Made by a program: the position numbers and the translations under genes
Assembly: GCF_000374125.1 (NCBI RefSeq)
Contig: NZ_KB893626.1
Location: forward strand, 248,001-312,000
From: Niabella aurantiaca DSM 17617
GTDB taxonomy: Bacteria; Bacteroidota; Bacteroidia; Chitinophagales; Chitinophagaceae
DNA: 64,000 bases
Direction: 5' to 3'
The notes under the pieces: model-generated
Told to the model about the DNA's origin: nothing
Seen by the model: only the letters and a program-made list of their open reading frames with translations
Database searches by the model: none
Shown here: piece after piece, positions 1-64,000 of the stretch
Layout of the letters: the number at the start of each line of letters is the position of its first letter
How positions within the stretch are numbered: the stretch's first letter is position 1

Positions 1-318
1 TGGTTTACCCCGATAAAAACCACGAAGGACATGATAAAAGAAACCGGAAATGGTAAATTTGTATATGAAATAGCCTGCGACCAGATGTGTGGTGCCGGGC
101 ATACAGGGATGAGGGGCGAGATCATTGTGGAAACACAGGAAGAATTTGATCAGTGGATGGCTTCCCAGAAACCCAAATATGTACAAATGAAAGAAGCCGC
201 GGCTGCTCCGGCTGCTCCTGCAGCTGCAGCCAAAGATTCTGTTGCCGCCCCGGCACCTGCCACCGCCGATTCAATAACGGCCGCAGGCGCTGCAAAAAAG
301 GATTCAACAGCGAAGTAG
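1..318 (+). CDS. ctaC: Cytochrome c oxidase subunit II, C-terminal part
   Basis: This is the C-terminal fragment of the CuA subunit, which accepts electrons from cytochrome c on the periplasmic side. The frame is open from the first base (codon 1 is TGG) and ends at TAG 316-318, so the start lies upstream of the window. The CuA loop CDQMCGAGHTGM is visible, with both Cys, the His and the Met ligand. The position that usually donates a Glu carbonyl is Gln, which should be tolerated because only the backbone oxygen binds. An Ala/Pro-rich tail of about 40 residues follows and is probably disordered. ctaD starts 43 nt downstream, so the two are almost certainly co-transcribed. Confidence 0.95.
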   Translation, partial: WFTPIKTTKDMIKETGNGKFVYEIACDQMCGAGHTGMRGEIIVETQEEFDQWMASQKPKYVQMKEAAAAPAAPAAAAKDSVAAPAPATADSITAAGAAKKDSTAK

Positions 319-361
319 TAATTTTGATAAAGAAAGATAGGTCAGTTTTTAAACGATAATT

Positions 362-2167
362 ATGAGCGATACTTTACATATTCAGCATGAGGTTGCGAGT
401 CATGGTCATTCAGGAGAGCCGCATATGCACCATCACAAGGAAACATTCATATCGAAGTATATCTTCAGTATGGATCATAAGATGATTGCAAAACAATTCC
501 TGGTAACGGGTATTATCTGGGCCATCATCGGTGGACTGTTCTCGGTACTGTTCCGTTTGCAGCTGGGTTTTCCTGATCAGTCGTTCCCCATCCTGGAAAC
601 TTTTTTTGGCCGGTGGGCAGAGGGAGGAAAGATAAAGCCTGAGTTTTACTATGCGTTGACCACCATGCACGGGACCGTATTGATATTTTTCGTATTGACA
701 GCGGGACTGAGCGGAACTTTTGCCAACCTCCTGATTCCTTTACAGGTGGGTGCAAGAGATATGGCTTCCCCGTTCATGAATATGTTGTCGTTCTGGTTCT
801 TCTTTGCCGCCAGTATTGTCATGCTGTCTTCTTTGTTCACACAAACCGGGCCTGCTGCCGGCGGTTGGACGGTATATCCCCCGCTGAGCGCACTGGGGCT
901 TGCTTCGCAGGGCTCGAAGAGCGGTATGGACCTCTGGATCATTGCCATGACCTTATTTGTGGCATCCCAGTTATTAGGTGGTCTGAACTATATTTCCACG
1001 ATCTTAAATATGCGTACCAAAGGTATGTCTATGACACGGATGCCGCTCACCATCTGGGCCATCCTGTTCACCGCCATCCTGGGTGTATTGTCCTTCCCGG
1101 TACTGCTTTCCGGTCTGGTATTGTTGATGTTTGACCGCCACCTGGGCACCAGCTTCTACCTCAGCGATATCTTTGTTGCGGGGCAGGCCCTGCCCAATGA
1201 GGGGGGAAGCGCCATTCTTTATCAGCACCTGTTCTGGTTCCTGGGGCACCCCGAGGTATATATCATCATCCTGCCCACCATGGGTCTGGCGTCGGAAATA
1301 CTTGCCATCAATTCACGAAAACCGGTCTTTGGCTATATGGCCATGATCGCGTCGCTGATGGCGATCTGTGTACTGGCCTTCCTCGTATGGGCGCACCATA
1401 TGTTTGTAACCGGTTTGAACCCGTTCCTGGGATCGGTATTCGTATTGCTTACCTTGCTGATCGCCATTCCGTCAGCGATCAAGGTATTTAACTGGATCAC
1501 CACCATCTGGAGGGGAAATATCCGCTTCACCCCGGCGATGCTTTTCGCCATCGGGTTTGTGAGCATCTTCATTTCAGGTGGGCTAACAGGGATCTGGCTG
1601 GGTAACTCCACGATCGATATCCACCTGCACGATACCATGTTTGTGATTGCCCACTTCCATATTGTAATGGGGGTATCGGCTTTCTTCGGAATGTTTGCGG
1701 GTATTTATCACTGGTTCCCCAAATTGTTTGGTCGGTTCATGAACAACACACTGGGCTACATCCACTTTTGGGTAACGCTGGCATGCGCATATCTGATCTT
1801 CTGGCCCATGCACTACCAGGGTATGGCCGGTATGCCAAGACGTTATCTGGACAAGAGCAGCTGGGTAAGCTTCAGCCAGTTCCACAGCCTGGATGCCATG
1901 ATCACTGTTGCAACGATCATCGCATTTTCCGTGCAACTGATGTTTGTGTTCAACTATTTTTATTCCATGTATAAAGGAAGAAGAGTGCGGTCGCAGAACC
2001 CCTGGGGCGCAACCACCCTCGAATGGACCACACCGATCCACCCCGGACACGGGAACTGGGAAGGTGAGATCCCTGAAGTACATCGTTGGGCATATGATTA
2101 CAGCAAGGACGGAAGAGATTTTATTCCGCAGACCGAGCCGGTGGGCGAAGATGAAAGTGCACATTAA
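362..2167 (+). CDS. ctaD: Cytochrome c oxidase subunit I
   Basis: Catalytic subunit (601 aa) of a heme-copper oxidase, reducing O2 at a heme a3/CuB centre in the inner membrane. Visible landmarks are the low-spin heme ligand H103 (TMHGTVLIF), the GHPEVY motif with H296, E298 and Y300 (CuB ligand, D-channel Glu and cross-linked Tyr of A-type oxidases), the CuB pair H345-H346, and the heme ligands in HDTMFVIAHFHIVMG. About twelve hydrophobic segments are present. The N-terminus before the first membrane segment is His-rich (six His in residues 14-25), which could be a metal-handling tail but is not needed for the family call. It lies between subunit II and heme O synthase in one operon. Confidence 0.98.
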   Translation: MSDTLHIQHEVASHGHSGEPHMHHHKETFISKYIFSMDHKMIAKQFLVTGIIWAIIGGLFSVLFRLQLGFPDQSFPILETFFGRWAEGGKIKPEFYYALTTMHGTVLIFFVLTAGLSGTFANLLIPLQVGARDMASPFMNMLSFWFFFAASIVMLSSLFTQTGPAAGGWTVYPPLSALGLASQGSKSGMDLWIIAMTLFVASQLLGGLNYISTILNMRTKGMSMTRMPLTIWAILFTAILGVLSFPVLLSGLVLLMFDRHLGTSFYLSDIFVAGQALPNEGGSAILYQHLFWFLGHPEVYIIILPTMGLASEILAINSRKPVFGYMAMIASLMAICVLAFLVWAHHMFVTGLNPFLGSVFVLLTLLIAIPSAIKVFNWITTIWRGNIRFTPAMLFAIGFVSIFISGGLTGIWLGNSTIDIHLHDTMFVIAHFHIVMGVSAFFGMFAGIYHWFPKLFGRFMNNTLGYIHFWVTLACAYLIFWPMHYQGMAGMPRRYLDKSSWVSFSQFHSLDAMITVATIIAFSVQLMFVFNYFYSMYKGRRVRSQNPWGATTLEWTTPIHPGHGNWEGEIPEVHRWAYDYSKDGRDFIPQTEPVGEDESAH

Positions 2168-2225
2168 GAGTGAATGGGCAACAGTACAAACCATTGACCA
2201 TTCACTGTTAACTAAATAAAAAGAA

Positions 2226-3125
2226 TTGAATAGATCTGAAGGGGGCGGAGTAAAGGATTTTCTCCAGTTGATGAAGCCCTCATTAAGTATAATGGTCGTT
2301 TTCAGCAGTGTGATCAGTTACCTGCTGGTACCGGATGTGATGTATGATTGGTGGAGGATCGCTTTGCTCTTTGCAGGTGGGTTGTTGGTAACAGGTAGTG
2401 CCAACACCATCAACCAGGTTGTAGAAAAGGACACGGATGCGCAAATGAAAAGGACCGCAAAACGCCCGATCGCTTCAGGACGGCTGACACCGGAGCAGGG
2501 TTGGGGGTTTGCCATTTTTACCGGCGCCGCGGGCATTTTCATTTTGGGGTATTATTTTAACTGGACAGCCGGGATACTGGCTGCTTTTAGCCTGTTTTTA
2601 TATGCCTTTGTGTATACACCGTTAAAAAAGGTCAATTCCGTTGCCGTATTGGTGGGCGCATTTCCCGGCGCATTTCCCTGTCTGATCGGATGGGTGGCCG
2701 GGTTTGTTCCGGGGCAGCAGATCCATTGGCTGGGGGGGATCGTTTTGTTTGGCATCCAGTTCCTGTGGCAATTCCCGCATTTTTGGGCCATTGCCTGGGT
2801 AGCGCACAAGGATTACAGCAATGTCGGGTTTAAATTATTGCCCAGTGACAAGGGCCCCACAAAATTTACCGCATTGCAAACCGTAGTATATTCGCTGTTG
2901 ATGCTTCCGATCACCATCGCCCCCTTTTTTGTGGGGATCTGCGACTATGGAACGGTAAAGGGAGTGATTGGCGGAGTGCTGATCATTGCGGCAAATATTT
3001 TTTTGATCGGAAGGGCCGCCACCCTTTATAATAAAATGGATGTACCATCTGCAAGAAAAGTGATGTTTGGCAGCTATATCCATTTGCCGGTGGTGCTGCT
3101 GGCCCTGCTACTGGCGAAGGCCTGA
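2226..3125 (+). CDS. ctaB: Protoheme IX farnesyltransferase (heme O synthase)
   Basis: UbiA-family membrane prenyltransferase (299 aa) that adds farnesyl to heme b to make heme O, the precursor of the heme A used by the adjacent oxidase. The Asp-rich prenyl-binding motif is seen as NQVVEKDTDAQMKRTAKRP, and the chain is hydrophobic throughout, with about eight or nine membrane segments. I chose the TTG start at 2226 because conserved N-terminal family sequence (DFLQLMKPSLS) begins before the first ATG at 2271. It lies 58 nt after ctaD. Heme A synthase (CtaA) is not in the window. Confidence 0.93.
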   Translation: MNRSEGGGVKDFLQLMKPSLSIMVVFSSVISYLLVPDVMYDWWRIALLFAGGLLVTGSANTINQVVEKDTDAQMKRTAKRPIASGRLTPEQGWGFAIFTGAAGIFILGYYFNWTAGILAAFSLFLYAFVYTPLKKVNSVAVLVGAFPGAFPCLIGWVAGFVPGQQIHWLGGIVLFGIQFLWQFPHFWAIAWVAHKDYSNVGFKLLPSDKGPTKFTALQTVVYSLLMLPITIAPFFVGICDYGTVKGVIGGVLIIAANIFLIGRAATLYNKMDVPSARKVMFGSYIHLPVVLLALLLAKA

Positions 3126-3156
3126 TGTTTGATTGAGGATCGATAAGAAATGATAT

Positions 3157-3732
3157 ATGAACACAAGTATTGTGAGCGAACAGCAACATAGAAGACTACA
3201 CCCCCACAAATTTGCACTGTGGGTGGCAATCGCGAGCATCCTTATGATGTTTGCCGGGCTTACCAGTGCTTTTATTGTAAAAAGCAACCAGTCCGGCTGG
3301 CGTACTTTTGTGCTGCCCAATATTTTCTGGATATCTACGGTGCTCATTCTGGCAAGCAGCCTTACCATGCTGATGGCCGTAAAAGCATTTAAAAGCCGGG
3401 GGCTGCAGCAATACCGCACCCTGCTGGGCATTACATTTGCGCTGGGAGCAGCCTTTGTTATTTGCCAGGTGCTTGGTTTTGAGCAGCTATGGAATAACAA
3501 TGTGCAGTTCAAGGGCGCTTCCGGGGCAGGTCAGTTCTTTTATGCCATTGCCGGGCTGCACGCCGTACACGTTATTGGCGGTGTGGTGGCCTTGCTCGTG
3601 ATCTTTTTAAAATCGATCGCAGGTAAAACCAAATCCTACGATGCCGTTCCTGTGGAAGTAATGAGCATGTACTGGCATTTCGTAGACCTGCTTTGGTTAT
3701 ATTTAATGCTATTTTTCATAATTCTGGGATAA
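3157..3732 (+). CDS. Heme-copper oxidase subunit III, short paralogue
   Basis: Subunit III-type protein of 191 aa with about five membrane helices. The family signature is recognisable near residues 125-150 (GQFFYAIAGLHAVHVIGG) and at the C-terminus (MYWHFVDLLWLYLMLFF). The length matches the short CyoC-like form. It is the first of two subunit III paralogues in this operon, with the longer one starting 29 nt later. Having both side by side is seen in Bacteroidota caa3-type operons. The subunit has no metal centre and stabilises the catalytic subunit. Confidence 0.93.
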   Translation: MNTSIVSEQQHRRLHPHKFALWVAIASILMMFAGLTSAFIVKSNQSGWRTFVLPNIFWISTVLILASSLTMLMAVKAFKSRGLQQYRTLLGITFALGAAFVICQVLGFEQLWNNNVQFKGASGAGQFFYAIAGLHAVHVIGGVVALLVIFLKSIAGKTKSYDAVPVEVMSMYWHFVDLLWLYLMLFFIILG

Positions 3733-3761
3733 ACAACTTTACAAAATTGATCGAATCAAAT

Positions 3762-4634
3762 ATGGAACAGACAGTAACACATAATACCAAGTGGTGGAGC
3801 GGGGGCAAAAGTCCGTTTAACATAGAGTATGGGAAAATAATGATGTGGTATTTCCTGCTGAGCGACTCCTTTACATTTGGAGCCTTCCTCATCTCATTGG
3901 GTACCGTACGTTTTGGATTAAACTACTGGCCGGAGCCCAGTATTGTGTTTAATACCTTCCCGTTTGCGGGCCACGCAAACCTGCCGCTTGCCTTTGTAAG
4001 TGTAATGACCTTTGTGCTGATCATCAGTTCCGTAACCATGGTGCTGGCGGTGCATGCCGGCCATAACCGCGACAGGAAGGGTGTTGAGAAATATCTGATC
4101 TTAACCATCATCGGCGGGCTGATCTTCCTGAGCTGCCAGGCCTGGGAATGGACGCACCTGCTGACCGCTAAAAATCCTGTTCTGGTTGGAGACCATATTG
4201 AAGTAATGGCCCAGCGCAACGGTTTTAACCCCTGGGGAGAAATTGTGCTGCCACAGGATGTGGCCCCGGCTCTGGCAAAGACTTCTCCGGAAACACTGGC
4301 CACGCTGGTGCACGAACAACACCTTTCGCATGCCGGCCACGCAGAGCTGTTAAAAACACCCAAAGACCAGCTGATCCAGTTGCTTTCAAATAGCGAAATG
4401 GTGGTACGCAAACCCGGACCCACTGCTTTTGGCGGTTTCTTCTATGGCATCACCGGTTTTCACGGCTTTCACGTATCGGTTGGGGTGATCCTGCTTCTCA
4501 TCATGCTGATCCAGACAAAAATGGGTGTGTTTGACCGCAAGGGCCACTACCTCATGATCGAAAAGATTGGTTTGTACTGGCACTTTGTAGACCTGGTTTG
4601 GGTATTCGTATTTCTGTGTTTTTACCTTATCTAA
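3762..4634 (+). CDS. Heme-copper oxidase subunit III, long paralogue
   Basis: Second subunit III-like protein, 290 aa from the ATG at 3762. The open frame extends upstream to 3693, but those codons overlap the previous gene and do not look like family sequence. It shares the C-terminal signature YWHFVDLVWVFVFL with the short paralogue. Compared with that copy it carries an extra hydrophilic segment of about 70 residues (roughly residues 130-205) between CQAWEW and GGFFYGITGFHGFHV. The segment contains several His and probably forms an extramembrane loop. Its role is unknown. Confidence 0.92.
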   Translation: MEQTVTHNTKWWSGGKSPFNIEYGKIMMWYFLLSDSFTFGAFLISLGTVRFGLNYWPEPSIVFNTFPFAGHANLPLAFVSVMTFVLIISSVTMVLAVHAGHNRDRKGVEKYLILTIIGGLIFLSCQAWEWTHLLTAKNPVLVGDHIEVMAQRNGFNPWGEIVLPQDVAPALAKTSPETLATLVHEQHLSHAGHAELLKTPKDQLIQLLSNSEMVVRKPGPTAFGGFFYGITGFHGFHVSVGVILLLIMLIQTKMGVFDRKGHYLMIEKIGLYWHFVDLVWVFVFLCFYLI

Positions 4635-4696
4635 AAGGACAGGGGTCAAAAGGGGCTCCCCTTATTTTTCAAAAAGAATTAATATTAATATAAGCT

Positions 4697-5191
4697 ATGA
4701 GCAATCATTACGATCCAACAAAAGATATATCGCCTTCTGCTGCCTATCCTGAAGTAAGCTTTACACATCATGCAGACGATGGTACGTTTAAAAAACGCGT
4801 AATCCGTACAACGGTGATTTTAAGTGTTTTGACGGTATTGGAATTGGCATTAGGATTTACCATTTATGCGCTGCATAAAGGTGAGCCCAGCCATGCGTTG
4901 CTGCTTTTTATAAAAGGGGTGGTTTGTATCTTAACCCTGGGTAAAGCCTATTATATTGTTTCGGTATTCATGCACCTGGGCGATGAGATACGGAATTTTA
5001 TTATGACCATAGTGATCCCGTTGATGCTGTTTATCTGGTTCATTATTGCCTTCCTGGCAGACGGGCACTCCTATAAAATGCTGCGGAACGAATATGATCC
5101 TTATTTTAAAGAGTCCACAACGCCTTCCGGTCATCCGGTCATTCCTTCTGATGCACACAAATACAATAATCAGAAGGGGCAACGGCAGTAA
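4697..5191 (+). CDS. ctaF: Cytochrome c oxidase subunit IV (caa3 type)
   Basis: A 164-aa protein with a hydrophilic N-terminus of about 30 residues followed by three membrane helices, matching the prokaryotic subunit IV family that stabilises the CuB site. The segment LTLGKAYYIVSVFMHLGDE is typical of the family. It is the last gene of the oxidase operon; a hairpin terminator follows at 5215-5238. Confidence 0.9.
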   Translation: MSNHYDPTKDISPSAAYPEVSFTHHADDGTFKKRVIRTTVILSVLTVLELALGFTIYALHKGEPSHALLLFIKGVVCILTLGKAYYIVSVFMHLGDEIRNFIMTIVIPLMLFIWFIIAFLADGHSYKMLRNEYDPYFKESTTPSGHPVIPSDAHKYNNQKGQRQ

Positions 5192-5214
5192 GAAAGAACA
5201 TACTTTAGATACAG

Positions 5215-5238
5215 AAGGACCGCTGAATGGCGGTCCTT
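5215..5238 (+). terminator. Hairpin terminator after the oxidase operon
   Basis: Nine-base-pair perfect stem AAGGACCGC / GCGGTCCTT with a six-base loop, followed by a short T-rich stretch. It lies 23 nt after the ctaF stop codon. The T tract is short, so termination may be incomplete. Confidence 0.7.
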
Positions 5239-5319
5239 TATAGTTGGCATTGTTTTCCCGTTTTGGAGCACCGGAACGAGTGCCGGCATAGCCCGCTTTC
5301 TGCGGATAAAGAGCACAGT

Positions 5320-5922
5320 ATGATTGAGCATGCAGAAGATAAATACGAAAAAGAGCTGCGGATCATAGACCTGCGCAGGGCAAACGGATTTGCGCTCCTC
5401 ACCGTTTTGATAGCACTCGTTATTTTTGGTATTCCCTACTACTGTATATGGAGCGGTCAGTTTACCCCGGACCATATAAAAGAAACGTTCAGGCATCTTA
5501 CAACCCGGTACAAATACCTGCTGGTCCTGATGCCGCTGGTTATGGTGATTGCTGGCATTGTTTTTCACGAGCTGATCCACGGACTTACCTGGTCGCTGTT
5601 CACCCGCAGAGGCCACCGGTCCATAAAATACGGGATTCTCTGGAAGTATGCAACACCCTATTGTCATTGCAAAGAGCCGCTGGAAGTACGGCATTATGTG
5701 TTGGGGGCGCTGATGCCGGCCATTGTTTTGGGCGTATTGCCCTCGATAGCAGCAGTCATTACGGGGTGCTTTTATTTGTTGGTATGGGGTATTTTTTTCA
5801 TCATGGGAGCTACCGGCGATTTTATGATCGTCCACCTGCTGCGCAATGAAGAAAAAGGAGCCCTGGTTCTGGATCATCCCAGCGAGGCGGGCTGTTATAT
5901 TTACAGGGCGATCCCGGAATAG
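5320..5922 (+). CDS. DUF3267 family membrane protein (putative zinc metalloprotease)
   Basis: A 200-aa protein with four predicted membrane segments. The motif FHELIHG gives an HExxH site at residues 83-87, which is characteristic of DUF3267 and suggests a membrane-embedded zincin; peptidase activity in the family is inferred and not established. I chose the ATG at 5320, since the open frame reaches 5227 but the extra residues overlap the terminator and look non-coding. It stands alone between the oxidase operon and the convergent hemJ. Confidence 0.8.
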   Translation: MIEHAEDKYEKELRIIDLRRANGFALLTVLIALVIFGIPYYCIWSGQFTPDHIKETFRHLTTRYKYLLVLMPLVMVIAGIVFHELIHGLTWSLFTRRGHRSIKYGILWKYATPYCHCKEPLEVRHYVLGALMPAIVLGVLPSIAAVITGCFYLLVWGIFFIMGATGDFMIVHLLRNEEKGALVLDHPSEAGCYIYRAIPE

Positions 5923-6028
5923 TTGCAGGCAACATCCCGTTTGAGCACTGGGGTGTCCGTTTGTATGGAGCGGCCGGGAACATAAAGTAAAATGAGACGA
6001 AAGAAGCCGTGTTTCAGCGGGGAGACAA

Positions 6029-6583
6029 TTATTTTCCTTTGTTCCGGATGCGTTTATAAATGCGAATCGCCAGCATCAGGATAAAGATCAGCAGGATCAT
6101 ACCCACCAGGCCCCAGAGAACACTGATCTCCTTTTTTACAACGACCAGCATCACAATGGCAACCAGGAAAATAGTGGCCACCTCGTTCCACATCCGCAGC
6201 TGGTCCGATGTATATTTATAGTTGCCGGCCATTTGCTGTTTAAAAATACGGTGGAGGGAATAGTGATAAGCATATAGGAGCAGAACGAGCACGAGCTTCA
6301 AAAGCAGCCAGAACCCTTCAGGTTTAAAAAGCACTGCGGTCCAATTTCCCTTTAGCAATACCGAAAGCCCCATCACAAGCGTGATGATCGCAGAGGGCCA
6401 GGTGATACCATACCAAAGAGGTTTCATCATTTTTGTGAACTGGTGATGCAGCAGATCCCGGGCGGGCTGCGGCTGTTCGTTAGCCTCTACGTTATAGATA
6501 AACAAACGCGGCATATAAAACAGGCCGGCAAACCAGGTAACAACAAAGATAATGTGGACCGCTTTTAAATATAAATAAGCCAA
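6029..6583 (-). CDS. hemJ: Protoporphyrinogen IX oxidase HemJ
   Basis: Small membrane protein of 184 aa with about four or five helices that oxidises protoporphyrinogen IX to protoporphyrin IX, the step before ferrochelatase. The N-terminus AYLYLKAVHIIFVVTWFAG is the HemJ signature with the conserved His; LLKLVLVLLLYAYHYSLHRI carries further conserved residues. I placed the start at TTG 6583, which gives the usual family length. The frame is open to an ATG at 6685, but those 34 residues (MAPTLLFKKTD...) are polar and unlike HemJ. No HemG or HemY is in the window, so this is the likely oxidase for the heme cluster downstream. Confidence 0.88.
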   Translation of the reverse strand: MAYLYLKAVHIIFVVTWFAGLFYMPRLFIYNVEANEQPQPARDLLHHQFTKMMKPLWYGITWPSAIITLVMGLSVLLKGNWTAVLFKPEGFWLLLKLVLVLLLYAYHYSLHRIFKQQMAGNYKYTSDQLRMWNEVATIFLVAIVMLVVVKKEISVLWGLVGMILLIFILMLAIRIYKRIRNKGK

Positions 6584-7043
6584 AAGAGTTGTATTTAAAA
6601 TAAAGAACCTGTTTTCAGAACAACTAAGATAGTCGCTTTCTTTGTTCCCGGGATCAGTTTTTTTAAAAAGAAGGGTTGGGGCCATTGCCGGAGCGCCTGT
6701 CTTAACCGATATCGATCACTGATCTTGAAACAGACCGGCGGCAATGGTTCTGTATACTTTTCCGATGCTGAACAAACCGGATCCCGGGAAAGGATGTTCT
6801 AAATGACCGGTATTTTTGATCCGAGAACGCTTTAAAAACATCAAAATATTATATTTTTTAGAGAAGAGTGCTTCGGCTCATTCCTTTTTCAGCCCTTTTT
6901 TTGTATTAGAATGAGAATATATATAATTTTGAACTCCTGAAAATCGAAAGCAGGAGCATTCAAAGTACGGTCTTCAAACATCCGGTGCTTCCGGTAGCTT
7001 TTCTCAAATCCGTGCCGGACATTAAAAATATATATGAGCACGC
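6584..7043. other. Intergenic region between hemJ and the hybrid kinase
   Basis: About 460 nt separate the divergent genes. The left part could be read as a HemJ N-terminal extension (to 6685), which I do not favour. The right part is AT-rich and carries a well-formed Bacteroidota promoter at 6901-6931. I see no other gene or RNA here. Confidence 0.6.
6901..6931 (+). promoter_or_regulatory. Bacteroidota-type promoter for the hybrid kinase
   Basis: A -33 element TTG at 6901-6903 and a perfect -7 box TAATTTTG at 6924-6931, separated by 20 nt. This fits the TTG / TAnnTTTG consensus known for Bacteroidota sigma-A. It predicts a transcript start near 6938 and a leader of about 105 nt. Confidence 0.65.
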
Positions 7044-9203
7044 ATGCAAAAAAGAAACTATAACTATTTTTTGCTTATTTTCTTTGCCTTTTTACTCGTT
7101 GTAAGTATCATTTTTACGCAAACGCTTACGGATAAAGCTACCCAGGCACTTCAAAAAGGAAACGTAGAGGCGGTAGAGACCTTTAAGACCAACAACGAAA
7201 TGCAGCACCTGGTAAATCTCTCCTTTACCCTGCAATCCCGGTTTAGCCAGATGGAGAATATGAACGAGGTATTTCCGTTGGAAGTGCTGGGCGACTCGCT
7301 TACATTGTATGGGTATAATGCCAATGTGCTGAATGACGCTATAGCCCGCAAAGGAGATGTTCCGAATTTGGGCAGCCTGATGAATGCCGTAAATGCGCAG
7401 CTCAATATCTCCTATTCAATTCTGGATGCCCGGCAGCAGAAGGATTCGAAACTGCTGGATAGTCTTACGGGTCTGCTCACAAGGTCCAAGCCCGCGGAGA
7501 ACGTGTACCACTACGGTGTTCTGGTGGAAAAATTCCTGGAGAACCAACTCCGGCAAACGCTTATCACCAACTCGGCGCATGCCAGCCAGCTATCAGCCTA
7601 CAACCGTGTGCTGTCGATTGCTGCCGTCATTGCAGTACTGATCTTTACCACCATCATTGTCATCCGCCAATGGCAGCAGCTGGTGCTCATAAAGGAACTG
7701 CGGGTGGCGCGTGAGGCCGCTGTCAAAAGCAAGAACGCTAAGGATGAATTTTTGGCCAATATGAGCCACGAGTTGCGCACACCGTTGAATTCCCTTATTG
7801 GTTTTGGCAACCTGTTGTCGGATACGGCGCTCGATAATACGCAGAAAGAATATACGAATACCATTATTTCCAACGGGTACAACCTGCTGCATATAGTGAA
7901 TGATATCCTGGACTTTTCTTCAATTGAGGCCGGCAAGCTCCGGATCAAACGCATTCCGTTTAACCTTCCGGAATTGTTTGAAGACCTGAAGCGCATGTTC
8001 TCCGCCATTGTAAATGAGAAAAAGCTCAGCTATCACTGGAATATTGACCCTCAAACCCCACAGGTAATAAAGGGAGACCCGGAACGCCTGAAACAGATCC
8101 TGGTGAACCTGATCAATAATGCCATTAAGTTCACCTCATATGGCGGTGTGCACCTCCATGTAGGTGTATTGCCCGTCGAAAAAGAAGAAACACATAAGTT
8201 GGTGTTTAGTGTAAAAGATACCGGGGAGGGCATCCCAAAAGAAAAGATCGATCTTATTTTTGAGCGGTTCGAACAGCTGGAGCAGATGACCACCCGTCAG
8301 CATGGCGGTACCGGTTTGGGACTGAGCATTGTGAAAAGCCTCGTTGAAGGCATGTGCGGATCGGTTTCTGTGAACAGCGAGATCGGTCTCGGCTCAAAAT
8401 TCACGTTTACGGCTGTCTTTGAAAAAGCAGCAGAATTGCCCGTTGCCAGGAAGACCGGCAAGCTGTCTGCCGATTTTTCGGGGTACACGGCCCTGGTGGT
8501 GGAAGACAATGCGGCCAACCGGATGCTGCTCCGGCACCTGTTGAAGAAATACCATCTCCAAATAGAGCTGGCAGAGAACGGCCTGGAAGCGCTCGAAAGG
8601 ATACAGCAAAAACATTATGACCTGATCCTGATGGACATCCAGATGCCGCATATGAATGGCTATAAAGCGATCTCCATCATCCGCGAAGAGTTGCACATCA
8701 GCACACCCGCCATTGCCATGACGGCGTATGTTATGGAAAATGAGATCAAACGCTGCTTTGCAGCAGGATTTAACGATTACATCTCGAAGCCCATCGAAGA
8801 GCCGGACATCATTGGTAAAATTTTGAAATGGATGCCCGTCCGGACGGGTGAACAGGAACGTTCCGGAATTGCGGATCCGGCCGGTGAGCTGGATTTTTTC
8901 CGGGATCTGTTAGGAGGCGATGAAGCCGTAATGAATGAATTGCTGGCGGAGATCCGGAAACAGTGGGTGTCCGATAAGGAAGCGTTGAGGACCGCAGCGG
9001 CAGCGGGAGATGCACCCGGCATGGCCCGCGTACTGCACCGTATAAAATCCACTTTTTCTGCCTTAGGGCCCAACCATCCGATCCTGCAATTGTTAAAAGA
9101 GCATGCGGAGGCAACAGGCAGCAATGCAGCGGAGATGAAGGACGAATGCGAGCGCATCATCAGCCAGATCGATCAATCAGGAAAAGTTGTATTTATATCA
9201 TAA
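7044..9203 (+). CDS. Hybrid sensor histidine kinase with receiver and Hpt domains
   Basis: A 719-aa phosphorelay protein. An N-terminal membrane helix (residues 8-26) and a second at about 190-210 bracket a periplasmic sensor of unknown ligand. Then come the HisKA domain with phosphoacceptor H242 (MSHELRTPLNS), the HATPase domain with the DTGEGIP and GGTGLGLS boxes, a receiver domain with D531 (ILMDIQMPHMNG), and a C-terminal Hpt domain with H665 (LHRIKSTFSALG). All phosphotransfer sites are intact, so the relay can run His-Asp-His within one chain. The final DNA-binding regulator is not encoded beside it. The next gene starts 17 nt after the stop. Confidence 0.95.
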   Translation: MQKRNYNYFLLIFFAFLLVVSIIFTQTLTDKATQALQKGNVEAVETFKTNNEMQHLVNLSFTLQSRFSQMENMNEVFPLEVLGDSLTLYGYNANVLNDAIARKGDVPNLGSLMNAVNAQLNISYSILDARQQKDSKLLDSLTGLLTRSKPAENVYHYGVLVEKFLENQLRQTLITNSAHASQLSAYNRVLSIAAVIAVLIFTTIIVIRQWQQLVLIKELRVAREAAVKSKNAKDEFLANMSHELRTPLNSLIGFGNLLSDTALDNTQKEYTNTIISNGYNLLHIVNDILDFSSIEAGKLRIKRIPFNLPELFEDLKRMFSAIVNEKKLSYHWNIDPQTPQVIKGDPERLKQILVNLINNAIKFTSYGGVHLHVGVLPVEKEETHKLVFSVKDTGEGIPKEKIDLIFERFEQLEQMTTRQHGGTGLGLSIVKSLVEGMCGSVSVNSEIGLGSKFTFTAVFEKAAELPVARKTGKLSADFSGYTALVVEDNAANRMLLRHLLKKYHLQIELAENGLEALERIQQKHYDLILMDIQMPHMNGYKAISIIREELHISTPAIAMTAYVMENEIKRCFAAGFNDYISKPIEEPDIIGKILKWMPVRTGEQERSGIADPAGELDFFRDLLGGDEAVMNELLAEIRKQWVSDKEALRTAAAAGDAPGMARVLHRIKSTFSALGPNHPILQLLKEHAEATGSNAAEMKDECERIISQIDQSGKVVFIS

Positions 9204-9220
9204 AAAAGGACCGGAGCTGC

Positions 9221-9628
9221 ATGGCACCCAAACAACTCATAAAGGATACACTAAAGCAAAGCCGGCTGCATAAGACCATACTGCTGATGCTGGTTGCCTT
9301 ATGGGTGGTATCGCTTACACTGATCCTTTGCCTGGTAATTAACTGGCAGCGCCAGCAACATTCGGCGCATGGACGCAATGCCCACAGGCACCCTTCGCTG
9401 GATGAGATGCTTTTGTCATTCAGGGAACTGAAGCTGGGCAACAATACGACGCTTATCAATTTGCAACTTAGGGAGGTCTCCCAGAAGAAGGCCAGTAAGG
9501 ATACAGCAGATGAAGAGGTCATTGCTGATTACCGGAAAAAGATTTATGATCAGATGCTGGAGCAAAAGATCAGGGCCCGCCCACCTGCCAAACAAGACGG
9601 TTTCACCATTAAGCCTGTCCCTCAATAA
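9221..9628 (+). CDS. Small single-pass membrane protein, unknown function
   Basis: A 135-aa protein I do not recognise. It has a short basic N-terminus, one membrane helix at about residues 20-42, and a charged extracytoplasmic part with a helical, Lys/Gln-rich character. I chose the ATG at 9221, because the frame opens earlier (9146) but that overlaps the kinase. It sits between the hybrid kinase and a lipoprotein gene that begins 6 nt after its stop, so the three are probably one operon and may form an envelope-sensing unit. Confidence 0.7.
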   Translation: MAPKQLIKDTLKQSRLHKTILLMLVALWVVSLTLILCLVINWQRQQHSAHGRNAHRHPSLDEMLLSFRELKLGNNTTLINLQLREVSQKKASKDTADEEVIADYRKKIYDQMLEQKIRARPPAKQDGFTIKPVPQ

Positions 9629-9634
9629 TTGACT

Positions 9635-10546
9635 ATGAAATTATATTTGTTTATTTTAGCCATTCTGACTCTTACTTCCTGCGGCATGCAGAAACGACTG
9701 GCAAGCGCCAGGAACACCAGTGAAAGAACCAAAAAAATCGTACGTGATGAATCCGTTGAGCTGGATTCCATAAAAAAGATACTGGATGTGAAAGCAGGAG
9801 ATCGCGCCATCGACAGTGTACTGAACAACGATGTGCAGCAGATCCTGGACAAGCTCAACGGTAACCTGAACAGTGCACAGCAGCTGGCCCTGATCGTTGA
9901 TCTGGCTACCAAAAACAGCGCGACCTTCAGAAAAGGCATTTCCTCTTCGGACTTCCTCGCCAAGCTGCTCATTCTCGACTCGTTCAATACATCCCAAAGA
10001 CGGCGTGAGAAGGTGTACAGCATGCTGAAAGAATCAGTAAGCACTGCAAAATACCAGATGTTCCATTATGCTGCATTCTTTGATCCCGGGGTGTACCGGA
10101 TCCCGGAGTCCGCAAAGGTCACGATCCGCCGGCATTTTACGCCCATTGTTGATTCCCTGTCGCATCTTGCAAACAAGTATGCCGGCATTCCGCGCGAAGC
10201 GCGGATCGTATTTGTAGGCTATTCCGATTCCACGCCCGTTGTGAGGAACGGCCAACTTTATAAAGAGCTTACCCGGATCCTTAATAACGACAATCCTCCC
10301 CAAAAGGAAATGAACCAGTTATTATCGGATCTGCGGGCAAAAGAAATGGTGCGCAATATGAAATCGGTCCTGGACGCCAATACCGGGAAGTTTAAAAATT
10401 ACAATACACTCAAAGTAGGATATGTGGCCTATGGCAAAGGGGAAGAATACCCTTCGGCGCATATCACGGATTATAAGCCCACCGATGAACGGCGGCGGAT
10501 CGTGCTCAGTTACTGGACGGTATTGCCGCAGCTGGAGGGGTTGTAG
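9635..10546 (+). CDS. Lipoprotein with OmpA-like C-terminal region
   Basis: A 303-aa protein with a type II signal peptide ending in the lipobox LTSC (lipidated Cys16). The C-terminal half (about residues 155-303) has the look of an OmpA/MotB peptidoglycan-binding fold (FTPIVDSLSHLANKY, then IVFVGYSDSTPV), although the match is divergent. The middle is helical and rich in Lys and Asp. The start is ATG 9635; an in-frame TTG 6 nt upstream is less likely. It follows the small membrane protein in the putative kinase operon. Confidence 0.7.
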   Translation: MKLYLFILAILTLTSCGMQKRLASARNTSERTKKIVRDESVELDSIKKILDVKAGDRAIDSVLNNDVQQILDKLNGNLNSAQQLALIVDLATKNSATFRKGISSSDFLAKLLILDSFNTSQRRREKVYSMLKESVSTAKYQMFHYAAFFDPGVYRIPESAKVTIRRHFTPIVDSLSHLANKYAGIPREARIVFVGYSDSTPVVRNGQLYKELTRILNNDNPPQKEMNQLLSDLRAKEMVRNMKSVLDANTGKFKNYNTLKVGYVAYGKGEEYPSAHITDYKPTDERRRIVLSYWTVLPQLEGL

Positions 10547-10575
10547 CGGATAACACAGGGCAACAAAAAAAAGAT

Positions 10576-11076
10576 ATGACACCCATTGAGCAGCTTAAAG
10601 CTATTTTGACCGAACAATATATTACTGAAGACGGGGATGAGTACAGCGCTGAGCTTAAACAGGGCCTTACAGACCGGCAAATTGACAAGCTTGCAAAAGA
10701 TCTTCCTATGAAACAGATTCCGGAAGTGATCAGGGAGCTGTTGAAATTTTCAGGTGGATTTGAGTTTAGCGGGCTTGATGAAGTAACTTTTGACGGCGTG
10801 GGAAAATTTGGATTTGAGCAATTTTTTCCAAATTCAGTTCAACTTGCAGGAGATGGTTTTGGAAATTTTTGGATTTTAGATGTTGAGAGAAATGGAAATT
10901 GGGGAAATATGTTTTATGTATGTCACGACCCTGCTGTGGTGGTAAAGCACTCGGACAATTTAGCCCAGTTTATTGAACACGTGAATGACTTCGGGAAGAA
11001 TGGGAGCGAATCGAACCTTGACATCATCCACGAAAAAGTGGTTGGGGATAGCTGGAATAAGGATGACGGTTTTTAA
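10576..11076 (+). CDS. SMI1/KNR4 (SUKH) family protein
   Basis: A 166-aa cytosolic protein with the SUKH pattern: an N-terminal helix, a hydrophobic FEFSGLDEVTF region, then GDGFGNFWILDV and FYVCHDPAVVVKHSDNL. The family includes many immunity proteins for polymorphic toxins, but no toxin gene is adjacent. The coding sequence is visibly more AT-rich than its neighbours (runs such as GAGCAATTTTTTCC), which suggests acquisition from elsewhere. A possible gene remnant follows at 11067-11228. Specific function is unknown. Confidence 0.75.
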   Translation: MTPIEQLKAILTEQYITEDGDEYSAELKQGLTDRQIDKLAKDLPMKQIPEVIRELLKFSGGFEFSGLDEVTFDGVGKFGFEQFFPNSVQLAGDGFGNFWILDVERNGNWGNMFYVCHDPAVVVKHSDNLAQFIEHVNDFGKNGSESNLDIIHEKVVGDSWNKDDGF

Positions 11077-11228
11077 AGCTTGAACATGCAAAGCAATCAA
11101 ACGCTGCGATTTTAAAAAGTTTCGCATGTATGCTCCCGGATAATTTTGTGATTGCCGACCTGCACATCGGGTCCGGTGACGGTAAAGAGGAAGGGCAGTT
11201 CTCTTTTTTGAACAGGAACTTCAAATAA
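11067..11228 (+). pseudogene. Possible C-terminal remnant of an unidentified gene
   Basis: A second frame opens just as the SUKH gene ends and runs for about 53 codons to TAA at 11226-11228. It contains protein-like sequence (EHAKQSNAAILKSF, then PDNFVIADLHIGSGDGKEEG) but no proper start except an internal ATG at 11130. It may be a truncated neighbour or a frameshifted tail of the SUKH gene. I do not recognise the family, and it could be chance. Confidence 0.25.
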
Positions 11229-11242
11229 CCTGAATCGGAAAA

Positions 11243-12265
11243 TTATTGTATCGTTTCCTCAATCAGTTGCAGCACCGTATCCACCCAGAGCCCGCTGGTA
11301 TTCATACAAGGGATATAGGTGTAAGATTCCCCTCCGTTTTGCAGAAAATCTTCTTTGCCGCGTACTTCGATTTCTTCCAGTGTTTCCAGGCAGTCGCTCA
11401 CAAATGAGGGGCAAACGACCACCAGTTTTTTGACCTTTTCCTGAGGTAATTGGGGCAGGCGGACCTGGGTATTGGGTAGCAGCCAGGGATCGCGCCCCAG
11501 GCGGCTTTGATAGCTTTGTTGCCACTGCTCTTTTTTTAGGCCCAGTTTTTTAGCCACCAGCTCACTGGTAATGGTAACCTGGTGCCGGTAGCAGGTCGGA
11601 TGGGAGGGGCTTGATTTAAAGCAGCAGTTTTCCACCTGCATGCAATGCTTCCCGGTGGGATCGGCCTTCAGCACATGGCGCTCCGGTATGCCGTGATAGC
11701 TGAACAGCAGCTGGTCAAAATCTTCCTGCAAATAAGGCCGCATGCTTTCCGCCAGTGCGTTGATATAGGAGGGGTGTTTGTAAAATGGAGGAACCACTTT
11801 TAACCGGAAGGAGTAATTGTTTTTTTTATGAGCGTCCTTCATATGTTCAACCGCCGTTTCAAAGCTGCTCATGGCATAGTGCGGATATAAAGGCACCAGG
11901 ATCACTTCCTCCACATCCGGCATGCGCTTCAGCAATGCACTGTAGGCGGCTTCCGGCGTTGGATTGCCATAACGCATAGACAACTCCACCGGCATCTCCG
12001 TTTTCTGCTGCAGGGCCTCCTGCAATTGTCCGGACAATACGATCAGCGGGGAGCCTTCCTTCCACCAGATCGTTTTATAGGCTTCAGCCGACTTCGGAGC
12101 CCTGAAAGGTACAATGATCCCCCTGATGAGTAAAAATCGCAGCAGCCAGGGCTTGTCGATCACCCGTTTATCCATCAAAAACGCATTCAGGTATCGCCTT
12201 ACGTCTTTTACTTCGGTAGAATCCGGAGATCCCAGGTTCATTAAAATTACTCCCGTTTTACGCAT
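11243..12265 (-). CDS. hemH: Ferrochelatase
   Basis: Inserts Fe2+ into protoporphyrin IX to make protoheme (340 aa). The catalytic His is H191 in SYHGIPERH, and the conserved acidic region appears as SDCLETLEEI. Between these lies a short segment with four Cys (208, 214, 215, 225: CMQVENCC...C), placed like the internal cysteine cluster described for some [2Fe-2S] bacterial ferrochelatases. The start ATG at 12265 gives the usual N-terminus (KTGVILMNLGSP). It is divergent from the hemA operon across a 228-nt gap, and is the terminal step of the pathway encoded on both sides. Confidence 0.96.
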   Translation of the reverse strand: MRKTGVILMNLGSPDSTEVKDVRRYLNAFLMDKRVIDKPWLLRFLLIRGIIVPFRAPKSAEAYKTIWWKEGSPLIVLSGQLQEALQQKTEMPVELSMRYGNPTPEAAYSALLKRMPDVEEVILVPLYPHYAMSSFETAVEHMKDAHKKNNYSFRLKVVPPFYKHPSYINALAESMRPYLQEDFDQLLFSYHGIPERHVLKADPTGKHCMQVENCCFKSSPSHPTCYRHQVTITSELVAKKLGLKKEQWQQSYQSRLGRDPWLLPNTQVRLPQLPQEKVKKLVVVCPSFVSDCLETLEEIEVRGKEDFLQNGGESYTYIPCMNTSGLWVDTVLQLIEETIQ

Positions 12266-12475
12266 TTTTTTGCCGTATAAAATTAAGTTTTTCTGCCTGC
12301 AACAGGTAACACCCGGGATCCGGGCGCACCCCCGGCAAAAAGGATCACGATCGGCAAAGATACAGGTTACTTAAAGACAAAGGACCTGTCCGCGAGATTC
12401 AAATATCATGATAAAAATCATACTTTTTTTGAGGCCCGGTGACAAAAACGTGACGATACTACCACTTATCCTTTA

Positions 12476-12483
12476 TACATTTG
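12476..12483 (+). promoter_or_regulatory. Likely -7 box for the hemA operon
   Basis: TACATTTG is a perfect match to the Bacteroidota -7 consensus TAnnTTTG and lies only 10 nt before the hemA ATG, implying a nearly leaderless transcript. I see no good TTG at the expected -33 position, so support is partial. Confidence 0.45.
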
Positions 12484-12493
12484 CGCCTGAATC

Positions 12494-13744
12494 ATGTCGT
12501 TAGAAGAGTTTCATATCTCAAAGCAGGTTTTAGATCGTTTTTGTATCGCAGGCATCAACTATCATAAGGCCGACGCTGCAACCAGAGGGCTGTTTTCCAT
12601 TACCAACGAAGCATTTACCACATTGGGGAAAAGCGCCAGGGCTGCGGGACTGAAAAGTGTCTTCGTGGTATCTACCTGCAACCGTACAGAGATCTATGGA
12701 TTTGCGGAGTCTGTGATGCAGCTGGTAGAATTGCTGGTGCCCCATACAAATGGCGATAAGGCGGCTTTTTATGAATGCGGCTATTTTAAGAACGGAGCGG
12801 AAGCACTGCAGCATCTGTTTCATGTGGCCGCAGGCCTGGATTCGCAGATACTGGGCGATTATGAGATCCTGGGGCAGCTGAAAAGGGCTGTAGATACGGC
12901 ACGCAACCAGCAGTTGATCGGACCAGTGATGGACCGGTTGCTGAACTTCGCCTTTCAGGCATCCAAGAAGATCAAGACCGAGACCAACCTGAGCGACGGA
13001 ACGGTTTCCGTTTCCTTTGCGGCCATCGAACTGTTGCAGAGCATAAAAGGGATCGGACAAAAAAAAGTGCTGATCATCGGTGCCGGTAAATTCGGGGTCA
13101 ACGTTTGCAAAAACCTGAACACCTATTTGCCGCATACATCCGTTACGATCATGAACCGGACGGATGCGGTTGCACAACAGATCGCAGCCGGCCACCAGGT
13201 GCATTTTGCTCCCTATGCGGATAGGGCAGCAGCTATTGAGGCCTCCGATATTGTTATTGTTTGCACCAATGCAAACGCGCCCACCGTAATGCCCGGGCAG
13301 GTTACTCCGGGGGCACCCAAGCTGTTCCTGGATCTCTCCATACCGGTCAATGTACACCCGGCTATCCGGAAAATGGACCAGGTAACGGTAATTGATGTGG
13401 ACGAGATCTCCAATACCATACTGGACCGGACGCTGGCAAAACGCAAAGCGGAAGTGCCCCGCGCACTTGCCATCATCGGGCATTTTGAAAAAGAATTCCT
13501 GGGCTGGTTACGGGATCATCATTATGCACTGCATCTGAAAACCTGGAAGAACAAACTGCGCGAAATTGATTTAATGCAAACCTCCGTTTGCGAATTTTAT
13601 AAGGATAAGGAATTGATCAGCGAAACAGAGCGGGTAATGCGTGCGCAGAAAGCGGTGAAGCAGCTGGCTGTAAACCTCAAGGTGCGGAACGACAAAGGCT
13701 GCCAGTTTATCAGCAGCATCAATGATTATCTGCAAATTCCCTAA
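12494..13744 (+). CDS. hemA: Glutamyl-tRNA reductase
   Basis: First committed enzyme of the C5 tetrapyrrole pathway (416 aa); it reduces glutamyl-tRNA to glutamate-1-semialdehyde. The nucleophile is C62 in STCNRTEIYG. The family segment GLDSQILGDYEILGQLK follows at about residue 115, then a Rossmann NADPH domain (VLIIGAGKFGVNV), and finally the helical dimerisation region. It heads the run hemA-hemC-hemD-hemE, with hemC starting 13 nt after the stop. The next enzyme, HemL, is not in this window. Confidence 0.97.
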   Translation: MSLEEFHISKQVLDRFCIAGINYHKADAATRGLFSITNEAFTTLGKSARAAGLKSVFVVSTCNRTEIYGFAESVMQLVELLVPHTNGDKAAFYECGYFKNGAEALQHLFHVAAGLDSQILGDYEILGQLKRAVDTARNQQLIGPVMDRLLNFAFQASKKIKTETNLSDGTVSVSFAAIELLQSIKGIGQKKVLIIGAGKFGVNVCKNLNTYLPHTSVTIMNRTDAVAQQIAAGHQVHFAPYADRAAAIEASDIVIVCTNANAPTVMPGQVTPGAPKLFLDLSIPVNVHPAIRKMDQVTVIDVDEISNTILDRTLAKRKAEVPRALAIIGHFEKEFLGWLRDHHYALHLKTWKNKLREIDLMQTSVCEFYKDKELISETERVMRAQKAVKQLAVNLKVRNDKGCQFISSINDYLQIP

Positions 13745-13757
13745 CCCGGAACCGTTT

Positions 13758-14732
13758 ATGATCCGTATTGGTACCAGAGACAGTCAGCTGGCCGTTTGGC
13801 AGGCCACACAGGTAAAAGATCTCCTAGAAAGCTTAGGTACCCCCGCACAGCTGGAGCTGGTGAAGAGCGAAGGGGACCTGGATCTTGTAACGCCGCTTTA
13901 TGCCATGGGAGTACAGGGCGTTTTTACAAGGGTGCTGGACACTGCCTTGCTCAACAATAAAATTGATGTAGCTGTACACAGTATGAAGGACGTGCCCGTC
14001 CAGCTGCCGGAGGGAATTGTGGAAGCCGCAGTTCTGGAGCGGGCTTCGTACAAAGATATCCTTGTGTTGAATCCGAACTGGAAGGCGCCGGGCTCAGGCA
14101 TCAATGTGGAGGAACTTATAAAGACCATCGCCGAACCTGAAACCTTAAACCTGAAACCTGAAACTTCAAACCTGATCATCGCCACCAGCAGCGTACGCCG
14201 CAAAGCACAGTGGCTGCACCGGTTTCCGGGGCATACGATCGAAAACATCCGCGGAAATGTAAATACGAGGCTGCGCAAACTTTCCGAAAGCAACTGGTTC
14301 GGGGCCATCTTTGCGGAAGCCGGCCTTGAGCGCATCGGTCTGAAGCCCGCCGGCAGTATTGACCTCGGCTGGATGCTTCCGGCTCCTGCGCAGGGCGCCA
14401 TTATGGTAACAGCACGGAAAGACGATGGCGCAGTGCTGCGCGCATGCAGTCGCATCAATCATACTGCAACGGCCTACTGCGTAAAAGCCGAAAGAGATTT
14501 TTTAAGCACACTCATGGGAGGCTGTGCCACGCCCATCAGCGCGTTGGCAACCATGCATCAGGATCGTATTCGCTTCGAAGGCAGCATTGTAACCCCGGAA
14601 GGGCTGGAAAAGCTGGAGGTGGACGGAACCTATGTCATTGGTGAAACAGCTGCTCCCGGAAAAGTTGCCGCCGAAAAGATCCTGGAAAATGGCGCGGGAC
14701 GGTTAATCGCGAAAATGAATCATGAGCAATAG
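13758..14732 (+). CDS. hemC: Hydroxymethylbilane synthase (porphobilinogen deaminase)
   Basis: Polymerises four porphobilinogen units into hydroxymethylbilane (324 aa). The dipyrromethane cofactor Cys is C256 (LMGGCATPISA), and SSVRRKAQW holds the conserved Arg pair at about 147-148. I chose ATG 13758, as an upstream ATG at 13722 lies inside hemA. There is an in-frame insertion at about residues 126-139 (EPETLNLKPETSNL) just before the conserved IATSSVRR strand. Its DNA is a degenerate CTGAAACC repeat (14133-14174) of the same type as an intergenic repeat elsewhere. The insertion falls in a likely surface loop, so the enzyme should still work. Confidence 0.96.
   Translation: MIRIGTRDSQLAVWQATQVKDLLESLGTPAQLELVKSEGDLDLVTPLYAMGVQGVFTRVLDTALLNNKIDVAVHSMKDVPVQLPEGIVEAAVLERASYKDILVLNPNWKAPGSGINVEELIKTIAEPETLNLKPETSNLIIATSSVRRKAQWLHRFPGHTIENIRGNVNTRLRKLSESNWFGAIFAEAGLERIGLKPAGSIDLGWMLPAPAQGAIMVTARKDDGAVLRACSRINHTATAYCVKAERDFLSTLMGGCATPISALATMHQDRIRFEGSIVTPEGLEKLEVDGTYVIGETAAPGKVAAEKILENGAGRLIAKMNHEQ
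14133..14174 (+). repeat. Degenerate CTGAAACC repeat inside hemC
   Basis: About five imperfect copies of an octamer related to CTGAAACC lie in frame within hemC. A related tract occurs between genes at 24091-24120, and a reverse-oriented relative at 47055-47080. The tract adds about 14 residues to the protein without breaking the frame. Confidence 0.6.
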
Positions 14733-15417
14733 ATCGCTTCATATTTTAAGTACAAAACAACTTGATGATGCGCTCATCCGGCAGGCCGGAGACGGGGTAC
14801 AGCTGGACTGTATTTCGTTTCTGGAAATACAGCTGGTACCACCGGACCAGGTCCGGGTATTGCTGTCTGATGTGCCCGCTACTGATCAATCTGTGATCTT
14901 TACCAGCGCCAATGCGGTAAGGGCCGTAGCTGCGGCGCTTACCGCCGATCCGCAATGGAACGTGTTTTGTATAGAAGCCGCTACCAAAAAAAAAGTACAG
15001 CAGTTATTTCCCCGGTCAGCGGTCAGGGCATCTGCTCCCACCGGGGCACAACTGGTAGCACAGATCATTGAGCAGGCACCGGAACAGGTGGTTTTTTTTT
15101 GCGGAAACCTGCGCCTGGATACCATCCCGGACGGGTTGAAAAAGAACGCCATCCCCTGCAGGGAAAAAGTAGTGTATGAAACCATTAAAACCCCGGCTTC
15201 CATTGACCGGCGGTATGACGGGATACTTTTTTACAGCCCGAGCGGCGTGGAAAGCTTTTTTTCCGTTAATGATATTGCGGCCGCAACAACGGCAATTTCC
15301 ATAGGCCCGTCTACAACTGCAGCGCTAAGAAGTTATACTGCAAATATTGCAGAAGCACCGCAGCCCGACATCGGACAAATGTTACAGTTAATACCGGATT
15401 GCAAGGGGCCGCAATAA
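14722..15417 (+). CDS. hemD: Uroporphyrinogen-III synthase
   Basis: Cyclises hydroxymethylbilane and inverts ring D to give uroporphyrinogen III (231 aa). The family is poorly conserved, but the two-domain pattern is visible: VIFTSANAVRAVAA in the first half, and VVFFCGNLRLDTIPDGLK then GILFYSPSGVESFF in the second, ending with AISIGPSTTAALR. It overlaps the end of hemC by 11 nt, and hemE starts 30 nt later, so position strongly supports the call. Confidence 0.92.
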   Translation: MSNRSLHILSTKQLDDALIRQAGDGVQLDCISFLEIQLVPPDQVRVLLSDVPATDQSVIFTSANAVRAVAAALTADPQWNVFCIEAATKKKVQQLFPRSAVRASAPTGAQLVAQIIEQAPEQVVFFCGNLRLDTIPDGLKKNAIPCREKVVYETIKTPASIDRRYDGILFYSPSGVESFFSVNDIAAATTAISIGPSTTAALRSYTANIAEAPQPDIGQMLQLIPDCKGPQ

Positions 15418-15447
15418 GTTCCGGCGCGATCGACCCACTATTTGAAT

Positions 15448-16494
15448 ATGACGCAACAAGAAATAAAAAACGACTTGATTTTAAGGGCGCTTCGCGGAGA
15501 AGCTACGGAGCGAACGCCGGTGTGGATGATGCGGCAGGCGGGAAGATACCTGCCGGAATACATACAGCTAAGGGAAAAGTACTCTTTTTTTGAAAGGTGC
15601 CAGACCCCGGAACTGGCCTGTGAAATCACCTTACAACCGGTAGATATCGTGGGGGTTGATGCTGCGATCCTTTTTTCTGATATACTGGTGGTGCCGCAGG
15701 CTATGGGCATGGAAGTGCAGCTGGTAGAAAAGCTGGGTCCCCTGTTGCCTCAACCGGTGAAAGGTCCGGCCGACCTGCAACGGATCCGTATTCCGGATGT
15801 GAACGATTCCCTGCATTATGTTTTTGATGCCATCCGGCTGATCAAAAAGGAGCTGGACGGACGGGTGCCGCTGATCGGATTTGCGGGAGCGCCGTGGACG
15901 CTTTTATGCTATATGGTCCAGGGAAAAGGCAGCAAGACCTTCGACGAAGCAAAAGCATTTTGTTACCAGCAGCCGGAGACGGCGCATGCCCTGCTGCAAA
16001 TGATCACCGATACCACCATTGCTTATTTAAAAGGACAGGTGGCGGCCGGCGCCGATGTGCTGCAGGTGTTTGACAGCTGGGGCGGATTGCTGGGCAAAAG
16101 CGATTTTGAAGAATTCTCACTGCGCTATATCCGCCAGATCGTGGCGGCATTGAAAGAAAGCGTTCCTGTGATCGTTTTTGCAAAAGGAGCCTGGGGATCG
16201 CTGGCAGAAATGGCCGCAACCGGGGCAGCCGGCTTGGGCATAGATTGGTGCATCGAACCACAGACGGCCCGTAGCAGGGCCGGGGATCATATTACATTAC
16301 AGGGTAACTTTGATCCCGCAAAGTTACTGGCGCCTATTTCCCGGATCGAAAAAGAAACAAAAGAAATGCTGCGTGCTTTCGGGAAAGGAAGGCATATTGC
16401 CAACCTGGGGCATGGCATCCTGCCCAATGTGCCGGTAGACCACGCAAAAGCTTTTGTAAATACGGTGAAGGAATACATATTCTCTGATCTATAA
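15448..16494 (+). CDS. hemE: Uroporphyrinogen decarboxylase
   Basis: Decarboxylates the four acetate side chains of uroporphyrinogen III to form coproporphyrinogen III (348 aa). The signature [16 protein letters not shown] is at residues 22-37, with the conserved Asp in [11 protein letters not shown] and the second signature [17 protein letters not shown] 15448 is preferred over an in-frame TTG 6 nt earlier. It follows hemD closely, and an M1 peptidase gene begins 11 nt downstream in the same direction. Confidence 0.97.
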
Positions 16495-16505
16495 AATCTT
16501 CTGCC

Positions 16506-18383
16506 TTGAACAGGATACCTTTTTTAACAGCGATGCTTATGTGCCTCTGGACGGCTGTTGCTGCACAGGAGTTATACATGCCCCGTAATATCCGGAACGC
16601 TGTAAAAAGGGGAACCCGTACCACAACCGGTGTGCCGGGAGAAAAGTACTGGCAGAACCGGGGTGTTTACGACATCGGCGTTACCGTAAACACAACAGAA
16701 AAAACGGTTTCGGGTAAAGAAAAGATCCTCTATTACAATAACAGCCCGGACACGCTTGCATCGGTGGTGATCCGCTTTGTAAACAACATCCACAAACCGG
16801 AGGCCCCGAGGGCCGGTCAGGTATCAAAGGATTTTTTGACCTCCGGGTTGGACATCCTGGGGTTTGCGGCTAACGGGCAGCGCTATACGATCAACAGTAA
16901 TGACTGGGGTACTGCAAATAAAGTAACCCTCAGCACACCGCTGCTGCCACGGTCAAAGACCGAGTTTGAGATCGAATGGACTTATCCGCTTTCAACGCTC
17001 AGTGGCCGGGAGGGCCAAATAGACCCGAACACCTTCTTCTGTGCCTATTTTTATCCGCGGATCTCGGTATATGATGATTATAACGGGTGGGACCTGCTGC
17101 CACATACGGACGGTGGTGAGTTCTATAATGATTTTAATGACTATACAGTTTCTGTAAAAGTACCCACCAACTATGTAGTTTGGGCCACAGGCACCCTCGA
17201 AAATGCAAAAGAAGTGTTGCAGCCGGCGGCATTTAAACGCTTCCGCGAATCGCTGTCCGGCAATAAAGTGATCCATGTGGCTACTGCCAAAGACATGGAG
17301 CAGGGAGCCATAACCGATTTCAGCGAATGGAATGAATGGAAGTTCAGTGCAAGGAATGTAACCGATTTTACTTTTGCCACCAGCAATCATTTTGTATGGG
17401 ATGCCGGCAGCGTGGCGCTTGCCGATGACGGCAAATTAAAAAGGGTAAGCGTTCAGGCGGCATACAAAGATACGGCTGCGGATTTCAAAAACTACGTGGA
17501 ATGGACCAAGTATGCCATCCGGTGGTACTCGGATAACCTGCCGGGGGTTGCCTATCCTTATCCCACGATGACGGCCATTCAGGGATACGCAGACATGGAA
17601 TATCCCATGATGGTGAACGACGCTTCGTTAAGAGATTGGATGGATTCCCGGCTTACCGTGGATCACGAAGTAGCACACACGTATTTTCCCTTTTATATGG
17701 GCATCAATGAAACCCGGTATGCATTTATGGACGAAGGGTGGGCCACTACCTTTGAATATCTGATCGGCATTTCAGAAAACGGAAAGCATGCGGCAGACAG
17801 CGCGTATAAAAGTTTCCGGATAAGGAACTGGATCAGCAATCCGGCAACGGAAATGGATCAGCCCCTGATCACGATGTCGTCACAGTTGTCAGGAGCTGGC
17901 TATGGGCGCAATTCCTATGGAAAAGCGTCCCTTTCGTATCTGGCTTTAAAGGACCTGCTGGGCGACGGGCTGTTCAAAAAGGCGCTGATCCGTTATATAG
18001 ATACCTGGAACGGGAAGCACCCGGTACCCTGGGATTATTTCAATTCGATCAACGCCGCTGCAAAGCAGGATCTTACCTGGTTTTGGGAGAACTGGTTCTT
18101 TAGCAATCATTATATCGATCTGAAAGTAAAAGAAGCGCGGTCGGGCACGAACAATACCACCATCACGCTGGAAAATGCAGGCGGCTTTGCGGTTCCCTTC
18201 GATGTGATCATAAAACCGGAGAACGGAAAGAAGAAAAAATATCATTATACACCGGCGATCTGGAAAAGAAAGGAGCGAACGGTTACTTTTACGGTACCCA
18301 GCAGCGGCAAAATAGAACATGTGACCATTGACGGAGGTATTTTCATGGATGCCACTCCGGAAGATAATTCCTATTTGTTATGA
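16506..18383 (+). CDS. Secreted M1 family zinc metallopeptidase
   Basis: A 625-aa exported aminopeptidase-type protein. The TTG start at 16506 gives a normal signal peptide (MNRIPFLTAML...AVAAQ), while the first ATG would truncate it. The gluzincin zinc site is H387-E388-V-A-H391 with the third ligand Glu410, matching HExxH-(18)-E. The classic GxMEN substrate motif is represented by GYADMEYPMM, with Tyr in place of Asn. It lies 11 nt after hemE and is probably co-transcribed with the heme genes, though no heme-related role is evident. Confidence 0.88.
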   Translation: MNRIPFLTAMLMCLWTAVAAQELYMPRNIRNAVKRGTRTTTGVPGEKYWQNRGVYDIGVTVNTTEKTVSGKEKILYYNNSPDTLASVVIRFVNNIHKPEAPRAGQVSKDFLTSGLDILGFAANGQRYTINSNDWGTANKVTLSTPLLPRSKTEFEIEWTYPLSTLSGREGQIDPNTFFCAYFYPRISVYDDYNGWDLLPHTDGGEFYNDFNDYTVSVKVPTNYVVWATGTLENAKEVLQPAAFKRFRESLSGNKVIHVATAKDMEQGAITDFSEWNEWKFSARNVTDFTFATSNHFVWDAGSVALADDGKLKRVSVQAAYKDTAADFKNYVEWTKYAIRWYSDNLPGVAYPYPTMTAIQGYADMEYPMMVNDASLRDWMDSRLTVDHEVAHTYFPFYMGINETRYAFMDEGWATTFEYLIGISENGKHAADSAYKSFRIRNWISNPATEMDQPLITMSSQLSGAGYGRNSYGKASLSYLALKDLLGDGLFKKALIRYIDTWNGKHPVPWDYFNSINAAAKQDLTWFWENWFFSNHYIDLKVKEARSGTNNTTITLENAGGFAVPFDVIIKPENGKKKKYHYTPAIWKRKERTVTFTVPSSGKIEHVTIDGGIFMDATPEDNSYLL

Positions 18384-18533
18384 AACGTTCATGGCGCTGA
18401 TTAAAAAGTACTTTTTGGCCGGTAAGGTTTTGAGATAGCAAGTCTTAAGCAATTGACAGACGCCGCCTTTCCGTCTTCCCGGCTAATTTTTTGTTCGCAG
18501 CCTTTTGATCAGCCCCAAACAAAAAATATACGG

Positions 18534-19514
18534 ATGAAAAAAGAAGAAACGAACACCTTCCGCCAGCAGTGGATCGAATACGTTTATGGTTTGCAGGACC
18601 GGATCTGTAAGGTCCTGGAGCAGGAAGATGGCCGGGCTGTTTTCAGGGAAGACAACTGGCAGCGGGGCGAAAACGGAAAGGGTGGTGGCGGTCATTCCCG
18701 GATCATGGAGAATGGCGCCGTTTTTGAAAAGGCCGGCGTGAATGTTTCCGTGGTCTACGGGCATATCACGGAGAAAATGCAGAAAATACTTTCCATTGCT
18801 CCTTCTATCGGGGAAGGGGTTGAAGGTGAGGCTGAAGGCACCTGGTTCGCCTGTGGCATCAGCCTGGTGCTGCACCCGGAAAATCCCTTTGTGCCGACCA
18901 CACATGCCAACTGGCGCTATTTTGAAGCGCATGATGCAGACGGCACGGTAACGCATCGTTGGTTTGGGGGTGGTGCAGATCTAACGCCTTATTACCTGTT
19001 TGAGGAAGATGTGGTACATTTTCATACGAGCCTGAAGCAAGCGCTGGATCCGTTTGGAGAAGACCTGTACCCGAAATATAAAAAGCAATGTGACGAATAT
19101 TTTTCCAATAAGCACCGGAACAATGAAATGCGCGGGGTGGGCGGTGTGTTTTATGACCATCTGTATCTGAACAACGAAGAAGAGGCGGCACATTTGCTGA
19201 CCTTTCAAAAGGCCAACGGAGATGCCTTCCTGGATGCCTATCTTCCCCTGGTTCAAAAGCGGAAGAACACGTCTTACAATGTTGAAAACAAAAAATGGCA
19301 GGAGATCCGCCGGGGCCGCTATGTAGAGTTTAACCTGATCCACGACCGCGGAACGATCTTCGGATTGAAAACGAACGGACGCACCGAAAGTATTTTAATG
19401 AGCCTGCCCCCAACGGTGCGGTTTGTTTATAATTACGAGCCGGAGCCCGGCAGCCTGGAAGATAAATTATTACAGGCCTGTAAAAATCCGAGGGAATGGG
19501 CGGGAGATGTATGA
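18534..19514 (+). CDS. hemF: Oxygen-dependent coproporphyrinogen III oxidase
   Basis: Aerobic oxidative decarboxylation of coproporphyrinogen III to protoporphyrinogen IX (326 aa). Conserved stretches include GGGADLTPYY, RGVGGVFYDHL, and RGRYVEFNLIHDRGTIFGL near the C-terminus. The start is ATG 18534; the frame opens 81 nt earlier but that part is not family-like. The choice of HemF rather than HemN fits the oxidase operon and an aerobic lifestyle. Confidence 0.96.
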   Translation: MKKEETNTFRQQWIEYVYGLQDRICKVLEQEDGRAVFREDNWQRGENGKGGGGHSRIMENGAVFEKAGVNVSVVYGHITEKMQKILSIAPSIGEGVEGEAEGTWFACGISLVLHPENPFVPTTHANWRYFEAHDADGTVTHRWFGGGADLTPYYLFEEDVVHFHTSLKQALDPFGEDLYPKYKKQCDEYFSNKHRNNEMRGVGGVFYDHLYLNNEEEAAHLLTFQKANGDAFLDAYLPLVQKRKNTSYNVENKKWQEIRRGRYVEFNLIHDRGTIFGLKTNGRTESILMSLPPTVRFVYNYEPEPGSLEDKLLQACKNPREWAGDV

Positions 19515-19553
19515 TGGCTGATTTTTTGATATCTGATGTATAAAAGTTAACTC

Positions 19554-19870
19554 ATGGATAGAAAAGAATTACAAGACAGAACAAAAGATTTCATGTGGAG
19601 GTGATCAAACTTTGTGAAAACTTTCCAAGGAACGCGGCTGGTTTTGAAACGGCCAAACAACTCATACGGGCCGCCGGATCCGTAGGCGCAAATTATAGAG
19701 CTTCTGCGAGGGCAAAATCTCCAAACGATTTCTTATATAAGATAGAAGTTGTTAAAGATGCAAACCTGCAAGGCGGCAATGAACTGGATCAACTGGTTAA
19801 AGAAGCAAACGAATTAACCGCAATTTTTGCGGCTACAGATAAAACAAACAAGGCAAAAATTAAAAAATGA
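19554..19870 (+). pseudogene. Broken four-helix-bundle (S23/IVP-like) protein gene
   Basis: The start MDRKELQDRTKDF at 19554 is typical of the small four-helix-bundle family related to proteins found in 23S rRNA intervening sequences. That frame stops at a TGA after 16 codons. The continuation (VIKLCENFPRNAAGFETAK, then GSVGANYRASARAKSPNDF) lies in another frame from about 19595. The family's middle helix (about 20-25 residues) is also missing between KIEVVKDANLQ and KEANELTAIFAATDK. A frameshift plus an internal deletion make this a decayed gene. It interrupts the hemF-hemB interval and is flanked by degenerate repeats. Confidence 0.8.
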
Positions 19871-19943
19871 TTTTTATGTCGATTCATGATAACGACCCTG
19901 TCGTATAAATAAAATACCAAACAGAGCACGTAAAAGATCATAA

Positions 19944-19970
19944 ATCTGACATCATAGATCAGACATTAGA
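19944..19970. repeat. Degenerate CTGACAT/CAGACAT repeat before hemB
   Basis: Short degenerate repeat units (ATCTGACATCATAGATCAGA and following bases) just upstream of hemB. A similar unit (TTTTTGATATCTGATGTA) lies at about 19522-19539, so the broken four-helix-bundle gene sits between two such tracts. Confidence 0.35.
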
Positions 19971-19976
19971 AAAATT

Positions 19977-20960
19977 ATGATATTACAACATAGAAACCGG
20001 ATCTTAAGAAGAAATGCGGCCATCCGTGACATGGTTGCGGAAACACAATTGCGTTCCAGCGATTTTATCCTGCCCGTTTTTGTTACGGAGGGTACCGATG
20101 TAGTGGAAGCCATCAGCTCCATGCCGGGCTACTTCCGCCGCTCTCTGGATAAAACCGTGGAAGAAGTAAAAGAGCTGTGGAGCCTGGGTATTAAAAGTGT
20201 GTTATTGTTTGTAAAATGCGACGATGCGCTGAAAGACAATACGGGGAAAGAGAGCTGGAACCCGGATGGATTGATGCAGACCGCTGTAAAAGCCATTAAG
20301 GATGCCGTTCCGGAAATGGTGGTAATGACCGATGTGGCCCTGGACCCTTATTCAGAATACGGGCATGACGGTATTGTGGATGTAAAGAGTGGCTATATCC
20401 TGAATGACGAAACAGTGGATGCGCTTACGAAAATGAGTCTTTCCCATGCCGCTGCCGGCGCGGATTTTATTGCGCCCAGTGATATGATGGATGGCCGTAT
20501 CGGCGCCTTCCGCAAAGCACTGGAGGAGGCCGGGTTTTCAGGAGTGGGCATTATGAGCTATTCTGCAAAATATGCCAGCTGTTTTTATGGTCCTTTCCGC
20601 GATGCCCTGGATAGTGCCCCGGGCTTTGGTGATAAAAAGACCTACCAGATGAACTATACCAACCGTGCGGAGGCGATCAATGAAACCCTGCAGGATGTGG
20701 CAGAAGGAGCAGATATTGTAATGGTGAAACCGGCGATGGCTTACCTGGATATCATCCGCGAAGTGAAAAATGCGGTTACGGTGCCGGTAAGCGCGTATCA
20801 TGTAAGCGGCGAGTATGCCATGATCAAAGCAGCTGCGGAGCGGGGCTGGCTGGATGAAGACAAAGCCATCCTGGAAAGCCTTACCTCGATCAAAAGGGCC
20901 GGTGCAGACCTGATCGCCACTTATTTTGCCAAAGACGCCGTTCGGTTATTACAATCCTGA
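19977..20960 (+). CDS. hemB: Delta-aminolevulinic acid dehydratase (porphobilinogen synthase)
   Basis: Condenses two aminolevulinate molecules into porphobilinogen (327 aa). The two active-site lysines are K198 (SYSAKYAS) and K251 (VMVKPAMAYLD). The metal-site region reads TDVALDPYSEYGHDG and lacks the three Cys of zinc-dependent enzymes, so this is the Mg2+/non-zinc type. The ATG at 19977 directly gives the family N-terminus. It is separated from hemF by a pseudogene, and is followed almost immediately (1 nt) by the next gene. Confidence 0.97.
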   Translation: MILQHRNRILRRNAAIRDMVAETQLRSSDFILPVFVTEGTDVVEAISSMPGYFRRSLDKTVEEVKELWSLGIKSVLLFVKCDDALKDNTGKESWNPDGLMQTAVKAIKDAVPEMVVMTDVALDPYSEYGHDGIVDVKSGYILNDETVDALTKMSLSHAAAGADFIAPSDMMDGRIGAFRKALEEAGFSGVGIMSYSAKYASCFYGPFRDALDSAPGFGDKKTYQMNYTNRAEAINETLQDVAEGADIVMVKPAMAYLDIIREVKNAVTVPVSAYHVSGEYAMIKAAAERGWLDEDKAILESLTSIKRAGADLIATYFAKDAVRLLQS

Positions 20961-20961
20961 T

Positions 20962-21492
20962 ATGATGCAAGCGATAACCATACCGGTAAACAAAACAAAG
21001 ATTGTACGCTACCTGATCGGTGCAATATTGTTTGTAGTACTTGGGGCACTGTTTGTGCTGAAGCCTTTTTTGTTTATCAGGAGTGAGGATCCCACCGTCA
21101 TTAAGATCATCGGGTATATCTGCACCGCTTTCTTCGGGATCGGGATTGTTGTTTTTGTTCAAAAGCTGCGAAATAAAAAGGACGGCCTGTTTATTGATGC
21201 GGACGGTATTACCGATAACTCCAGCGGTATCTCCGCCGGAAGGGTCTTATGGCGGGATGTAAAAAGTATCCGCCTGGAGCAGGTAGCGGATCAGCCAATC
21301 ATCATGCTGGATGTAAAAGATCCCCTGTCCTATTTACAACGGCAGCAAAACCCCGTAAAGAAACGGGCAATGGAATTGACGTATCAGCTTTACAAAACAC
21401 CCGTGGCCGTTTCGGCGCAGTTTTTAAATACCGGCGCTGAAGAATTGCTCCGGTTGCTGGAAAATGCTTTTAAGGAATTCCGGGGCCAATAG
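20962..21492 (+). CDS. STM3941-family membrane protein, unknown function
   Basis: A 176-aa protein with two membrane helices (about residues 13-37 and 47-66) followed by a PH-like soluble part (LFIDADGITDNSSGISAG, then VLWRDVKSIRLEQVADQPI). This arrangement matches the poorly characterised STM3941 family. Two adjacent ATGs (20962, 20965) are possible starts. It begins 1 nt after hemB and is likely co-transcribed with it. Confidence 0.75.
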   Translation: MMQAITIPVNKTKIVRYLIGAILFVVLGALFVLKPFLFIRSEDPTVIKIIGYICTAFFGIGIVVFVQKLRNKKDGLFIDADGITDNSSGISAGRVLWRDVKSIRLEQVADQPIIMLDVKDPLSYLQRQQNPVKKRAMELTYQLYKTPVAVSAQFLNTGAEELLRLLENAFKEFRGQ

Positions 21493-21600
21493 GCCGTCAG
21501 TTTTCAGAATTGAGTACCCAATATCCGGTATCAGCCTCCGGCAAATATGCGAGTGTCTTCCTTCTGAATTCTGAAATCTCGACTCTCAATTCTGAAAGCT
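21493..21600. repeat. Degenerate TTCTGAATTCTGAA-type intergenic repeats
   Basis: The spacer holds GCCGTCAGTTTTCAG (21493-21507) and a CTGAATTCTGAAATC / CAATTCTGAAAGC tract at about 21562-21600. A near-copy of the first unit (GCCGTCAGTTTTTAG) recurs at 22940-22954 after the next gene. They look like members of a degenerate interspersed repeat family. Confidence 0.4.
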
Positions 21601-21637
21601 CACAGCAAAACCCTTATTTTTATACAAACAAAACTCC

Positions 21638-22933
21638 ATGCAAACGGCTTCTAAGAAAGTGATCAACGGGTGGGCTATGTACGACTGGGCCAACTCTGTG
21701 TACAATCTTGTCATTACCACTACTTTTTTCCCGATCTATTTTTTAGCAGTCACCGGAAGCAATTCCAACGATCATAAAGTAGAATTCCTCGGCAGGCGGT
21801 TTGTCAATTCCTCGCTGTATGACTATGTATTAGCGGTTGCGTATTTGCTGGTAGCCATTCTTTATCCCATTCTTACATCCATAGCGGATACCCGGGGAAA
21901 CAAGAAAAATTTTATGCGCTTTTTTTGTTATATGGGAGCATTGGGGGCCGCGGTCCTGTTCTTTTTTACGGGGGATACGCTGGGCCTGGGCGTAGCAGCC
22001 TTTATGCTGGCTGCAATGGGTTATGCGGGCAGTCTGGTGTTTTATAATGCCTACCTGCCGGAGATCGCAGCCCCTGCAGACCAGGACCGGATCAGTGCCC
22101 GGGGCTTTTCTTTTGGGTATATAGGAAGCGTGATCATGCAGGTAGTAGGTTTTTTATTGATTATTTTGATGACGGATAAAGGGCTGGCCACACGGCTCAC
22201 CTTTTTGCTGGTAGGCATCTGGTGGTTTGGGTTTGCACAGATCACTTTTGCCCGGCTGCCCCAATCGGTGCGGGCAGATAAGGTACGGAGCCGGGTTTTC
22301 CGGGACGGGTTCCTTGAAATAAAAAAAGTGTACCTCCAGGTAAAACAGATGCCGGTGTTGAAGCGGTACCTGCGGGGCTTCTTTTTTTACAGTATGGGAG
22401 TGCAAACCGTTATGTTGGCCGCTACCTTATTCGGAAGCAAGCTCCTGGGCCTTCCGGACGAGCGGCTGATCGTATCGGTGGTGGTGATACAGCTGGTGGC
22501 CATTGCCGGGGCCTGGTATATATCGCGGTTATCAGCCCGGTATGGGAACATCAAAGTGCTGATGGGGGTAATTGTTTTCTGGATACTGATCTGCATCGCC
22601 GCCTATTTCACCGCTTTGGTGGCTGAGAATGGCGGGAACGGCGAATACCTGTTTTATGGGCTGGCGGTTGCCGTGGGCCTGGTAATGGGAGGCATCCAGT
22701 CGCTCAGCAGGTCTACCTACGCCAAATTAATGCCGGATACAAAGGATACTGCCTCGTTTTTCAGCTATTATGATTTTACAGAGAAACTCGCCATTGTAAT
22801 TGGTATCTTTGCTTTTGGCTTTATTGAAGAGCAAACGGGCAGCATGAAGAATTCTGTCTTATCGTTGATCCTGTTCTTTGCCATTGGCTTTTTCTGGTTG
22901 TACTCCGCGCTGATAAAGCAACGGAAGGGATAA
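21638..22933 (+). CDS. MFS transporter, UMF1/Atg22-like family
   Basis: A 431-aa membrane protein with about twelve helices. The N-terminus (INGWAMYDWANSVYNLVI) is the signature of the UMF1/Atg22-like branch of the major facilitator superfamily, and MGGIQSLSRSTYAKLMP in the second half supports it. The substrate is unknown; fungal Atg22 exports amino acids from vacuoles, which does not transfer directly. It is a single gene flanked by degenerate repeats on both sides. Confidence 0.88.
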   Translation: MQTASKKVINGWAMYDWANSVYNLVITTTFFPIYFLAVTGSNSNDHKVEFLGRRFVNSSLYDYVLAVAYLLVAILYPILTSIADTRGNKKNFMRFFCYMGALGAAVLFFFTGDTLGLGVAAFMLAAMGYAGSLVFYNAYLPEIAAPADQDRISARGFSFGYIGSVIMQVVGFLLIILMTDKGLATRLTFLLVGIWWFGFAQITFARLPQSVRADKVRSRVFRDGFLEIKKVYLQVKQMPVLKRYLRGFFFYSMGVQTVMLAATLFGSKLLGLPDERLIVSVVVIQLVAIAGAWYISRLSARYGNIKVLMGVIVFWILICIAAYFTALVAENGGNGEYLFYGLAVAVGLVMGGIQSLSRSTYAKLMPDTKDTASFFSYYDFTEKLAIVIGIFAFGFIEEQTGSMKNSVLSLILFFAIGFFWLYSALIKQRKG

Positions 22934-23045
22934 CCATCAGCCGTCAGTTTTTAGCCGGGCTCGCATGCGTCACCCGTTTTCAGTTCAGATCCGGGTGCGA
23001 ACGACTGAAAACCAAAAAATATTTCACTTCTCACTTATACAAAAC

Positions 23046-23906
23046 ATGAACCTCTACACGATCAATTGCGGTCATTTTAAATTAGACGGCGGCGCTATGT
23101 TTGGCGTAGTACCCAAAAGCATCTGGAACGGGTTAAACCCGGCGGATGAGAACAATATGTGCAGCTGGGCTACCCGCAGTTTGCTGATTGAAACCGGCAA
23201 CCGGCTGGTGTTGGTGGATTGCGGCATGGGTGATAAACAGAGTGAAAAATTCTTTGGCTATTATTACCTGCATGGGACAGACAATCTTGACCGGTCATTG
23301 GCGCAACATGGGTTTCACCGGGGTGATATTACCGATGTATTTTTGACCCACCTGCATTTTGATCATTGCGGTGGTGCAATAAAACAAGAAGGCGATCAGC
23401 TGGTGCCGGCCTTTCAGAACGCCGTTTACTGGAGCAATGAGGCGCATTGGGAATGGGCCATCCACCCCAATCCCCGGGAAAAGGCATCTTTTCTGAAAGA
23501 GAATATCCTTCCGATACAACAAAGCGGGCAGCTGAAATTTGTTACGGGTAAACAGGAGGGAGATGGCAGGCTTGCAACCGCGCCCTTCCCGGAGGGATTC
23601 TCCATTCGCTTTGCCAGCGGGCATACCGAGGCCATGATGTTACCCCAGGTTCGGTATAAAGGAAGGACCATTGTGTTTATGGCCGACCTGTTGCCTTCTC
23701 CGGGCCATATTCCCCTGCCTTATGTAATGGCCTACGACACCCGCCCCCTGGTGACCATGACCGAAAAGGAAATGTTTTTAAAAGAAGCACTGGAAAACGA
23801 TTATATCCTGTTTTTTGAGCATGACCCGCAACAGGAGTGCTGTACCCTGCGGCAAACGGAAAAAGGCATCCGGCCGGACCGGTTCTTTAAACTGAGTGAG
23901 CTTTAG
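23046..23906 (+). CDS. MBL-fold metallo-hydrolase
   Basis: A 286-aa cytosolic metallo-beta-lactamase-fold protein. The metal motif is H102-L-H104-F-D106-H107 (THLHFDHCGG), with the later His in FASGHTEAM and the Asp in VFMADLLPS. The arrangement resembles the lactonase-like branch, but the substrate cannot be told from sequence. The start is ATG 23046; an upstream open stretch to 22965 overlaps a repeat and is not family-like. Confidence 0.85.
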   Translation: MNLYTINCGHFKLDGGAMFGVVPKSIWNGLNPADENNMCSWATRSLLIETGNRLVLVDCGMGDKQSEKFFGYYYLHGTDNLDRSLAQHGFHRGDITDVFLTHLHFDHCGGAIKQEGDQLVPAFQNAVYWSNEAHWEWAIHPNPREKASFLKENILPIQQSGQLKFVTGKQEGDGRLATAPFPEGFSIRFASGHTEAMMLPQVRYKGRTIVFMADLLPSPGHIPLPYVMAYDTRPLVTMTEKEMFLKEALENDYILFFEHDPQQECCTLRQTEKGIRPDRFFKLSEL

Positions 23907-23913
23907 AATGCAC

Positions 23914-23927
23914 TTTGAAAATTTGAA
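23914..23927. repeat. TTTGAAAATTTGAA intergenic repeat unit
   Basis: Short copy of the AT-rich repeat that also occurs at 34870-34904 and 53762-53790. It lies just after the MBL-fold gene. Confidence 0.4.
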
Positions 23928-24090
23928 GATGTTGGAATGTGAAAATAAAGGTTCGTTACAACTCCGTGATCTGTTCTCTGGTTGATAACCACATCAGGCA
24001 TCAAACTTATCCACAGCCATCAGCTTATCAGGTCAGCGGCTGAGACCCGCAACAGTCAATAGACATACGAATAGGAAACCGGAACCAACG

Positions 24091-24120
24091 TGAAACCTAA
24101 AACCTGGAATTTTAAACCTG
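24091..24120. repeat. Degenerate TGAAACCT intergenic repeat
   Basis: TGAAACCTAAAACCTGGAAT followed by TTTAAACCTG, in the gap between two convergent genes. It resembles the tract embedded in hemC at 14133-14174. Confidence 0.45.
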
Positions 24121-24136
24121 CTCTTTATCCGTTAAA

Positions 24137-24973
24137 TCAATTCTTTTTAATCAACGCCTTCATAGGGTTCTTTAACCCTTCAAAGCTGGTCATTTCGATC
24201 TTCACCTTGCCTACAATGATGGGGCTTTCCACGCGGATGGGTACCCGGTTGGCATCATCCGTAACCCATACGGTCATCTTTTCTCCGCCTTCAAAAATGG
24301 TTCCTTTAATGGTCAGCGGTTTGATCTTTATGGCCTTAAACTTTCCGTATTTGGTGGTTATGGTTTCCTTGCCCATATAGCGGATGTACATGGAAAAGAT
24401 CTCGTTATCCAGGAACACACTAAAAGGAACTTTATCGCCGGGCTTCAGGCTGTTATAATCCACATTGCGGGCATAGAATACAGAGCTTACCACATCATGC
24501 ACACAGGGCGGCACTTTAAAAGTACCTTCTTTGCTGACTGCAGTGTTCGCCGATTTGATAAAGCTCACGTTCTGATACTTTTTATAACCGCCTTCATTGA
24601 TGTTGCGGATGAACCGGAGGGGCTGAAAGGTCTCTACGTCTACATAGGTTTCATAAGTGTCATTGGCCTTATAAGCCCACTCATAGGAAGAAAGCGTACG
24701 CCCGGTTCCGGTAATATGATACACGGAGCGGCCGTTTAGTTTTTCCTGTGTGGTAAAAAAGGATCCGGTTCCTGCCGGCACAAAAGCCCCGGCCACACTA
24801 TATCCAACCGTAAATCCCACTTTTTCTCCAGCCTGGAAGGCCGTGTTCGGAATGGAGCACCCACCCGCTACGGCAGTAACCGCCGGAGGCGAAGGCACGG
24901 ATGCATCCGTTGCCCGGTTGCCCGGGGCAAACAACAGAAAATACGGAATCAGAAATAGACTAAGCGTTCTCAT
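24137..24973 (-). CDS. DUF3108 domain-containing secreted protein
   Basis: A 278-aa protein with an N-terminal signal peptide (MRTLSLFLIPYFLLFAPG) and the DUF3108 pattern: GEKVGFTVGYSVAGAFVPAG near the start, TFKVPPCVHDVVSSVFYARN in the middle, and WVTDDANRVPIRVESPIIVG near the end. The family is periplasmic and of unknown function in Bacteroidota. The start at 24973 overlaps the end of the upstream flippase-like gene by 14 nt, indicating translational coupling; a longer frame to 25021 lies wholly inside that gene. Confidence 0.85.
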   Translation of the reverse strand: MRTLSLFLIPYFLLFAPGNRATDASVPSPPAVTAVAGGCSIPNTAFQAGEKVGFTVGYSVAGAFVPAGTGSFFTTQEKLNGRSVYHITGTGRTLSSYEWAYKANDTYETYVDVETFQPLRFIRNINEGGYKKYQNVSFIKSANTAVSKEGTFKVPPCVHDVVSSVFYARNVDYNSLKPGDKVPFSVFLDNEIFSMYIRYMGKETITTKYGKFKAIKIKPLTIKGTIFEGGEKMTVWVTDDANRVPIRVESPIIVGKVKIEMTSFEGLKNPMKALIKKN

Positions 24974-25961
24974 TTTTGCTTTTAAATATTCTTTTAATAC
25001 CCAATACCAAAACACTGCCAACCAATGCCGGTATGATCAGGTTGATTAACCAAATGCTTACCGAAGTTAAGCTAATACCCAATTGATTTGCGTTAAATAA
25101 TCCTAATATTGTCAGGCTCAGGCTCCCCCGTATGCTCAGGTCTGTAAAGAGCGCTATGGTAGGAATGATGGCGAGGATCAGGAACAATACGCTCACCCCC
25201 GTCCAGGCCTGCCAAAAAGAAATATCCACTTCAAATAACTGAAACAGTAAAAAATACTGCAATATAAAGATAAAAAACCTTGTTACTGATAAAGACAGTA
25301 AACGGAGGAGTACCGTTGCATTAAACTGCTCCAGTGCTTCTATAGACCAGGCGATTTTTTTTCCCGAAGGCAGCCGGTTGATCCATTTTGCCATCCAGGA
25401 GACCCGGAAATAGAAGATCAGCAAAAGCACCGCACCCAGTGCCACAATGTAAAAAAGCGCATCCAGCCATAAAAGGGAAATGATCCGGGCGGCAACAATG
25501 GGCGCTTTCAGAAAATAAAGTGAAAAAAGCCCCATCCAGATGGTGACAAGTAACTGACTGGTATTGCTTACGACGGTAAGCGTTGCTGCTTTGATGCGTT
25601 TGCCTTCATCTACATAAAGGACCCGCCCTACATAGTCCCCGATGCTATTGGGCGTGGATACAGAAAAGGATACCCCGGACAAAGTGGCCTTAAGTGCACG
25701 AATAAAAGATACCTGCTGTACCCTCCGGATCGCCAGGCGCCATTTACAGGCCTCCACCATCCAGTTTAGGACCATTAAGACGATAACTGCTGCCAGGTAA
25801 ATGATCTTTGCGCTGGTAAGCGAGGCCTTGATCTGCGCCCAGGATTCGGTAAGTCCTTCCTGCTGGCGCACCTGGTTGTAAATGGACCAGCACAACCAGA
25901 GAAACAGCAACGGCCCCAGGAAATAATTGAAGAATATTTTGATATTTTTGTTGATCTTCAT
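24960..25961 (-). CDS. Lysylphosphatidylglycerol synthase-type flippase domain protein
   Basis: A 333-aa membrane protein with seven or more helices matching the UPF0104/LPG-synthase transmembrane region. Indicative pieces are WMVEACKWRLAIRRVQQVSF, FSVSTPNSIGDYVGRVLYVD and RGSLSLTILGLFNANQLG. It lacks the soluble aminoacyltransferase domain of MprF, so a lipid- or glycan-flippase-like role is inferred. The start ATG at 25961 lies 6 nt from the ruvC start on the other strand; an upstream extension to 26096 would run into ruvC. Confidence 0.82.
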   Translation of the reverse strand: MKINKNIKIFFNYFLGPLLFLWLCWSIYNQVRQQEGLTESWAQIKASLTSAKIIYLAAVIVLMVLNWMVEACKWRLAIRRVQQVSFIRALKATLSGVSFSVSTPNSIGDYVGRVLYVDEGKRIKAATLTVVSNTSQLLVTIWMGLFSLYFLKAPIVAARIISLLWLDALFYIVALGAVLLLIFYFRVSWMAKWINRLPSGKKIAWSIEALEQFNATVLLRLLSLSVTRFFIFILQYFLLFQLFEVDISFWQAWTGVSVLFLILAIIPTIALFTDLSIRGSLSLTILGLFNANQLGISLTSVSIWLINLIIPALVGSVLVLGIKRIFKSKNENA

Positions 25962-25967
25962 GAATCC

Positions 25968-26549
25968 TTGGTAAAAATAGCATCCCCTTTGCAAACAGCC
26001 GCTAAAATAATACTCGGTATTGATCCTGGTACCCTCATCATGGGTTACAGTGTTATTGAGTGTACCCGTCAGAAAATACAAATGCGCGAAATGCATGCCA
26101 TAAAATTTGCCGCCCGCTTAAACGGCTACGAACGGCTCAGCCAGATCCATGAAAAAGTAACGGAGCTGATCCATACATACAAACCGCATGAATTTGCCAT
26201 AGAAGCGCCATTTTTCGGGAAAAATGTGCAGAGTATGCTCAAGCTGGGCCGGGCCCAGGGGGTAGCCATTGCTGCGGCCATGCATTTCGGGATTCCCATT
26301 ACAGAATACTCCCCCCGTAAAATAAAGCAGGCCGTAACCGGCAATGGAAACGCCGCCAAAGAACAGGTTTGGAAAATGCTGCAGCAGATCCTTTTGCTAA
26401 AAGAAGCGCCGGAATATTTTGATGCCACGGATGCGTTGGCTGTAGCACTCTGCCATCATTACCAGATCAGCAGCCCCATAAAAGCCGCCGCCGGGTTTAA
26501 GGGTTGGGAAGACTTTATAAAGAAGAACCCGGATAAGATCCGGAAGTAA
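25968..26549 (+). CDS. ruvC: Crossover junction endodeoxyribonuclease RuvC
   Basis: Holliday-junction resolvase (193 aa). The catalytic acids are visible: Asp in ILGIDPGTLIMGY, Glu in FAIEAPFFGKN, and the Asp pair in FDATDALAVALCHH. The conserved PRKIKQAVTGNGNAAKEQV motif is also present. No ATG is available near the conserved N-terminus. TTG 25968 is the longest option and TTG 25989 (giving MQTAAKIILGID) is equally plausible and leaves more room for promoters. RuvA and RuvB are not in the window. Confidence 0.93.
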   Translation: MVKIASPLQTAAKIILGIDPGTLIMGYSVIECTRQKIQMREMHAIKFAARLNGYERLSQIHEKVTELIHTYKPHEFAIEAPFFGKNVQSMLKLGRAQGVAIAAAMHFGIPITEYSPRKIKQAVTGNGNAAKEQVWKMLQQILLLKEAPEYFDATDALAVALCHHYQISSPIKAAAGFKGWEDFIKKNPDKIRK

Positions 26550-26655
26550 TTCTTTCCCTGATGGAATGTTTACTAACTGATCCTGCCCGAATACCAATGG
26601 ATCCTTGACTTTGACCTTTTTGATACGCAATATTTGTGTAACAAAATCAACAGAA

Positions 26656-28404
26656 ATGAAAGCAATCTACACAATACTGCTCCTGCCCTTTATAACATTG
26701 TCGCTTTTTGCACAAAAACCCGTTACCGGGAAGGCGTTGCCTGTTTATAAATATGAAATCAACTTTGACGTAAGCAGCAAAACAGGCAGTTCGACTATTG
26801 GCACACCGTATTTAAGTCATGCCGATTTTATATTTCGAAGAAGTGTTGCGACACAGAAAGATAGTGTCAGGCATTATGAAGGGATTTTATTGGGTGTTGT
26901 AACGCCAAAAGGCGGCGATATAACGTTTGGACCAGGGTATATACAATCGTTATCAAAGAAATACAGGGTGGTAACCATTTCCGATAGCTCGGATATACAG
27001 GTGATTGCCTATGGTATTACACCAAAGGATAAAATTTTTTTTAAATATCATGTTATCGAGAACGATAAAAAAGAGCTGACCCCATGGACAACGCCCGAAA
27101 ATTTTGAGCAGCAGTTTGAGGCCGAGCGCCCCTATGCCGTGTTGTGGAAGGGGAAAGCACTTTCGGAACAGATCTATGTTGAGGCCTATGATTCCAGGGA
27201 TTTTGACAAAAGAGAGGGGGTGCTGCTAAACTGGAACTTAACCACAAAAGAGCTTCCCCGTGTTGCAATGTGGGCTTTTAGAAGATACGTGGAGAAAGGC
27301 GTGCAGATGCAGAGCGTATATAATTTTAGAAAAGATTCACTCAACAGCCCGTTTTTTTCAAAATTTAATACGGAATACAACTACCCGGAGGAGCTCCATT
27401 TCCGGCAAAATGATTTTGGAGAGATTGGAATTTACCTCGACCTTTTACCGGGAACATTTTATTCTGCCACTATAAAAGAGGTCGTCAATGACAGCATCAG
27501 CGAGTACCGCTATGCCACCTACAGGAGTGCCAACCCGCATCTATCAATACAGGAAGATGTGTTTGCTGCTCCGGGCAATTATGAAATTGAGATCTATAAT
27601 GTTCATGGGGAAGAAGATGAAAGCGGAACAAAAAAGCAACGGATCCGGATCCCGGTAAAGGTATTTCCTCCACCTCCGAAGGAAACAACGTTTACACTAA
27701 AGCAGATTGTTCCCTATGCAGCAGCAGCTATCCTGGTAGCTGCTTTTGTGTTTTACCTGTATTACAGGAAAAACAAAAGAAAAATTGCTGGGATAGAAAT
27801 GGAAAAACAGATCAGTAAGCTACGCCTGCAATCGGTCCGGAACCAGCTCAATCCACATTTTGTATACAATGCACTGGCCGGTATCCAGAACCTTTTGAAC
27901 AAAAATGATAACAGACGGGCTAATGATTACCTTACCCGGTTTTCCCGGATATCCCGCCGGGTATTGGAGGATGCGGAAAAAGACCTGGTCACTATTGAAG
28001 ATGAGGTTAAATTGCTGAACGATTATTTACAGATGGAGCAAATGCGTTTTGGGTTTGAATACTCCATCCTTGTGGATGAAACGATTGATCAGACAAATAC
28101 CGAGATCCCTGCAATGCTTTTACAGCCTTTTGTAGAAAATGCGGTAAAACATGCCATGCCGGTCGTTGCCAACGGGAGCATCGGGATAGCATTTGAAAGA
28201 AGAAGCAAAAACATCCTGGTTAAGATCCGGGATAACGGAAAGGGGTTCAATGCCGCTACTTCCTTAGGTACAGGTTCTGCATTATCCAAAAACCGGATAT
28301 CTTTATTGAATGAGGTGTACAGCAGTACACCTGTGATCCTGGATGTTCAGTCCGGGGAAAATGGTACCACTATATTACTGACATTAAACGACTGGCTGGC
28401 ATGA
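26656..28404 (+). CDS. LytS-type sensor histidine kinase
   Basis: A 582-aa sensor of the His_kinase/HATPase type. It has a signal peptide (about residues 1-18), a periplasmic region of about 330 residues with a GLP-motif-like beta-rich end, one membrane helix at about residues 350-368, and the kinase core. H401 lies in NQLNPHFVYNALAGIQNLL; the ATP-binding domain contains LLQPFVENAVKHAMP and IRDNGKGF. The stop overlaps the response-regulator start by 4 nt (ATGA type). The sensed signal is unknown. Confidence 0.92.
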   Translation: MKAIYTILLLPFITLSLFAQKPVTGKALPVYKYEINFDVSSKTGSSTIGTPYLSHADFIFRRSVATQKDSVRHYEGILLGVVTPKGGDITFGPGYIQSLSKKYRVVTISDSSDIQVIAYGITPKDKIFFKYHVIENDKKELTPWTTPENFEQQFEAERPYAVLWKGKALSEQIYVEAYDSRDFDKREGVLLNWNLTTKELPRVAMWAFRRYVEKGVQMQSVYNFRKDSLNSPFFSKFNTEYNYPEELHFRQNDFGEIGIYLDLLPGTFYSATIKEVVNDSISEYRYATYRSANPHLSIQEDVFAAPGNYEIEIYNVHGEEDESGTKKQRIRIPVKVFPPPPKETTFTLKQIVPYAAAAILVAAFVFYLYYRKNKRKIAGIEMEKQISKLRLQSVRNQLNPHFVYNALAGIQNLLNKNDNRRANDYLTRFSRISRRVLEDAEKDLVTIEDEVKLLNDYLQMEQMRFGFEYSILVDETIDQTNTEIPAMLLQPFVENAVKHAMPVVANGSIGIAFERRSKNILVKIRDNGKGFNAATSLGTGSALSKNRISLLNEVYSSTPVILDVQSGENGTTILLTLNDWLA

Positions 28405-29144
28405 ATGCGATCATTGTTGACGACGAGGCACACAATATTGAAAATCTGCGAGGGATACTGAGCCGGTGTTTCCCGGAAATAACGGTATCGGGTATGGCGT
28501 CAACCATCGAAGCAGCAGCTGCGCTGATCACTTCTCAAACCCCGGACCTGGTATTTCTCGATATTCAAATGGGAAAGGAAACGGGTTTTGATCTCTTAAA
28601 AAGACTTCCCGGAAGAGCGTTTGAAGTGATCTTTGTAACGGCTTATGACCAGTACGGGATACAGGCGATCAAATTTGCCGCATTGGATTATATTATGAAG
28701 CCGATCGATGAAGCCGAGCTAAAGGCAGCTGTTGAACGGGCAATGGGAAAATGGAAGCGGAAGCAAAATTACCATCAGCTCGATTTTTTAATGAATCATC
28801 TTAAAGGAACGGGGAAGGCTCCCGCCAGGATCGCGCTTCCTTTATTCCAGGAAACGCGCTATGTGGCAGTAAACAGTATCATCCGCTGTGAAGCGCAGAA
28901 TACCTATGTTTATTTTTACTTAAATAATGGAGAAAAGATACTGGTTTCACGGCCGCTTAAAGAGTATGACGAATTACTGGCTCCGGGCGGTTTTATCCGC
29001 TGCCATCAGACGCACCTCGTAAACCCTGCATTTATAAAAAGCCTGCTGAAGGAAGATGGCGGCTGTTTGCTGCTAACCAATGGAGAAAAGATACCGATAT
29101 CCAGGGCGAAAAAGGATACTGTAAAACGGGCGCTGGGAGGATAA
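28401..29144 (+). CDS. LytTR-family response regulator
   Basis: A 247-aa regulator with an N-terminal receiver domain (acidic pocket DDE at 8-10, phospho-Asp54 in VFLDIQM, switch Thr in VTAYD, Lys in MKPID) and a C-terminal LytTR DNA-binding domain (IIRCEAQNTYVYFYLNNGE, then FIRCHQTHLVNP). It overlaps the LytS-type kinase gene by 4 nt and is its obvious partner. Confidence 0.95.
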   Translation: MNAIIVDDEAHNIENLRGILSRCFPEITVSGMASTIEAAAALITSQTPDLVFLDIQMGKETGFDLLKRLPGRAFEVIFVTAYDQYGIQAIKFAALDYIMKPIDEAELKAAVERAMGKWKRKQNYHQLDFLMNHLKGTGKAPARIALPLFQETRYVAVNSIIRCEAQNTYVYFYLNNGEKILVSRPLKEYDELLAPGGFIRCHQTHLVNPAFIKSLLKEDGGCLLLTNGEKIPISRAKKDTVKRALGG

Positions 29145-29274
29145 AGCCAAAATTGCCCTTCGGGTCAGCACTATCAGTCTCCTCGGTCTCCCCGTCACCC
29201 GAAAGCAACAAAGCAGCAATCTGCAATTGCCGGTATGGCACAATTTTTTTTATCACACGCAATCAAAAAACTCC

Positions 29275-29290
29275 TGACATACAGCTGTCA
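29275..29290. promoter_or_regulatory. Inverted repeat upstream of the 73-aa gene
   Basis: TGACA / TGTCA half-sites separated by six bases, 52 nt before the ATG at 29342. The geometry suits a dimeric repressor, but the cognate regulator is not evident. Confidence 0.35.
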
Positions 29291-29341
29291 CCAGCCCTGT
29301 TTTACTTTGTGTCAAAGGCCGGAAAGCCCTTTATTACGAAG

Positions 29342-29563
29342 ATGCGAACATCCGTAGAAGTTTTTAAGACCAATGTAGTGAACAGGCCCGTAGCGGCAAA
29401 ACTGGTAATGTGCCTGGAAGCGCTTTTGCTGCATGCAAAAGTGAATTTTGACCTGGAGGATTGTGATCATATACTGCGCGTGGAAGCCCCGCGAATGATC
29501 GATGTGGCATTGGTCAGGGACTGCATATTGCGCCACGGCTATGAGGCAGAACCGTTGCGATAG
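29342..29563 (+). CDS. Small conserved Bacteroidota protein, HMA-like fold suspected
   Basis: A 73-aa protein. The pattern VEVFKTNV...NFDLEDCDHILRVE...ILRHGYEAEPL resembles small ferredoxin-like (heavy-metal-associated-like) proteins common in Bacteroidota that lack the CxxC metal site. The ATG at 29342 fits that family; the open frame further upstream to 29153 is low-complexity and overlaps the preceding gene's trailer. It precedes a DinB gene by 41 nt. Confidence 0.65.
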   Translation: MRTSVEVFKTNVVNRPVAAKLVMCLEALLLHAKVNFDLEDCDHILRVEAPRMIDVALVRDCILRHGYEAEPLR

Positions 29564-29604
29564 CCACCCTGGCATTCATTTTTTAACTTAACAAATATAA
29601 AATC

Positions 29605-30102
29605 ATGACAAGACTGGAAATTTTGAAAAAAGATTTTGAAAACGAAGTAGCAACCACACGGAAATTTCTGAGCATTGTTCCCGAAGATAAATGGGATTGG
29701 AAGCCGCATCCGAAAAGTATGAGCCTGATGCAGCTTACCACGCATATTGCCGAGCTGCCCGGCTGGCCTGCCATGGCCTTTGATACATCGGAACTGGATT
29801 TTGCCGCGTTCCCTTATCAACCCACGATAGTAAAAGACCGTAAGGAGCTGCTGGATATTTTTGAGAGGGAAGTTGAAAAAACAGGGAAATACCTGAGTGA
29901 TCCCGGGAATGAAAAAAAACTGGACGATACCTGGACGCTCCGGGAAGGGGATAAGATCTATGGTGTAAACCCCAAGCTGGATGTAGTACGGATGAGCATT
30001 AACCAGACCGTGCACCACCGCGCGCAACTGGGCGTGTTCCTGCGCCTGCTGGATATTCCCATTCCCGGTAGCTATGGTCCCAGTGCCGACGAATCGTTTT
30101 AA
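29605..30102 (+). CDS. DinB family protein
   Basis: A 165-aa four-helix-bundle protein of the DinB/YfiT superfamily. The three metal-binding His are represented by LTTHIAELPG and the QTVHHRAQLGVFLRLL segment. Many relatives are thiol transferases or of unknown function, so no substrate is assigned. A strong intrinsic terminator follows 16 nt after the stop. Confidence 0.88.
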   Translation: MTRLEILKKDFENEVATTRKFLSIVPEDKWDWKPHPKSMSLMQLTTHIAELPGWPAMAFDTSELDFAAFPYQPTIVKDRKELLDIFEREVEKTGKYLSDPGNEKKLDDTWTLREGDKIYGVNPKLDVVRMSINQTVHHRAQLGVFLRLLDIPIPGSYGPSADESF

Positions 30103-30118
30103 GCAGATAGACGGGATC

Positions 30119-30157
30119 AGACCTGTTAGGTTTTTAAAACCTAACAGGTCTTTTTTT
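30119..30157 (+). terminator. Intrinsic terminator after the DinB gene
   Basis: Sixteen-base-pair perfect inverted repeat (30119-30134 and 30136-30151) built on ACCTGTTAGGTTTT with a single central base, running into seven T residues. The symmetry and flanking A/T runs make it one of the strongest terminator shapes in the window. Confidence 0.85.
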
Positions 30158-30318
30158 GCCGGGATTTTCCTAATATTGTATATGCTTCCGCTTTGGCAAA
30201 AAGTTATTAAAAGTCCCACTTAATCTTCCGCATCCCTGCGGAAGCGCTACCTGTCTTTTGGGTGAGCTTTCCTGCATAATAACCGTTATCTTTTATTGGC
30301 AAATCCAAAAAACAGTGT

Positions 30319-31695
30319 ATGGCGACCACCATTATTGAACCCTTTCGTATAAAATCGGTAGAACCCCTGCGGTTCACCACCGGAGAACAACGCCTCCGTA
30401 TCTTAGCGCAGGCCTTTTATAATCCTTTTTTAATACGTGCAGACGATGTGCTGATCGATCTGCTTACCGACAGCGGCACATCGGCCATGAGCAGCCGGCA
30501 ATGGGCGGCGATGATGGAGGGAGACGAGTCCTATGCCGGCAGCAGGAGTTTTTATCGCTTTGAAGCAGCAGTAAAGAAGATCACCGGCATGAAAAACATC
30601 ATTCCCACACACCAGGGCAGGGCGTCGGAAAAAATATTGTTTACCATCACGGGCGGAAAAGGAAAATGTTTTTTAAGCAATACCTTGTTTGATACCACCC
30701 GCGCCAATATTGAATTTTCCGGTGCAGAGGGAATCGACCTGCTGACGGAAGAAGGGCGGCAGCCGGCTACCGTTGCGCCTTTCAAGGGCAATATCGACCT
30801 GGCTGCCATGGAAGCAACAATCCGGGAAAGAGGCGCGGGGCAGATTGCGATGTGCATCATCACCATCACGAATAATTCCGGGGGCGGTCAGCCGGTGAGT
30901 ATGGAAAATATCCGGGCCGCAGGCAGGATCTGCAAAAAATACGGGATCCTGTTTTTTATTGATGCCTGCCGGTTTGCGGAAAACTGTTACTTTATAAAGC
31001 AACGTGAAGAAGGGTATGCTTCGAAATCAATACAGGAAATAGCGGGGGAGCTTTTTTCCTATGTCGATGGCTGTACCATGAGTGCTAAAAAAGATGCGTT
31101 TGCCAATATCGGCGGATTTCTGGCATTGAATGATGATGAACTGACGCAGGCATGCCGGAACCTGCTGGTGATCACGGAAGGGTTTCCTACGTATGGCGGG
31201 CTTGCCGGGCGTGATCTTGAAGCGATAGCCGTGGGACTGGAAGAAATTATAGATGAGCATTATCTGAAATACCGCATCCGCAGCATGGAGTATATCGGCG
31301 AAAAATTAGCGGCAGAAGGGATCCCGTTTGTAAAGCCAATGGGTGGTCATGCGGTATATTTAGATGCAAGGGCATTTCTGCCGCAGATTCCGTTGCAACA
31401 GTACCCGGGCCTGGCACTGAGCAATGCGTTGTATATAGAGGGCGGCATCCGCAGTGTGGAGATCGGTTCCCTGATGTTTGGAAAATATGCAGCGGACGGT
31501 TCATTGATCCCCGCACAAATGGAGCTGGTGCGGCTGGCCATTCCCCGCCGGGTGTACACACAAAGCCATATCGATTATGTAACAGAGATCATCATCGACG
31601 TATTTAAAAAAAGAAAGGAGCTCGGAGGGTATGAAATTGTTTATGAAGCGCCCCTGCTGCGGCATTTTACGGCAAAAATGAAGCCGGTTGGCTAA
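30319..31695 (+). CDS. tnaA: Tryptophanase
   Basis: PLP enzyme cleaving tryptophan to indole, pyruvate and ammonia (458 aa). The PLP lysine is K258 (SAKKDAFANIGGF). The family also contains tyrosine phenol-lyase, and NIGGF is lyase-like. However, three positions that separate the two enzymes point to tryptophanase: Asp125 in FDTTR (Thr in tyrosine phenol-lyase), Ile382 in VEIGS (Arg in the lyase), and His449 in RHFTAK (Phe in the lyase). No tnaC-type leader or permease is adjacent. It is flanked upstream by the DinB terminator. Confidence 0.9.
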   Translation: MATTIIEPFRIKSVEPLRFTTGEQRLRILAQAFYNPFLIRADDVLIDLLTDSGTSAMSSRQWAAMMEGDESYAGSRSFYRFEAAVKKITGMKNIIPTHQGRASEKILFTITGGKGKCFLSNTLFDTTRANIEFSGAEGIDLLTEEGRQPATVAPFKGNIDLAAMEATIRERGAGQIAMCIITITNNSGGGQPVSMENIRAAGRICKKYGILFFIDACRFAENCYFIKQREEGYASKSIQEIAGELFSYVDGCTMSAKKDAFANIGGFLALNDDELTQACRNLLVITEGFPTYGGLAGRDLEAIAVGLEEIIDEHYLKYRIRSMEYIGEKLAAEGIPFVKPMGGHAVYLDARAFLPQIPLQQYPGLALSNALYIEGGIRSVEIGSLMFGKYAADGSLIPAQMELVRLAIPRRVYTQSHIDYVTEIIIDVFKKRKELGGYEIVYEAPLLRHFTAKMKPVG

Positions 31696-31716
31696 ACCCG
31701 TGCCGTTGTCAAAACC

Positions 31717-32106
31717 TTACAGGTTGCTTACGATCAGTTCCTGTACGGCCTTCATCTCTTCGGGAGATAATTGCAGCTTGGGTTGCAGAAAATTTACGTC
31801 ATTGGCATCATTAAGCGGGATGAGGTGCACGTGGGCATGGGGCACTTCAATGCCAACGACACTTACACCGCAACGATTGCAGTCGAAGCTTTTTTCGATC
31901 GCTTTTGCAACGGGCCTTGCAAATACCAGCAATTCCGACAGATAATCGTCCGGCACATCAAACAGGTTGTCTACTTCAATTTTGGGCACAACAAGGGTAT
32001 GGCCCCTGCGCAGGGGCATGATGTCTAAAAAAGCAATGAATTTGTCGCTCTCTGCAATTTTATAAGAGGGAATATCCCCGGTGATTATTTTTGAAAAGAT
32101 GGTCAT
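31717..32106 (-). CDS. HIT family hydrolase
   Basis: A 129-aa Hint-type nucleotide-binding protein. The histidine triad is PHAHVHLIPL near residue 97, and the N-terminal IFSKIITGDIPSYKIAES is typical. Likely a purine nucleoside phosphoramidase; the physiological substrate is unknown. It follows greA on the same strand with a terminator between them. Confidence 0.93.
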   Translation of the reverse strand: MTIFSKIITGDIPSYKIAESDKFIAFLDIMPLRRGHTLVVPKIEVDNLFDVPDDYLSELLVFARPVAKAIEKSFDCNRCGVSVVGIEVPHAHVHLIPLNDANDVNFLQPKLQLSPEEMKAVQELIVSNL

Positions 32107-32167
32107 GTCTATGATTTATTGTTTGGGAGCTTTTATAACAGGCTTTTAAGCCATTGGTCAAAGCTAC

Positions 32168-32200
32168 AAAAAAACCGCCCCGGGTTGACCGGAGCGGCTT
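32168..32200 (-). terminator. Intrinsic terminator of greA
   Basis: On the minus strand a stem AAGCCGCTCCGG / CCGGGGCGGTT with a five-base loop is followed by seven T residues. It lies 80 nt after the greA stop and before the HIT gene. Confidence 0.8.
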
Positions 32201-32280
32201 AAAAAGCTGAGAGCAGTACCGCTGCACAAGAGTGCGACGCAAGAAATGACGGGCGATGCACTGCGGCCGGCTGCAAAAAA

Positions 32281-32751
32281 TCAGATCGAAATCTCTTCTA
32301 TTTTAAACTGGATCACGCCTGCGGGCGCCTGTACATCGGCCACATCGCCGGGCTCTTTACCCAGGATACCTTTTCCGATGGGAGAGGTGATGGATATTTT
32401 TCCGGCTTTCAGATCGGCCTCCTGCTCGCTTACGAGCTGATAGATCACCTGTTTTTTTGTTTTGAGATTGGTGAGCTTCACTTTGGTCAGGATCGAAACT
32501 TTGCTGGTATCAATCGTAGATTCGTCTACCACGCGGGCATTGGCCAGCGCGCCTTCCAGCGCTGCAATTTTTGCTTCCAGGATCCCCTGGGCTTCTTTGG
32601 CGGCATCGTACTCTGCATTTTCCTTGAGGTCTCCTTTTTCACGAGCTTCTGCAATGGCCCGGCTGGCAGCCGGACGCTCCACACCTTTCATGTGCTGCAA
32701 CTCTTCCTTCATTTGCTCTAATGTTTCCTTTGTTACATATTGTATACTCAT
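32281..32751 (-). CDS. greA: Transcription elongation factor GreA
   Basis: A 156-aa factor that stimulates transcript cleavage by backtracked RNA polymerase. The N-terminal coiled coil carries the acidic tip (ENAEYDAAKEAQ), and the C-terminal FKBP-like domain contains SEQEADLKAGKISITSPIG. The start ATG at 32751 gives the standard length; the longer open frame to 32817 includes a leader hairpin and is not coding. The leader has an unusual terminator-like hairpin (32786-32814). Confidence 0.96.
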   Translation of the reverse strand: MSIQYVTKETLEQMKEELQHMKGVERPAASRAIAEAREKGDLKENAEYDAAKEAQGILEAKIAALEGALANARVVDESTIDTSKVSILTKVKLTNLKTKKQVIYQLVSEQEADLKAGKISITSPIGKGILGKEPGDVADVQAPAGVIQFKIEEISI

Positions 32752-32785
32752 ATGTGTTTCCTTTAGAATAAACAGAAAAAAATAA

Positions 32786-32814
32786 CAACGCCTCAGATCA
32801 GAACTGAAGCGTTG
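32786..32814 (-). terminator. Hairpin with T run: hydroxyacid dehydrogenase terminator or greA leader attenuator
   Basis: On the minus strand CAACGCTTCAG pairs with CTGAGGCGTTG around a seven-base loop and is followed by TTATTTTTT. It lies 35 nt after the dehydrogenase stop and 35 nt before the greA ATG. It can end the upstream transcript; if greA has its own promoter at 32830-32837, it would also lie inside the greA leader. Confidence 0.7.
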
Positions 32815-32829
32815 CACTACCTATATAAA

Positions 32830-32837
32830 CAAATATA
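32830..32837 (-). promoter_or_regulatory. Possible greA -7 box
   Basis: TATATTTG on the minus strand matches TAnnTTTG exactly and lies upstream of the leader hairpin. The nearest upstream TTG is too close (14 nt) for a normal -33 element, so support is partial. Confidence 0.35.
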
Positions 32838-32848
32838 ATTAAAAAGGA

Positions 32849-33784
32849 TTACAATTCCTTTATCCCCAGCTTTTTTAACAGAACTGTAGCCATTTTCAAA
32901 AAGGCCTCATGACTGTAACCGGCAATATGGGGAGTAATGATCACATTTGATTGATTCAGAATCCATTGTAGTGTTTCTCTTTCCTCCGTAGTATAAGTAT
33001 CCAGCTTTTCATTTTCCAGCACATCCAGACAGGCACCGGAGATCAGCCCCTGCTTTAACCCTTCTGCTAATGTGGGAGGGTGGATGACCTTACCCCTGCT
33101 GGCGTTGAGGATGATGGGTTTTTGCTGCATGGTCTTCATCAGCTCCAGCGTCAGCATTCCCTTTGTATCGGTGGTGAGCGGTACATTGAAGCTGATGGCA
33201 TCGGAGTAACGGCATACCTGTTCCAATGAAGCTTCTTTTACATGGTCATGGGCAAAATCATTTTTGAATTTGTCGTAGGCAAGCACCGTTACATTAAACG
33301 GCTGCAGCAACCGGGCAAAGGCCCAGCCGGTATTGCCGTAGCCTATGATGCCCACCGTTTTTCCGGTAAGCTCGGTTCCCCGGTTCTCTTCCCGTTTCCA
33401 GATCAGCTGCTGTACTTCGGGAACGGCGATATTCATTTTATTCAGCAGCATCAGCAGCATGCCCAGGCTTTGTTCGGCAACGGCATTGCGGTTGCCCTCT
33501 GGGCTGCTGACACAAAGTATGTTTTTGCTTTGGGCATAGGGTACGTCGATCAGTTCCATGCCGCTGCCCAGGCGTCCGATCCATCGGAGAGCAGGGGCCG
33601 CATCGATCAGCGGCTTGTCAACGGTAATACGCGTGGTTAGTACCAGACCCGTAATGTCCTGCGCCTGCGCCATCAGCTCCTCGTAGGTGATCTTTGGCTG
33701 GTAGGAGACCTCAAATCCTTTTTCTGCAAGGGTTTCCTGTAGTATGGGGTGTGCATTTCCTGTAATGATCACTTTTTCTTTCAT
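32849..33784 (-). CDS. D-2-hydroxyacid dehydrogenase family protein
   Basis: A 311-aa NAD-dependent dehydrogenase of the phosphoglycerate-dehydrogenase-like group. The nucleotide-binding motif GKTVGIIGYGNTG is at mid-chain. The catalytic set is visible as Arg in NASRGKVIH, Glu in LDVLENEKL and His in ITPHIAGYS. There is no C-terminal ACT domain, so it need not be SerA itself, and the substrate is open. Confidence 0.88.
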   Translation of the reverse strand: MKEKVIITGNAHPILQETLAEKGFEVSYQPKITYEELMAQAQDITGLVLTTRITVDKPLIDAAPALRWIGRLGSGMELIDVPYAQSKNILCVSSPEGNRNAVAEQSLGMLLMLLNKMNIAVPEVQQLIWKREENRGTELTGKTVGIIGYGNTGWAFARLLQPFNVTVLAYDKFKNDFAHDHVKEASLEQVCRYSDAISFNVPLTTDTKGMLTLELMKTMQQKPIILNASRGKVIHPPTLAEGLKQGLISGACLDVLENEKLDTYTTEERETLQWILNQSNVIITPHIAGYSHEAFLKMATVLLKKLGIKEL

Positions 33785-33826
33785 CAGTTTTTTTTTAGAT
33801 ATGGTGTAGATAAAAACGGCGGAACA

Positions 33827-34579
33827 TTATTTCATTTTAAAGCTGAGCGCTGCAAAATCACCGACGGATAGCTGTTCGGCGCGCTTGTTAAAGATGTCGT
33901 CCTTTAATACGGTTTCGTCGAACAGGGGTTTTACCGCATTCCGGAGCATTTTCCTTCTTTGATTAAAGGCCGTTTTGACAAGCACGGTGAACGCCCGGGG
34001 CGATTTCATGGGTTCCACTGCTTCTTTTCTCCGGAGCCGGATCACCCCGCTTTTTACTTTAGGCGGCGGATTGAATGCCTGTTCGCTTACGTCAAACAGG
34101 TATTCCACACTGTAAAAGGCCTGGATCAGCACGCTGATGACCCCATAGGTCTTGGACCCCGAAGGGGCCGCTACCCGCAATGCTACTTCCTTTTGGAACA
34201 TGCCGGTAATGACCGGTACCTGCTCTTTCCAGTCTAATAATTTAAAAAGGATCTGCGTGGAAATATTATACGGAAAATTGCCCACTACATGAAACGGGCC
34301 TTCAAAGGGGGCCGCCGCATCCAGGATGCTTTCGTGGATGATCTTATCCTTTAGCGCGGGATAGGCGGTAACAAGATACTGTATCTTTTCTTCATCCAGT
34401 TCTATGGCCTTAAAGGCGGTTGCAGGCAGTTCAATAAGATAACGGGTAATGGCCCCGCCGCCGGGCCCTACTTCCAGCAGTTGCTCCGGGCTTTCGGCGG
34501 CCACTGCTGCCACGATCTTTTTGCAGATGCCGTCGTCCTTTAAAAAGTGCTGCCCTAATGATTTTTTTAAAGTGTACAT
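33827..34579 (-). CDS. rsmA: 16S rRNA (adenine(1518)-N6/adenine(1519)-N6)-dimethyltransferase
   Basis: KsgA/RsmA (250 aa), which dimethylates two adjacent adenosines near the 3' end of 16S rRNA during ribosome maturation. The N-terminus KKSLGQHFLKD, SAM motif LEVGPGGGAITRYL and catalytic motif NFPYNIS are all present. The hydroxyacid dehydrogenase gene follows 42 nt downstream on the same strand. Confidence 0.96.
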   Translation of the reverse strand: MYTLKKSLGQHFLKDDGICKKIVAAVAAESPEQLLEVGPGGGAITRYLIELPATAFKAIELDEEKIQYLVTAYPALKDKIIHESILDAAAPFEGPFHVVGNFPYNISTQILFKLLDWKEQVPVITGMFQKEVALRVAAPSGSKTYGVISVLIQAFYSVEYLFDVSEQAFNPPPKVKSGVIRLRRKEAVEPMKSPRAFTVLVKTAFNQRRKMLRNAVKPLFDETVLKDDIFNKRAEQLSVGDFAALSFKMK

Positions 34580-34603
34580 GCTGTAAAATTAAGCACTGCC
34601 GGC

Positions 34604-34831
34604 TTAAACGGTTTTTTTTGGCGGCAGGGCAAAGGCAACGGCCTCATGTTCGAAATGGCCTTTGTGGCTGCCATCACAAAACGGCTTGTTGGCCGACTTG
34701 CCGCAGCGGCACAGCGATATTACGGCTCTTCCACCCAGGTCATAGGAATTGCCTTCTTTGTCCACGATCTCAAAATCTCCTTCGATCCGCAGCGAACCGT
34801 TATTATTCACCGTAATTTTTGTTGTTGCCAT
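34604..34831 (-). CDS. CDGSH iron-sulfur domain protein
   Basis: A 75-aa protein with the motif CRCGKSANKPFCDGSHKGH, the 3-Cys-1-His ligand set for a redox-active [2Fe-2S] cluster of the mitoNEET type. It has no membrane anchor. It lies 24 nt before rsmA in the direction of transcription and may share its promoter. Confidence 0.92.
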   Translation of the reverse strand: MATTKITVNNNGSLRIEGDFEIVDKEGNSYDLGGRAVISLCRCGKSANKPFCDGSHKGHFEHEAVAFALPPKKTV

Positions 34832-34869
34832 AGTTTTTTATTAGCGGCAAAAGTAATGGAAATGGGATA

Positions 34870-34904
34870 ATGTGCCGATTTGAGAATTTGATAATTTGAA
34901 AATG
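34870..34904. repeat. ATGTGCnGATTTGAAAATTTG intergenic repeat
   Basis: A tract of GATTTGAGAATTTGATAATT and flanking bases in the gap before the HAD gene. A closely related copy is at 53762-53790 and a short one at 23914-23927. Confidence 0.5.
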
Positions 34905-35035
34905 AAAGCAGGCATGAATGGTGATTTAGAGTGTTTAAAGGATATAATTCATAATGGATGCGGGAGGCGTTCCCATTCATTATGAATTATTCTTCATTTT
35001 CTGCATTCATGCCTGGTGCAGCCTATCTTTGAGCC

Positions 35036-35650
35036 ATGATTAAAAATGTAATTTTTGATTTTGGAGGCGTATTGCTGAACCTGGATTTTAAGCGATCCTT
35101 TGCGGCTTTTGAAGCATTGGGTTTTGCTGATTTTGAGGACCGGTTTTCGCAATATGTGGCAGCCCCCATCTTTCAAGACCTGGAAAAGGGGTTGATTGCC
35201 GCACCGGCATTTTATGAAGGGCTCCGCAGCCTGCTGCAGCAACCGGTTCCGGATGTACAGCTGGAGCAGGCCTGGAACGCTATGCTGCTGGATTACCGGA
35301 AGCCCAGTCTTGATTTTCTGATACCGCTGGCGAACCGCTACAACCTGTTTTTACTGAGCAATACCAACCGGATCCATTATGAGCACTTTTCAAAAACGTT
35401 AAAGGAGCAAACAGCCTATCCGTCGCTGGAGTCTTTTTTTAAAAAGGCGTATTACTCGCACGAGATCAACCGTCGCAAACCGGATGCGGATACCTATGCT
35501 TTTGTATTGGAGGATGCGGGAATCGAGGCGGGAGAAACGCTGTTTATTGACGACAGCATTACCAACCTGCCCACGGCACAGGGGCTGGGCATACAAACGC
35601 ATTTGCTGCTGCCGGAGGAGCGGATCGAGTTCCTGGAGCAGTTGCAATAA
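35036..35650 (+). CDS. HAD family hydrolase, YihX-like
   Basis: A 204-aa haloacid-dehalogenase-superfamily phosphatase. The nucleophile motif reads FDFGGVLLNLD: the first Asp is present but the usual second Asp is Gly, as in the YihX-like branch (FDLGN). The other motifs are LLSNTN (Thr/Ser motif), Lys in RRKPDADTY, and FIDDSITN. The substrate is probably a small phosphometabolite. It is a stand-alone gene between repeats. Confidence 0.87.
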   Translation: MIKNVIFDFGGVLLNLDFKRSFAAFEALGFADFEDRFSQYVAAPIFQDLEKGLIAAPAFYEGLRSLLQQPVPDVQLEQAWNAMLLDYRKPSLDFLIPLANRYNLFLLSNTNRIHYEHFSKTLKEQTAYPSLESFFKKAYYSHEINRRKPDADTYAFVLEDAGIEAGETLFIDDSITNLPTAQGLGIQTHLLLPEERIEFLEQLQ

Positions 35651-35858
35651 TCAGCAGGCAGGCTGGTTTTACATTCCCGTAAGGAAACGGTTTGAAGTTT
35701 AAAGTTCGGGGTTGGGTTCCTTTTAACGCTTGAAATATGCTGCTTCACTTCCCGTTCCTGCAACATAGATCAAGATGTTGGCCGGAGGGAGGACCATATG
35801 GAACGGCAGTGGATCTTCATTTTCACGTTTTTTATTGGTCATACTGAATTGTAAAAGA

Positions 35859-35887
35859 AACGCCCCATTCCAAAAGAACGGGGCGTT
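35859..35887 (-). terminator. Intrinsic terminator of the atpBEFH operon
   Basis: A stem AACGCCCCGTTC / GAATGGGGCGTT on the minus strand with one mismatch and a five-base loop, followed by TTTCTTTTAC. It lies 21 nt after the atpH stop and shows that the operon ends there, without atpA or atpG. Confidence 0.78.
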
Positions 35888-35908
35888 ATTATTTTTAAAG
35901 GGGGTTCT

Positions 35909-36472
35909 TTACCGCACCTTATAGATAAAGTCATTATTCTTGAATTGCTTAGCGATCGCCTTCAGGTCGTAGCTAACGCTGGCATCTACCATTTTATCGC
36001 CCATTTCCAACACAAAACCGCCAATGATATCGGGGTTAACCGTTGCTTCCAGCTCTATGTTCTGCTGGCCGGATACTTTTTTTACCTGGTCAACAATGTT
36101 GTTTTTTACAGCATCGCTCACCGGAACGGCTGTGGTCAGCTTTACGGTATGGATGTTGTTCAATACTTTGTATTGCTCAATAAAAGCCGGCAGGATCTCC
36201 GGAAGTATGGCTTCCCGGTTTTTTGAGATCAGCAGGTTGGCAAAGCCTTTGGTAAGGGGCCCGATGTGATTGCCGGTGATGGCATCCACAATGCTCTTTT
36301 TTTTATCGGCCTTGATAATGGGGCTGCGCAACAGGCTTACGAATTCCCTGCTTTCTTTGCACACCGCCTGCAGCCATTGAATGTCGGCAAATACTGCTGC
36401 CACCTGGTTCTTTTCTTTTGCCAGGTCTAACAGGGCTTTTGCATATCTGGAGGCTAAACGAGGATTGGGCAT
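35909..36472 (-). CDS. atpH: ATP synthase F1 subunit delta
   Basis: Peripheral-stalk subunit (187 aa) linking the b subunits to the F1 head. Typical segments are NPRLASRYAKALLDLAKEKN at the N-terminus and ELEATVNPDIIGGFVLEMGD with DASVSYDLKAIAKQF at the C-terminus. It is the last gene of the operon; a terminator follows directly. Confidence 0.95.
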   Translation of the reverse strand: MPNPRLASRYAKALLDLAKEKNQVAAVFADIQWLQAVCKESREFVSLLRSPIIKADKKKSIVDAITGNHIGPLTKGFANLLISKNREAILPEILPAFIEQYKVLNNIHTVKLTTAVPVSDAVKNNIVDQVKKVSGQQNIELEATVNPDIIGGFVLEMGDKMVDASVSYDLKAIAKQFKNNDFIYKVR

Positions 36473-36530
36473 ATCTTAAAAGTAGAATAACGAATATAAA
36501 ATGTGAAATGTAAAGTGATTCCGAAACCGA

Positions 36531-37025
36531 TTAGTTCAGTTTGATGGAATTTACCAGGCTATTGATATATTCTTCTTGTTTGTCCTGGCCGGCCAGTTGC
36601 TGCTTCAGCACTTTCTCGCTTACTTCGATCACCATTTTACCCACTTCGTTCTTTACATCAGTAAGTGCGGCCATCTTTTGTGCATTGATGGCTTGCTGTG
36701 CATCGGCAATGATCCGGCTGGCTTCTGTTTTTGCCTGCTCTTTGGCTTCGTTCACGATCTTGTCTTTTGTTTCGCGGGCTTCCTTGAGCAGTTGTGCTCT
36801 TTCCTCGCGGGCTTTTGCCAGGAGCGCCTCATTTTCGCTTTGCAGCTGGGCCATTTCCGCTTTTACTTTTTCTGCAGAAGCAATGGCGCCGGCTATGTTC
36901 TGTTCCCGCTCATTCAACATTTTAATGATGGGCTTCCAGGCAAATTTTTTAAGTACCAGGAATACGATGACAAAGGCCACAAATATCCAGACAAAGTATC
37001 CGAGATTGGGAGTTAACAAATCCAT
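36531..37025 (-). CDS. atpF: ATP synthase F0 subunit b
   Basis: A 164-aa protein with one N-terminal membrane helix (NLGYFVWIFVAFVIVFLVL) and a long charged coiled coil forming the peripheral stalk. The membrane segment and the Ala/Glu/Lys-rich helix are diagnostic. It lies between atpE (198-nt spacer with two hairpins) and atpH (58 nt). Confidence 0.96.
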   Translation of the reverse strand: MDLLTPNLGYFVWIFVAFVIVFLVLKKFAWKPIIKMLNEREQNIAGAIASAEKVKAEMAQLQSENEALLAKAREERAQLLKEARETKDKIVNEAKEQAKTEASRIIADAQQAINAQKMAALTDVKNEVGKMVIEVSEKVLKQQLAGQDKQEEYINSLVNSIKLN

Positions 37026-37050
37026 AATTGAAATTTAAAATATTTTATAC

Positions 37051-37074
37051 GTTCATGGATCACAGATCATGAAC
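37051..37074. other. Hairpin in the atpE-atpF spacer
   Basis: Perfect seven-base-pair inverted repeat GTTCATG / CATGAAC with a ten-base loop, 26 nt before the atpF start. It may be an mRNA structure affecting atpF translation or processing. Confidence 0.4.
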
Positions 37075-37173
37075 TAAAATTGATGCTATTGATCCTGCAG
37101 ATGAAGTGATTGCGACGCAACACTGCCGCCCCATGCACTACAGCCGGTATCAAAACAAAAGAGCTTTAAAAAT

Positions 37174-37206
37174 ACTGCATCCGCCGCCCTTTGCTTTAGA
37201 TGCAGT
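37174..37206 (-). other. Hairpin and T-rich stretch just after atpE
   Basis: Perfect eight-base-pair stem ACTGCATC / GATGCAGT with a 17-base loop. On the minus strand it begins 17 nt after the atpE stop and is followed by ATTTTTAAAG. It could act as a partial terminator or 3' stabiliser that raises the output of subunit c relative to b and delta. Confidence 0.5.
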
Positions 37207-37223
37207 AAAAGTTGGTGAAGCTA

Positions 37224-37496
<273 letters not shown>

Positions 37497-37510
37497 TTAA
37501 AAAAAACGTA

Positions 37511-38623
37511 TTAATGATGGGCAACAATATCCTCTTCATAATGATGATCGCCAATGGCTTCACCAATAAATATGGCCGTCAGATTTGCAAAAATATAGGC
37601 CTGGATAAACGCTACCAGTATTTCAATTAAATAAATGAATACCGCGAATGCTATGGAAACAGGTGTAAAGGCAACCCCGGCAACCTGTGACATTTCGGTG
37701 AAAATAAAGATGAGGCTTATGAAGCTCAGGATTACGATATGGCCCGCGGTCATATTTGCAAAGAGACGGACAATTAACGCAAATGGCTTTGTAAAAACGC
37801 CCATCAGCTCTACCGGGATCATCAGTATCTTCACCGGAAGCGGAACGCCCGGAAACCAGAAAATATGCTGCCAGTAGTGCCCGTTGGTATTGAAGATGAT
37901 CACGATAAAAGCAATAACGCCCAAAACCGCAGTAAATGCAATATTGCCGGTAACATTTGCCGCGCCCGGCAGCATTCCGAATATCGCATTGATGAGTATA
38001 AAGAAGAATATGGTTAATAAATAAGGAAGGAATTTTTGGTATTTAGGCCCCAGGTTGGGTTTGGCCACATCATCCCGTACAAAAGTGATCACCGGTTCGA
38101 TGGCATTTTGCAGGCCTTTGGGAGCAGATGTAACACCCTGCCCGGTTTTGTATTTTTTGGCCATAGAAGTGAGCAGCCATACCAGAACGATCAGGGCAAT
38201 GAAAAGCTGAACAACATTCTTGGTCATGGAAAAGTCGTACACCTTAACCGATTCGTCGGGAGCCCCGGCGGCGTCAACTGCTACAATTTTGCCATGCTCC
38301 ACTTTGTAGCCATTGTATGCTTCCTGGCCGTGGTGGAAACGGGAGGACATGAACGTACTCAATCCGCGCTGGGGCGAATAAAGGATCACTGGCAGGGGAA
38401 TGGTGGCGTGAAATTCAGAGCCGTCGCTCTTTTTCAGGGAGAAAAAGTGCCACTCGTGCGCATCGGCAATATGGTGCAGGATGGCTTCACCCGGGTTGAA
38501 CTTCTCCTCTGTGGCCGCTCCTTCTGCATGCTCTTCATGCTGCGCAAAAACAGATTGTGCCGTAAACACCAAAAACAGGCTTAAAGCCGCTACCATAAAG
38601 GATTTGAACCATTTAAAACCCAT
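37511..38623 (-). CDS. atpB: ATP synthase F0 subunit a
   Basis: A 370-aa proton-channel subunit. It carries a signal-peptide-like N-terminus (ending SVFAQ) and a His/Glu-rich extracytoplasmic domain before the membrane part, as is common in Bacteroidota. The essential Arg is in PFALIVRLFANMTAGHI, and the C-terminus is rich in His and Glu. It heads the operon atpB-E-F-H; a perfect -7 box lies 20 nt upstream. Confidence 0.96.
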   Translation of the reverse strand: MGFKWFKSFMVAALSLFLVFTAQSVFAQHEEHAEGAATEEKFNPGEAILHHIADAHEWHFFSLKKSDGSEFHATIPLPVILYSPQRGLSTFMSSRFHHGQEAYNGYKVEHGKIVAVDAAGAPDESVKVYDFSMTKNVVQLFIALIVLVWLLTSMAKKYKTGQGVTSAPKGLQNAIEPVITFVRDDVAKPNLGPKYQKFLPYLLTIFFFILINAIFGMLPGAANVTGNIAFTAVLGVIAFIVIIFNTNGHYWQHIFWFPGVPLPVKILMIPVELMGVFTKPFALIVRLFANMTAGHIVILSFISLIFIFTEMSQVAGVAFTPVSIAFAVFIYLIEILVAFIQAYIFANLTAIFIGEAIGDHHYEEDIVAHH

Positions 38624-39230
38624 ACTGCTCTGAAATTTGCCGCAAAGATAAGGCTGAAACAGATAAAAAAGGGAATTTACAGGCGGTATTTAAAGTTTTT
38701 CAGCGGTAACCGGGCTCTTCGGGGGATTTTTTTGATCCGTTCCTGTTTGATAAAGCCGGTCTGGTCTTTGGGGCGGTTTAGGGCCTTTTTATCGGCGATG
38801 AGGGGGGTGATATAGAGGAAAGGGCCCTGATACCGTTTGGACGGGTATCGACGATGTTCTGGTTGGCACCCCTGTTGCCGGGTTGGGCCCTGCGAATAAA
38901 CTGTCAGGTCTCTTACCATATATAAGACCTGGTATTTATCGGTATTTTCCCGATCCGTACCATACCGAATATTACCCGGAAGCGCTCCATATGGGCGCGG
39001 GCAGGATTTTTTCCTAAGCCGGTGTAAATCTGCCTCTTGCTGGGAGGAGAGGGGTTTCCTCGACAGGTCTGGTTCCCGTAAAACAGGCAACGGGACCCTT
39101 CTTCGGGATATTTTTTGCCGGTCACCACCGCCATTCACTGACGATCCCGGGGGCTGTTCATGAATAAAGCCGCCCTCAATTTTTTTAGAAGACGGCTTTC
39201 ATATAAACCTATCGAACCTCCATGTTTGGA
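38624..39230. other. 600-nt gap without a supported gene
   Basis: Apart from the atpB promoter at the left edge, this stretch has no gene I can support. A 153-codon minus-strand frame (38677-39138) is Arg/Pro-rich and resembles nothing I know. Small inverted repeats occur, for example GATACC / GGTATC at about 38829-38849, and AGGTCT / AGACCT at about 38905-38929. It could be a decayed gene or an unrecognised RNA. Confidence 0.5.
38643..38650 (-). promoter_or_regulatory. Likely -7 box of the atp operon
   Basis: TATCTTTG on the minus strand matches TAnnTTTG exactly and lies 19 nt upstream of the atpB ATG. I see no clear TTG at -33. Confidence 0.45.
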
Positions 39231-40127
39231 TCAGGGTGTGGCTGCAGCCCTGCTTTTTACCACTGCCGGCCACTTGGGGTAGGCAACGGATACACCTTTG
39301 TTGAGGCCCATCACCATATTATCCTGAACATAATAGTAGAGCGGCCAGCCGTTATAAGCCAGCTGTTTTTTGCCCGAAGGATGGGTAATAACCGTAAATT
39401 TTGTTTTTTCTAAATAAGACGGAACGACTATTTTCTCCATTTCGTAAACCGGCCATATGCCTGCGCACCCTCCGGTACAATTGCTGGTGTTCAGTTTATC
39501 GTTGGTAAAAGCGTATAAAGTAACGCCCCGCGCATCTGTCAGATAGCGGGTTCTGCTGTTGCCGGTGATCACCTGGAGGGTAGAGTCATATTTTTTACCA
39601 TCGGCGCCCACCAGTTGTGCGTTGGTCAGCATAATCGTATAATCGGGTTTGGCTACGAACCAGTTGTTGCCGATGCCGTCGCCCTGGATCTGGCCCGCGG
39701 CTTCCGGCGTATTGGTACCACCAACACTTGGCGCATAATAATACAGTGGCCGCCCCTTATAAGCCAGTTGCATGGCTCCGCCGCTGCCAATGGTGTCAAA
39801 ATCGTTGATATCAAGCCCCTTATCGATGGTCTGGGGGGTAATGCCAGCAAAAAAAGTGGGCCACAATGCTTTACAACCGGCAGAAACACAGGTATTTACG
39901 GTAGCGGAGTCGTTGGCAAAAAAGTAGAGTGTTCTGCCATCCTTATCCACCAGGTAATCGCCATGCTGAGCGTTGGTGGCCAATTTTACCTGTATTGCCG
40001 GGGCAGGGGGCGTATAACTGTCGTCGCTGGAGCAGCCTTCGGCGGCAAGTATCGCGGCAAACAGGATCATACATTGCGGTAAAAATTTTTGCAGTTTCAC
40101 TACACCTGCGAAAAAATACGGATTCAT
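39231..40127 (-). CDS. COG4315-type lipoprotein with secreted repeats
   Basis: A 298-aa lipoprotein (lipobox LAAEGC, Cys32) with about four copies of the secreted-repeat motif of the COG4315/Lipoprotein_15 family. Copies have the form YLVDKDGRTLYFFANDS and RYLTDARGVTLYAFTNDK, followed by Cys-containing TCVSAGCKALWP and NCTGGCAGIWP, then QLAYKGRPLYYY or QLAYNGWPLYYY. The family is of unknown function but often sits near cytochromes and redox proteins, as here. It is the last gene of a five-gene operon starting with a c-type cytochrome. Confidence 0.85.
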   Translation of the reverse strand: MNPYFFAGVVKLQKFLPQCMILFAAILAAEGCSSDDSYTPPAPAIQVKLATNAQHGDYLVDKDGRTLYFFANDSATVNTCVSAGCKALWPTFFAGITPQTIDKGLDINDFDTIGSGGAMQLAYKGRPLYYYAPSVGGTNTPEAAGQIQGDGIGNNWFVAKPDYTIMLTNAQLVGADGKKYDSTLQVITGNSRTRYLTDARGVTLYAFTNDKLNTSNCTGGCAGIWPVYEMEKIVVPSYLEKTKFTVITHPSGKKQLAYNGWPLYYYVQDNMVMGLNKGVSVAYPKWPAVVKSRAAATP

Positions 40128-40177
40128 AATTTTTTGGTTTAAGCGTTAATTAAAAAGAAGAATAGGGATTTATCGGA

Positions 40178-41086
40178 TCAGGAACCGGGCATTGTTTTGC
40201 TTTTTCTTTTGCCAACGGTAAAAACTCTTGAAAGGTTAAAGCCAAAGCGGATCTCCCCGCTACCCCAGCTGTCTGTAGTACCGGTGATAAAGGCTTTTTC
40301 ATTCATTCCCGTGGCATTGGAAAAATGGAGCTGGAATACGTGTCCGCCGGTCTCAATATCAAAACCGAGCGACAGGGGATTTTTATAAAGCTCTTTGTTT
40401 AAACCGGAAATAACGTAGTGATAGTCTGCCACGAAGGCAACCCTTTTGGATAGTTTTAACCGGCCGCCGATCCCCAGTGCGTAAGTGTCATTGTCGTCCG
40501 TCCGGTCCTGCACCAGGTTTCTGTGCACATAGGTGGGCGACAATTGCAGGCTGAGCGCCTCGGTAAATTTCCGGCCAACGATGACCGTGCTGTAGTAAGC
40601 CAGGCGGTGTTTGGTATCGGTAAATTTTGCATCGCTGGGAAATTTTACGGTGGTGAGCGCACTGCCGGCCACCAGTACCACCGAAACCGGGGAAGCGCCT
40701 TTGGCCCCGGTGGCCTGATGGATCGGCCGGTATTTGATAAACCCGTCCAGCTCCTTGCCTTCGGTACTGCGGCCAACGCCAATGGTCAGGTCTTTTCCCA
40801 GGCCATAATCAAAACCCAGCCGCATGGCGGCCTCGTCCAGCCCAAACAGTTCTCCGATGCCATCGCTGACCCTTCCGAAGCGGTGCAGAATGCGCACATC
40901 CAGCACGTTTTTTCCAATGAATTCGATGGAATGGCCGTTGATGACCCGGCTCGATTTAAAGGCGCCGGTCACATATTCTTTTTGTCCCGTTCCTGCCGAA
41001 TCGATCAGGCCGAGAAGATCGTTTTCCTGCGCCCGGATAACAGGGGCCATTAAAAGGAGAAAGATTGCTGTTGCTAAATATTTCAT
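40178..41086 (-). CDS. DUF5777 family outer-membrane beta-barrel protein
   Basis: A 302-aa protein with a signal peptide (MKYLATAIFLLLMAPVIRAQ) and alternating beta strands ending in an aromatic-rich C-terminus, in line with DUF5777. The segments SSRVINGHSIEFIGKNVLDVRI and GLDEAAMRLGFDYGLGKDL are typical of the family. Its cargo is unknown. In the operon it follows a YceI gene and precedes the COG4315 lipoprotein. Confidence 0.8.
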   Translation of the reverse strand: MKYLATAIFLLLMAPVIRAQENDLLGLIDSAGTGQKEYVTGAFKSSRVINGHSIEFIGKNVLDVRILHRFGRVSDGIGELFGLDEAAMRLGFDYGLGKDLTIGVGRSTEGKELDGFIKYRPIHQATGAKGASPVSVVLVAGSALTTVKFPSDAKFTDTKHRLAYYSTVIVGRKFTEALSLQLSPTYVHRNLVQDRTDDNDTYALGIGGRLKLSKRVAFVADYHYVISGLNKELYKNPLSLGFDIETGGHVFQLHFSNATGMNEKAFITGTTDSWGSGEIRFGFNLSRVFTVGKRKSKTMPGS

Positions 41087-41112
41087 ATGAGTTTGGTTTA
41101 CGCTTGATGAGT

Positions 41113-41664
41113 TTATTTTAAGATGGAGTAGTTACAACGCACAACGACGGTGGCGGTTTTGGAGATCTTGTCGGCAACAATACGGGGTATGGCGATTTTA
41201 TAATCGCTGATGGTTACCACAAACCGGGCTGTTGCCTGCACCGCAGTGCCGGATATTGTAAGACTGCCCGCGGTCTGCATCTCTTTTTTTACGCCATGGA
41301 TCTCCATAGTCCCTTTTACCGTAACGGGGTAGGTACCTGGCTTTTGAAAGGAAACGCTCTGGATATTGGTGATCTTCCCTTTGAATGAAGCCCTGGGATA
41401 TTTGCTGCTTTCCATGTAGTTCTCATTAAAATGCTCCTGCATGAGCGCCCGGCGGAATTCGAAGCCTTTTATCAGAACGGCAAATTCGATCTGGCCGGTT
41501 GCAGCGTCCAGTACACTGGCAGCGGTTTTATTGGTGGCCACAATATCTTCAAGGGCGGTACCTGCTTCAAACGAAATAGTACCGTTCTTGGTAAAATATT
41601 TTTGTGCGAATCCTGTTGCGGTGCACAAAAGGAAGCAACAAAAGACAAAGAAGCTTTTTTTCAT
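41113..41664 (-). CDS. YceI family periplasmic protein
   Basis: A 183-aa protein with a signal peptide and a lipocalin-like YceI fold (FEAGTALEDIVATNK, ALMQEHFNENYMESSKYPRA, then VKGTMEIHGVKKEM). YceI proteins bind polyisoprenoids or quinone-like lipids in the periplasm. Here it sits between an OB-fold protein and a DUF5777 barrel in an operon headed by a cytochrome c, which suggests an electron-transfer or lipid-binding role. Confidence 0.9.
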   Translation of the reverse strand: MKKSFFVFCCFLLCTATGFAQKYFTKNGTISFEAGTALEDIVATNKTAASVLDAATGQIEFAVLIKGFEFRRALMQEHFNENYMESSKYPRASFKGKITNIQSVSFQKPGTYPVTVKGTMEIHGVKKEMQTAGSLTISGTAVQATARFVVTISDYKIAIPRIVADKISKTATVVVRCNYSILK

Positions 41665-41673
41665 AATAATAGT

Positions 41674-42096
41674 TTATGGAACAATACTGCATTTATTTAA
41701 TACCACATCCATGAGCTTACCGGTGCACACCCCTTTGATGGTTACTTGCCGGCCGGTTGCCAGGTTTTTTACCGCTGCTGCCTCGGTATCGTAAAAGCTG
41801 CAGGTAACGGAAGCCATCGGGTCGCCGCTTTCGAGGAAAACAGTTGCCTGCCCGGTCGGATCGATCTTTATATCTGCTATTTTACCGGTAACCGAAATAA
41901 TTTTTTCGACATATATTTTGTTTGCTGCTGCCTCGTCGTTGTTAAAAGCGGCTACCAGTTCCCCGGCCTCTGTTTTTATTTCGGCGGCCTCCGTTTTTAC
42001 ATCAGGTGGTTGCCGGGTATATTGATAGTAGGCATAGCCGGCGCCCAACAGGGCGATCACCAGCAGGAGCAGCAGGATCCGTTTTGCTTTTTTCAT
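41674..42096 (-). CDS. Membrane-anchored OB-fold (tRNA_anti-like) protein
   Basis: A 140-aa protein with an N-terminal membrane anchor (about residues 7-25) and a periplasmic OB-fold domain. The segment EKIISVTGKIADIKIDPTGQ then VTIKGVCTGKLMDVVLNKC is the tRNA_anti-like pattern found in many Bacteroidota envelope proteins. Nucleic-acid binding is not implied. It lies 9 nt before the YceI gene. Confidence 0.78.
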   Translation of the reverse strand: MKKAKRILLLLLVIALLGAGYAYYQYTRQPPDVKTEAAEIKTEAGELVAAFNNDEAAANKIYVEKIISVTGKIADIKIDPTGQATVFLESGDPMASVTCSFYDTEAAAVKNLATGRQVTIKGVCTGKLMDVVLNKCSIVP

Positions 42097-42100
42097 GCTA

Positions 42101-42472
42101 TTAATTGTTTAAAGCGCCGCCATCGATCCAGCAGCCCAGGATTTTTTTCTCGGCCGCGGTCAGCGCAGGCCCGCCTTTGGGCATCCGGCTGTTGATAACG
42201 GCCGCATCTTTTATATTGCTTGCCTTTGCTTTTATCTGGTCGTAGGTTTGTAATGCAAAGGGGGCTATGCCTCCGGGTGTATGACAGTGCTGGCATTTGT
42301 CTTGGATGAGCGGGAGCACGTTGGCGGCAAATTTTGCATTGACGCCATCGCAGGAGTTTTCCTCGGGCTTCGGTTTGTCGATGGCATTTTCCTTATCGCC
42401 TCCACAATTGGCAAGGGTTAGGGCGATGAATGCAAACAGGATCCCTGTAGAAAAAAAATTCATTTTTTTCAT
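42101..42472 (-). CDS. Lipoprotein c-type cytochrome
   Basis: A 123-aa lipoprotein (lipobox LANC, Cys23) with one covalent heme site CQHCH at about residues 60-64 and a likely axial Met in NSRMPKGG. The spacing resembles the short cytochrome domains of Bacteroidota that have the motif LxxKCxxCH...RMPxGG...LTxxEkxxixxWI. It heads the five-gene operon and ends 4 nt before the OB-fold gene start. Confidence 0.88.
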   Translation of the reverse strand: MKKMNFFSTGILFAFIALTLANCGGDKENAIDKPKPEENSCDGVNAKFAANVLPLIQDKCQHCHTPGGIAPFALQTYDQIKAKASNIKDAAVINSRMPKGGPALTAAEKKILGCWIDGGALNN

Positions 42473-42523
42473 GATGACAGATTTAAGTTGAATAAGAGGA
42501 TTATATGTTAATTCGTTACTGCA

Positions 42524-43789
42524 TTACAAGTCTTTTTTAATGGAGATCTGCGTGCCTATTCCCCCCAGGCTCAGGTTCCCGTACCCGATCTCGCCCATGG
42601 GTATTTTTACATACGGGGCTATCTGTACCGATACGTGATTCCATTTTTGCTCATAACCTACGGACAGATTGGCCACAGCATAGACACTTTTTCCCTTTCC
42701 GGATACATCCCTGTTTACCGGAACCGGACCGTCGCCCGGATCATAGTCGTACACATAGCTTTGCTTTACGATCACCGTGGGCGAAACGCCCGTACTTACG
42801 AACGCCTTGTTCTTTTTGGAGGCCACCACATCATACCGCACATTTACTGGCACATCGATCATGGTACAGGCCCCTTCTATATTGGACACTCTTGAAGACA
42901 CCGGCTTTCCGTTGGGCGTAAAATCGGCATTGTTCACATCATAGGTCATGGATTCATACAACACGCCGGATTCGATGGAGAAACGTGACAGGCCGAGTTT
43001 CTTTTGCACCAGCACGCCTGCATTCAGTCCCGGCTTTTTCGAAACATCCCCACGAACCATCCCCAGGTTAGAGCCGGCCAGCAAACCAACCTGCCACCCG
43101 GATCTCGTATTGCTCCTGCCTGCTGTGGGTTCCGTTTGGGGGAACCGGTAATGATCCGGCAGGCCCGGTCTGGCGGGAGATGCTTCCCCCGGTTTCCGGC
43201 GCAATGAAAAATCCATCTTATGACGTCCGCCGATGCTGTCTGCAGGGGTCGCCCTGAGCGCTCCCGCCGGCTTTTTCGAAAAATCAAAGGCAGCCGGCTT
43301 CCGGGGAAGGACAACCCGGGTTCCGGCAAGGATGTCCGCAGGGGGCCGCTCCCCGACATTCCACTCCCGGTTGTTCTCTGTGTCGTTCCGGCTGTTGCCG
43401 GCATCGGCGGGCTCCTGCCTGGTTTCAGCGGCTGCGGGAGGGCGTGTGCCGGCAACCGGCGGCTGCAGGGTTATGTTCCCGGCCGGGTCGCCGGCAATAT
43501 TGCCGGTAGGCGGCTTTGTACGGAACAGCAGCAACCCGGCGATCAGCGCCAGTACGCAGGTTGTTGCAAATTGCCAGGAAAACTTCGGCGTAAAAAAGTG
43601 GCCCAGTAACGCTGCGAGCCCGGCCCACCGCCCGCGTTTTTCGATGCTGCTGCCGGCGGGAAGCATTTTTGTTTTATAAAACACATCCCACGCGTCTTCC
43701 GGAACATCCGGCGGCTGAAAACGGTTGGCTGCGTCGCGAAAGAGCTTGTCCAACTCTTCATCGTTCATATGTGAAAACTTTTTACTCAT
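42524..43789 (-). CDS. Anti-sigma-like inner-membrane region fused to a beta-barrel domain
   Basis: A 421-aa protein. The N-terminus (DEELDKLFRDAANRFQPPDV) resembles the cytosolic part of Bacteroidota anti-sigma-type proteins, followed by one membrane helix at about residues 74-91, a Pro/Ala/Arg-rich linker, and from about residue 230 a PorT-like outer-membrane beta-barrel (WQVGLLAGSNLGMV ... LSVGYEQKWNHVSVQIAPYV). It overlaps the sigma factor gene by 8 nt, so translational coupling is likely and a regulatory link is inferred. Confidence 0.78.
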   Translation of the reverse strand: MSKKFSHMNDEELDKLFRDAANRFQPPDVPEDAWDVFYKTKMLPAGSSIEKRGRWAGLAALLGHFFTPKFSWQFATTCVLALIAGLLLFRTKPPTGNIAGDPAGNITLQPPVAGTRPPAAAETRQEPADAGNSRNDTENNREWNVGERPPADILAGTRVVLPRKPAAFDFSKKPAGALRATPADSIGGRHKMDFSLRRKPGEASPARPGLPDHYRFPQTEPTAGRSNTRSGWQVGLLAGSNLGMVRGDVSKKPGLNAGVLVQKKLGLSRFSIESGVLYESMTYDVNNADFTPNGKPVSSRVSNIEGACTMIDVPVNVRYDVVASKKNKAFVSTGVSPTVIVKQSYVYDYDPGDGPVPVNRDVSGKGKSVYAVANLSVGYEQKWNHVSVQIAPYVKIPMGEIGYGNLSLGGIGTQISIKKDL

Positions 43790-44357
43790 TTAACTGCTCC
43801 AGCATCTCTCTGAGATTTTTACGGGCTTTTAGCAGGTTCGATTTAGATGCGCCCACTGATATACCCAATGTTTTTGCGATTTCTTCATGGCTGAAGCCCT
43901 CAATGGCAAACAGGCTGAAGGTGTTTCTGTATGCCGGGCTTAATTTTTGGATCAGCTTTACCAGGTCCGTGTACGCCATGCCATCGACCGGGCTTCTAAA
44001 GGAGGCTTCACCCGCCTGGTCGGACAGCGTATCCGTCCGTTCTGCTCTTCTTTTAGCAGATTTGTAGTGGTTGATGCCCGTATGAATCATTATTCTTTTA
44101 AGCCAGCTCATAAAAATCTTTGATAAAAGATCCGGATCATCCGGTTCCTGAAAATGAGCGATCCCTCTGAACACCCGAACAAATCCGTCGTTCACCACCT
44201 CCAGCGCGTCTTCCCTGGACGCCGTGTACCTGAAGCAAACGGAAAGTGCAAAACCAAAGTACTGCTCATACAACCGCTTCTGCCAGGAGGGAATGCCCAA
44301 CTTACAGCCACCTACAATACTCGACAGGCTATACTCGGTCTTAGGAGGTACTGACAA
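43782..44357 (-). CDS. ECF-type RNA polymerase sigma factor
   Basis: A 191-aa sigma-70 family member with region 2 (YEQYFGFALSVCFRYTASREDALEVVNDGFVRVF, read across residues 29-62) and region 4 (LSPAYRNTFSLFAIEGFSHE, then IAKTLGISVGASKSNLLKAR). No ATG is available near the conserved start, so the TTG at 44357 is used. It overlaps the next gene, whose N-terminus looks like an anti-sigma region. Confidence 0.9.
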   Translation of the reverse strand: MSVPPKTEYSLSSIVGGCKLGIPSWQKRLYEQYFGFALSVCFRYTASREDALEVVNDGFVRVFRGIAHFQEPDDPDLLSKIFMSWLKRIMIHTGINHYKSAKRRAERTDTLSDQAGEASFRSPVDGMAYTDLVKLIQKLSPAYRNTFSLFAIEGFSHEEIAKTLGISVGASKSNLLKARKNLREMLEQLNE

Positions 44358-44486
44358 ACACTATGAATGAGGTTATGAAATGGTTTATATATAAATACAT
44401 ACAGCAATTTTCCAGGGAGGGTTGCCTCGGACGGAAATTTTTTTTTTGCTGGGAGGGAGCATGGGAAAAGACGGGTTTAAAGCGTT

Positions 44487-46271
44487 TTACACAGAAGCCT
44501 GCCGGGTTTCCTGCTGCTCGAACTGCATTTTATGCAGGCGTGCATAGAACCCGTTTTGCAGCATCAGCTCCTCATGCGTGCCCATTTCTACCAGAACGCC
44601 TTTGTCCAGCACCATTATTTTATCTGCCTTGCGGATGGTACTCAACCGGTGGGCGATGACAATGGAGGTACGCCCCTTTACGAGTGTATCGGTAGCTTTT
44701 TGGATGAGCAGCTCACTTTCCGTGTCGATCGAGGAAGTGGCCTCATCCAGGATCAGGATGGAAGGATCATACAACAGGGCGCGGATAAAAGAAAGCAGCT
44801 GCCGCTGCCCCAGGGACAAAGTAGCCCCCCGTTCTTTTACATTATAATCATACCCACCCGGCAGCCGCATGATAAAATCGTGCATATCGATCATTTTTGC
44901 GGCGGCAATGACCTGCTCCCGAGAAATGTGCGGATTCCGGAGGGTTATATTATCCAGAACGGAGCCGGAAAACAGGAATACATCCTGTAGTACCACCCCG
45001 ATATTTTTCCGCAGGTATCCGGGCGATAATGTGTGAATGTCTGTTCCGTCTATGCGGATACTGCCTTTCTGGATCGTATAAAAGCGGTTCAGCAGGTTCG
45101 TAATGGTCGTTTTTCCACTGCCGGTATGACCTACAATGGCGACTGTTTGCCCTGGCTGAATATGGAAGCTCAGGTCTTTCAGCACCCATTTGTCGTTTAC
45201 ATAAGCAAAAGAAACGTCATCGAAATCAACAGCGCCCGAAACACGGTGCGCCGGGTCCTTATAGCCCCCGGCGGGCGGTACATCGGTATCCGGGTTATCC
45301 AGCACCGAAAAGATACGGTCGCTGGCGATAATGCCCATCTGAACGGTATTGAATTTATCGGCCAGCATCCGTAACGGGCGAAAAAGCAGGTTCAGGCAGA
45401 GAATAAAGGAAACGATCACCCCCTGCTGGCCCTGTTTTAACTCCAGGGCCTCCCGGGCCGTGTACCAGATCACCAGCCCTATCGACAATGCCAGCACGAT
45501 TTCGATCACGGGGAAAAAGACCGAATAAGCAAAGATGGAGCGGATATTGGCATTGCGGTGTTGCCTGTTGATCGCATTGAATTTTTCAAATTCCTTTTTT
45601 TCCGCATGAAAGGCCTGCACCACGCTCATGCCGGACAGGTGCTCCTGAACAAAGGCATTGAGCGCTGCCACTGCATTCCTGACCTTGAAAAAAGAGCGGT
45701 TGATGCTTTCCTTAAAATAATAGGTGGCAATGATCATGATGGGGAAAGGAATCAGTGCAATGAGCGTGAGCTTCCAGTCGATCCAGAACATATACAGCAA
45801 TACACAAAGGATCGAAAGCAGGTCGGCAATAATAGGGATCAGCCCATCGGAAAATATCTCGTTAATGGACTCAATATCGTTGATGGTACGGGTGGTGAGG
45901 GTTCCGATGGGCGTGCGGTCAAATTGCCGGAGATTCAATCGGAGGATCTTGTTGTAGACCGTATCCCGCATATCTTTTACTACAGCCTGCCCGAGCCAGG
46001 CCGTTGTAAAAGAAAAAGAAAAACGCATGGCTGTTTCTATGAGGATGATCACCAGCTGGATCAGCGTTACATATACAACCATCCGGGGTATGGAATGTGT
46101 GATGTAATCGTCTACCGTAAGCTGGATCAGCATCGGGCGTACCGGGGTGATCACTGCCAGAAGAATTGCCAGAATAACAGACAGGTAAAATTTTCTCTTG
46201 TACGGAGCCGCGTATTGAAAAACCCGCCTGACCTTTGAAATATCAAAAAAAGCTTTTTTTGAATCCGCCAT
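44487..46271 (-). CDS. ABC transporter, fused permease and ATPase (MsbA-like)
   Basis: A 594-aa half-transporter that would function as a homodimer. It has six membrane helices (about residues 20-320), then an ATPase with Walker A GHTGSGKTT, Q-loop VLQDVFLFSG, signature LSLGQRQL, Walker B ILILDEATSS and switch His in VIAHRLST. Export of lipid or peptide is likely for this type; the substrate is unknown. It is divergent from the ROK gene. Confidence 0.93.
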   Translation of the reverse strand: MADSKKAFFDISKVRRVFQYAAPYKRKFYLSVILAILLAVITPVRPMLIQLTVDDYITHSIPRMVVYVTLIQLVIILIETAMRFSFSFTTAWLGQAVVKDMRDTVYNKILRLNLRQFDRTPIGTLTTRTINDIESINEIFSDGLIPIIADLLSILCVLLYMFWIDWKLTLIALIPFPIMIIATYYFKESINRSFFKVRNAVAALNAFVQEHLSGMSVVQAFHAEKKEFEKFNAINRQHRNANIRSIFAYSVFFPVIEIVLALSIGLVIWYTAREALELKQGQQGVIVSFILCLNLLFRPLRMLADKFNTVQMGIIASDRIFSVLDNPDTDVPPAGGYKDPAHRVSGAVDFDDVSFAYVNDKWVLKDLSFHIQPGQTVAIVGHTGSGKTTITNLLNRFYTIQKGSIRIDGTDIHTLSPGYLRKNIGVVLQDVFLFSGSVLDNITLRNPHISREQVIAAAKMIDMHDFIMRLPGGYDYNVKERGATLSLGQRQLLSFIRALLYDPSILILDEATSSIDTESELLIQKATDTLVKGRTSIVIAHRLSTIRKADKIMVLDKGVLVEMGTHEELMLQNGFYARLHKMQFEQQETRQASV

Positions 46272-46359
46272 GGGCCTGCAAGATAATTATTCTGGGCGCA
46301 ATTTTTTTTAAAAAAGAGCCGTAAACTTGTATATCTTTCGTGCTTCAAAAAGAAATCTT

Positions 46360-47052
46360 ATGGCATCCATAACACTGGCTATTGATATCGGCGGCTCCAA
46401 GGTAAAAGGGTGTACCCTTAATGAGCAGGGCGCCATTGTGCAGGAATATACCAAACTGCCAACCCCCGTTCCGGCCACGCCGGAAAACCTTGTGCACACG
46501 ATAAAAGAGCTGGTGAAAGATTTCCGGTATGACCAGGTATCTGCCGGGTTCCCGGGCTATGTAAGAAATAATATTGTGTACACGGCGCCTAACCTCGGCT
46601 CCCAGTACTGGCATAAAATTGATCTGGCCAGCCTTCTGACAGCGGGCCTTGGAAAGCCTGCCCGGGTGGTAAACGATGCGGATATGCTGGGGCTGGGCTG
46701 TATTGCCGGGAAAGGCTTTGAAATGATGATTACCCTGGGAACCGGTTTTGGCACATCATTTTTCCTGGACGGGAAGCTTCTGCCCCACCTGGAGATCGGT
46801 CAGCATCCCTGCTTTAATAACAAGACGTATGACCAGTATATTGGTCAGCGGGCCTATGACGACCTGGGGAAAAAGGAGTGGAACAAACGGCTGCACGCCG
46901 TATTGCGGATCTTACAAACGACGTTCAACTATGACCATTTATTCATCGGCGGCGGGCTGGCAAAAAAAATAACGCTGGAGCTGAAAGAGAATATGACCAT
47001 TGTTTCCAATATCGATGGTATCGATGGCGGGGTACGGTTGTGGAAGCAATAA
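46360..47052 (+). CDS. ROK family kinase, polyphosphate-glucokinase-like
   Basis: A 230-aa sugar kinase. The N-terminal phosphate-binding motif LAIDIGGSKVKG and the catalytic Asp in VVNDADMLGLG are clear, as are TLGTGFGTSFF and EIGQHP. The short length and the lack of the long Cys-rich zinc motif of classical ROK repressors resemble polyphosphate glucokinases, but the phosphate donor is not certain. The start is ATG 46360. Confidence 0.85.
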   Translation: MASITLAIDIGGSKVKGCTLNEQGAIVQEYTKLPTPVPATPENLVHTIKELVKDFRYDQVSAGFPGYVRNNIVYTAPNLGSQYWHKIDLASLLTAGLGKPARVVNDADMLGLGCIAGKGFEMMITLGTGFGTSFFLDGKLLPHLEIGQHPCFNNKTYDQYIGQRAYDDLGKKEWNKRLHAVLRILQTTFNYDHLFIGGGLAKKITLELKENMTIVSNIDGIDGGVRLWKQ

Positions 47053-47054
47053 TT

Positions 47055-47080
47055 TGTTCCAGGTTTAACGTTCCAAGTTC
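47055..47080. repeat. Reverse-oriented GGTTTAACGTTCC repeat unit
   Basis: CCAGGTTTAACGTTCCAAGT just after the ROK gene reads on the other strand as ACTTGGAACGTTAAACCTGG, related to the TAAACCTG tracts at 14133-14174 and 24091-24120. Confidence 0.35.
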
Positions 47081-47224
47081 AAATTAAATCCATTTTTGTG
47101 TTTTGTGCTGGATGTGTTTTTGAGGTTCAACGTCAAATGTCTGATAGCTGCGGAATATCGGACAGAGGATGTATCACCGGAAATAATGGAATCTTCATTT
47201 TCAAATCCACGCATTCTCACATTA

Positions 47225-49426
47225 TTAAATATCTTCTTCGCCCGTTTCTTTTTTGTAGGCTTTGATAAACAGGGCTCCCAGGTTTTTATACGGGGGAATA
47301 TAGTCCTCCATTCCGGTAATATGCGCAGCCGCCCTGAACTCCTTCCAGAAAGGGATCCAGTCAATGTCTTTTTTGTTACGCAATGTTTCCAGGAAGATCC
47401 GGATAAATGGTAAGTTAATATCCCGGTAACCGGTTTGCTTGGACGAAATAATGTGTGCGTCCGACGACCTCCTCAGGATAGAATCGATCAGGTTAAAGCC
47501 GCCGCAGGAGCCCATGAACACCACCCGGTTCGTAGGGCTTACATAGCCTACGCTGGTCATGGCATGATAGCTATGCCCCCTGTGGAAGGTAACGGTCGGA
47601 GACAGATTGTTTTTTTCAAGATATTCTTCCATGGCTGTTTGTGCCACGTAATCCTGGTCTTCTTCGTTGGGCAGCGGGCGGTTGGCATACACATAAACCG
47701 GTACCCCGCTGGTGGTCTTGGCCACTACAAATTTGCTGTTGCTCTGGTCCACCCTCCATTTAGGATCGTTTGTGAAAGTGCGCACGAAAATATCGAAGTC
47801 CATTCTCCCGTCCTCATCCCCGTAAAAGAACATCTGGGTGATGACTTCCCCCTTTTCATTGCTCAGCTTTGAAAACGGTACCGAGTAAACCGGTGGAATA
47901 CCCAGGTCTTTGGTGAGGTTGACGTTATTGGCTGGGTTGGCAGACATGAACAGCTTGTAAAGAATGGTATAGATGGCGATCCCTCTTTGATTGCCGTTGC
48001 GCCGGTTCAGATCCAGGTTCTTCTTAATGTTCGTCAGCATTTGCTTTGCCAGGTCCGGGAGGGTTTCATAAAGGCTGGCATAGGAATCGGCCACATCCAC
48101 CCCGTCTTCCAGCCCTTTGGATTTTTCCAGTCCGCTTGCAAAGGTTACCATCAGGTTGCGCGCATCATTATCATTCTTAAATGTCGAAAAAAAGTTTTTC
48201 AGCGTGTTATAGGATGCTGCCTGGCTGATGAATTTGCGGTAATGGTCAAATGTAAGGCTCAGCAGGAGCGAATCCCCGCGGTTGTTCATTTTACTCATCA
48301 TCAGCGGGTACACGCCGCTCACGTAGCTGCTGGTATAGATCAGCCCATCCGTGAGCACTGCCAGGTAGTACAGCTCCTGTGCATTCAGCGGCTGCAAACA
48401 CCTGAAACGAACAGCATTAGGCGACTCGTGCAGCCCGTTGATCTCAGAAACAAAGTCTTCTGCGGCTTTCCGTTCCAGGCGTTTGGTCAGTTCTGCAAAT
48501 CCGATCGCAGTATCTCCGCTCAAGGCTCTTTTTGCATAATCTACCTGGGTGTTTACCAGTAACCGGTAGTATTTATAACGGTCGTCCTTGGCCGCATCCA
48601 GCTGGGCCGTAGTTATTTTGCCCTTTACCAGGTTATCAAGAAAAGGGAAGTAGATCTGTCCGCTTTTCTGTTGAGACATGGCTACCACCGTTTTTACAAA
48701 ATTGTCATTTTGTATGGACCGGATCTTGTAACCCAGTTTATTATTGGCCTGGGCATATGAGTACAGTTGCTCCGGGTATTGCCGGCCCATCGTTTTGATG
48801 AGGCTGTCTGCCACAGGGGCATCCGGGTAGTCGGTAAGCGCTACAAAGGCTTTATGGGGATACTGGGTACAATATTTCACCAGCAGGATATCTTTTATTT
48901 GTTTGTAGCTGGAATTTTCCTCAAATATGCGGGGAAGGGTGGCGGTGTACACAATATCATAAGGAAAATAGGAGATATAGGACACCAGCGATTCTTTTTT
49001 CTGATTGGCGTCGATCAGTTTTTTATAAAGTGCGATGATCTGGTCAAAATGGGTGGGCCGCACCTCCTTCTTTAGCCATCCGCTGCGCATGTGGCTCAAA
49101 ATGGCTACCAGACCGGAGAGATAACCCGTTTTCATCCGGTTATCGATGCCGGAATTGGTCTCAATTTCATACTGCAGCCAGTCTACCTTTGAAGTGACCG
49201 CTTTTGTAGCGATCTGGCTGGCACTTTCATTATTGTCGATGATAAAACGGTCATCGGCCTTGCCATCGCTGCCCAGCAACAGCTTTTGCTGTTTATTTAT
49301 ATTATCGTGTGAAAGCTGCCGGGTGATGGGAACCGTATATTCGGGTATATCGCCATCTCCGGTCTGTGCAAAAACCTGGGTTATGGATGCGATGATCAAT
49401 CCTAAAACAAAAGCCGATCTTTTCAT
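47225..49426 (-). CDS. Large secreted protein, putative clan CD (caspase-like) peptidase, copy 1
   Basis: A 733-aa protein with a signal peptide (MKRSAFVLGLIIASITQVFAQ). The long N-terminal part (about residues 25-480) looks helical. From about residue 520 there is an alpha/beta region: TQMFFYGDEDGRMDF, YVYANRPL, then VTFHRGHSYH (His615) and, 26 residues on, VVFMGSCGGFNLIDSIL (Cys641), followed by DAHIISSKQTG. A hydrophobic strand ending in His-x-Gly, and another ending in Ser-Cys-Gly-Gly, resembles the His/Cys dyad of clan CD peptidases. This is my inference; the protein has no function I recognise. It is a tandem paralogue of the upstream gene (49528-51780). Confidence 0.8.
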   Translation of the reverse strand: MKRSAFVLGLIIASITQVFAQTGDGDIPEYTVPITRQLSHDNINKQQKLLLGSDGKADDRFIIDNNESASQIATKAVTSKVDWLQYEIETNSGIDNRMKTGYLSGLVAILSHMRSGWLKKEVRPTHFDQIIALYKKLIDANQKKESLVSYISYFPYDIVYTATLPRIFEENSSYKQIKDILLVKYCTQYPHKAFVALTDYPDAPVADSLIKTMGRQYPEQLYSYAQANNKLGYKIRSIQNDNFVKTVVAMSQQKSGQIYFPFLDNLVKGKITTAQLDAAKDDRYKYYRLLVNTQVDYAKRALSGDTAIGFAELTKRLERKAAEDFVSEINGLHESPNAVRFRCLQPLNAQELYYLAVLTDGLIYTSSYVSGVYPLMMSKMNNRGDSLLLSLTFDHYRKFISQAASYNTLKNFFSTFKNDNDARNLMVTFASGLEKSKGLEDGVDVADSYASLYETLPDLAKQMLTNIKKNLDLNRRNGNQRGIAIYTILYKLFMSANPANNVNLTKDLGIPPVYSVPFSKLSNEKGEVITQMFFYGDEDGRMDFDIFVRTFTNDPKWRVDQSNSKFVVAKTTSGVPVYVYANRPLPNEEDQDYVAQTAMEEYLEKNNLSPTVTFHRGHSYHAMTSVGYVSPTNRVVFMGSCGGFNLIDSILRRSSDAHIISSKQTGYRDINLPFIRIFLETLRNKKDIDWIPFWKEFRAAAHITGMEDYIPPYKNLGALFIKAYKKETGEEDI

Positions 49427-49457
49427 AAAAAAACATACTAAAAATTCATGAGATGCG

Positions 49458-49465
49458 CAAAACTA
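49458..49465 (-). promoter_or_regulatory. Possible -7 box between the two large paralogues
   Basis: TAGTTTTG on the minus strand matches TAnnTTTG exactly, 32 nt upstream of the 733-aa gene. No clear -33 TTG is seen. It would allow the downstream copy to be expressed separately. Confidence 0.35.
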
Positions 49466-49527
49466 CCCCCTTTTTTCGCAGTAAGGCAGTTTGCGGTGAT
49501 CTTTTAACAAAACCAAGACGCAAAAAA

Positions 49528-51780
49528 TCAGATATCGGTTTCCCCGGTCTCTTTTTTATAGGCTTTTATGAAAATAGCTCCCAGGTTTTTATAGGGAGGG
49601 ATGTAATCTTCAAACCCCGGAACATTCGCCCGGCCTTTAAATTCTTTCCAGAAGGGGATCCATTCTATGTCTTTTCCCGTACGAAGTTTCTCTGTTAACA
49701 ATAAAAAGAAGGGTTTGTTGATGGCGGTTTTACCAATTTGCTTGGAGGCGATGATATGAGCATCCTCAGACTTCCTTAAAATAGAGTCGATCAGATTAAA
49801 GCCGCCGCAGGAGCCCATAAAGACCAGTTTGGAGCTGGGCGACATATATTCGATGGTAGACGGCGCATAATAGCTGTGACCGCGGTGAATGGTAACGGTT
49901 GGATAAAGGTTATTTTCTTCCAGGTAGGCATTTAGTGCCCGCTGCGCTTTGTCGTCCTCGCCTTTCAGCTCATTCAGCGGGCGGTTGGCATAGATCGATA
50001 CGGGATTCCCTTTCGTTGATTTGATCACCACCCATTGTTTGTTGCTGCGGTCGATCTTCCAGTTGGAGGGGTTGAACATGTTCAGAAAGCCATTAAAAAT
50101 GTTGCGCCCGTCCTGGTCACCGTAAAAAAACACCTGGCTGATCACTGCTCCTTTTTCGTTTGCCAGGCTTTTAAAGCTGACATCATATACCGGGGGGATC
50201 CGCAATTCCTTGGTAAGGTCGATCCGGTTGGAGGAATCCGCCGAAAGGAAAAGATAATTCAGGATGTTGTAAATAGCTACTCCTTTCTTATTGCCTGCCT
50301 GTTTGTTCCGGTTGAGGTTTTCTTTTACATCGTTCAGCATCTGGCCGGCCAGCTCGGGGAGCGTTTCATAAACGCTGGCGTACGAGTCGGCCACGTCTAC
50401 ACCGTCTTCCAGCCCTTCTGTTTTCTCCAGGTTGCTGACAAAGGAGGTCATCAGCTTTTTGGTATCTTCTTTATCGGAAAAGGTGCTCAGAAAATTTTTA
50501 AGGGTATTGTAAGAGGCCGCCTGGCTCAGAAATTTCCGGTAATGATCAAAGTTGACGTTTTTCAGCAATTCATCCCCTTTATTACCGGCTTTCCGCATCA
50601 TCAGCGGGTACACCCCGTTGGTGTAGCTGCTGGTATAAATAAGACCGTTGGTCAGCACTGCTACATAGTACAGCTCCTCTGCACTCAGCGGCTGTATCGC
50701 GCGAAAGCGAATGGCATCGGGACGCTCATGCAGTCCGTTGATGGGAGCAACGAATTCATCTTTGGCTTTTTGTTCCAGTTTGCCCAAAAGGCTCCTGTGA
50801 CCGATTGCCGTATCACCGGCGGAAGCGCGCCTGGAATACTCAATCTGGGTCTGCACCAATAGCCGGAAATACTTTACCGGATTGTTCTTAACGGCATCGA
50901 TATCCTTAATGGTCAGCTTGCCGGTAGCAATGAGGTCCAGGAAGGGAAAGTAGAACTGCCCGCTTTTGTTGTCGCTCCGGGCCATGCTCACGATGCTTTT
51001 TATCAGCGGATCGTCTTCTATGTTCTGGATCTTGTAGCTGAGTTTATTGTTGGCCTGTGCATAATCATAAAGCTGCTGCGGGTATTTGTGGGCCATTACC
51101 CGTATCAGGCTGTCTGCATGCGGAGATTCGGGGTTGGTCCTCAGGGCGGCGAATGTTCGTTGCGGGTATCGCTCGCTTAGTTTCAGCAGAAGCAGGTCCT
51201 TGGTATCGTTGTAGCCCGGATTGTCCTTAAAGACCCTGGGCAAAATAGCGGTATAGGCAATATCGTAGGGAAGAAAACGGATCACCGGTGCCACAGACCG
51301 TTTATTCCGGTCGGCTTCTATACACTTTTTATAGGTAGTGATGATCTGCGGCAGGTAGGCCGCATCCACCTGACTTCGTCTCCATCCGGTTTTTACGTAG
51401 CGGAGAATATCGGAGATCCCTGACAGATAATTTGCCTTAAGTCGCTGATTCATAGCGGGGTCTGACTCGATTTCATATTGCAGCCAGTCTACCTTTTTGG
51501 TAACGGCATCGCTTACGGCACTGTTTACCTGGCTGTCAGAAGAAACGTTGAGCAGGGCATCGGTCTTTCCATCGCTGGCCAATAAGGCTTTCTGGTCGGC
51601 ATCTACCGTTTCATGCAGTTTCAGGCGGATCATGGCAGGTGTGTAGGCCGGGATGGTATCCACCACTACTTCAACGGGAGCCGGCTGGCGCTTTTTTTTT
51701 CGTTTGGATCGTCTTTGTGCATCTACTTGTACGGATAATAAAAGCAGTAAAAGAAAGGGTATCAGTTTCTTTATATACAT
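49528..51780 (-). CDS. Large secreted protein, putative clan CD (caspase-like) peptidase, copy 2
   Basis: A 750-aa protein with a signal peptide (MYIKKLIPFLLLLLLSVQVD) followed by a very basic stretch (RRSKRKKKRQ). It aligns with the downstream paralogue along its length, and in the last 122 residues the two agree at about two thirds of positions. The putative dyad is conserved exactly: VTIHRGHSYY (His632) and LVFMGSCGGFNLIDSILR (Cys658), again 26 residues apart, then DAHIIASKQIG. Both end KKETGEXDI. The start is ATG 51780; a longer frame to 51828 would put residues in front of the signal peptide. No function is known to me. Confidence 0.8.
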   Translation of the reverse strand: MYIKKLIPFLLLLLLSVQVDAQRRSKRKKKRQPAPVEVVVDTIPAYTPAMIRLKLHETVDADQKALLASDGKTDALLNVSSDSQVNSAVSDAVTKKVDWLQYEIESDPAMNQRLKANYLSGISDILRYVKTGWRRSQVDAAYLPQIITTYKKCIEADRNKRSVAPVIRFLPYDIAYTAILPRVFKDNPGYNDTKDLLLLKLSERYPQRTFAALRTNPESPHADSLIRVMAHKYPQQLYDYAQANNKLSYKIQNIEDDPLIKSIVSMARSDNKSGQFYFPFLDLIATGKLTIKDIDAVKNNPVKYFRLLVQTQIEYSRRASAGDTAIGHRSLLGKLEQKAKDEFVAPINGLHERPDAIRFRAIQPLSAEELYYVAVLTNGLIYTSSYTNGVYPLMMRKAGNKGDELLKNVNFDHYRKFLSQAASYNTLKNFLSTFSDKEDTKKLMTSFVSNLEKTEGLEDGVDVADSYASVYETLPELAGQMLNDVKENLNRNKQAGNKKGVAIYNILNYLFLSADSSNRIDLTKELRIPPVYDVSFKSLANEKGAVISQVFFYGDQDGRNIFNGFLNMFNPSNWKIDRSNKQWVVIKSTKGNPVSIYANRPLNELKGEDDKAQRALNAYLEENNLYPTVTIHRGHSYYAPSTIEYMSPSSKLVFMGSCGGFNLIDSILRKSEDAHIIASKQIGKTAINKPFFLLLTEKLRTGKDIEWIPFWKEFKGRANVPGFEDYIPPYKNLGAIFIKAYKKETGETDI

Positions 51781-51964
51781 AAAACACAAGTTACACGGCC
51801 TGTTTAAGAATATTTGGTTAAAATTCATGCAAAATTTATACCATGATACCAGACTGCTGAAAACGAGCTGTTTCCCGTGTCATTTTATGGTAAGCAGAAA
51901 ATTAATTTATTATTAACTCTGCACAATCCGGATCGTTAAAAGCCTCAGATCAAAAAAATACGGT

Positions 51965-51972
51965 TAGGTTTG
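51965..51972 (+). promoter_or_regulatory. Likely -7 box for the response regulator
   Basis: TAGGTTTG matches TAnnTTTG exactly, 17 nt before the ATG at 51990. A convincing -33 TTG is not seen. Confidence 0.45.
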
Positions 51973-51989
51973 CTTTAAATTTCTGTTAA

Positions 51990-52667
51990 ATGGAGCACAA
52001 GGGCTATAAAATACTGGTGGCGGATGACGAACCCGATATCCTGGATATTTTATCATACAACCTGATAAAAGAAGGCTATGATGTTACCACGGCCAGGGAT
52101 GGTGAGGAAGCCATTGACCAGGCCAACAGGGTTAAGCCGCACCTGATCGTTCTGGATATGATGATGCCCAAGAAAACCGGGGTTCAGGTTTGCCAGGTAC
52201 TAAGAGCACAATCGGCCTTTAAAGATACACTGATCATGTTTCTTACGGCATTGAATGATGAATCTACCCAGATCCGCGGGTTGGAAACGGGTGCCGATGA
52301 CTATGTAAACAAACCGGTAAGCCCAAAAGTATTGCTGAGCAGGGTAAGCGCTTTGCTGCGCCGCATTCATAAAGAAGACAGCAAAGTTATCAAAGTAGGA
52401 CCGGTGACCATTGATCCTGAGAAATTTGTGGTGCTGAATGGCGACAAAGAGATTATACTGGCAAAAAAAGAATTTGAGCTGCTTTACCTGCTGGCCTTAA
52501 AGCCCGGACGTGTATTCCTGAGAAATGAAATTTTAAACGCTATCTGGGGAAATGATGTAATTGTGGGAGACCGTACCATTGATGTGCATATCCGGAAAAT
52601 AAGACAGAAGCTGGAGCTGGATTGCATTACAACGGTGAAAGGGGTCGGGTATAAATTTGAGGTATAA
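51990..52667 (+). CDS. OmpR/PhoB-family response regulator
   Basis: A 225-aa two-domain regulator. The receiver has the acidic pocket DDE, phospho-Asp56 (IVLDMMMPKK), Thr in FLTALND and Lys in NKPVSPK. The C-terminal winged helix contains KEFELLYLLALKPGRVFLR and RTIDVHIRKIRQKLE. The kinase gene follows 38 nt downstream. The pair resembles PhoB/PhoR, but no phosphate genes are nearby. Confidence 0.95.
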   Translation: MEHKGYKILVADDEPDILDILSYNLIKEGYDVTTARDGEEAIDQANRVKPHLIVLDMMMPKKTGVQVCQVLRAQSAFKDTLIMFLTALNDESTQIRGLETGADDYVNKPVSPKVLLSRVSALLRRIHKEDSKVIKVGPVTIDPEKFVVLNGDKEIILAKKEFELLYLLALKPGRVFLRNEILNAIWGNDVIVGDRTIDVHIRKIRQKLELDCITTVKGVGYKFEV

Positions 52668-52705
52668 CAGGATGCCGGTTTCCGGAATTATTTAATGGAT
52701 TGATC

Positions 52706-53755
52706 ATGTTTGACCCTAAAAACCTTTCTCCGAGAAAATTATCGTTCTATACAGCACTGGGTCTGGCCACTCCCATCAGTATTATCGAGTACATCCTGGA
52801 ACAGAAATGGCAGCCCGCCGTTGCTTCGTTCTTTGTAGTGCTGGTTGGCGGCTACCTGCTGATAAGTTTTGTGCTGGAGCGGTTTATTTACCGCAAGATC
52901 AAAGTGATCTACAAGTTTATTTATCAAACAAAGGCTACGCGGCGCCAGGAAACTTATTATAAATACATCCTTCCCAAGAAAAGTCTTGACGAGGTGGCGG
53001 TTGACGTAGAGAACTGGGCCCAGGAGAATCAGCAAAAGGTGGCTACGCTGCAGGCTAATGAAGAATTCCGGAGAGAATTTTTACAAAATCTTTCCCATGA
53101 ATTCAAAACGCCGGTTTTTGCCATCCAAAGTTATGTGGAAACCCTGCTGAACGGCGACATGACCGACCCCCTGATCAACCGGAAATTCCTGGAGAAAACG
53201 TCTGCCAATGTAGAGCGCCTTACCAACCTGTTACAGGATCTGGATGAGATCTCCAGCCTGGAGCGTGGGGAGATTACCATTGTGAAGCGGAACTTTATCA
53301 TACAGGACCTGCTGAAGGATTCTTTTGAAAGTATTTCCATTAAGGCAGAGCAAAAGAATATACACTTCAGCATTAAGAAAGGCTGCGAGGCTCCGATTGT
53401 AGTAAATGCTGACAAGGAAAAGATCCGTCAGGTAGTGATCAACCTCCTGGAAAATGCTATAAAATATGGAAAGATCAATGGAAGCATCAAGGCCGGGATC
53501 TATAAAACGGATGACAAAAGGATACTGGTGGAGCTGAGCGATGACGGAGTGGGGATCACCGAAAAAAGCCTGCCCAGGATCTTTGAGCGTTTTTTCCGCA
53601 CAGAAACAGGGCGCAGTATGGATGTTACCGGCAGCGGGCTGGGCCTGGCGATCTGCAAGCACATTATTGAGGCCCACCAGCAAACGATCCATATCCGCAG
53701 TACGGAAAATGTAGGCACCACCATCGGATTTACATTGGCGGCAAAGAAAGATTAA
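52706..53755 (+). CDS. PhoR-like sensor histidine kinase
   Basis: A 349-aa kinase with two N-terminal membrane helices (about residues 10-58) and almost no periplasmic loop, so the signal is likely membrane-borne or cytosolic. The phosphoacceptor is H131 (NLSHEFKTPVFAIQ); ATP-binding boxes are VINLLENAIKYG, LSDDGVGI and GSGLGLAICKH. ATG 52706 is preferred to TTG 52700. It is the partner of the preceding response regulator. Confidence 0.94.
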   Translation: MFDPKNLSPRKLSFYTALGLATPISIIEYILEQKWQPAVASFFVVLVGGYLLISFVLERFIYRKIKVIYKFIYQTKATRRQETYYKYILPKKSLDEVAVDVENWAQENQQKVATLQANEEFRREFLQNLSHEFKTPVFAIQSYVETLLNGDMTDPLINRKFLEKTSANVERLTNLLQDLDEISSLERGEITIVKRNFIIQDLLKDSFESISIKAEQKNIHFSIKKGCEAPIVVNADKEKIRQVVINLLENAIKYGKINGSIKAGIYKTDDKRILVELSDDGVGITEKSLPRIFERFFRTETGRSMDVTGSGLGLAICKHIIEAHQQTIHIRSTENVGTTIGFTLAAKKD

Positions 53756-53761
53756 TGTGGC

Positions 53762-53790
53762 AATGTGCTGATTTGAAAATTTGGAAATGA
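53762..53790. repeat. AATGTGCTGATTTGAAAATTTG intergenic repeat
   Basis: A copy of the repeat at 34870-34904, placed directly after the kinase gene (AATGTGCTGATTTGAAAATT and flanking bases). Confidence 0.5.
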
Positions 53791-53835
53791 GGGATCGGAA
53801 GGGAAAAGGTAAAGGCCGATAGTCGATAATGGAAG

Positions 53836-54813
53836 CTACTTGCTAACGGGGATAAGTTTAACGGGTGTAACACTGTATCCTTTTTTTCTTAGTGCAGGAA
53901 TCAAACAGGAGGGGTCTCCCAAAAGATGCCCGGCACCTACAACGATAAACGCATTTCCTTTTTTGAGTTCAGGGATCAGTTTTTTTAACCAGGTTTTGTT
54001 TCTTTCAACGTGAACTTTAACCGCCTTGTCCTTTAAAACATAGTCGAAAGTGGCAGCGGCATAATATTGTTTCATGGCCTTTACTACACCATAGTATCTG
54101 TCTTTTTTTAGTGCGGCGGAGTCAGAATGAGTTAACAGGTTAAAGGTTTTGATATATCCCACAATACTTCTTGTATAAAAATTGCCTGCCAGAACGCTTT
54201 GAGACAGGAAACGGGCGTCATCCAGTTGAAGTATGGGTTTTTTTGATGTGGCCATCAAAGCATTTATTGCTTCATCAAAATTGGGGGAAGCCTGCCGGTG
54301 AAGCCCGGATCTTATTTGTATTGAATCATAAATTATGTTTTCCAATACCCCAAGATCGGATACCTGCATTATCAAATTGGTATCGGCGACATTTATTATT
54401 TGTGAAGGCCTCTTTTTTAAATCAAAAGGTAGTTCAAAAAAATCATCTAAGTTAAAATGCCTTACAAAAAAATCATCAATCATTGCACTGTCCTTCCCAA
54501 ACCATTCTTTGAATGACTTCTTGGGAAGTTCATTGAAAGAGGTAATAAATTTTTGAGCCTCAACACTATCGGCGAGGCCGAGGGTTTCACAGGCATAGAG
54601 CCTGCAATTGGCCAGCAGGTCCAGAATCCTGGTGAATTTGTAAACAAACGAATCGGCTCTTACGGGATGCATACTACCAAGGAGGTGAGAGGTATTGCCT
54701 GTTTGGGGATCGGTTATTTCCCACAATACGGATTCTGTAAGAATCTTTTTTTTGCCTTGTGCATGTATCAAAAAACTGCAGCAGATCAAAATGAACGTAA
54801 AGCAGGCTTTCAT
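53836..54813 (-). CDS. TraB/GumN family protein
   Basis: A 325-aa secreted protein (signal peptide MKACFTFILICCSFLIHAQ) with the TraB/GumN pattern: SVLWEITDPQTGNTSHLLGS near the start and NAFIVVGAGHLLGD near the end, where the paired conserved His/Gly motifs lie. Relatives are proposed metal-dependent proteases, but activity is unproven. It ends next to the KAS gene on the same strand. Confidence 0.85.
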   Translation of the reverse strand: MKACFTFILICCSFLIHAQGKKKILTESVLWEITDPQTGNTSHLLGSMHPVRADSFVYKFTRILDLLANCRLYACETLGLADSVEAQKFITSFNELPKKSFKEWFGKDSAMIDDFFVRHFNLDDFFELPFDLKKRPSQIINVADTNLIMQVSDLGVLENIIYDSIQIRSGLHRQASPNFDEAINALMATSKKPILQLDDARFLSQSVLAGNFYTRSIVGYIKTFNLLTHSDSAALKKDRYYGVVKAMKQYYAAATFDYVLKDKAVKVHVERNKTWLKKLIPELKKGNAFIVVGAGHLLGDPSCLIPALRKKGYSVTPVKLIPVSK

Positions 54814-54828
54814 GTTATTGCAGCAAGT

Positions 54829-56022
54829 TTAATATTTTGAAAATATCAGTGAGCTGCAGTTGCCCCCGAATCCAAAGGAATTGGACATCACATACTGAAG
54901 CGGCTGTTTCTGGTAGGCCCGTGCCGGTGTAAGCCCGGTTTTTTCGATGGGTGTTTCAAAGTTCAATGAGGGGTACACTTCCTGGTGATGCAGGTTCAGG
55001 ATGCTGTAGATGGCTTCAACGGCGCCCGCTGCACCCAGTGTATGACCGGTATAGGATTTGGTGCTGGAAAAGGCAGGTACCTTATCAAACAGGCGCAGCA
55101 TGGCTACGCTTTCCGTTTCATCATTGTTTTCGGTAGCGGTGCCGTGCGCATTAATAAAATCAATGTCTTCCGGCCGGAGCCCGGCTGTTTGCAATGCACC
55201 CTGCATGCAAAGAAAAGGTCCGTCGGCGCTTTCTGAGGTAGAGGAAGGGTGGTAGGCGTCGTTATTGTTACCAAACCCTTTCAACTCAGCGTAAACGGTA
55301 CGGGATGGTGCAATCGTTTCTTCTTTCTCCAGAACGATAAACCCCCCGGCTTCACCCAGGTTCAATCCCTTCCGGTTGATGTCAAAGGGCCGGCAGGGCG
55401 CATCTGAAAGGATCATCAGTGCATTAAATCCATTAATGGTGAATTTTGCCAGGCTGTCTGTTCCGCCGGCGATCACTTTTTCTGCCAGGCCGTTCTGCAG
55501 CAGGCGCGCGCCGTACATAAGCGCATTGGCAGAGGAGGAGCAAGCTGTATTGAATGTGTTAACAATTCCGCCAATACCGAAAAACGATTGCAAAAAGAGC
55601 GTGCTGGCACTGTTGGAGTAAGCGCTCAGATAGGGGCTGCCGGTGGGGGTACCGGCATTGGCATCGGCGTACATAGTATCGGTAAGGCACATGCCGCCTA
55701 CGGTGCTGGCGCTGATGAGCGCTGTGGAACTTTTGCGCAGATCAGCACCGGATAGCCGGGCGTCGCTGATGGCCTCGTTCAGGGCGTGCAACGCTATAAG
55801 ATCTGTGCGGGTTACTCCGGGGTATGCTTCCGGTTGCAGTTCCATCAGGGCTTCTGTACTTTTTTTGATTTCGCCAAAAGGAAGCGATCCTGCATATTTT
55901 GACCGGAGATGGGCTGCTTTTCCGATACCGGAACGCCCTGCTGTGAGCGACTGACGGTTTTCCGCTACCGTATTGCCAATTGCGGAAATAAGCCCTATGC
56001 CGGTAACTAAGATTCTGCCCAA
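54829..56022 (-). CDS. Beta-ketoacyl-ACP synthase (FabF-like)
   Basis: A 397-aa thiolase-fold condensing enzyme. The Cys-His-His triad is C161 (NTACSSSANAL), H293 (NAHGTATENND) and H327 (TGHTLGAAGAVEA). It lies 9 nt after an acyl carrier protein gene on the same strand, so the two are an operon. This orphan KAS/ACP pair is likely to serve a specialised acyl product rather than bulk fatty-acid synthesis, but no other biosynthetic genes are adjacent. Confidence 0.92.
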   Translation of the reverse strand: MGRILVTGIGLISAIGNTVAENRQSLTAGRSGIGKAAHLRSKYAGSLPFGEIKKSTEALMELQPEAYPGVTRTDLIALHALNEAISDARLSGADLRKSSTALISASTVGGMCLTDTMYADANAGTPTGSPYLSAYSNSASTLFLQSFFGIGGIVNTFNTACSSSANALMYGARLLQNGLAEKVIAGGTDSLAKFTINGFNALMILSDAPCRPFDINRKGLNLGEAGGFIVLEKEETIAPSRTVYAELKGFGNNNDAYHPSSTSESADGPFLCMQGALQTAGLRPEDIDFINAHGTATENNDETESVAMLRLFDKVPAFSSTKSYTGHTLGAAGAVEAIYSILNLHHQEVYPSLNFETPIEKTGLTPARAYQKQPLQYVMSNSFGFGGNCSSLIFSKY

Positions 56023-56031
56023 AACGGAATG

Positions 56032-56295
56032 TTATTTTGTGCGGTGCTGTTCGATATAATCTACCATTGTATTTACGGTAGTTAATATTTTTCTTCCCTC
56101 TTTGGGATCCTGGATGTTGATGCCGTATTCCCTTGAAAGCATTACGATCAATTCAATGGAATCAATGGAGTCCAGTCCGAGGCCTTCTCCAAACAACGGC
56201 TCATCGTCCCTGATCTCTTCCGGTTTTACATTATTCAGGTTCAGAAACTTGATGATCTGTTCTTTTACCTGCTGTTTTAGTTGTTCTTTTTCCAT
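56032..56295 (-). CDS. Acyl carrier protein
   Basis: An 87-aa carrier with the phosphopantetheine site Ser43 in GLGLDSIDSIEL. The start ATG at 56295 gives a normal length; the frame opens to 56331 but that part is not ACP-like. It directly precedes the beta-ketoacyl synthase gene and is probably its dedicated carrier. Confidence 0.92.
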   Translation of the reverse strand: MEKEQLKQQVKEQIIKFLNLNNVKPEEIRDDEPLFGEGLGLDSIDSIELIVMLSREYGINIQDPKEGRKILTTVNTMVDYIEQHRTK

Positions 56296-56385
56296 TATTA
56301 TTCTATATAAATAGTTATCAAAAATAAGCATCTCAGGTGGTAGTAACCACCTGTTTTATTCAGGTGCTGATCAGAAAAAATCAGT

Positions 56386-57432
56386 TTATGTTGCAGCGGT
56401 AAACTGCTTTAGGAAGCGGACATCATTTTCGCTGAATAAACGGATATCATTAATGCCATACTTTAACATCGCCGGCCTTTCTACTCCCATACCAAAGGCA
56501 AAACCGGTATATTTCTCCGGGTCGATGTTGCAGTTCTGCAATACGTTCGGGTGTACCATGCCACAACCCAGGATCTCCACCCAGCCGGTTTTTTTACAGA
56601 TATTGCATCCTTTGCCTCCGCAAATAAAGCAGCTTACATCCATTTCGGCGCTGGGCTCGGTGAAGGGAAAATAGGAGGGGCGGAACCGCACCCGTACATC
56701 TTTGCCATACATTTCCTTTACAAAAAAATAAAGGGTCTGTTTCAGGTCGGCAAAAGAAACGTTTTCATCGATGTACAGTCCTTCCACCTGGTGAAAGAAG
56801 CAATGGCTGCGGGCACTGATGGTTTCATTGCGATAAACACGCCCCGGGCAGATCACGCGGATGGGCAATTTGCCCTTTTCCATTTCCCGGATCTGAGTAT
56901 TGCTCGTATGTGTGCGCAGCAACCAGTCTACAGCAGCGTTTTCACCGGCGTCCACATAAAAGGTGTCCTGCATATCGCGTGCGGGATGGTGGGCCGGCAT
57001 GTTCAGCGCGGTAAAATTATGCCAGTCGTCCTCAATTTCCGGTCCTTCCGCCACGGCAAATCCCAGGCGTTGAAAAATGGAGATGATCTTATGGCGCATG
57101 AGGGAGATCGGATGGCGGCTGCCCAACGGAACGGCATCGCCCGGCAGGGAAAGATCCGGCCGGGCATTATCTGCTGTGCTGCTTCCCCCTGTTGCTGCTT
57201 CCTTTAACTCGGCATACCGGGCTTCAGTAAATAATTTAAACTCGTTCAGCAGCTGACCGGCTTCTTTTTTTTGCTCGGCGGGCACCTGCTTCATTTCACC
57301 CATTACCTGCTTCACCCGGCCTTTGGAACCCAGCCACAGAATGCGGAATGCCTCCGCCGCCTGTTCGCCGCTGCCGGCAAATCCGGTGATTTCCTGTTTA
57401 TAAGCGTCTAACTTTTGAATCAAATCCTGCAT
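56386..57432 (-). CDS. pheS: Phenylalanine--tRNA ligase alpha subunit
   Basis: Catalytic subunit (348 aa) of the heterotetrameric class II synthetase. Motif 2 appears as RNETISARSHCFFHQVEGL and motif 3 as FGMGVERPAML. A four-Cys segment (CFICGGKGCNICKKTG) precedes motif 3, as in several Bacteroidota PheS proteins. The ATG at 57432 is preferred over a TTG 9 nt upstream. pheT is not adjacent in this window. Confidence 0.97.
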   Translation of the reverse strand: MQDLIQKLDAYKQEITGFAGSGEQAAEAFRILWLGSKGRVKQVMGEMKQVPAEQKKEAGQLLNEFKLFTEARYAELKEAATGGSSTADNARPDLSLPGDAVPLGSRHPISLMRHKIISIFQRLGFAVAEGPEIEDDWHNFTALNMPAHHPARDMQDTFYVDAGENAAVDWLLRTHTSNTQIREMEKGKLPIRVICPGRVYRNETISARSHCFFHQVEGLYIDENVSFADLKQTLYFFVKEMYGKDVRVRFRPSYFPFTEPSAEMDVSCFICGGKGCNICKKTGWVEILGCGMVHPNVLQNCNIDPEKYTGFAFGMGVERPAMLKYGINDIRLFSENDVRFLKQFTAAT

Positions 57433-57636
57433 AGCGGACAAAGATAATTAAAATGCAGGAGGCAGGATACCGGTAATTTTGGGGAGTCGGAGTCCTTTCG
57501 GCGTTCTGCGTATACGGGGAATATAATGGTTTGGATGCCTGCAAATATACCGGGGACATTATTTTTCCGGAGTGATAAAAATGCTGTAAATTGATGACGA
57601 AACATGTTCTAACCATTAGAAATAAATGAAAGCACC

Positions 57637-58182
57637 ATGCAATTAACTGTTATTCAACAAAAAATTTATGAAATAAGAGATCAGCGCGTAATGATGGATT
57701 ATGATCTCGCTGATTTGTACCAGGTCGAAACCAAGCGGTTGAAAGAAGCTGTAAGAAGAAACAGAAAGCGTTTTCCGGAAGACTTTATGTTTGAACTGAC
57801 CAAAGAGGAACAAGACGGTTTGAGGTCGCAATTTGCGACCTCAAACCGGGGAGGGCGGCGCTATGCACCTTTTGCGTTTACCGAGCATGGAGTGGTGATG
57901 CTGGCATCTGTATTAAACAGCGATAAGGCCATTGAAATGAATATTACTATCGTGCGGGCATTTATCGCTTTGCGGGAACTTGTCTTACACCGTGGGGATT
58001 TTTTGCAACAGCTGCAAAGCCTGCGTACCGAATTGGACCAGCGTATTGATGGGCATGATGCCCAACTGAACCAGATATATGAAGCGCTGGAGAATATGCT
58101 GGATGCGGAAGCCGAAAAGAAAGCTGAAGAGAAGGCTAAAGCGGAAGCATGGACAAACAGGGAACGGATCGGTTACAAATGA
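57637..58182 (+). CDS. ORF6N domain-containing protein
   Basis: A 181-aa protein with an N-terminal ORF6N DNA-binding-type domain (IYEIRDQRVMMDYDLADLYQ, RRNRKRFPEDFMF, then YAPFAFTEHGVVMLASVL) and a C-terminal coiled coil rich in Glu, Ala and Lys. The domain is usual in phage and mobile-element proteins, but many Bacteroidota chromosomes carry single copies. No other phage genes are near. A 33-nt perfect palindrome (57816-57848) is embedded in the coding region. Confidence 0.88.
   Translation: MQLTVIQQKIYEIRDQRVMMDYDLADLYQVETKRLKEAVRRNRKRFPEDFMFELTKEEQDGLRSQFATSNRGGRRYAPFAFTEHGVVMLASVLNSDKAIEMNITIVRAFIALRELVLHRGDFLQQLQSLRTELDQRIDGHDAQLNQIYEALENMLDAEAEKKAEEKAKAEAWTNRERIGYK
57816..57848. repeat. 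Perfect 33-nt palindrome inside the ORF6N gene
   Basis: Sixteen-base arms (57816-57831 and 57833-57848, core GAGGTCGCAA / TTGCGACCTC) around one central T. It encodes the LRSQFATSN stretch. The length and perfection are well beyond what I would expect by chance in a coding sequence. Confidence 0.75.
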
Positions 58183-58205
58183 ACGGGCTCCCCGAAAAAC
58201 GCAAT

Positions 58206-58238
58206 AAAAAACCCTCACAGGAGGTACCTGCAAGGGTT
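58206..58238 (-). terminator. Intrinsic terminator of the tRNA-like RNA
   Basis: On the minus strand AACCCT..CAGG pairs with CCTG..AGGGTT around a five-base loop, with a two-base internal mismatch, and ends in six T residues. It begins 10 nt after the 3' end of the tRNA-like body. Confidence 0.78.
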
Positions 58239-58247
58239 ATTAAAAAG

Positions 58248-58422
58248 CTGTAGGGGGAGGGCTCGAACCTCCACGAGGCAGTTAGCCGCAACACAAAATC
58301 CGTGGTGGTCAACCCCGGTCGATCCCGACCGAAACCAGGACCGGCTCTATGCTGTGTTTATCCTGTGCTCCTCACCCCCGAGACAAGAGGGCATGTCTGC
58401 CAAAAATTTCATCACCCCACAG
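58248..58422 (-). ncRNA. tRNA(Leu)-like RNA with a variable region of about 100 nt
   Basis: On the minus strand the ends pair over 8 bp (CTGTGGGG / CCCTACAG). Read as a tRNA there is a 7-bp acceptor, T8 and G9, a D arm with a Leu-like loop (AAATTTTTGGCAGA), a 5-bp anticodon stem CCCTC / GGGGG with loop TTGTCTC, and a 5-bp T arm with canonical loop (GGAGG TTCGAGC CCTCC). The loop would give anticodon GUC, normally aspartate, on a class II body. Between the anticodon and T arms lie about 102 nt (58273-58374), closed by GAGG / CCTC and containing the 6-bp hairpin CGGTCG / CGACCG. CCA is not encoded. A promoter (58459-58491) and terminator (58206-58238) frame it. It does not fit tmRNA, RNase P or SRP RNA; 6S-like RNA or a degenerate tRNA are alternatives. 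Confidence 0.65.
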
Positions 58423-58458
58423 TGTAAAAGAACATGCTGTTTTCAGCGTTTGATAGAA

Positions 58459-58491
58459 CAAAAATAGACAATCTCACCTGATCATTCCAAA
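58459..58491 (-). promoter_or_regulatory. Promoter of the tRNA-like RNA
   Basis: On the minus strand a TTTG at 58491-58488 and a perfect -7 box TATTTTTG at 58466-58459 are separated by 21 nt, matching the Bacteroidota consensus. The predicted transcript start is near 58452, about 30 nt before the tRNA-like 5' end. Confidence 0.7.
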
Positions 58492-58575
58492 TAATTCAAT
58501 AAAAATTTTGAAAATATAGAAAATGTTTAAATATTTGCAATGATTGTTAAATTATTTAAAATCAACATTGCCTAA

Positions 58576-59043
58576 ATGAACAATAAATTAAATCTAGACA
58601 AACTCGATTTGCAGATCATCCAGCACATGATGGAAGATGCAGAAATCTCTTACGCGGATCTTGGTAAAAAACTTTTTGTATCCGGCGGCACCATACATGT
58701 GCGTATCAAAAAATTGCAGAAGGATGGCATTGTGAAAGGTACAAAATTAAATACAGATTTGAAACTATTGGGGTATGATGTTATTGCTTTTATCGGAATT
58801 TATCTGAAAGAGAGCTCCCTCTATGATTCGGTAGCTAAAGAATTGTATAAGCTGAAGGAGGTGGTGCGCCTTAATTATACAACGGGTAACTACAGCATGT
58901 TTGCAGAAATCATTTGCAAAGACATCAGCGAGCTCCGGAACGTACTGCATGAGAAACTGCAAAAGATCAAAGGCATAGAAAGAACAGAAACACTGATCTC
59001 TCTTGAAGAAAGCTTTTCCAGGAATGTAAGGGTGCTGGATTAG
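58576..59043 (+). CDS. Lrp/AsnC family transcriptional regulator
   Basis: A 155-aa regulator with an N-terminal helix-turn-helix (LDLQIIQHMMEDAEISYADL, then GGTIHVRIKKLQKDGIV) and a C-terminal ligand-sensing RAM domain (GYDVIAFIGIYLKESSLYD, VVRLNYTTGNYSMFAEIICK). It lies divergent from the tRNA-like RNA gene, whose promoter sits about 85 nt upstream, so it could influence that promoter. Its effector is unknown. Confidence 0.94.
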   Translation: MNNKLNLDKLDLQIIQHMMEDAEISYADLGKKLFVSGGTIHVRIKKLQKDGIVKGTKLNTDLKLLGYDVIAFIGIYLKESSLYDSVAKELYKLKEVVRLNYTTGNYSMFAEIICKDISELRNVLHEKLQKIKGIERTETLISLEESFSRNVRVLD

Positions 59044-59198
59044 GTTGATGGATGGTTTTGGTGCTTTGTTCAGGTTTTGGTTGTGCACCGGAAGCGAACG
59101 ATGATGGTTTGTCATGGATGCCCGGTTGGACAAGTGCAGCAATGGCGATCGCTTCGGTGTTGCGCAGCCGGGATCCGGAATCAGCATGCCCGATCCCT

Positions 59199-60293
59199 TT
59201 ACAGCTTCCCTCTTACATTGAGCGCATCGCGCAGGCCGTTCCCAAAAAGGTTAAAGGCCAGCACCAGGATCATGATGGCAAAACCCGGGGCTAAGGCCAG
59301 CATTGGGTTTTGAGTGATGATGAAATTATAATTTTCCTTGATCATCAGCCCCCAGCTGGGTTGGGGCGGTTGTACGCCAACGCCCAGGAAACTCAGTCCC
59401 GCTTCAATCACAATAGCCGATGCAAAATTGGCGGCGGCGATCACCAGCACCGGTCCCATTATATTGGGCCAGATATGGCCGGCAATAATGCGTGCGTTCT
59501 TAAATCCGAGGGCCTTCGTTGCTTCAATATATTCCAGCTCGCGCACGGCCAGCACCTGGCCCCTTACGAGGCGTGCGACATTTACCCACATGGTCAGTCC
59601 TACGGCAACGAATACCTGCCAGAATCCTTTTCCCAGCGCCAGGGTAATGGCAAAGACCAACAGCAGCGTGGGGATGCTCCAGATCACATTGATGAACCAC
59701 ATGATACTTTCGTCTACCCTGCCCCGATAGAAGCCCGCAAGAGAGCCCAGGATCAATCCGATACTGATGGAAATGATCACGGTGATCATGCCCACGCTCA
59801 GGCTGACCCGGGTACCAACGATCAACCTGCTGAGAATATCCCTTCCATAACTATCGGTACCCAACCAGAATGTTTTGGTGACGATGGGCTCCGGAGCGAG
59901 CTGTGTTTTCGCAAAATGCATGTTCTCCGTAACGCCTTCGTCAATGTATTTGTCCACAAAAATGCTGTCTGCTGTGTACCGGTAGCTTGTAATGGGCAGA
60001 TAGTCTGACTGGTCGGGCCGTCCGCTGAGCAGCCGTTGCAGGAAGCCGGCAGGTGCGGGCGTACGTTCCTTTTTGATCTTTAAAAAAGTTTGTTCCGTTC
60101 CCGGCCTGGCGCCACCGACCTCCAGGATGATGCGGTTTGCATTCGGAGAAGGGTCTTCTGCCAGGAAGTAGCAAAACACAGCTATGAAAACAGAAAGGAG
60201 GATCACACAAAGGCCGATTACTGCTCCCTTGTTTTTTTTGAGCCGTTTCCAGGCAGGCTGGTGGAAGATGGAAAATATCTGCATGCGTTTCAA
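59199..60293 (-). CDS. ABC transporter permease, OppC/DppC-like
   Basis: A 364-aa inner-membrane permease of the peptide/nickel type. An N-terminal helix is followed by a long periplasmic loop (about residues 45-150), then five helices including the EAA-type coupling motif YIEATKALGFKNARIIAGHI. FWLGTDSYGRDILSRLIVGTR and GLSFLGVGVQPPQPSWG are family hallmarks. The partner permease, binding protein and ATPases are not adjacent. Confidence 0.93.
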   Translation of the reverse strand: MKRMQIFSIFHQPAWKRLKKNKGAVIGLCVILLSVFIAVFCYFLAEDPSPNANRIILEVGGARPGTEQTFLKIKKERTPAPAGFLQRLLSGRPDQSDYLPITSYRYTADSIFVDKYIDEGVTENMHFAKTQLAPEPIVTKTFWLGTDSYGRDILSRLIVGTRVSLSVGMITVIISISIGLILGSLAGFYRGRVDESIMWFINVIWSIPTLLLVFAITLALGKGFWQVFVAVGLTMWVNVARLVRGQVLAVRELEYIEATKALGFKNARIIAGHIWPNIMGPVLVIAAANFASAIVIEAGLSFLGVGVQPPQPSWGLMIKENYNFIITQNPMLALAPGFAIMILVLAFNLFGNGLRDALNVRGKL

Positions 60294-60317
60294 ATGTAAG
60301 AAAAAACAAAAAGCGCT

Positions 60318-61460
60318 TTATTTTACCCGCCGGCCCTTCCATTCATACCGGCCAAAACTGCCCAGGAACCCGGCAAGTATGGTATAGCCGATGTGCAGGG
60401 GCTGAAACAGGAAAAAATATTTTAACCGCGACCGTTTGTTGAAGAACTGTGCCACACTTTTGATAAACGGATACTCAATAATGGTTTTCAAAATCCAGAA
60501 ACCAGGCAATACAAAAAAGAAGATGCTGTTTACAAACCCTGCAATAAGCAAGACGAGAAAAGAGGCGTTAAAAAGGTACACCAGCAGCAGCACTGCAAAA
60601 ATACGTTTGTCGTCATAGCTGGTGGCCTTACTGGCCCAACGGATGCGCTGGTTAAAGAACGCACCCCAGGTGGGAGCGGCAGCAGTTTTTACGATCGCCT
60701 GTTTTGATTTCAGGTAAACAACTCTGTGCGGATACTGCTTCCATATCTTATGCATCAGCAGCATATCATCACCGGAAGCGATCCTGTCGATACCCCGGAA
60801 GCCGTTTACTTCGCCGAAAACGTCTTTGCGGTAAGCAAGGTTGGCGCCATTGCACATGGTGTGTATGTTCTTATAAACCGAAGCACCGGTAATGCCCTGC
60901 AATGTGAGAAAGTCCAGATCCTGGAACAGGTTGACCAGGCCTTTTTCTTCGTTAAAGGCAACAGGAGCTGCTATGAATACCGGATCCGTTTCGCTTATGG
61001 CCTGCGCAAAGCTCTGCAGCCAACCGGGGGGCGTGATGCAATCCGCATCGGTGCAAACGATCCAGTCGTGTTTTGCAGCTGCGATGCCGGTTTCAATGGC
61101 TTTTTTCTTATAAGAATTCATTTCCCTGCCGGTGAGCCGGATGACTTTTATAAAAGGGGCGTCCCTGTTGTCTGCGGCAAATCTTTCAGCAAGCGATGCC
61201 GTCCGGTCATCCGAATGATCGTCTACCACGATCACTTCAAAGAGGTGGGAAGGATAGGGTTGCTTTTTTATGGATTGCAGCAGGGGGAGGATATTTTCTG
61301 CTTCATTCCTGGCGGGAATGATGATGGTAAAAGAAGGACCTGTTACGGCCGGGGTGCCTGCTGCGGCCTGCGCGGGGATCTGCTTCCAGCTTCTGGTGTA
61401 GAACAGGATCAGGTACGCGTAAACGACAAACAAAAGAAATATAATGCCGGTGAGCCACAT
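60318..61460 (-). CDS. Family 2 glycosyltransferase, membrane-bound
   Basis: A 380-aa enzyme with an N-terminal membrane helix, a GT-A catalytic domain (FTIIIPARNEAENILPLLQS, DDHSDDRT, TDADCITPPGW with the metal-binding DxD, and NQRIRWASK as the QxxRW-like motif), and two to three C-terminal helices. The layout suggests a processive or polyprenyl-linked glycosyltransferase. The acceptor is unknown. It ends 25 nt before the permease gene on the same strand. Confidence 0.9.
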   Translation of the reverse strand: MWLTGIIFLLFVVYAYLILFYTRSWKQIPAQAAAGTPAVTGPSFTIIIPARNEAENILPLLQSIKKQPYPSHLFEVIVVDDHSDDRTASLAERFAADNRDAPFIKVIRLTGREMNSYKKKAIETGIAAAKHDWIVCTDADCITPPGWLQSFAQAISETDPVFIAAPVAFNEEKGLVNLFQDLDFLTLQGITGASVYKNIHTMCNGANLAYRKDVFGEVNGFRGIDRIASGDDMLLMHKIWKQYPHRVVYLKSKQAIVKTAAAPTWGAFFNQRIRWASKATSYDDKRIFAVLLLVYLFNASFLVLLIAGFVNSIFFFVLPGFWILKTIIEYPFIKSVAQFFNKRSRLKYFFLFQPLHIGYTILAGFLGSFGRYEWKGRRVK

Positions 61461-61540
61461 AGAGCGGCAAAGCTAAGTGATTCTTGCCGGGATGACGAAA
61501 ACGGGAAGCGGATCGTCAAACAGAAAGCGCAGCCCCGATA

Positions 61541-61960
61541 TCAAAAGGGGATCCCGCAGTGCTCCGTCAACTTAAAATGGAAAGGCGGGAACCGCTCTTT
61601 GTATTTGTTATCCGTAAGCTCAAATACCTGTATGGAATTTGTATCCGGGTCTGACATCAAACAGTATTTCACGCCGCAAATTCGTAAAGCGTGAACTGGG
61701 TATTGCGGTCCTTAAGCCGTGTGGTTGGGAAAATATTTCGACAATTAAAACAGGTGTTTTTGTAATATGGCTTTCGGGATCCGGATCTCCGCAGGCAATT
61801 AAAATATCCGGACGTACAACGTTGGCTTCATCAATGATCCAATCCTGTTCATATAAGACCCTGCAATAGCATCAGCTCCCGATCGCCTTCCCATCGTTTC
61901 CGGTCCTGGGCGGTAAAGGTAGGTATGTATAAATACCGGGGTCATTGTTGTAAGGGTACA
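61541..61960 (-). pseudogene. Decayed Uma2 family (DUF820) endonuclease-fold gene
   Basis: Pieces of a Uma2 protein are readable on the minus strand in different frames: RKRWEGDRELMLLQG (then a stop), WIIDEANVVRPDILIACGDP with HITKTPVLIVEIFS, then RLKDRNTQFTLYEF, and finally CGVKYCLMSDPDTNSIQVFE to a stop at 61541. At least two frameshifts and one stop separate them, and the N-terminal part is missing. Uma2 proteins belong to the PD-(D/E)XK fold and are abundant in mobile contexts. Confidence 0.75.
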
Positions 61961-61968
61961 AAATGTCT

Positions 61969-62796
61969 CTATATCACATTGGTATAGTCCCTTAATGCGG
62001 TTTGCACTGTTTTGTGATGCAGTAACCGGTGCCCGGCTTCCAATACCCGGGTTTTGGCAAATGCTTCGATGTTTTTTACAAACCGGGAACCACGCTTTGC
62101 GGGGATCACCTTGTCGTATCTTCCAAAGTAGAGCGCTACGGGGGTTTGTTTTTGAGCGATTGCTTTTTTTACCTGTGCGATATCCGGTCTGAAAAAGCGA
62201 AAGGCCGTCCATACCGTATAGAGCTTTTCCCGCACCTGTGGCTGGTGCAGGTGGTGGATCACGAACTTTTTAACGCCGGCATTGATCAGTCCTGTTTTAT
62301 GAAGGATACCGGCAAACCTTATCAGCCATGCGGGGTGCTTCATGGTGCAGGCAAATAACCGGTTGCCCAAAAGGGTGTGCGAAGAAAACCAGTACCAGAA
62401 ACTCATCTTCAGTCCGTCGGGGGCCAGCAGCAGCAGGCGGTTAACCCTTTGCGGGTAGTGCTGATAATAAGAAAGGCAGATACGCCCACCCAGGCTGAAG
62501 CCGATGAGGGTCAGCGGCTGTGTCGGAGAGCAGGACTCCGCTTCAAGAAGGATATGAAGGATCTCATGGAGCTGGTCCGGAGTAAAGCGGGAGCCTTCTT
62601 TCCAGCTGGTGTGCCCGTGAAAGGGGGCATCGATAGCCAGGATGGTATAACGGCCGCCACTGTTTTCCAGTATGGAAAAGGATGATGCCGACTCATTGAA
62701 ACCATGAAAGCAGACCACCGGCTGCGGACCGTTGCCGGTGACGCTGTAGCTGATCACTGATTGTCTGTATAAAATATATTTCTGATCCAGATGCAC
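61969..62796 (-). CDS. Alpha/beta hydrolase
   Basis: A 275-aa hydrolase. The oxyanion region CFHGFNESASSF, nucleophile elbow GFSLGG, acid region LYFGRYDKVIP and C-terminal His in EAGHRLLHH are all seen. It is divergent from the MarR gene across about 165 nt; substrate unknown. Confidence 0.87.
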   Translation of the reverse strand: MHLDQKYILYRQSVISYSVTGNGPQPVVCFHGFNESASSFSILENSGGRYTILAIDAPFHGHTSWKEGSRFTPDQLHEILHILLEAESCSPTQPLTLIGFSLGGRICLSYYQHYPQRVNRLLLLAPDGLKMSFWYWFSSHTLLGNRLFACTMKHPAWLIRFAGILHKTGLINAGVKKFVIHHLHQPQVREKLYTVWTAFRFFRPDIAQVKKAIAQKQTPVALYFGRYDKVIPAKRGSRFVKNIEAFAKTRVLEAGHRLLHHKTVQTALRDYTNVI

Positions 62797-62909
62797 TGAT
62801 TAAAGATCCGGTGATACTGCAATTTCGCTTATTTTTTGCGACGGCGTTTACCCCGCGGACAACTGCTTTTTCTTTGTCATCTTTATTGACGGCGATCAAC
62901 ATCGAATTG

Positions 62910-62940
62910 TTGAAAGCAATACAAAAATAGACTAACTTTG
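62910..62940 (+). promoter_or_regulatory. Promoter of the marR-type gene
   Basis: A -33 TTG at 62910-62912 and a perfect -7 box TAACTTTG at 62933-62940 with 20 nt between them. The -7 box lies inside the inverted repeat at 62931-62946. Confidence 0.7.
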
Positions 62941-62959
62941 GTTAGTTGTTAAAACAACT
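62931..62959. promoter_or_regulatory. Likely MarR operator over its own promoter
   Basis: Two overlapping inverted repeats: ACTAAC / GTTAGT with a 4-nt spacer (62931-62946) and AGTTGTT / AACAACT with a 2-nt spacer (62944-62959), ending just before the ATG at 62962. The first covers the -7 box, the classic arrangement for autorepression. Confidence 0.65.
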
Positions 62960-62961
62960 AT

Positions 62962-63402
62962 ATGTCAAACAACCAATTTAAAAAAAGTGAATTGTACAGC
63001 TTCATCACCGGTGTGGCCAGTACAGCCATTGCCCGGAGGTTGCAGAAGAAGTTCAACCAGGCAGACCTGAGTCTGACCATTGAACAGTGGAGTGTGTTGT
63101 ACCATTTATGGAAGGAGGACGGCATCAGTCAGCAGGATCTTTGCAAGGCTACTTTCCGGGATAAGCCCAGCATGACCCGGCTGGTGGATAATCTTGAAAA
63201 AGCAGGGATGGTCCGGCGCATTCATTCAAAGGCAGATCGCAGAAAGAACCTGATCTTCCTGACGGAACGGGCCAAGGAGATGCAGGACACCTGTTACAGC
63301 TTTGCAGAAGAAACGGTGGAGGAGGCGCTTTCCGGGGTAAGCAATGATAAGATCGAGGTTTGCAAGGAGGTGCTGAAGATCGTGTACGAGAATCTGAGGT
63401 AG
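62962..63402 (+). CDS. MarR family transcriptional regulator
   Basis: A 146-aa winged-helix regulator (LTIEQWSVLYHLWKEDGISQ, KPSMTRLVDNLEKAGMVRRI, then SKADRRKNLIFLTERAKEM). Its promoter overlaps an inverted repeat, so it is probably autoregulated. An acyl-CoA dehydrogenase gene follows 75 nt downstream in the same direction, and a fatty-acid-degradation operon under its control is likely. Confidence 0.93.
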   Translation: MSNNQFKKSELYSFITGVASTAIARRLQKKFNQADLSLTIEQWSVLYHLWKEDGISQQDLCKATFRDKPSMTRLVDNLEKAGMVRRIHSKADRRKNLIFLTERAKEMQDTCYSFAEETVEEALSGVSNDKIEVCKEVLKIVYENLR

Positions 63403-63477
63403 AGGAAATGGAGCCGTCGGGGGCAAGGTGCTGAAGCTGAACGCCCCGAAATTTAAAAAACTTTAAAAACAACGACA

Positions 63478-64000
63478 ATGGATGCTGCTGTAAACAAGGA
63501 AGCCATTACCCATGGAGCGGAGTGGCTTGTAAAAGAACAGGTACCGGCGCAAACCTTTACGGCCAACGAATTTGATGAGGAGCAGTTGATGATCCGCGAC
63601 CTGTGCAACCAGTTCCTGGAGGCGGAGATATGGCCCAACCTGGACCGGATCGACAGCATGGAGCCCGGGCTGATGAAATCACTGGTACAGAAAGCCGGTG
63701 AGCAGGGGCTGCTGGCCACATCCTTTCCGGAAGAGTACGGCGGGTTGGGGAAAGATTTTGTGACCTCCACTATCATTAATGAATACCTGGGTGCGGGGCA
63801 TTCCTTTTCGGTAGCGATTGCCGCGCATACCGGGATCGGTACCCTCCCGATTTTATATTTCGGCAATCCGGAACAGAAACAAAAATACATCCCCAGGCTG
63901 ATCACCGGTGAATGGACCGGGGCATACGGCCTTACAGAACCCAACAGCGGCAGCGATGCGCTCAGCGCAAAAACCACGGCCAAACTGAGCGATGACGGGA
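63478..64000 (+). CDS. Acyl-CoA dehydrogenase, N-terminal part
   Basis: The first 174 codons of an acyl-CoA dehydrogenase that runs off the right edge. Recognisable segments are QLMIRDLCNQFLEAEIWPN, LLATSFPEEYGGLGKDF, and TGAYGLTEPNSGSDA, the flavin/substrate-binding motif. It begins at ATG 63478, 75 nt after the MarR gene, and is probably the first enzyme of a beta-oxidation operon. The catalytic Glu region lies outside the window. Confidence 0.93.
   Translation, partial: MDAAVNKEAITHGAEWLVKEQVPAQTFTANEFDEEQLMIRDLCNQFLEAEIWPNLDRIDSMEPGLMKSLVQKAGEQGLLATSFPEEYGGLGKDFVTSTIINEYLGAGHSFSVAIAAHTGIGTLPILYFGNPEQKQKYIPRLITGEWTGAYGLTEPNSGSDALSAKTTAKLSDDG

Follow-up and report, generated by a model that had tools for sequence, protein, structure and literature searches.

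Two adjacent genes in the genome of Niabella aurantiaca DSM 17617 encode paralogous proteins that share a histidine motif and a cysteine motif near their C-termini, and the locus raises the question of whether these proteins are exported cysteine peptidases of clan CD, the clan of caspases and separase. The genes lie in a stretch of 64,000 nucleotides, the whole of the DNA analysed, which is referred to below as the window.

The tandem genes and their products

The two open reading frames described in the initial annotation are both present on the minus strand. The features of the pair, with the basis of each assignment, are as follows.

47225-49426, minus strand: copy 1 (P0001), secreted protein of 733 aa (open reading frame with translation; model)
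49367-49426, minus strand: signal peptide of copy 1, residues 1-20, probably cleaved ahead of Q21 (sequence; helix 2-19 in the model)
47897-49327, minus strand: helical domain of copy 1, residues 34-510, without predicted beta strand (AlphaFold secondary structure)
47228-47863, minus strand: C-terminal alpha/beta domain of copy 1, residues 522-733 (AlphaFold models, VIA-align)
49528-51780, minus strand: copy 2 (P0002), paralogue of 750 aa (open reading frame with translation; comparison with copy 1)
51718-51780, minus strand: signal peptide of copy 2, residues 1-21 (read from the sequence)
49531-50208, minus strand: C-terminal domain of copy 2, residues 525-750 (alignment A3)

The copies are 57% identical across 709 aligned residues. 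An upstream ATG at 51828 is a possible alternative start for copy 2, which would yield a protein of 766 aa. Each protein begins with a hydrophobic stretch that resembles a signal peptide and has A-Q at its end, in keeping with the signal peptides first proposed for the pair, and a hydrophobic N-terminal core is present in 77 of 82 family members. The layout of copy 1 is thus a signal peptide, an all-helical domain and a C-terminal domain whose modelled class is caspase-hemoglobinase-like.

Conservation of the His-Cys motif

The active-site positions predicted for the two copies are listed below.

47501-47593, minus strand: active-site block of copy 1, VTFHRGHSY...VVFMGSCG, residues 612-642 (predicted)
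47573-47575, minus strand: codon of H618, predicted catalytic histidine of copy 1 (invariant in 82/82; RGHS in 180/180)
47504-47506, minus strand: codon of C641, predicted catalytic cysteine of copy 1 (invariant in 82/82; 180/180)
49804-49896, minus strand: active-site block of copy 2, residues 629-659 (predicted)
49876-49878, minus strand: codon of H635, predicted catalytic histidine of copy 2 (comparison with relatives, codon place)
49807-49809, minus strand: codon of C658, predicted catalytic cysteine of copy 2 (comparison with relatives, codon place)

Both copies contain HRGHSY and MGSCGGF, and DAHII(S/A)SKQ follows the motif in each, just as the initial annotation reported. H615 (H632 in copy 2) stands 26 residues before C641 (C658), and the second histidine of the motif, H618 (H635), stands 23 residues before it. 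The further claim that this is the best-conserved block between the copies holds in part: among 30-residue windows, those starting at 635-637 tie for the top (87%) with the window starting at 704, whereas at 50 residues the starts 680-684, 361-363 and 328-330 score higher (76% vs 70-72%).

Across the alignment of 82 sequences, 18 query positions are invariant, seven of which (R616, G617, H618, S619, G639, C641 and G642) fall within the 28 residues 615-642. The hypergeometric probability of such clustering is P ~1.3e-6, a value that is descriptive only, the sequences being related. A wider scan covered 181 distinct C-termini, or 180 once the interrupted fragment L043 was left out, and every one of the 180 complete C-termini retains both RGHS and the cysteine; these had been made non-redundant by exact C-terminus only, and near relatives are therefore counted several times. 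This strict conservation of histidine and cysteine is as found for clan CD. The H618-C641 spacing is 23 residues (24 inclusive) in all 140 members measured. In L133, measured separately and counted by eye, it is 22, and L061 reads GGCGG, where the pattern is taken to slide by one (in a row with a 19-residue gap) and the cysteine is present.

H615 had been put forward as the catalytic histidine, and on this point the present data lead elsewhere. It is replaced by Asn in seven of the 180 members, and the family tree implies at least three changes at this position, so that H615 is very unlikely to be catalytic and was discarded in favour of H618, which never varies. A comparison of clan CD (PMC4357240) reports a conserved glycine beside the catalytic histidine in all the families that it covers; G617-H618 is invariant in 82 of 82 sequences, and H615 has no adjacent glycine, which leaves H618 as the only histidine of the motif that fits this rule. 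The predicted catalytic pair is likely H618-C641.

Sequence-database searches

Neither protein has a convincing match in Pfam, NCBIfam or PADLOC, where only sub-threshold rows were returned, and PDB sequence searches gave no relative of known structure for either. No clan CD family of Pfam was matched by the two window proteins, nor does one appear among the best 25 of 41 families listed for the 82 domain sequences. Specifically, CHAT (PF12770), Peptidase_C14 (PF00656) and Peptidase_C11 (PF03415) each gave no match in the full-length window proteins (E <= 10) or in the C-terminal domain of copy 1 (E <= 1). For separase (C50), no Pfam separase family was matched and no separase chain was returned by the PDB sequence searches at E <= 10. 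No sequence test joins the proteins to any named family. In open papers, a literature search on the motif letters or on caspase-like or CHAT proteins in these bacteria found no description.

Two matches were considered and set aside. Arylmalonate decarboxylase (Amdase) gave a weak Pfam match in three of 82 members (best E 0.0029), which was read as a shared strand-turn pattern; in L009 it spans residues 617-660, overlapping the cysteine strand. The designed helical cages that matched in the PDB (E 0.00067) correspond to the helical part only.

Predicted structure of the C-terminal domain

The AlphaFold model of full-length copy 1, built on the 82-row alignment, has a pLDDT of 93.5 and a pTM of 0.82. 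It contains helices only from residue 34 to approximately residue 510, followed by an alpha/beta domain with strands at 528-534, 557-560, 566-571, 577-582, 612-616, 635-638 and 658-662 and helices between them. When the C-terminal domain is modelled in isolation the same fold is obtained (pLDDT 92.9, pTM 0.90). In both models H618 is placed just after strand 612-616 and C641 just after strand 635-638, two consecutive strands, which is the position given for the clan CD dyad in PMC4357240. The clan CD core was taken as a sheet of order 2-1-3-4 with helices 1-3; the order of elements in both models, beta-alpha-beta-beta-alpha-beta-alpha-beta-alpha-beta-alpha, fits clan CD and is also Ras-like.

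When the full model was compared with known structures by VIA-align, the top rows were SAVED-CHAT with Z 9.4 (8tl0), separase with 8.6 (5fby) and C11 with 8.1, followed by GTPases at 7.7, where rows below Z 8 may reflect only a shared arrangement. The isolated domain yielded SAVED-CHAT at 9.1 (8tl0) and C11 at 8.7 and 7.9, then 7.6. The best row exceeds the small GTPases by a modest 1.5-1.7 Z units. Foldseek against the PDB gave no match at E <= 0.001 for the full model or the domain, and plain Foldseek puts small GTPases first (for the full model, these or SHP2 and HflX). In the BFVD search, a viral clostripain-type C11 model ranks third (E 2.5e-3, prob 0.98), and its query TM-score of 0.46 is the highest among the best 50 matches listed.

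The domain was also compared by HHalign with 35 profiles, namely CHAT (from relatives' CHAT domains), C14, C11 and 32 unrelated neighbour families. CHAT ranks first with cysteine aligned on cysteine, a weak match (E 0.008, probability 4.9%). For C14 the residues align out of register, and this comparison was not used as support; C11, whose profile holds only six sequences, was set aside at a low rank.

The initial annotation had named a model of the C-terminal domain as the way to check its clan CD reading. With histidine and cysteine after consecutive strands and clan CD chains in the top VIA-align rows, that reading is supported, although the margin over GTPase folds is modest and Foldseek lists GTPases first. 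On these models, the domain is likely of the caspase-hemoglobinase-like class.

Comparison with known clan CD systems

Separase (MEROPS C50) has a helical N-terminal region followed by a single C-terminal caspase-like catalytic domain, according to PMC4626109, and the model of copy 1 resembles this layout in that residues 34-510 are all helical and an alpha/beta domain follows; this is a resemblance and not membership. The ctSPD structure 5fby is also the second VIA-align row (Z 8.6). The proteins differ from separase in being bacterial, exported and much smaller (733 aa), with no detectable sequence similarity and no known inhibitor partner here. Separase also shares with them a short His-Cys spacing and a G-H / M-G-C motif.

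The TPR-CHAT protein Csx29 and the SAVED-CHAT proteins offer a second likeness, as they combine a helical or sensor body with a C-terminal caspase-like protease. The Csx29/TPR-CHAT rows of VIA-align reach Z 7.1-7.4 but with an rmsd of 11.5-19.3 Å. Unlike the CHAT systems, the proteins studied here have a signal peptide, no Pfam CHAT match and no CRISPR partner seen, and the model lacks a second (pseudo) caspase domain. The dyad of Csx29, H615-C658 in its own numbering, is 43 residues apart according to PMC10028731, compared with 23 here. In the same two sources, the helical regions of separase (PMC4626109) and Csx29 (PMC10028731) bind partners and control the site.

The clostripain-type C11 peptidases iotapain and PmC11 are, as proposed for the present pair, secreted clan CD peptidases of Bacteroidota, and the C11 family also figures among the structural matches (VIA-align Z 8.1 with the full model, 8.7 and 7.9 with the domain, and the third-ranked viral model of BFVD). 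They differ in that Pfam Peptidase_C11 is unmatched here. C11 peptidases are not known to have a helical body before the catalytic domain, and their His-Cys spacing is longer.

Putative S1 pocket and other conserved residues

PMC4357240 assigns the S1 residues of clan CD to helix 1 or loop 1 and to loops 4 and 5. After strand 1 of the present domain, D537 is kept in 80 and D539 in 79 of the 82 sequences; after strand 5, K663 and Q664 are each kept in 80 and N671 in all 82. By position, D537, D539, K663-Q664 and N671 weakly suggest that the S1 pocket is charged and might accept a basic P1 residue. As a separate observation, the nearly invariant D-x-D-G after strand 1 (residues 536-540, G-D-E-D-G) resembles a calcium-binding loop, and weak EF-hand matches occur in two of the 82 members.

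Conservation is not confined to the C-terminal domain. Four residues of the helical domain, N330, H333, R340 and T365, equal the dyad in invariance across the 82 sequences, and a peptidase reading leaves them unexplained. The full invariant set of that domain also includes L332, and its R-F and T-S positions persist as far as the Azospirillum relatives described below; it is possible that the set forms a surface contacting a partner or the active site.

Genomic neighbourhood

The neighbours considered here are listed with the evidence for each.

44487-46271, minus strand: ABC exporter with membrane and ATPase domains in one chain (Pfam ABC_membrane, ABC_tran; synteny)
51990-52667, plus strand: OmpR/PhoB-type response regulator, divergent from the pair (Pfam Response_reg, Trans_reg_C; synteny)
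52700-53755, plus strand: histidine kinase, a conserved neighbour (Pfam HisKA, HATPase_c; hydropathy; synteny)

Hydropathy predicts two membrane helices in the histidine kinase, lying close together and joined by a short loop. Synteny was assessed over 99 loci, in which some genomes are seen twice and seven loci come from outside the host's family. In 80 of the 99, a counterpart of the window's response regulator or histidine kinase lies divergently just upstream, and an exporter like that of the window is the next downstream gene in 58 and lies within three genes in 64. None of the seven loci outside the host's family has the divergent kinase/regulator pair. In loci without the exporter and ATP synthase genes, the kinase pair usually stays. 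Among the best response-regulator matches, identity to the regulator of the window is 63-97% (74 loci, coverage over 70%), and hence the regulators and kinases look like one orthologous pair. Given this conserved synteny, a functional link between the protease-like genes and the two-component pair is plausible.

Two further genes were noted in the region. A ROK-family sugar kinase gene (46327-47052, plus strand) lies between the pair and the ABC exporter, and is found in the same place in four of 38 named-genome loci (L010-L013). Beyond the kinase gene, a TraB/PrgY/GumN-family protein is encoded at 53836-54813 on the minus strand (Pfam E 6.9e-15). A promoter and terminator scan of the region performed no better than on shuffled sequences.

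Distribution of the family

The closest named relatives are in Niabella (Chitinophagaceae) genomes, with 92% identity for copy 1. A search with a 31-row alignment detected members in 187 of the 195 genomes sampled from the host's family (163 of 167 good genomes). In the host's own order, 53 of 149 genomes match, including one short weak match (G928). Another family of the same class yielded 32 of 38 genomes, including a 19-residue match (G751), and the order of that other family 60 of 97, a set that overlaps many of the 38. A single-sequence search of the class gave eight of 198 genomes, and only 15 of 395 matched phylum-wide, one short weak match (G245) included.

Outside these groups, full-length relatives occur on four Azospirillum plasmids, in each case under the annotation hypothetical protein. 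These are 20-22% identical to copy 2 in the full alignment and have HRGHSY and GSCGG at the same spacing. In three of the four plasmids (L273, L274 and L275, at about 4390-6606) the relative is flanked by a DUF1194 gene and a LysE-family transporter, with ethanolamine ammonia-lyase genes nearby. A mobile-element origin was considered and rejected: tblastn found no relative in viral contigs, phage records gave no match at E 1e-5 (two weak Listeria phage rows appear at E 0.1), and the plasmid matches are only those of Azospirillum.

Several families of the order have a second paralogue of roughly 1000-1200 aa. In the three loci read closely, it adjoins the gene of about 700 aa and has extra helical-type sequence in front; the N-domain motif is largely lost, and the C-terminal motif is intact. 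These tandem paralogues of about 1050 aa, from other families of the order (L163 7165-10395, L164 6334-9435, L165 2974-6213), contain a Pro/Lys/Glu-rich linker in two of three cases, and neither of the two scanned has a Pfam match. Some copies in other Niabella genomes are split into at least two frames (L039 5935-8123; L045 6112-8206; L047 5782-8123; L043 5899-8192). L039 and L047 break at the same place, for which a shared frameshift, a pseudogene and a long-read error all fit.

Discussion

We consider it probable, if far from assured, that the pair represents a family of cysteine endopeptidases, not annotated before, that are periplasmic or exported in some other way, with a build like that of separase and TPR-CHAT and the dyad H618-C641. 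The family appears to be new, the kind of protease it would represent (the caspase/separase group) is known, and the activity is putative. The data themselves show the secretion signals, the family and its conservation, the predicted secondary structure with histidine and cysteine after consecutive strands, and the synteny. Fold class, catalysis, specificity, regulation and role are all inferred here, the fold from modest structural scores. Under this model, the signal peptide would export each protein, and the cysteine (C641; C658 in copy 2) would act as the nucleophile, activated by the histidine (H618; H635). The S1 pocket would be lined by D537 and D539 after strand 1 and by K663-Q664 and N671 after strand 5. 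As in separase and TPR-CHAT (Csx29), the helical body may pick the substrate or keep the site inactive. The conserved divergent kinase/regulator pair would tie expression, or the signal, to an envelope-sensing circuit.

An invariant histidine and cysteine are enzyme-like, and are also what would be expected of a caspase-hemoglobinase-like domain that uses them for transpeptidation, ligation or transamidation, or solely for self-processing; clan CD folds include transamidase relatives. We regard such non-hydrolytic use as unlikely, since nothing in the data suggests a second substrate, nor is one hinted at by the two-component system, ABC exporter and ATP synthase that are conserved nearby. It is quite unlikely that the proteins are structural or signalling components whose caspase-like domain is past cleavage, its conserved residues serving for binding. 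Loss of the dyad would then be expected, yet RGHS and the cysteine persist in every complete C-terminus, and the paralogues of about 1050 aa keep them even with a decayed N-domain motif. What speaks for a non-cleaving protein is that N330, H333, R340 and T365 match the dyad in invariance, and that non-catalytic domains of this kind exist, CHAT1 of Csx29 being termed a pseudo-caspase in PMC10028731.

A further alternative is a Ras-like or other Rossmann-type alpha/beta domain that only resembles the caspase fold and in which histidine and cysteine arose convergently. The best Foldseek matches of the domain are mostly small GTPases, and Ras topology shares its order of elements. However, no P-loop is visible after strand 1 (FFYGDEDG), clan CD chains top the VIA-align results for both models, and the invariant residues occupy clan CD active-site positions; we hold this alternative to be highly improbable.

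Beyond the exported cysteine endopeptidase that we favour, a more specific role may be proposed, although it is itself rather unlikely as stated: a separase-like protease with a regulatory function, exported and near-core in Chitinophagaceae and related Bacteroidota, that would cleave a specific envelope protein in a circuit with the divergent kinase and regulator. Such a circuit, if present, would be previously unrecognised. If true, the architecture known from separase in chromosome segregation and from TPR-CHAT in CRISPR-linked immunity would also occur in an exported form, in a protein encoded in nearly every sampled genome of the host's family (187 of 195) and missed by Pfam and NCBIfam. 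With a defined predicted catalytic pair and a conserved regulator next door, these proteins may lead to a step of proteolytic signalling that is new for the envelope of Bacteroidota.

What the first reader, a model, noticed from the sequence alone, without database searches (positions are those of the whole stretch)
58206..58491. tRNA(Leu)-like RNA gene with a variable region of about 100 nt and its own promoter and terminator
The sequence shows a near-complete cloverleaf on the minus strand: 7-8 bp acceptor, Leu-like D loop, 5-bp anticodon stem with a 7-nt loop, and 5-bp T arm with a canonical T loop. It has about 102 nt where a class II tRNA has about 15. The insert is itself structured (GAGG/CCTC, AACACA/TGTGTT, CGGTCG/CGACCG). 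A consensus promoter and an intrinsic terminator define a short transcript. From established knowledge, class II tRNAs do not carry variable arms of this size, tmRNA lacks an anticodon arm, and group I introns in tRNA-Leu sit in the anticodon loop. I infer either a tRNA-mimic regulatory RNA or an extreme tRNA. The anticodon would be GUC.
Basis: partly seen in the sequence, partly recalled or inferred. Interest (0 to 1): 0.85.

Follow-up and report, generated by a model that had tools for sequence, protein, structure and literature searches.

The report
Non-decoding tRNA paired with AsnC
A new family of tRNA-shaped RNA, widespread in Bacteroidota bacteria and carried by their giant phages, looks built to be loaded with aspartate and converted to asparagine rather than to read codons, and it sits next to the asparagine-sensing regulator AsnC.

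Summary
Window 58247-58421 (-) encodes a complete tRNA-like RNA with a 102-nt structured variable region, its own promoter and a terminator. Neither ARAGORN nor Rfam recognises it. It is a previously uncatalogued RNA family: about 240 distinct homologues (95-212 nt), with strong covariation (0/500 shuffles), in Chitinophagaceae, Saprospiraceae, Cyclobacteriaceae, Sphingobacteriaceae, Hymenobacteraceae and Ignavibacteriales, and in 59 viral contigs, mostly inside phage tRNA arrays. Where an AsnC-family regulator is adjacent it is always divergent (110/110 loci). The acceptor keeps U1:A72, the GatCAB (Asp-tRNA amidotransferase) determinant, together with G2:C71 and G73. The loop keeps U35, C36 and C38, with G34 in 97%, which is the AspRS set. 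It also carries a pyrimidine at 37, which should not decode. In the class sample every RNA+ genome has gatB. All 75 genomes tested have AsnRS and 36 of 42 RNA+ genomes also have GlnRS, so GatCAB has no other obvious substrate there. Best explanation (about 0.6, inferred): an AsnC-controlled, non-decoding tRNA on which Asp is converted to Asn. Charging, amidation and Asn release are untested, and Hymenobacteraceae variants at position 34 do not fit simply.

The parts
58247..58421 (-). predicted mature tRNA-like RNA (U1 to C74; position -1 is 58422)
   Evidence: R1 match G000:C2:306247-306422 = window 58247-58422, 152.6 bits; 3' end N73-C74 as in the host's own tRNA genes
58459..58491 (-). Bacteroidota-type promoter TTTG-N21-TATTTTTG
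   Evidence: sequence; TAnnTTTG in 113/194 homologue upstreams vs 12 expected; the promoter consensus itself is from general knowledge
58415..58421 (-). acceptor stem 5' strand, U1 G2 U3 G4 G5 G6 G7
   Evidence: U1:A72 190/191 and G2:C71 191/191 in bacterial homologues; pairs 4-69 to 7-66 covary
58393..58412 (-). D arm, Leu-like, AUG/CAU stem with G18 G19
   Evidence: A-U/G-C/U-A and U-A/C-G compensatory changes; best D-arm match to tRNA-Leu
58375..58391 (-). anticodon-like arm, loop UUGUCUC, GUC at 58382-58384
   Evidence: U35, C36, C38 in all, G34 in 235/243 distinct homologues, position 37 pyrimidine in 235/243 (A3/A4 members were found with a pattern that fixes part of this loop)
58273..58374 (-). 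102-nt variable domain
   Evidence: covarying helices 4, 5 and 6; length 95-212 nt for the whole RNA across homologues
58370..58373 (-). variable-arm base stem GAGG (pairs with CCTC 58275-58278)
   Evidence: GAGG/CCTC, GGGG/CCCC, GAAG/CTTC, GGAG/CTCC compensations
58363..58365 (-). second variable stem CAG (pairs with CTG 58279-58281)
   Evidence: CAG/CTG, CGG/CCG, ACG/CGT, TGG/CCA compensations
58357..58362 (-). conserved internal-loop strand GAUAAA (opposite CUAA 58282-58285)
   Evidence: near-invariant in the bacterial alignments
58288..58355 (-). apical part: covarying stem (58348-58355 with 58288-58295), variable hairpin and GGGUUGACCAC motif
   Evidence: all 8 pairs of helix 6 show two-sided changes; motif shared by Chitinophagaceae-type and many phage members, absent from minimal forms
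58256..58272 (-). T arm GGAGG-UUCGAGC-CCUCC
   Evidence: 100% paired in A2
58247..58255 (-). acceptor 3' strand CCCUACA, discriminator G73, encoded C74
   Evidence: G73 and C74 191/191 bacterial homologues
58210..58238 (-). intrinsic terminator
   Evidence: 12-pair stem followed by a T run
58576..59043 (+). divergent AsnC-family regulator gene (155 aa)
   Evidence: PF01037 and PF13404; best solved relative E. coli AsnC 2cg4, E 7.9e-33; divergent in 62/62 and 48/48 loci

Best explanation
It is a dedicated, non-decoding tRNA that acts as a carrier in RNA-dependent asparagine synthesis. Steps: (1) AsnC, encoded divergently, controls its transcription according to asparagine (inferred from synteny and homology). 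(2) The transcript is trimmed like a tRNA and gets its CCA end (inferred from the host-type N73-C74 end). (3) AspRS charges it with aspartate through GUC, C38, G73 and G2:C71 (determinants shown by sequence, charging inferred). (4) GatCAB recognises U1:A72, which true tRNA-Asp lacks, and amidates Asp-RNA to Asn-RNA (determinant shown by sequence, reaction inferred). (5) The pyrimidine at 37, the free position 33 and the bulky variable domain keep Asn-RNA from misreading Asp codons (inferred). (6) Asn is released or handed on to feed the Asn pool used by AsnRS (inferred, least certain). Phages that bring their own tRNA sets bring this RNA too.
For: Covariation-supported tRNA fold in about 240 homologues. 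U1:A72 190/191, G2:C71 191/191, G73 191/191 in bacterial members, while neighbouring acceptor pairs vary freely. G34 in 97%, U35, C36 and C38 in all. Literature: U1-A72 confers amidation of Asp-tRNA(Asn); G1-C72 and U20a of tRNA(Asp) prevent it; AspRS reads G34, U35, C36, G73 and G2-C71 (PMC9976931). Host tRNA-Asp is G1:C72 with loop CUGUCAC; host tRNA-Asn is U1:A72. AsnC neighbour always divergent, 62/62 and 48/48. Presence correlates: 123 genomes with both, 1 RNA only, 17 AsnC only, 58 neither. E. coli AsnC controls asnA and itself in response to Asn (PMC4482635). gatB is present in all 39 RNA+ genomes of the class sample; the five gatB+ RNA- genomes are two that lack GlnRS, of which G129 in fact holds a mini form of the RNA, and three with a divergent GatB. 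G076, G172, G062 and G179, in RNA-bearing families, lack both RNA and gatB. AsnRS in 75/75 and GlnRS in 36/42 RNA+ genomes, so GatCAB has no other obvious substrate there. In one RNA-, gatB- genome (G110) an AsnC homologue instead diverges from asnB.
Against: No charging, amidation or Asn-release data. AspRS normally also sees G1-C72, which is absent here. Position 34 is not G in Hymenobacteraceae-type and a few other members, where plain Asp identity fails. The asnA/asnB content of RNA+ genomes was not tested. gatB and RNA distributions share phylogeny; only a few within-family co-losses break it. AsnC is retained without RNA in 17 genomes. The conserved GAYAAA/CUAA loop and GGGUUGACCAC domain are unexplained by this model.
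Confidence: 0.6

Rival explanations
1. The RNA is charged (Asp or Asn) but serves as a sensor or decoy: its charging state or its binding to AspRS/GatCAB reports on or tunes Asp/Asn supply, and bulk Asn synthesis is done elsewhere.
For: Divergent AsnC control; large conserved variable domain beyond what a carrier would need.
Against: No mRNA target or riboswitch-like partner was found; the tie to gatB in genomes that have AsnRS and GlnRS favours a substrate role.
Confidence: 0.18
2. Asn-RNA (or Asp-RNA) is an amino-acid donor for a non-ribosomal reaction such as lipid, wall or peptide modification, like the non-proteinogenic tRNA-Gly of staphylococcal cell walls.
For: Non-decoding loop with an intact acceptor; non-translational tRNAs are known in other bacteria (general knowledge).
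Against: No transferase is conserved next to it; the only neighbour shared across families is AsnC; phages carry it without such enzymes in the stretches examined.
Confidence: 0.08
3. It is a tRNA mimic that is never aminoacylated and acts as a regulatory RNA by binding a tRNA-handling protein.
For: Giant variable domain; pyrimidine 37.
Against: Invariance of exactly the AspRS and GatCAB determinants and of the host-type 3' end G73-C74, while the rest of the acceptor varies.
Confidence: 0.08
4. It is an extreme but ordinary decoding tRNA-Asp with a large variable arm.
For: ARAGORN calls the short phage forms tRNA-Asp(GUC); phage copies lie in tRNA arrays.
Against: Pyrimidine at 37 and non-U33 in many members, against U33 and purine 37 in all 30 host tRNAs checked; a normal tRNA-Asp exists in the host and in several of the same phages; U1:A72 instead of G1:C72.
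Confidence: 0.05
5. It is a tRNA pseudogene or chance fold.
For: Modest folding z-score (-1.7).
Against: Covariation in about 100 sequences with 0/500 shuffles reaching it; phylum-wide conservation; fixed synteny.
Confidence: 0.01

Closest known systems
tRNA-dependent asparagine synthesis (AspRS + GatCAB on tRNA-Asn), e.g. Deinococcus, Thermus, Bdellovibrio
   Same: U1:A72 acceptor read by GatCAB; Asp first, Asn second; genomes with AsnRS, GlnRS and GatCAB together (PMC4206432)
   Different: In the known pathway the carrier is the decoding tRNA-Asn and needs a non-discriminating AspRS. Here a separate RNA with the Asp triplet GUC and a non-decoding loop would be the carrier, which an ordinary AspRS could charge.
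E. coli asnC/asnA divergent pair
   Same: AsnC-family regulator divergent from its single target (the divergent E. coli gene order is from general knowledge)
   Different: The divergent target is an RNA gene, not an asparagine synthetase gene
tmRNA
   Same: tRNA-like end with a large extra domain; carried by some of the same phages
   Different: Keeps a full D stem and anticodon arm, no tag reading frame; the host has a normal tmRNA elsewhere
Class II tRNAs (Leu/Ser) and tRNA-Sec
   Same: Leu-like D arm; extra arm between the anticodon and T stems
   Different: Variable domain of about 100 nt with internal-loop motifs; Asp triplet; pyrimidine 37; the Rfam tRNA model finds no hit at gathering score even in short members
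Non-proteinogenic tRNAs and pseudo-tRNAs (staphylococcal tRNA-Gly, Bacillus cereus tRNA-Other; from general knowledge)
   Same: tRNA kept out of translation
   Different: Different identity set, far larger variable domain, phylum-wide conservation, AsnC link, phage carriage

Membership tests
canonical tRNA | cloverleaf with D/T elbow and 7-bp acceptor | tested here: met
   acceptor, D, anticodon and T helices 97-100% paired, G18 G19 and UUCGA conserved
canonical tRNA | 3' end processed/tailed like host tRNAs (N73-C74) | tested here: met
   G73-C74 in 191/191; host tRNAs mostly encode N73-C74
canonical tRNA | U33 and purine 37 of a decoding anticodon loop | tested here: not met
   position 33 is C, G or A in 38/243, position 37 is a pyrimidine in 235/243; host tRNAs 30/30 U33 and purine 37. 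Pattern-derived sets exclude A37 by construction; in the set not found by pattern (A2) there is no A37 either
canonical tRNA | recognised by tRNA finders | tested here: not met
   ARAGORN calls only the shortest phage forms
tmRNA | tag reading frame and no anticodon arm | tested here: not met
   complete anticodon arm; separate tmRNA in the host
6S RNA or other Rfam family | score above the gathering cut-off | tested here: not met
   no hit; best is His_leader, E 0.2
AspRS substrate | G34 U35 C36 C38, G73, G2:C71 | tested here: met
   exceptions at position 34 in 8 of 243, including Hymenobacteraceae
AspRS substrate | G1:C72 of bacterial tRNA-Asp | tested here: not met
   U1:A72 in 190/191 bacterial members
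AspRS substrate | aspartylation in vitro or in vivo | not testable with these tools
   needs biochemistry
GatCAB substrate (tRNA-Asn/tRNA-Gln type) | U1:A72 acceptor pair | tested here: met
GatCAB substrate (tRNA-Asn/tRNA-Gln type) | host encodes GatCAB | tested here: met
   gatB in all 42 RNA+ genomes of the sample; gatA and gatC were not searched
GatCAB substrate (tRNA-Asn/tRNA-Gln type) | amidation of the charged RNA | not testable with these tools
   needs biochemistry
AsnC regulon member | divergent from an AsnC orthologue | tested here: met
   110 of 110 adjacent cases divergent (the two locus sets may share some species)
AsnC regulon member | asparagine-dependent AsnC binding in the intergenic region | not testable with these tools
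   needs footprinting
sole asparagine route | asnA and asnB absent in RNA+ genomes | not tested

The most novel reading that the evidence does not exclude
A previously unknown class of non-coding tRNA serves as a recyclable RNA carrier for asparagine synthesis in much of the Bacteroidota. It combines Asp charging identity with amidotransferase identity, is kept off the ribosome, is controlled by AsnC in place of an asparagine synthetase gene, and is carried by phages as part of their own tRNA sets.
Probability: 0.5. Interest if true: 0.95.

Novelty: categorically new. Interest (0 to 1): 0.88.

Why it matters
If true, an amino acid is made on an RNA that exists for that purpose and not for translation, an RNA working as a coenzyme-like carrier in present-day metabolism. 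It would explain why many Bacteroidota keep GatCAB although they have both AsnRS and GlnRS, a puzzle noted in the literature as possibly vestigial. It gives AsnC an RNA target, and it adds a new element to phage tRNA arrays. Even if the mechanism is wrong, a phylum-wide, covariation-proven, AsnC-linked and phage-borne RNA family that is missing from Rfam is worth experiments.

Tried and rejected
Single-sequence folding: z only -1.7 and an MFE that is not the cloverleaf; useless alone. Rfam at relaxed thresholds: only chance hits driven by the terminator. Idea that the loop GUCUC pairs with GGGA or GAC elsewhere in the RNA: not conserved across homologues. Idea that f23 members carry an anti-SD sequence (CACCUCCUU): lineage-specific, dropped. 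8-bp acceptor (Sec-like): position -1 is A or G in 20 or more of 243 members and the host's tRNA 3' ends show G is 73, so rejected. Replacement for a missing tmRNA: the host has tmRNA. RNA hits of at most 64 bits and about 85 nt in the phylum scan: ordinary tRNA-Leu/Ser, excluded; one exception is G129, whose 60-bit hit reads as a 77-nt mini form. Synteny with pheS: only within the genus. INPHARED: one uncultured 636-kb phage record only. Paper searches found no description of this RNA.

Full report
What is there. On the minus strand at 58247-58421 lies a complete tRNA-like RNA. It has a 7-bp acceptor, a Leu-like D arm with G18 G19, a 5-bp anticodon stem with loop UUGUCUC, a 5-bp T arm with UUCGA, and exactly 102 nt between the anticodon and T stems. 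Upstream is a Bacteroidota-type promoter (TTTG-N21-TATTTTTG, 58459-58491) and downstream an intrinsic terminator (58210-58238). ARAGORN finds no tRNA in the window. Rfam gives nothing at gathering scores and only chance-level matches below. The RNA is single-copy in its genome, which has a broad tRNA set including a normal tRNA-Asp, and a tmRNA.

It is a conserved RNA family. BLAST against 60 relatives found it in most genomes of the same family and partially in other families of the order. A covariance model from 23 members and a wider alignment of 101 matches, 96 of them distinct, show 96.4% of cells paired. Of 36 pairs, 25 have two-sided changes; there are 479 compensated cells against 124 in shuffles, 0/500 shuffles reach any measure, and slid structures collapse. 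That alignment was fitted to the model; the original MAFFT alignment of 23 gives the same picture. Covarying stems include the variable-arm base (GAGG/CCTC, GGGG/CCCC, GAAG/CTTC), a 3-bp stem (CAG/CTG, CGG/CCG, ACG/CGT) and a longer apical stem. Between them is a conserved internal loop GAYAAA/CUAA. Chitinophagaceae-type members add a GGGUUGACCAC domain, whereas Sphingobacteriaceae-like members have only a short hairpin. Lengths run from 95 to 212 nt.

Distribution. In a 392-genome phylum sample, true matches (at least 88 bits) fall in seven families, 42 genomes, clearly separated from ordinary tRNA-Leu/Ser (at most 64 bits). All 80 listed are confirmed by the model: Chitinophaga, Terrimonas, Saprospiraceae, Cyclobacterium, Algoriphagus, Spirosoma, Dyadobacter, Hymenobacter, Mucilaginibacter, Pedobacter, Ignavibacteriales and others. 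The same pattern hits 59 viral contigs, all with a model match of 65-134 bits. Of these, 51 have ordinary tRNA genes in the fetched stretch, 35 have at least five, and in 42 the RNA lies within 200 nt of a tRNA on the same strand; 10 also have a tmRNA call. Phage genes nearby in the three contigs examined include RNA ligase, a phage-type DNA polymerase and endolysin. So phages that bring their own tRNA sets also bring this RNA.

Neighbour. The only neighbour shared across families is a Lrp/AsnC-type regulator (window 58576-59043). It is divergent from the RNA in 62 of 62 loci where present in the first set (87-224 nt apart) and in 48 of 48 in the named set. Its best solved relative is E. coli AsnC (2cg4, E 7.9e-33). 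In 199 genomes of the order, RNA and AsnC orthologue co-occur in 123; RNA alone 1, AsnC alone 17, neither 58 (these counts ignore phylogeny). E. coli AsnC was thought to control only asnA and asnC, activating asnA when asparagine is low (PMC4482635). In one RNA-, gatB- genome (G110) an AsnC homologue diverges from asnB. The RNA thus occupies the place that an asparagine synthetase gene holds elsewhere.

Identity elements. In 191 distinct bacterial members U1:A72 is kept in 190, and G2:C71, G73 and C74 in all 191, while pairs 4-69 and 5-68 vary. The host's own tRNA genes mostly encode N73-C74 without the rest of CCA, so the RNA ends like a host tRNA. Across 243 distinct members the loop keeps U35, C36 and C38, with G34 in 235. 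Position 37 is T or C in 235 and G in 8, and position 33 is not U in 38. Part of this is fixed by the search pattern for sets A3 and A4; set A2 was not found by pattern and agrees. All 30 host tRNAs checked have U33 and purine 37. The literature gives G34, U35, C36, G73 and G2:C71 as AspRS determinants, U1-A72 as the pair that lets GatCAB amidate Asp-tRNA(Asn), and G1-C72 and U20a of tRNA(Asp) as what prevents it (PMC9976931). The RNA therefore joins an Asp anticodon set to an amidotransferase acceptor set, with a loop that should not decode. C38 as an AspRS determinant rests on general knowledge.

GatCAB. In the same 392-genome sample every RNA+ genome has gatB. Within the class, gatB occurs without a model-level RNA match in only five genomes: G098 and G129 lack GlnRS and so need GatCAB for Gln-tRNA, and G129 in fact carries a 77-nt mini form of the RNA; G211, G259 and G436 carry a divergent GatB (E about 1e-105). 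Genomes of RNA-bearing families that lack the RNA (G076, G172, G062, G179) also lack gatB. AsnRS is present in 75 of 75 genomes tested and GlnRS in 36 of 42 RNA+ genomes. In those 36 genomes neither tRNA-Asn nor tRNA-Gln needs GatCAB, so this RNA is the obvious candidate substrate. A survey had already noted genera, some of them Bacteroidetes, with AsnRS, GlnRS and GatCAB but no asparagine synthetase, and proposed synthesis on tRNA-Asn (PMC4206432).

Mechanism (what is shown, what is inferred). Shown: the fold, conservation, identity elements, non-canonical loop, AsnC synteny, co-occurrence with gatB, and phage carriage. Inferred: charging by AspRS, amidation by GatCAB, exclusion from the ribosome, AsnC regulation, and release or use of Asn. 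A carrier whose Asn-charged form bore the triplet GUC would misread Asp codons if it decoded; the pyrimidine at 37 and the large variable domain fit a need to prevent that. I put this chain at about 0.6.

Problems. Hymenobacteraceae-type members and a few others change position 34 to C, U or A while keeping the rest. Three phage copies (two distinct sequences) have A1:U72 and no variable domain. The variable-domain motifs have no assigned role. Correlations across genomes are not corrected for phylogeny beyond the within-family co-losses named above.

Verdict. The RNA is not a member of any Rfam family and fails the decoding-loop test for a canonical tRNA, but it works structurally as a tRNA. 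The best reading is a dedicated non-translational tRNA in asparagine metabolism. No published description was found in the searchable literature, which holds open-licence papers only.

Noticed in passing
L343 (G110), AsnC homologue at 1504-1905 (-) and asnB at 2060-3436 (+): In a genome without the RNA and without gatB, an AsnC homologue is divergent from an asparagine synthase (asnB) gene.
   Followed up: partly
L368 (G129:C23:55337-55414): 77-nt mini form of the RNA with no variable domain and loop CUAUCUC, in a Hymenobacteraceae-type genome that lacks GlnRS.
   Followed up: partly
L273:1228-1322, L288:7347-7441, L313:2566-2660 (viral): 95-nt phage forms with A1:U72, no variable domain, called tRNA-Asp by ARAGORN but with T37.
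   Followed up: no
viral L300, L304, L307, L317, L326 and others: Phage copies with hairpin insertions in the D loop of the same RNA.
   Followed up: no
L131, L141, L142, L149 and related loci: Sphingobacteriaceae-like members keep a U.U mismatch in the anticodon-like stem (CCTCC/GGTGG).
   Followed up: no
G000 tRNA genes: L066, L090, L091: Three different tRNA-Trp(CCA) genes and a second, divergent tRNA-His in the window's genome, only one Trp gene encoding a full CCA.
   Followed up: no
window 57816-57848: Perfect 15-bp inverted repeat (CGGTTTGAGGTCGCAAATTGCGACCTCAAACCG) inside the open reading frame 57637-58182.
   Followed up: no
window 57637-58182 (+): 181-aa open reading frame convergent with the RNA; no NCBIfam match; looks like an ORF6N/KilA-N-type protein from memory.
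   Followed up: no
L331 (G007): Same-genus genome with a 90% identical AsnC but no RNA in between; pheS now lies directly beside asnC.
   Followed up: partly
G211, G259, G436 (family f25): Divergent GatB-like proteins (E about 1e-105) in genomes with AsnRS and GlnRS but without the RNA.
   Followed up: no
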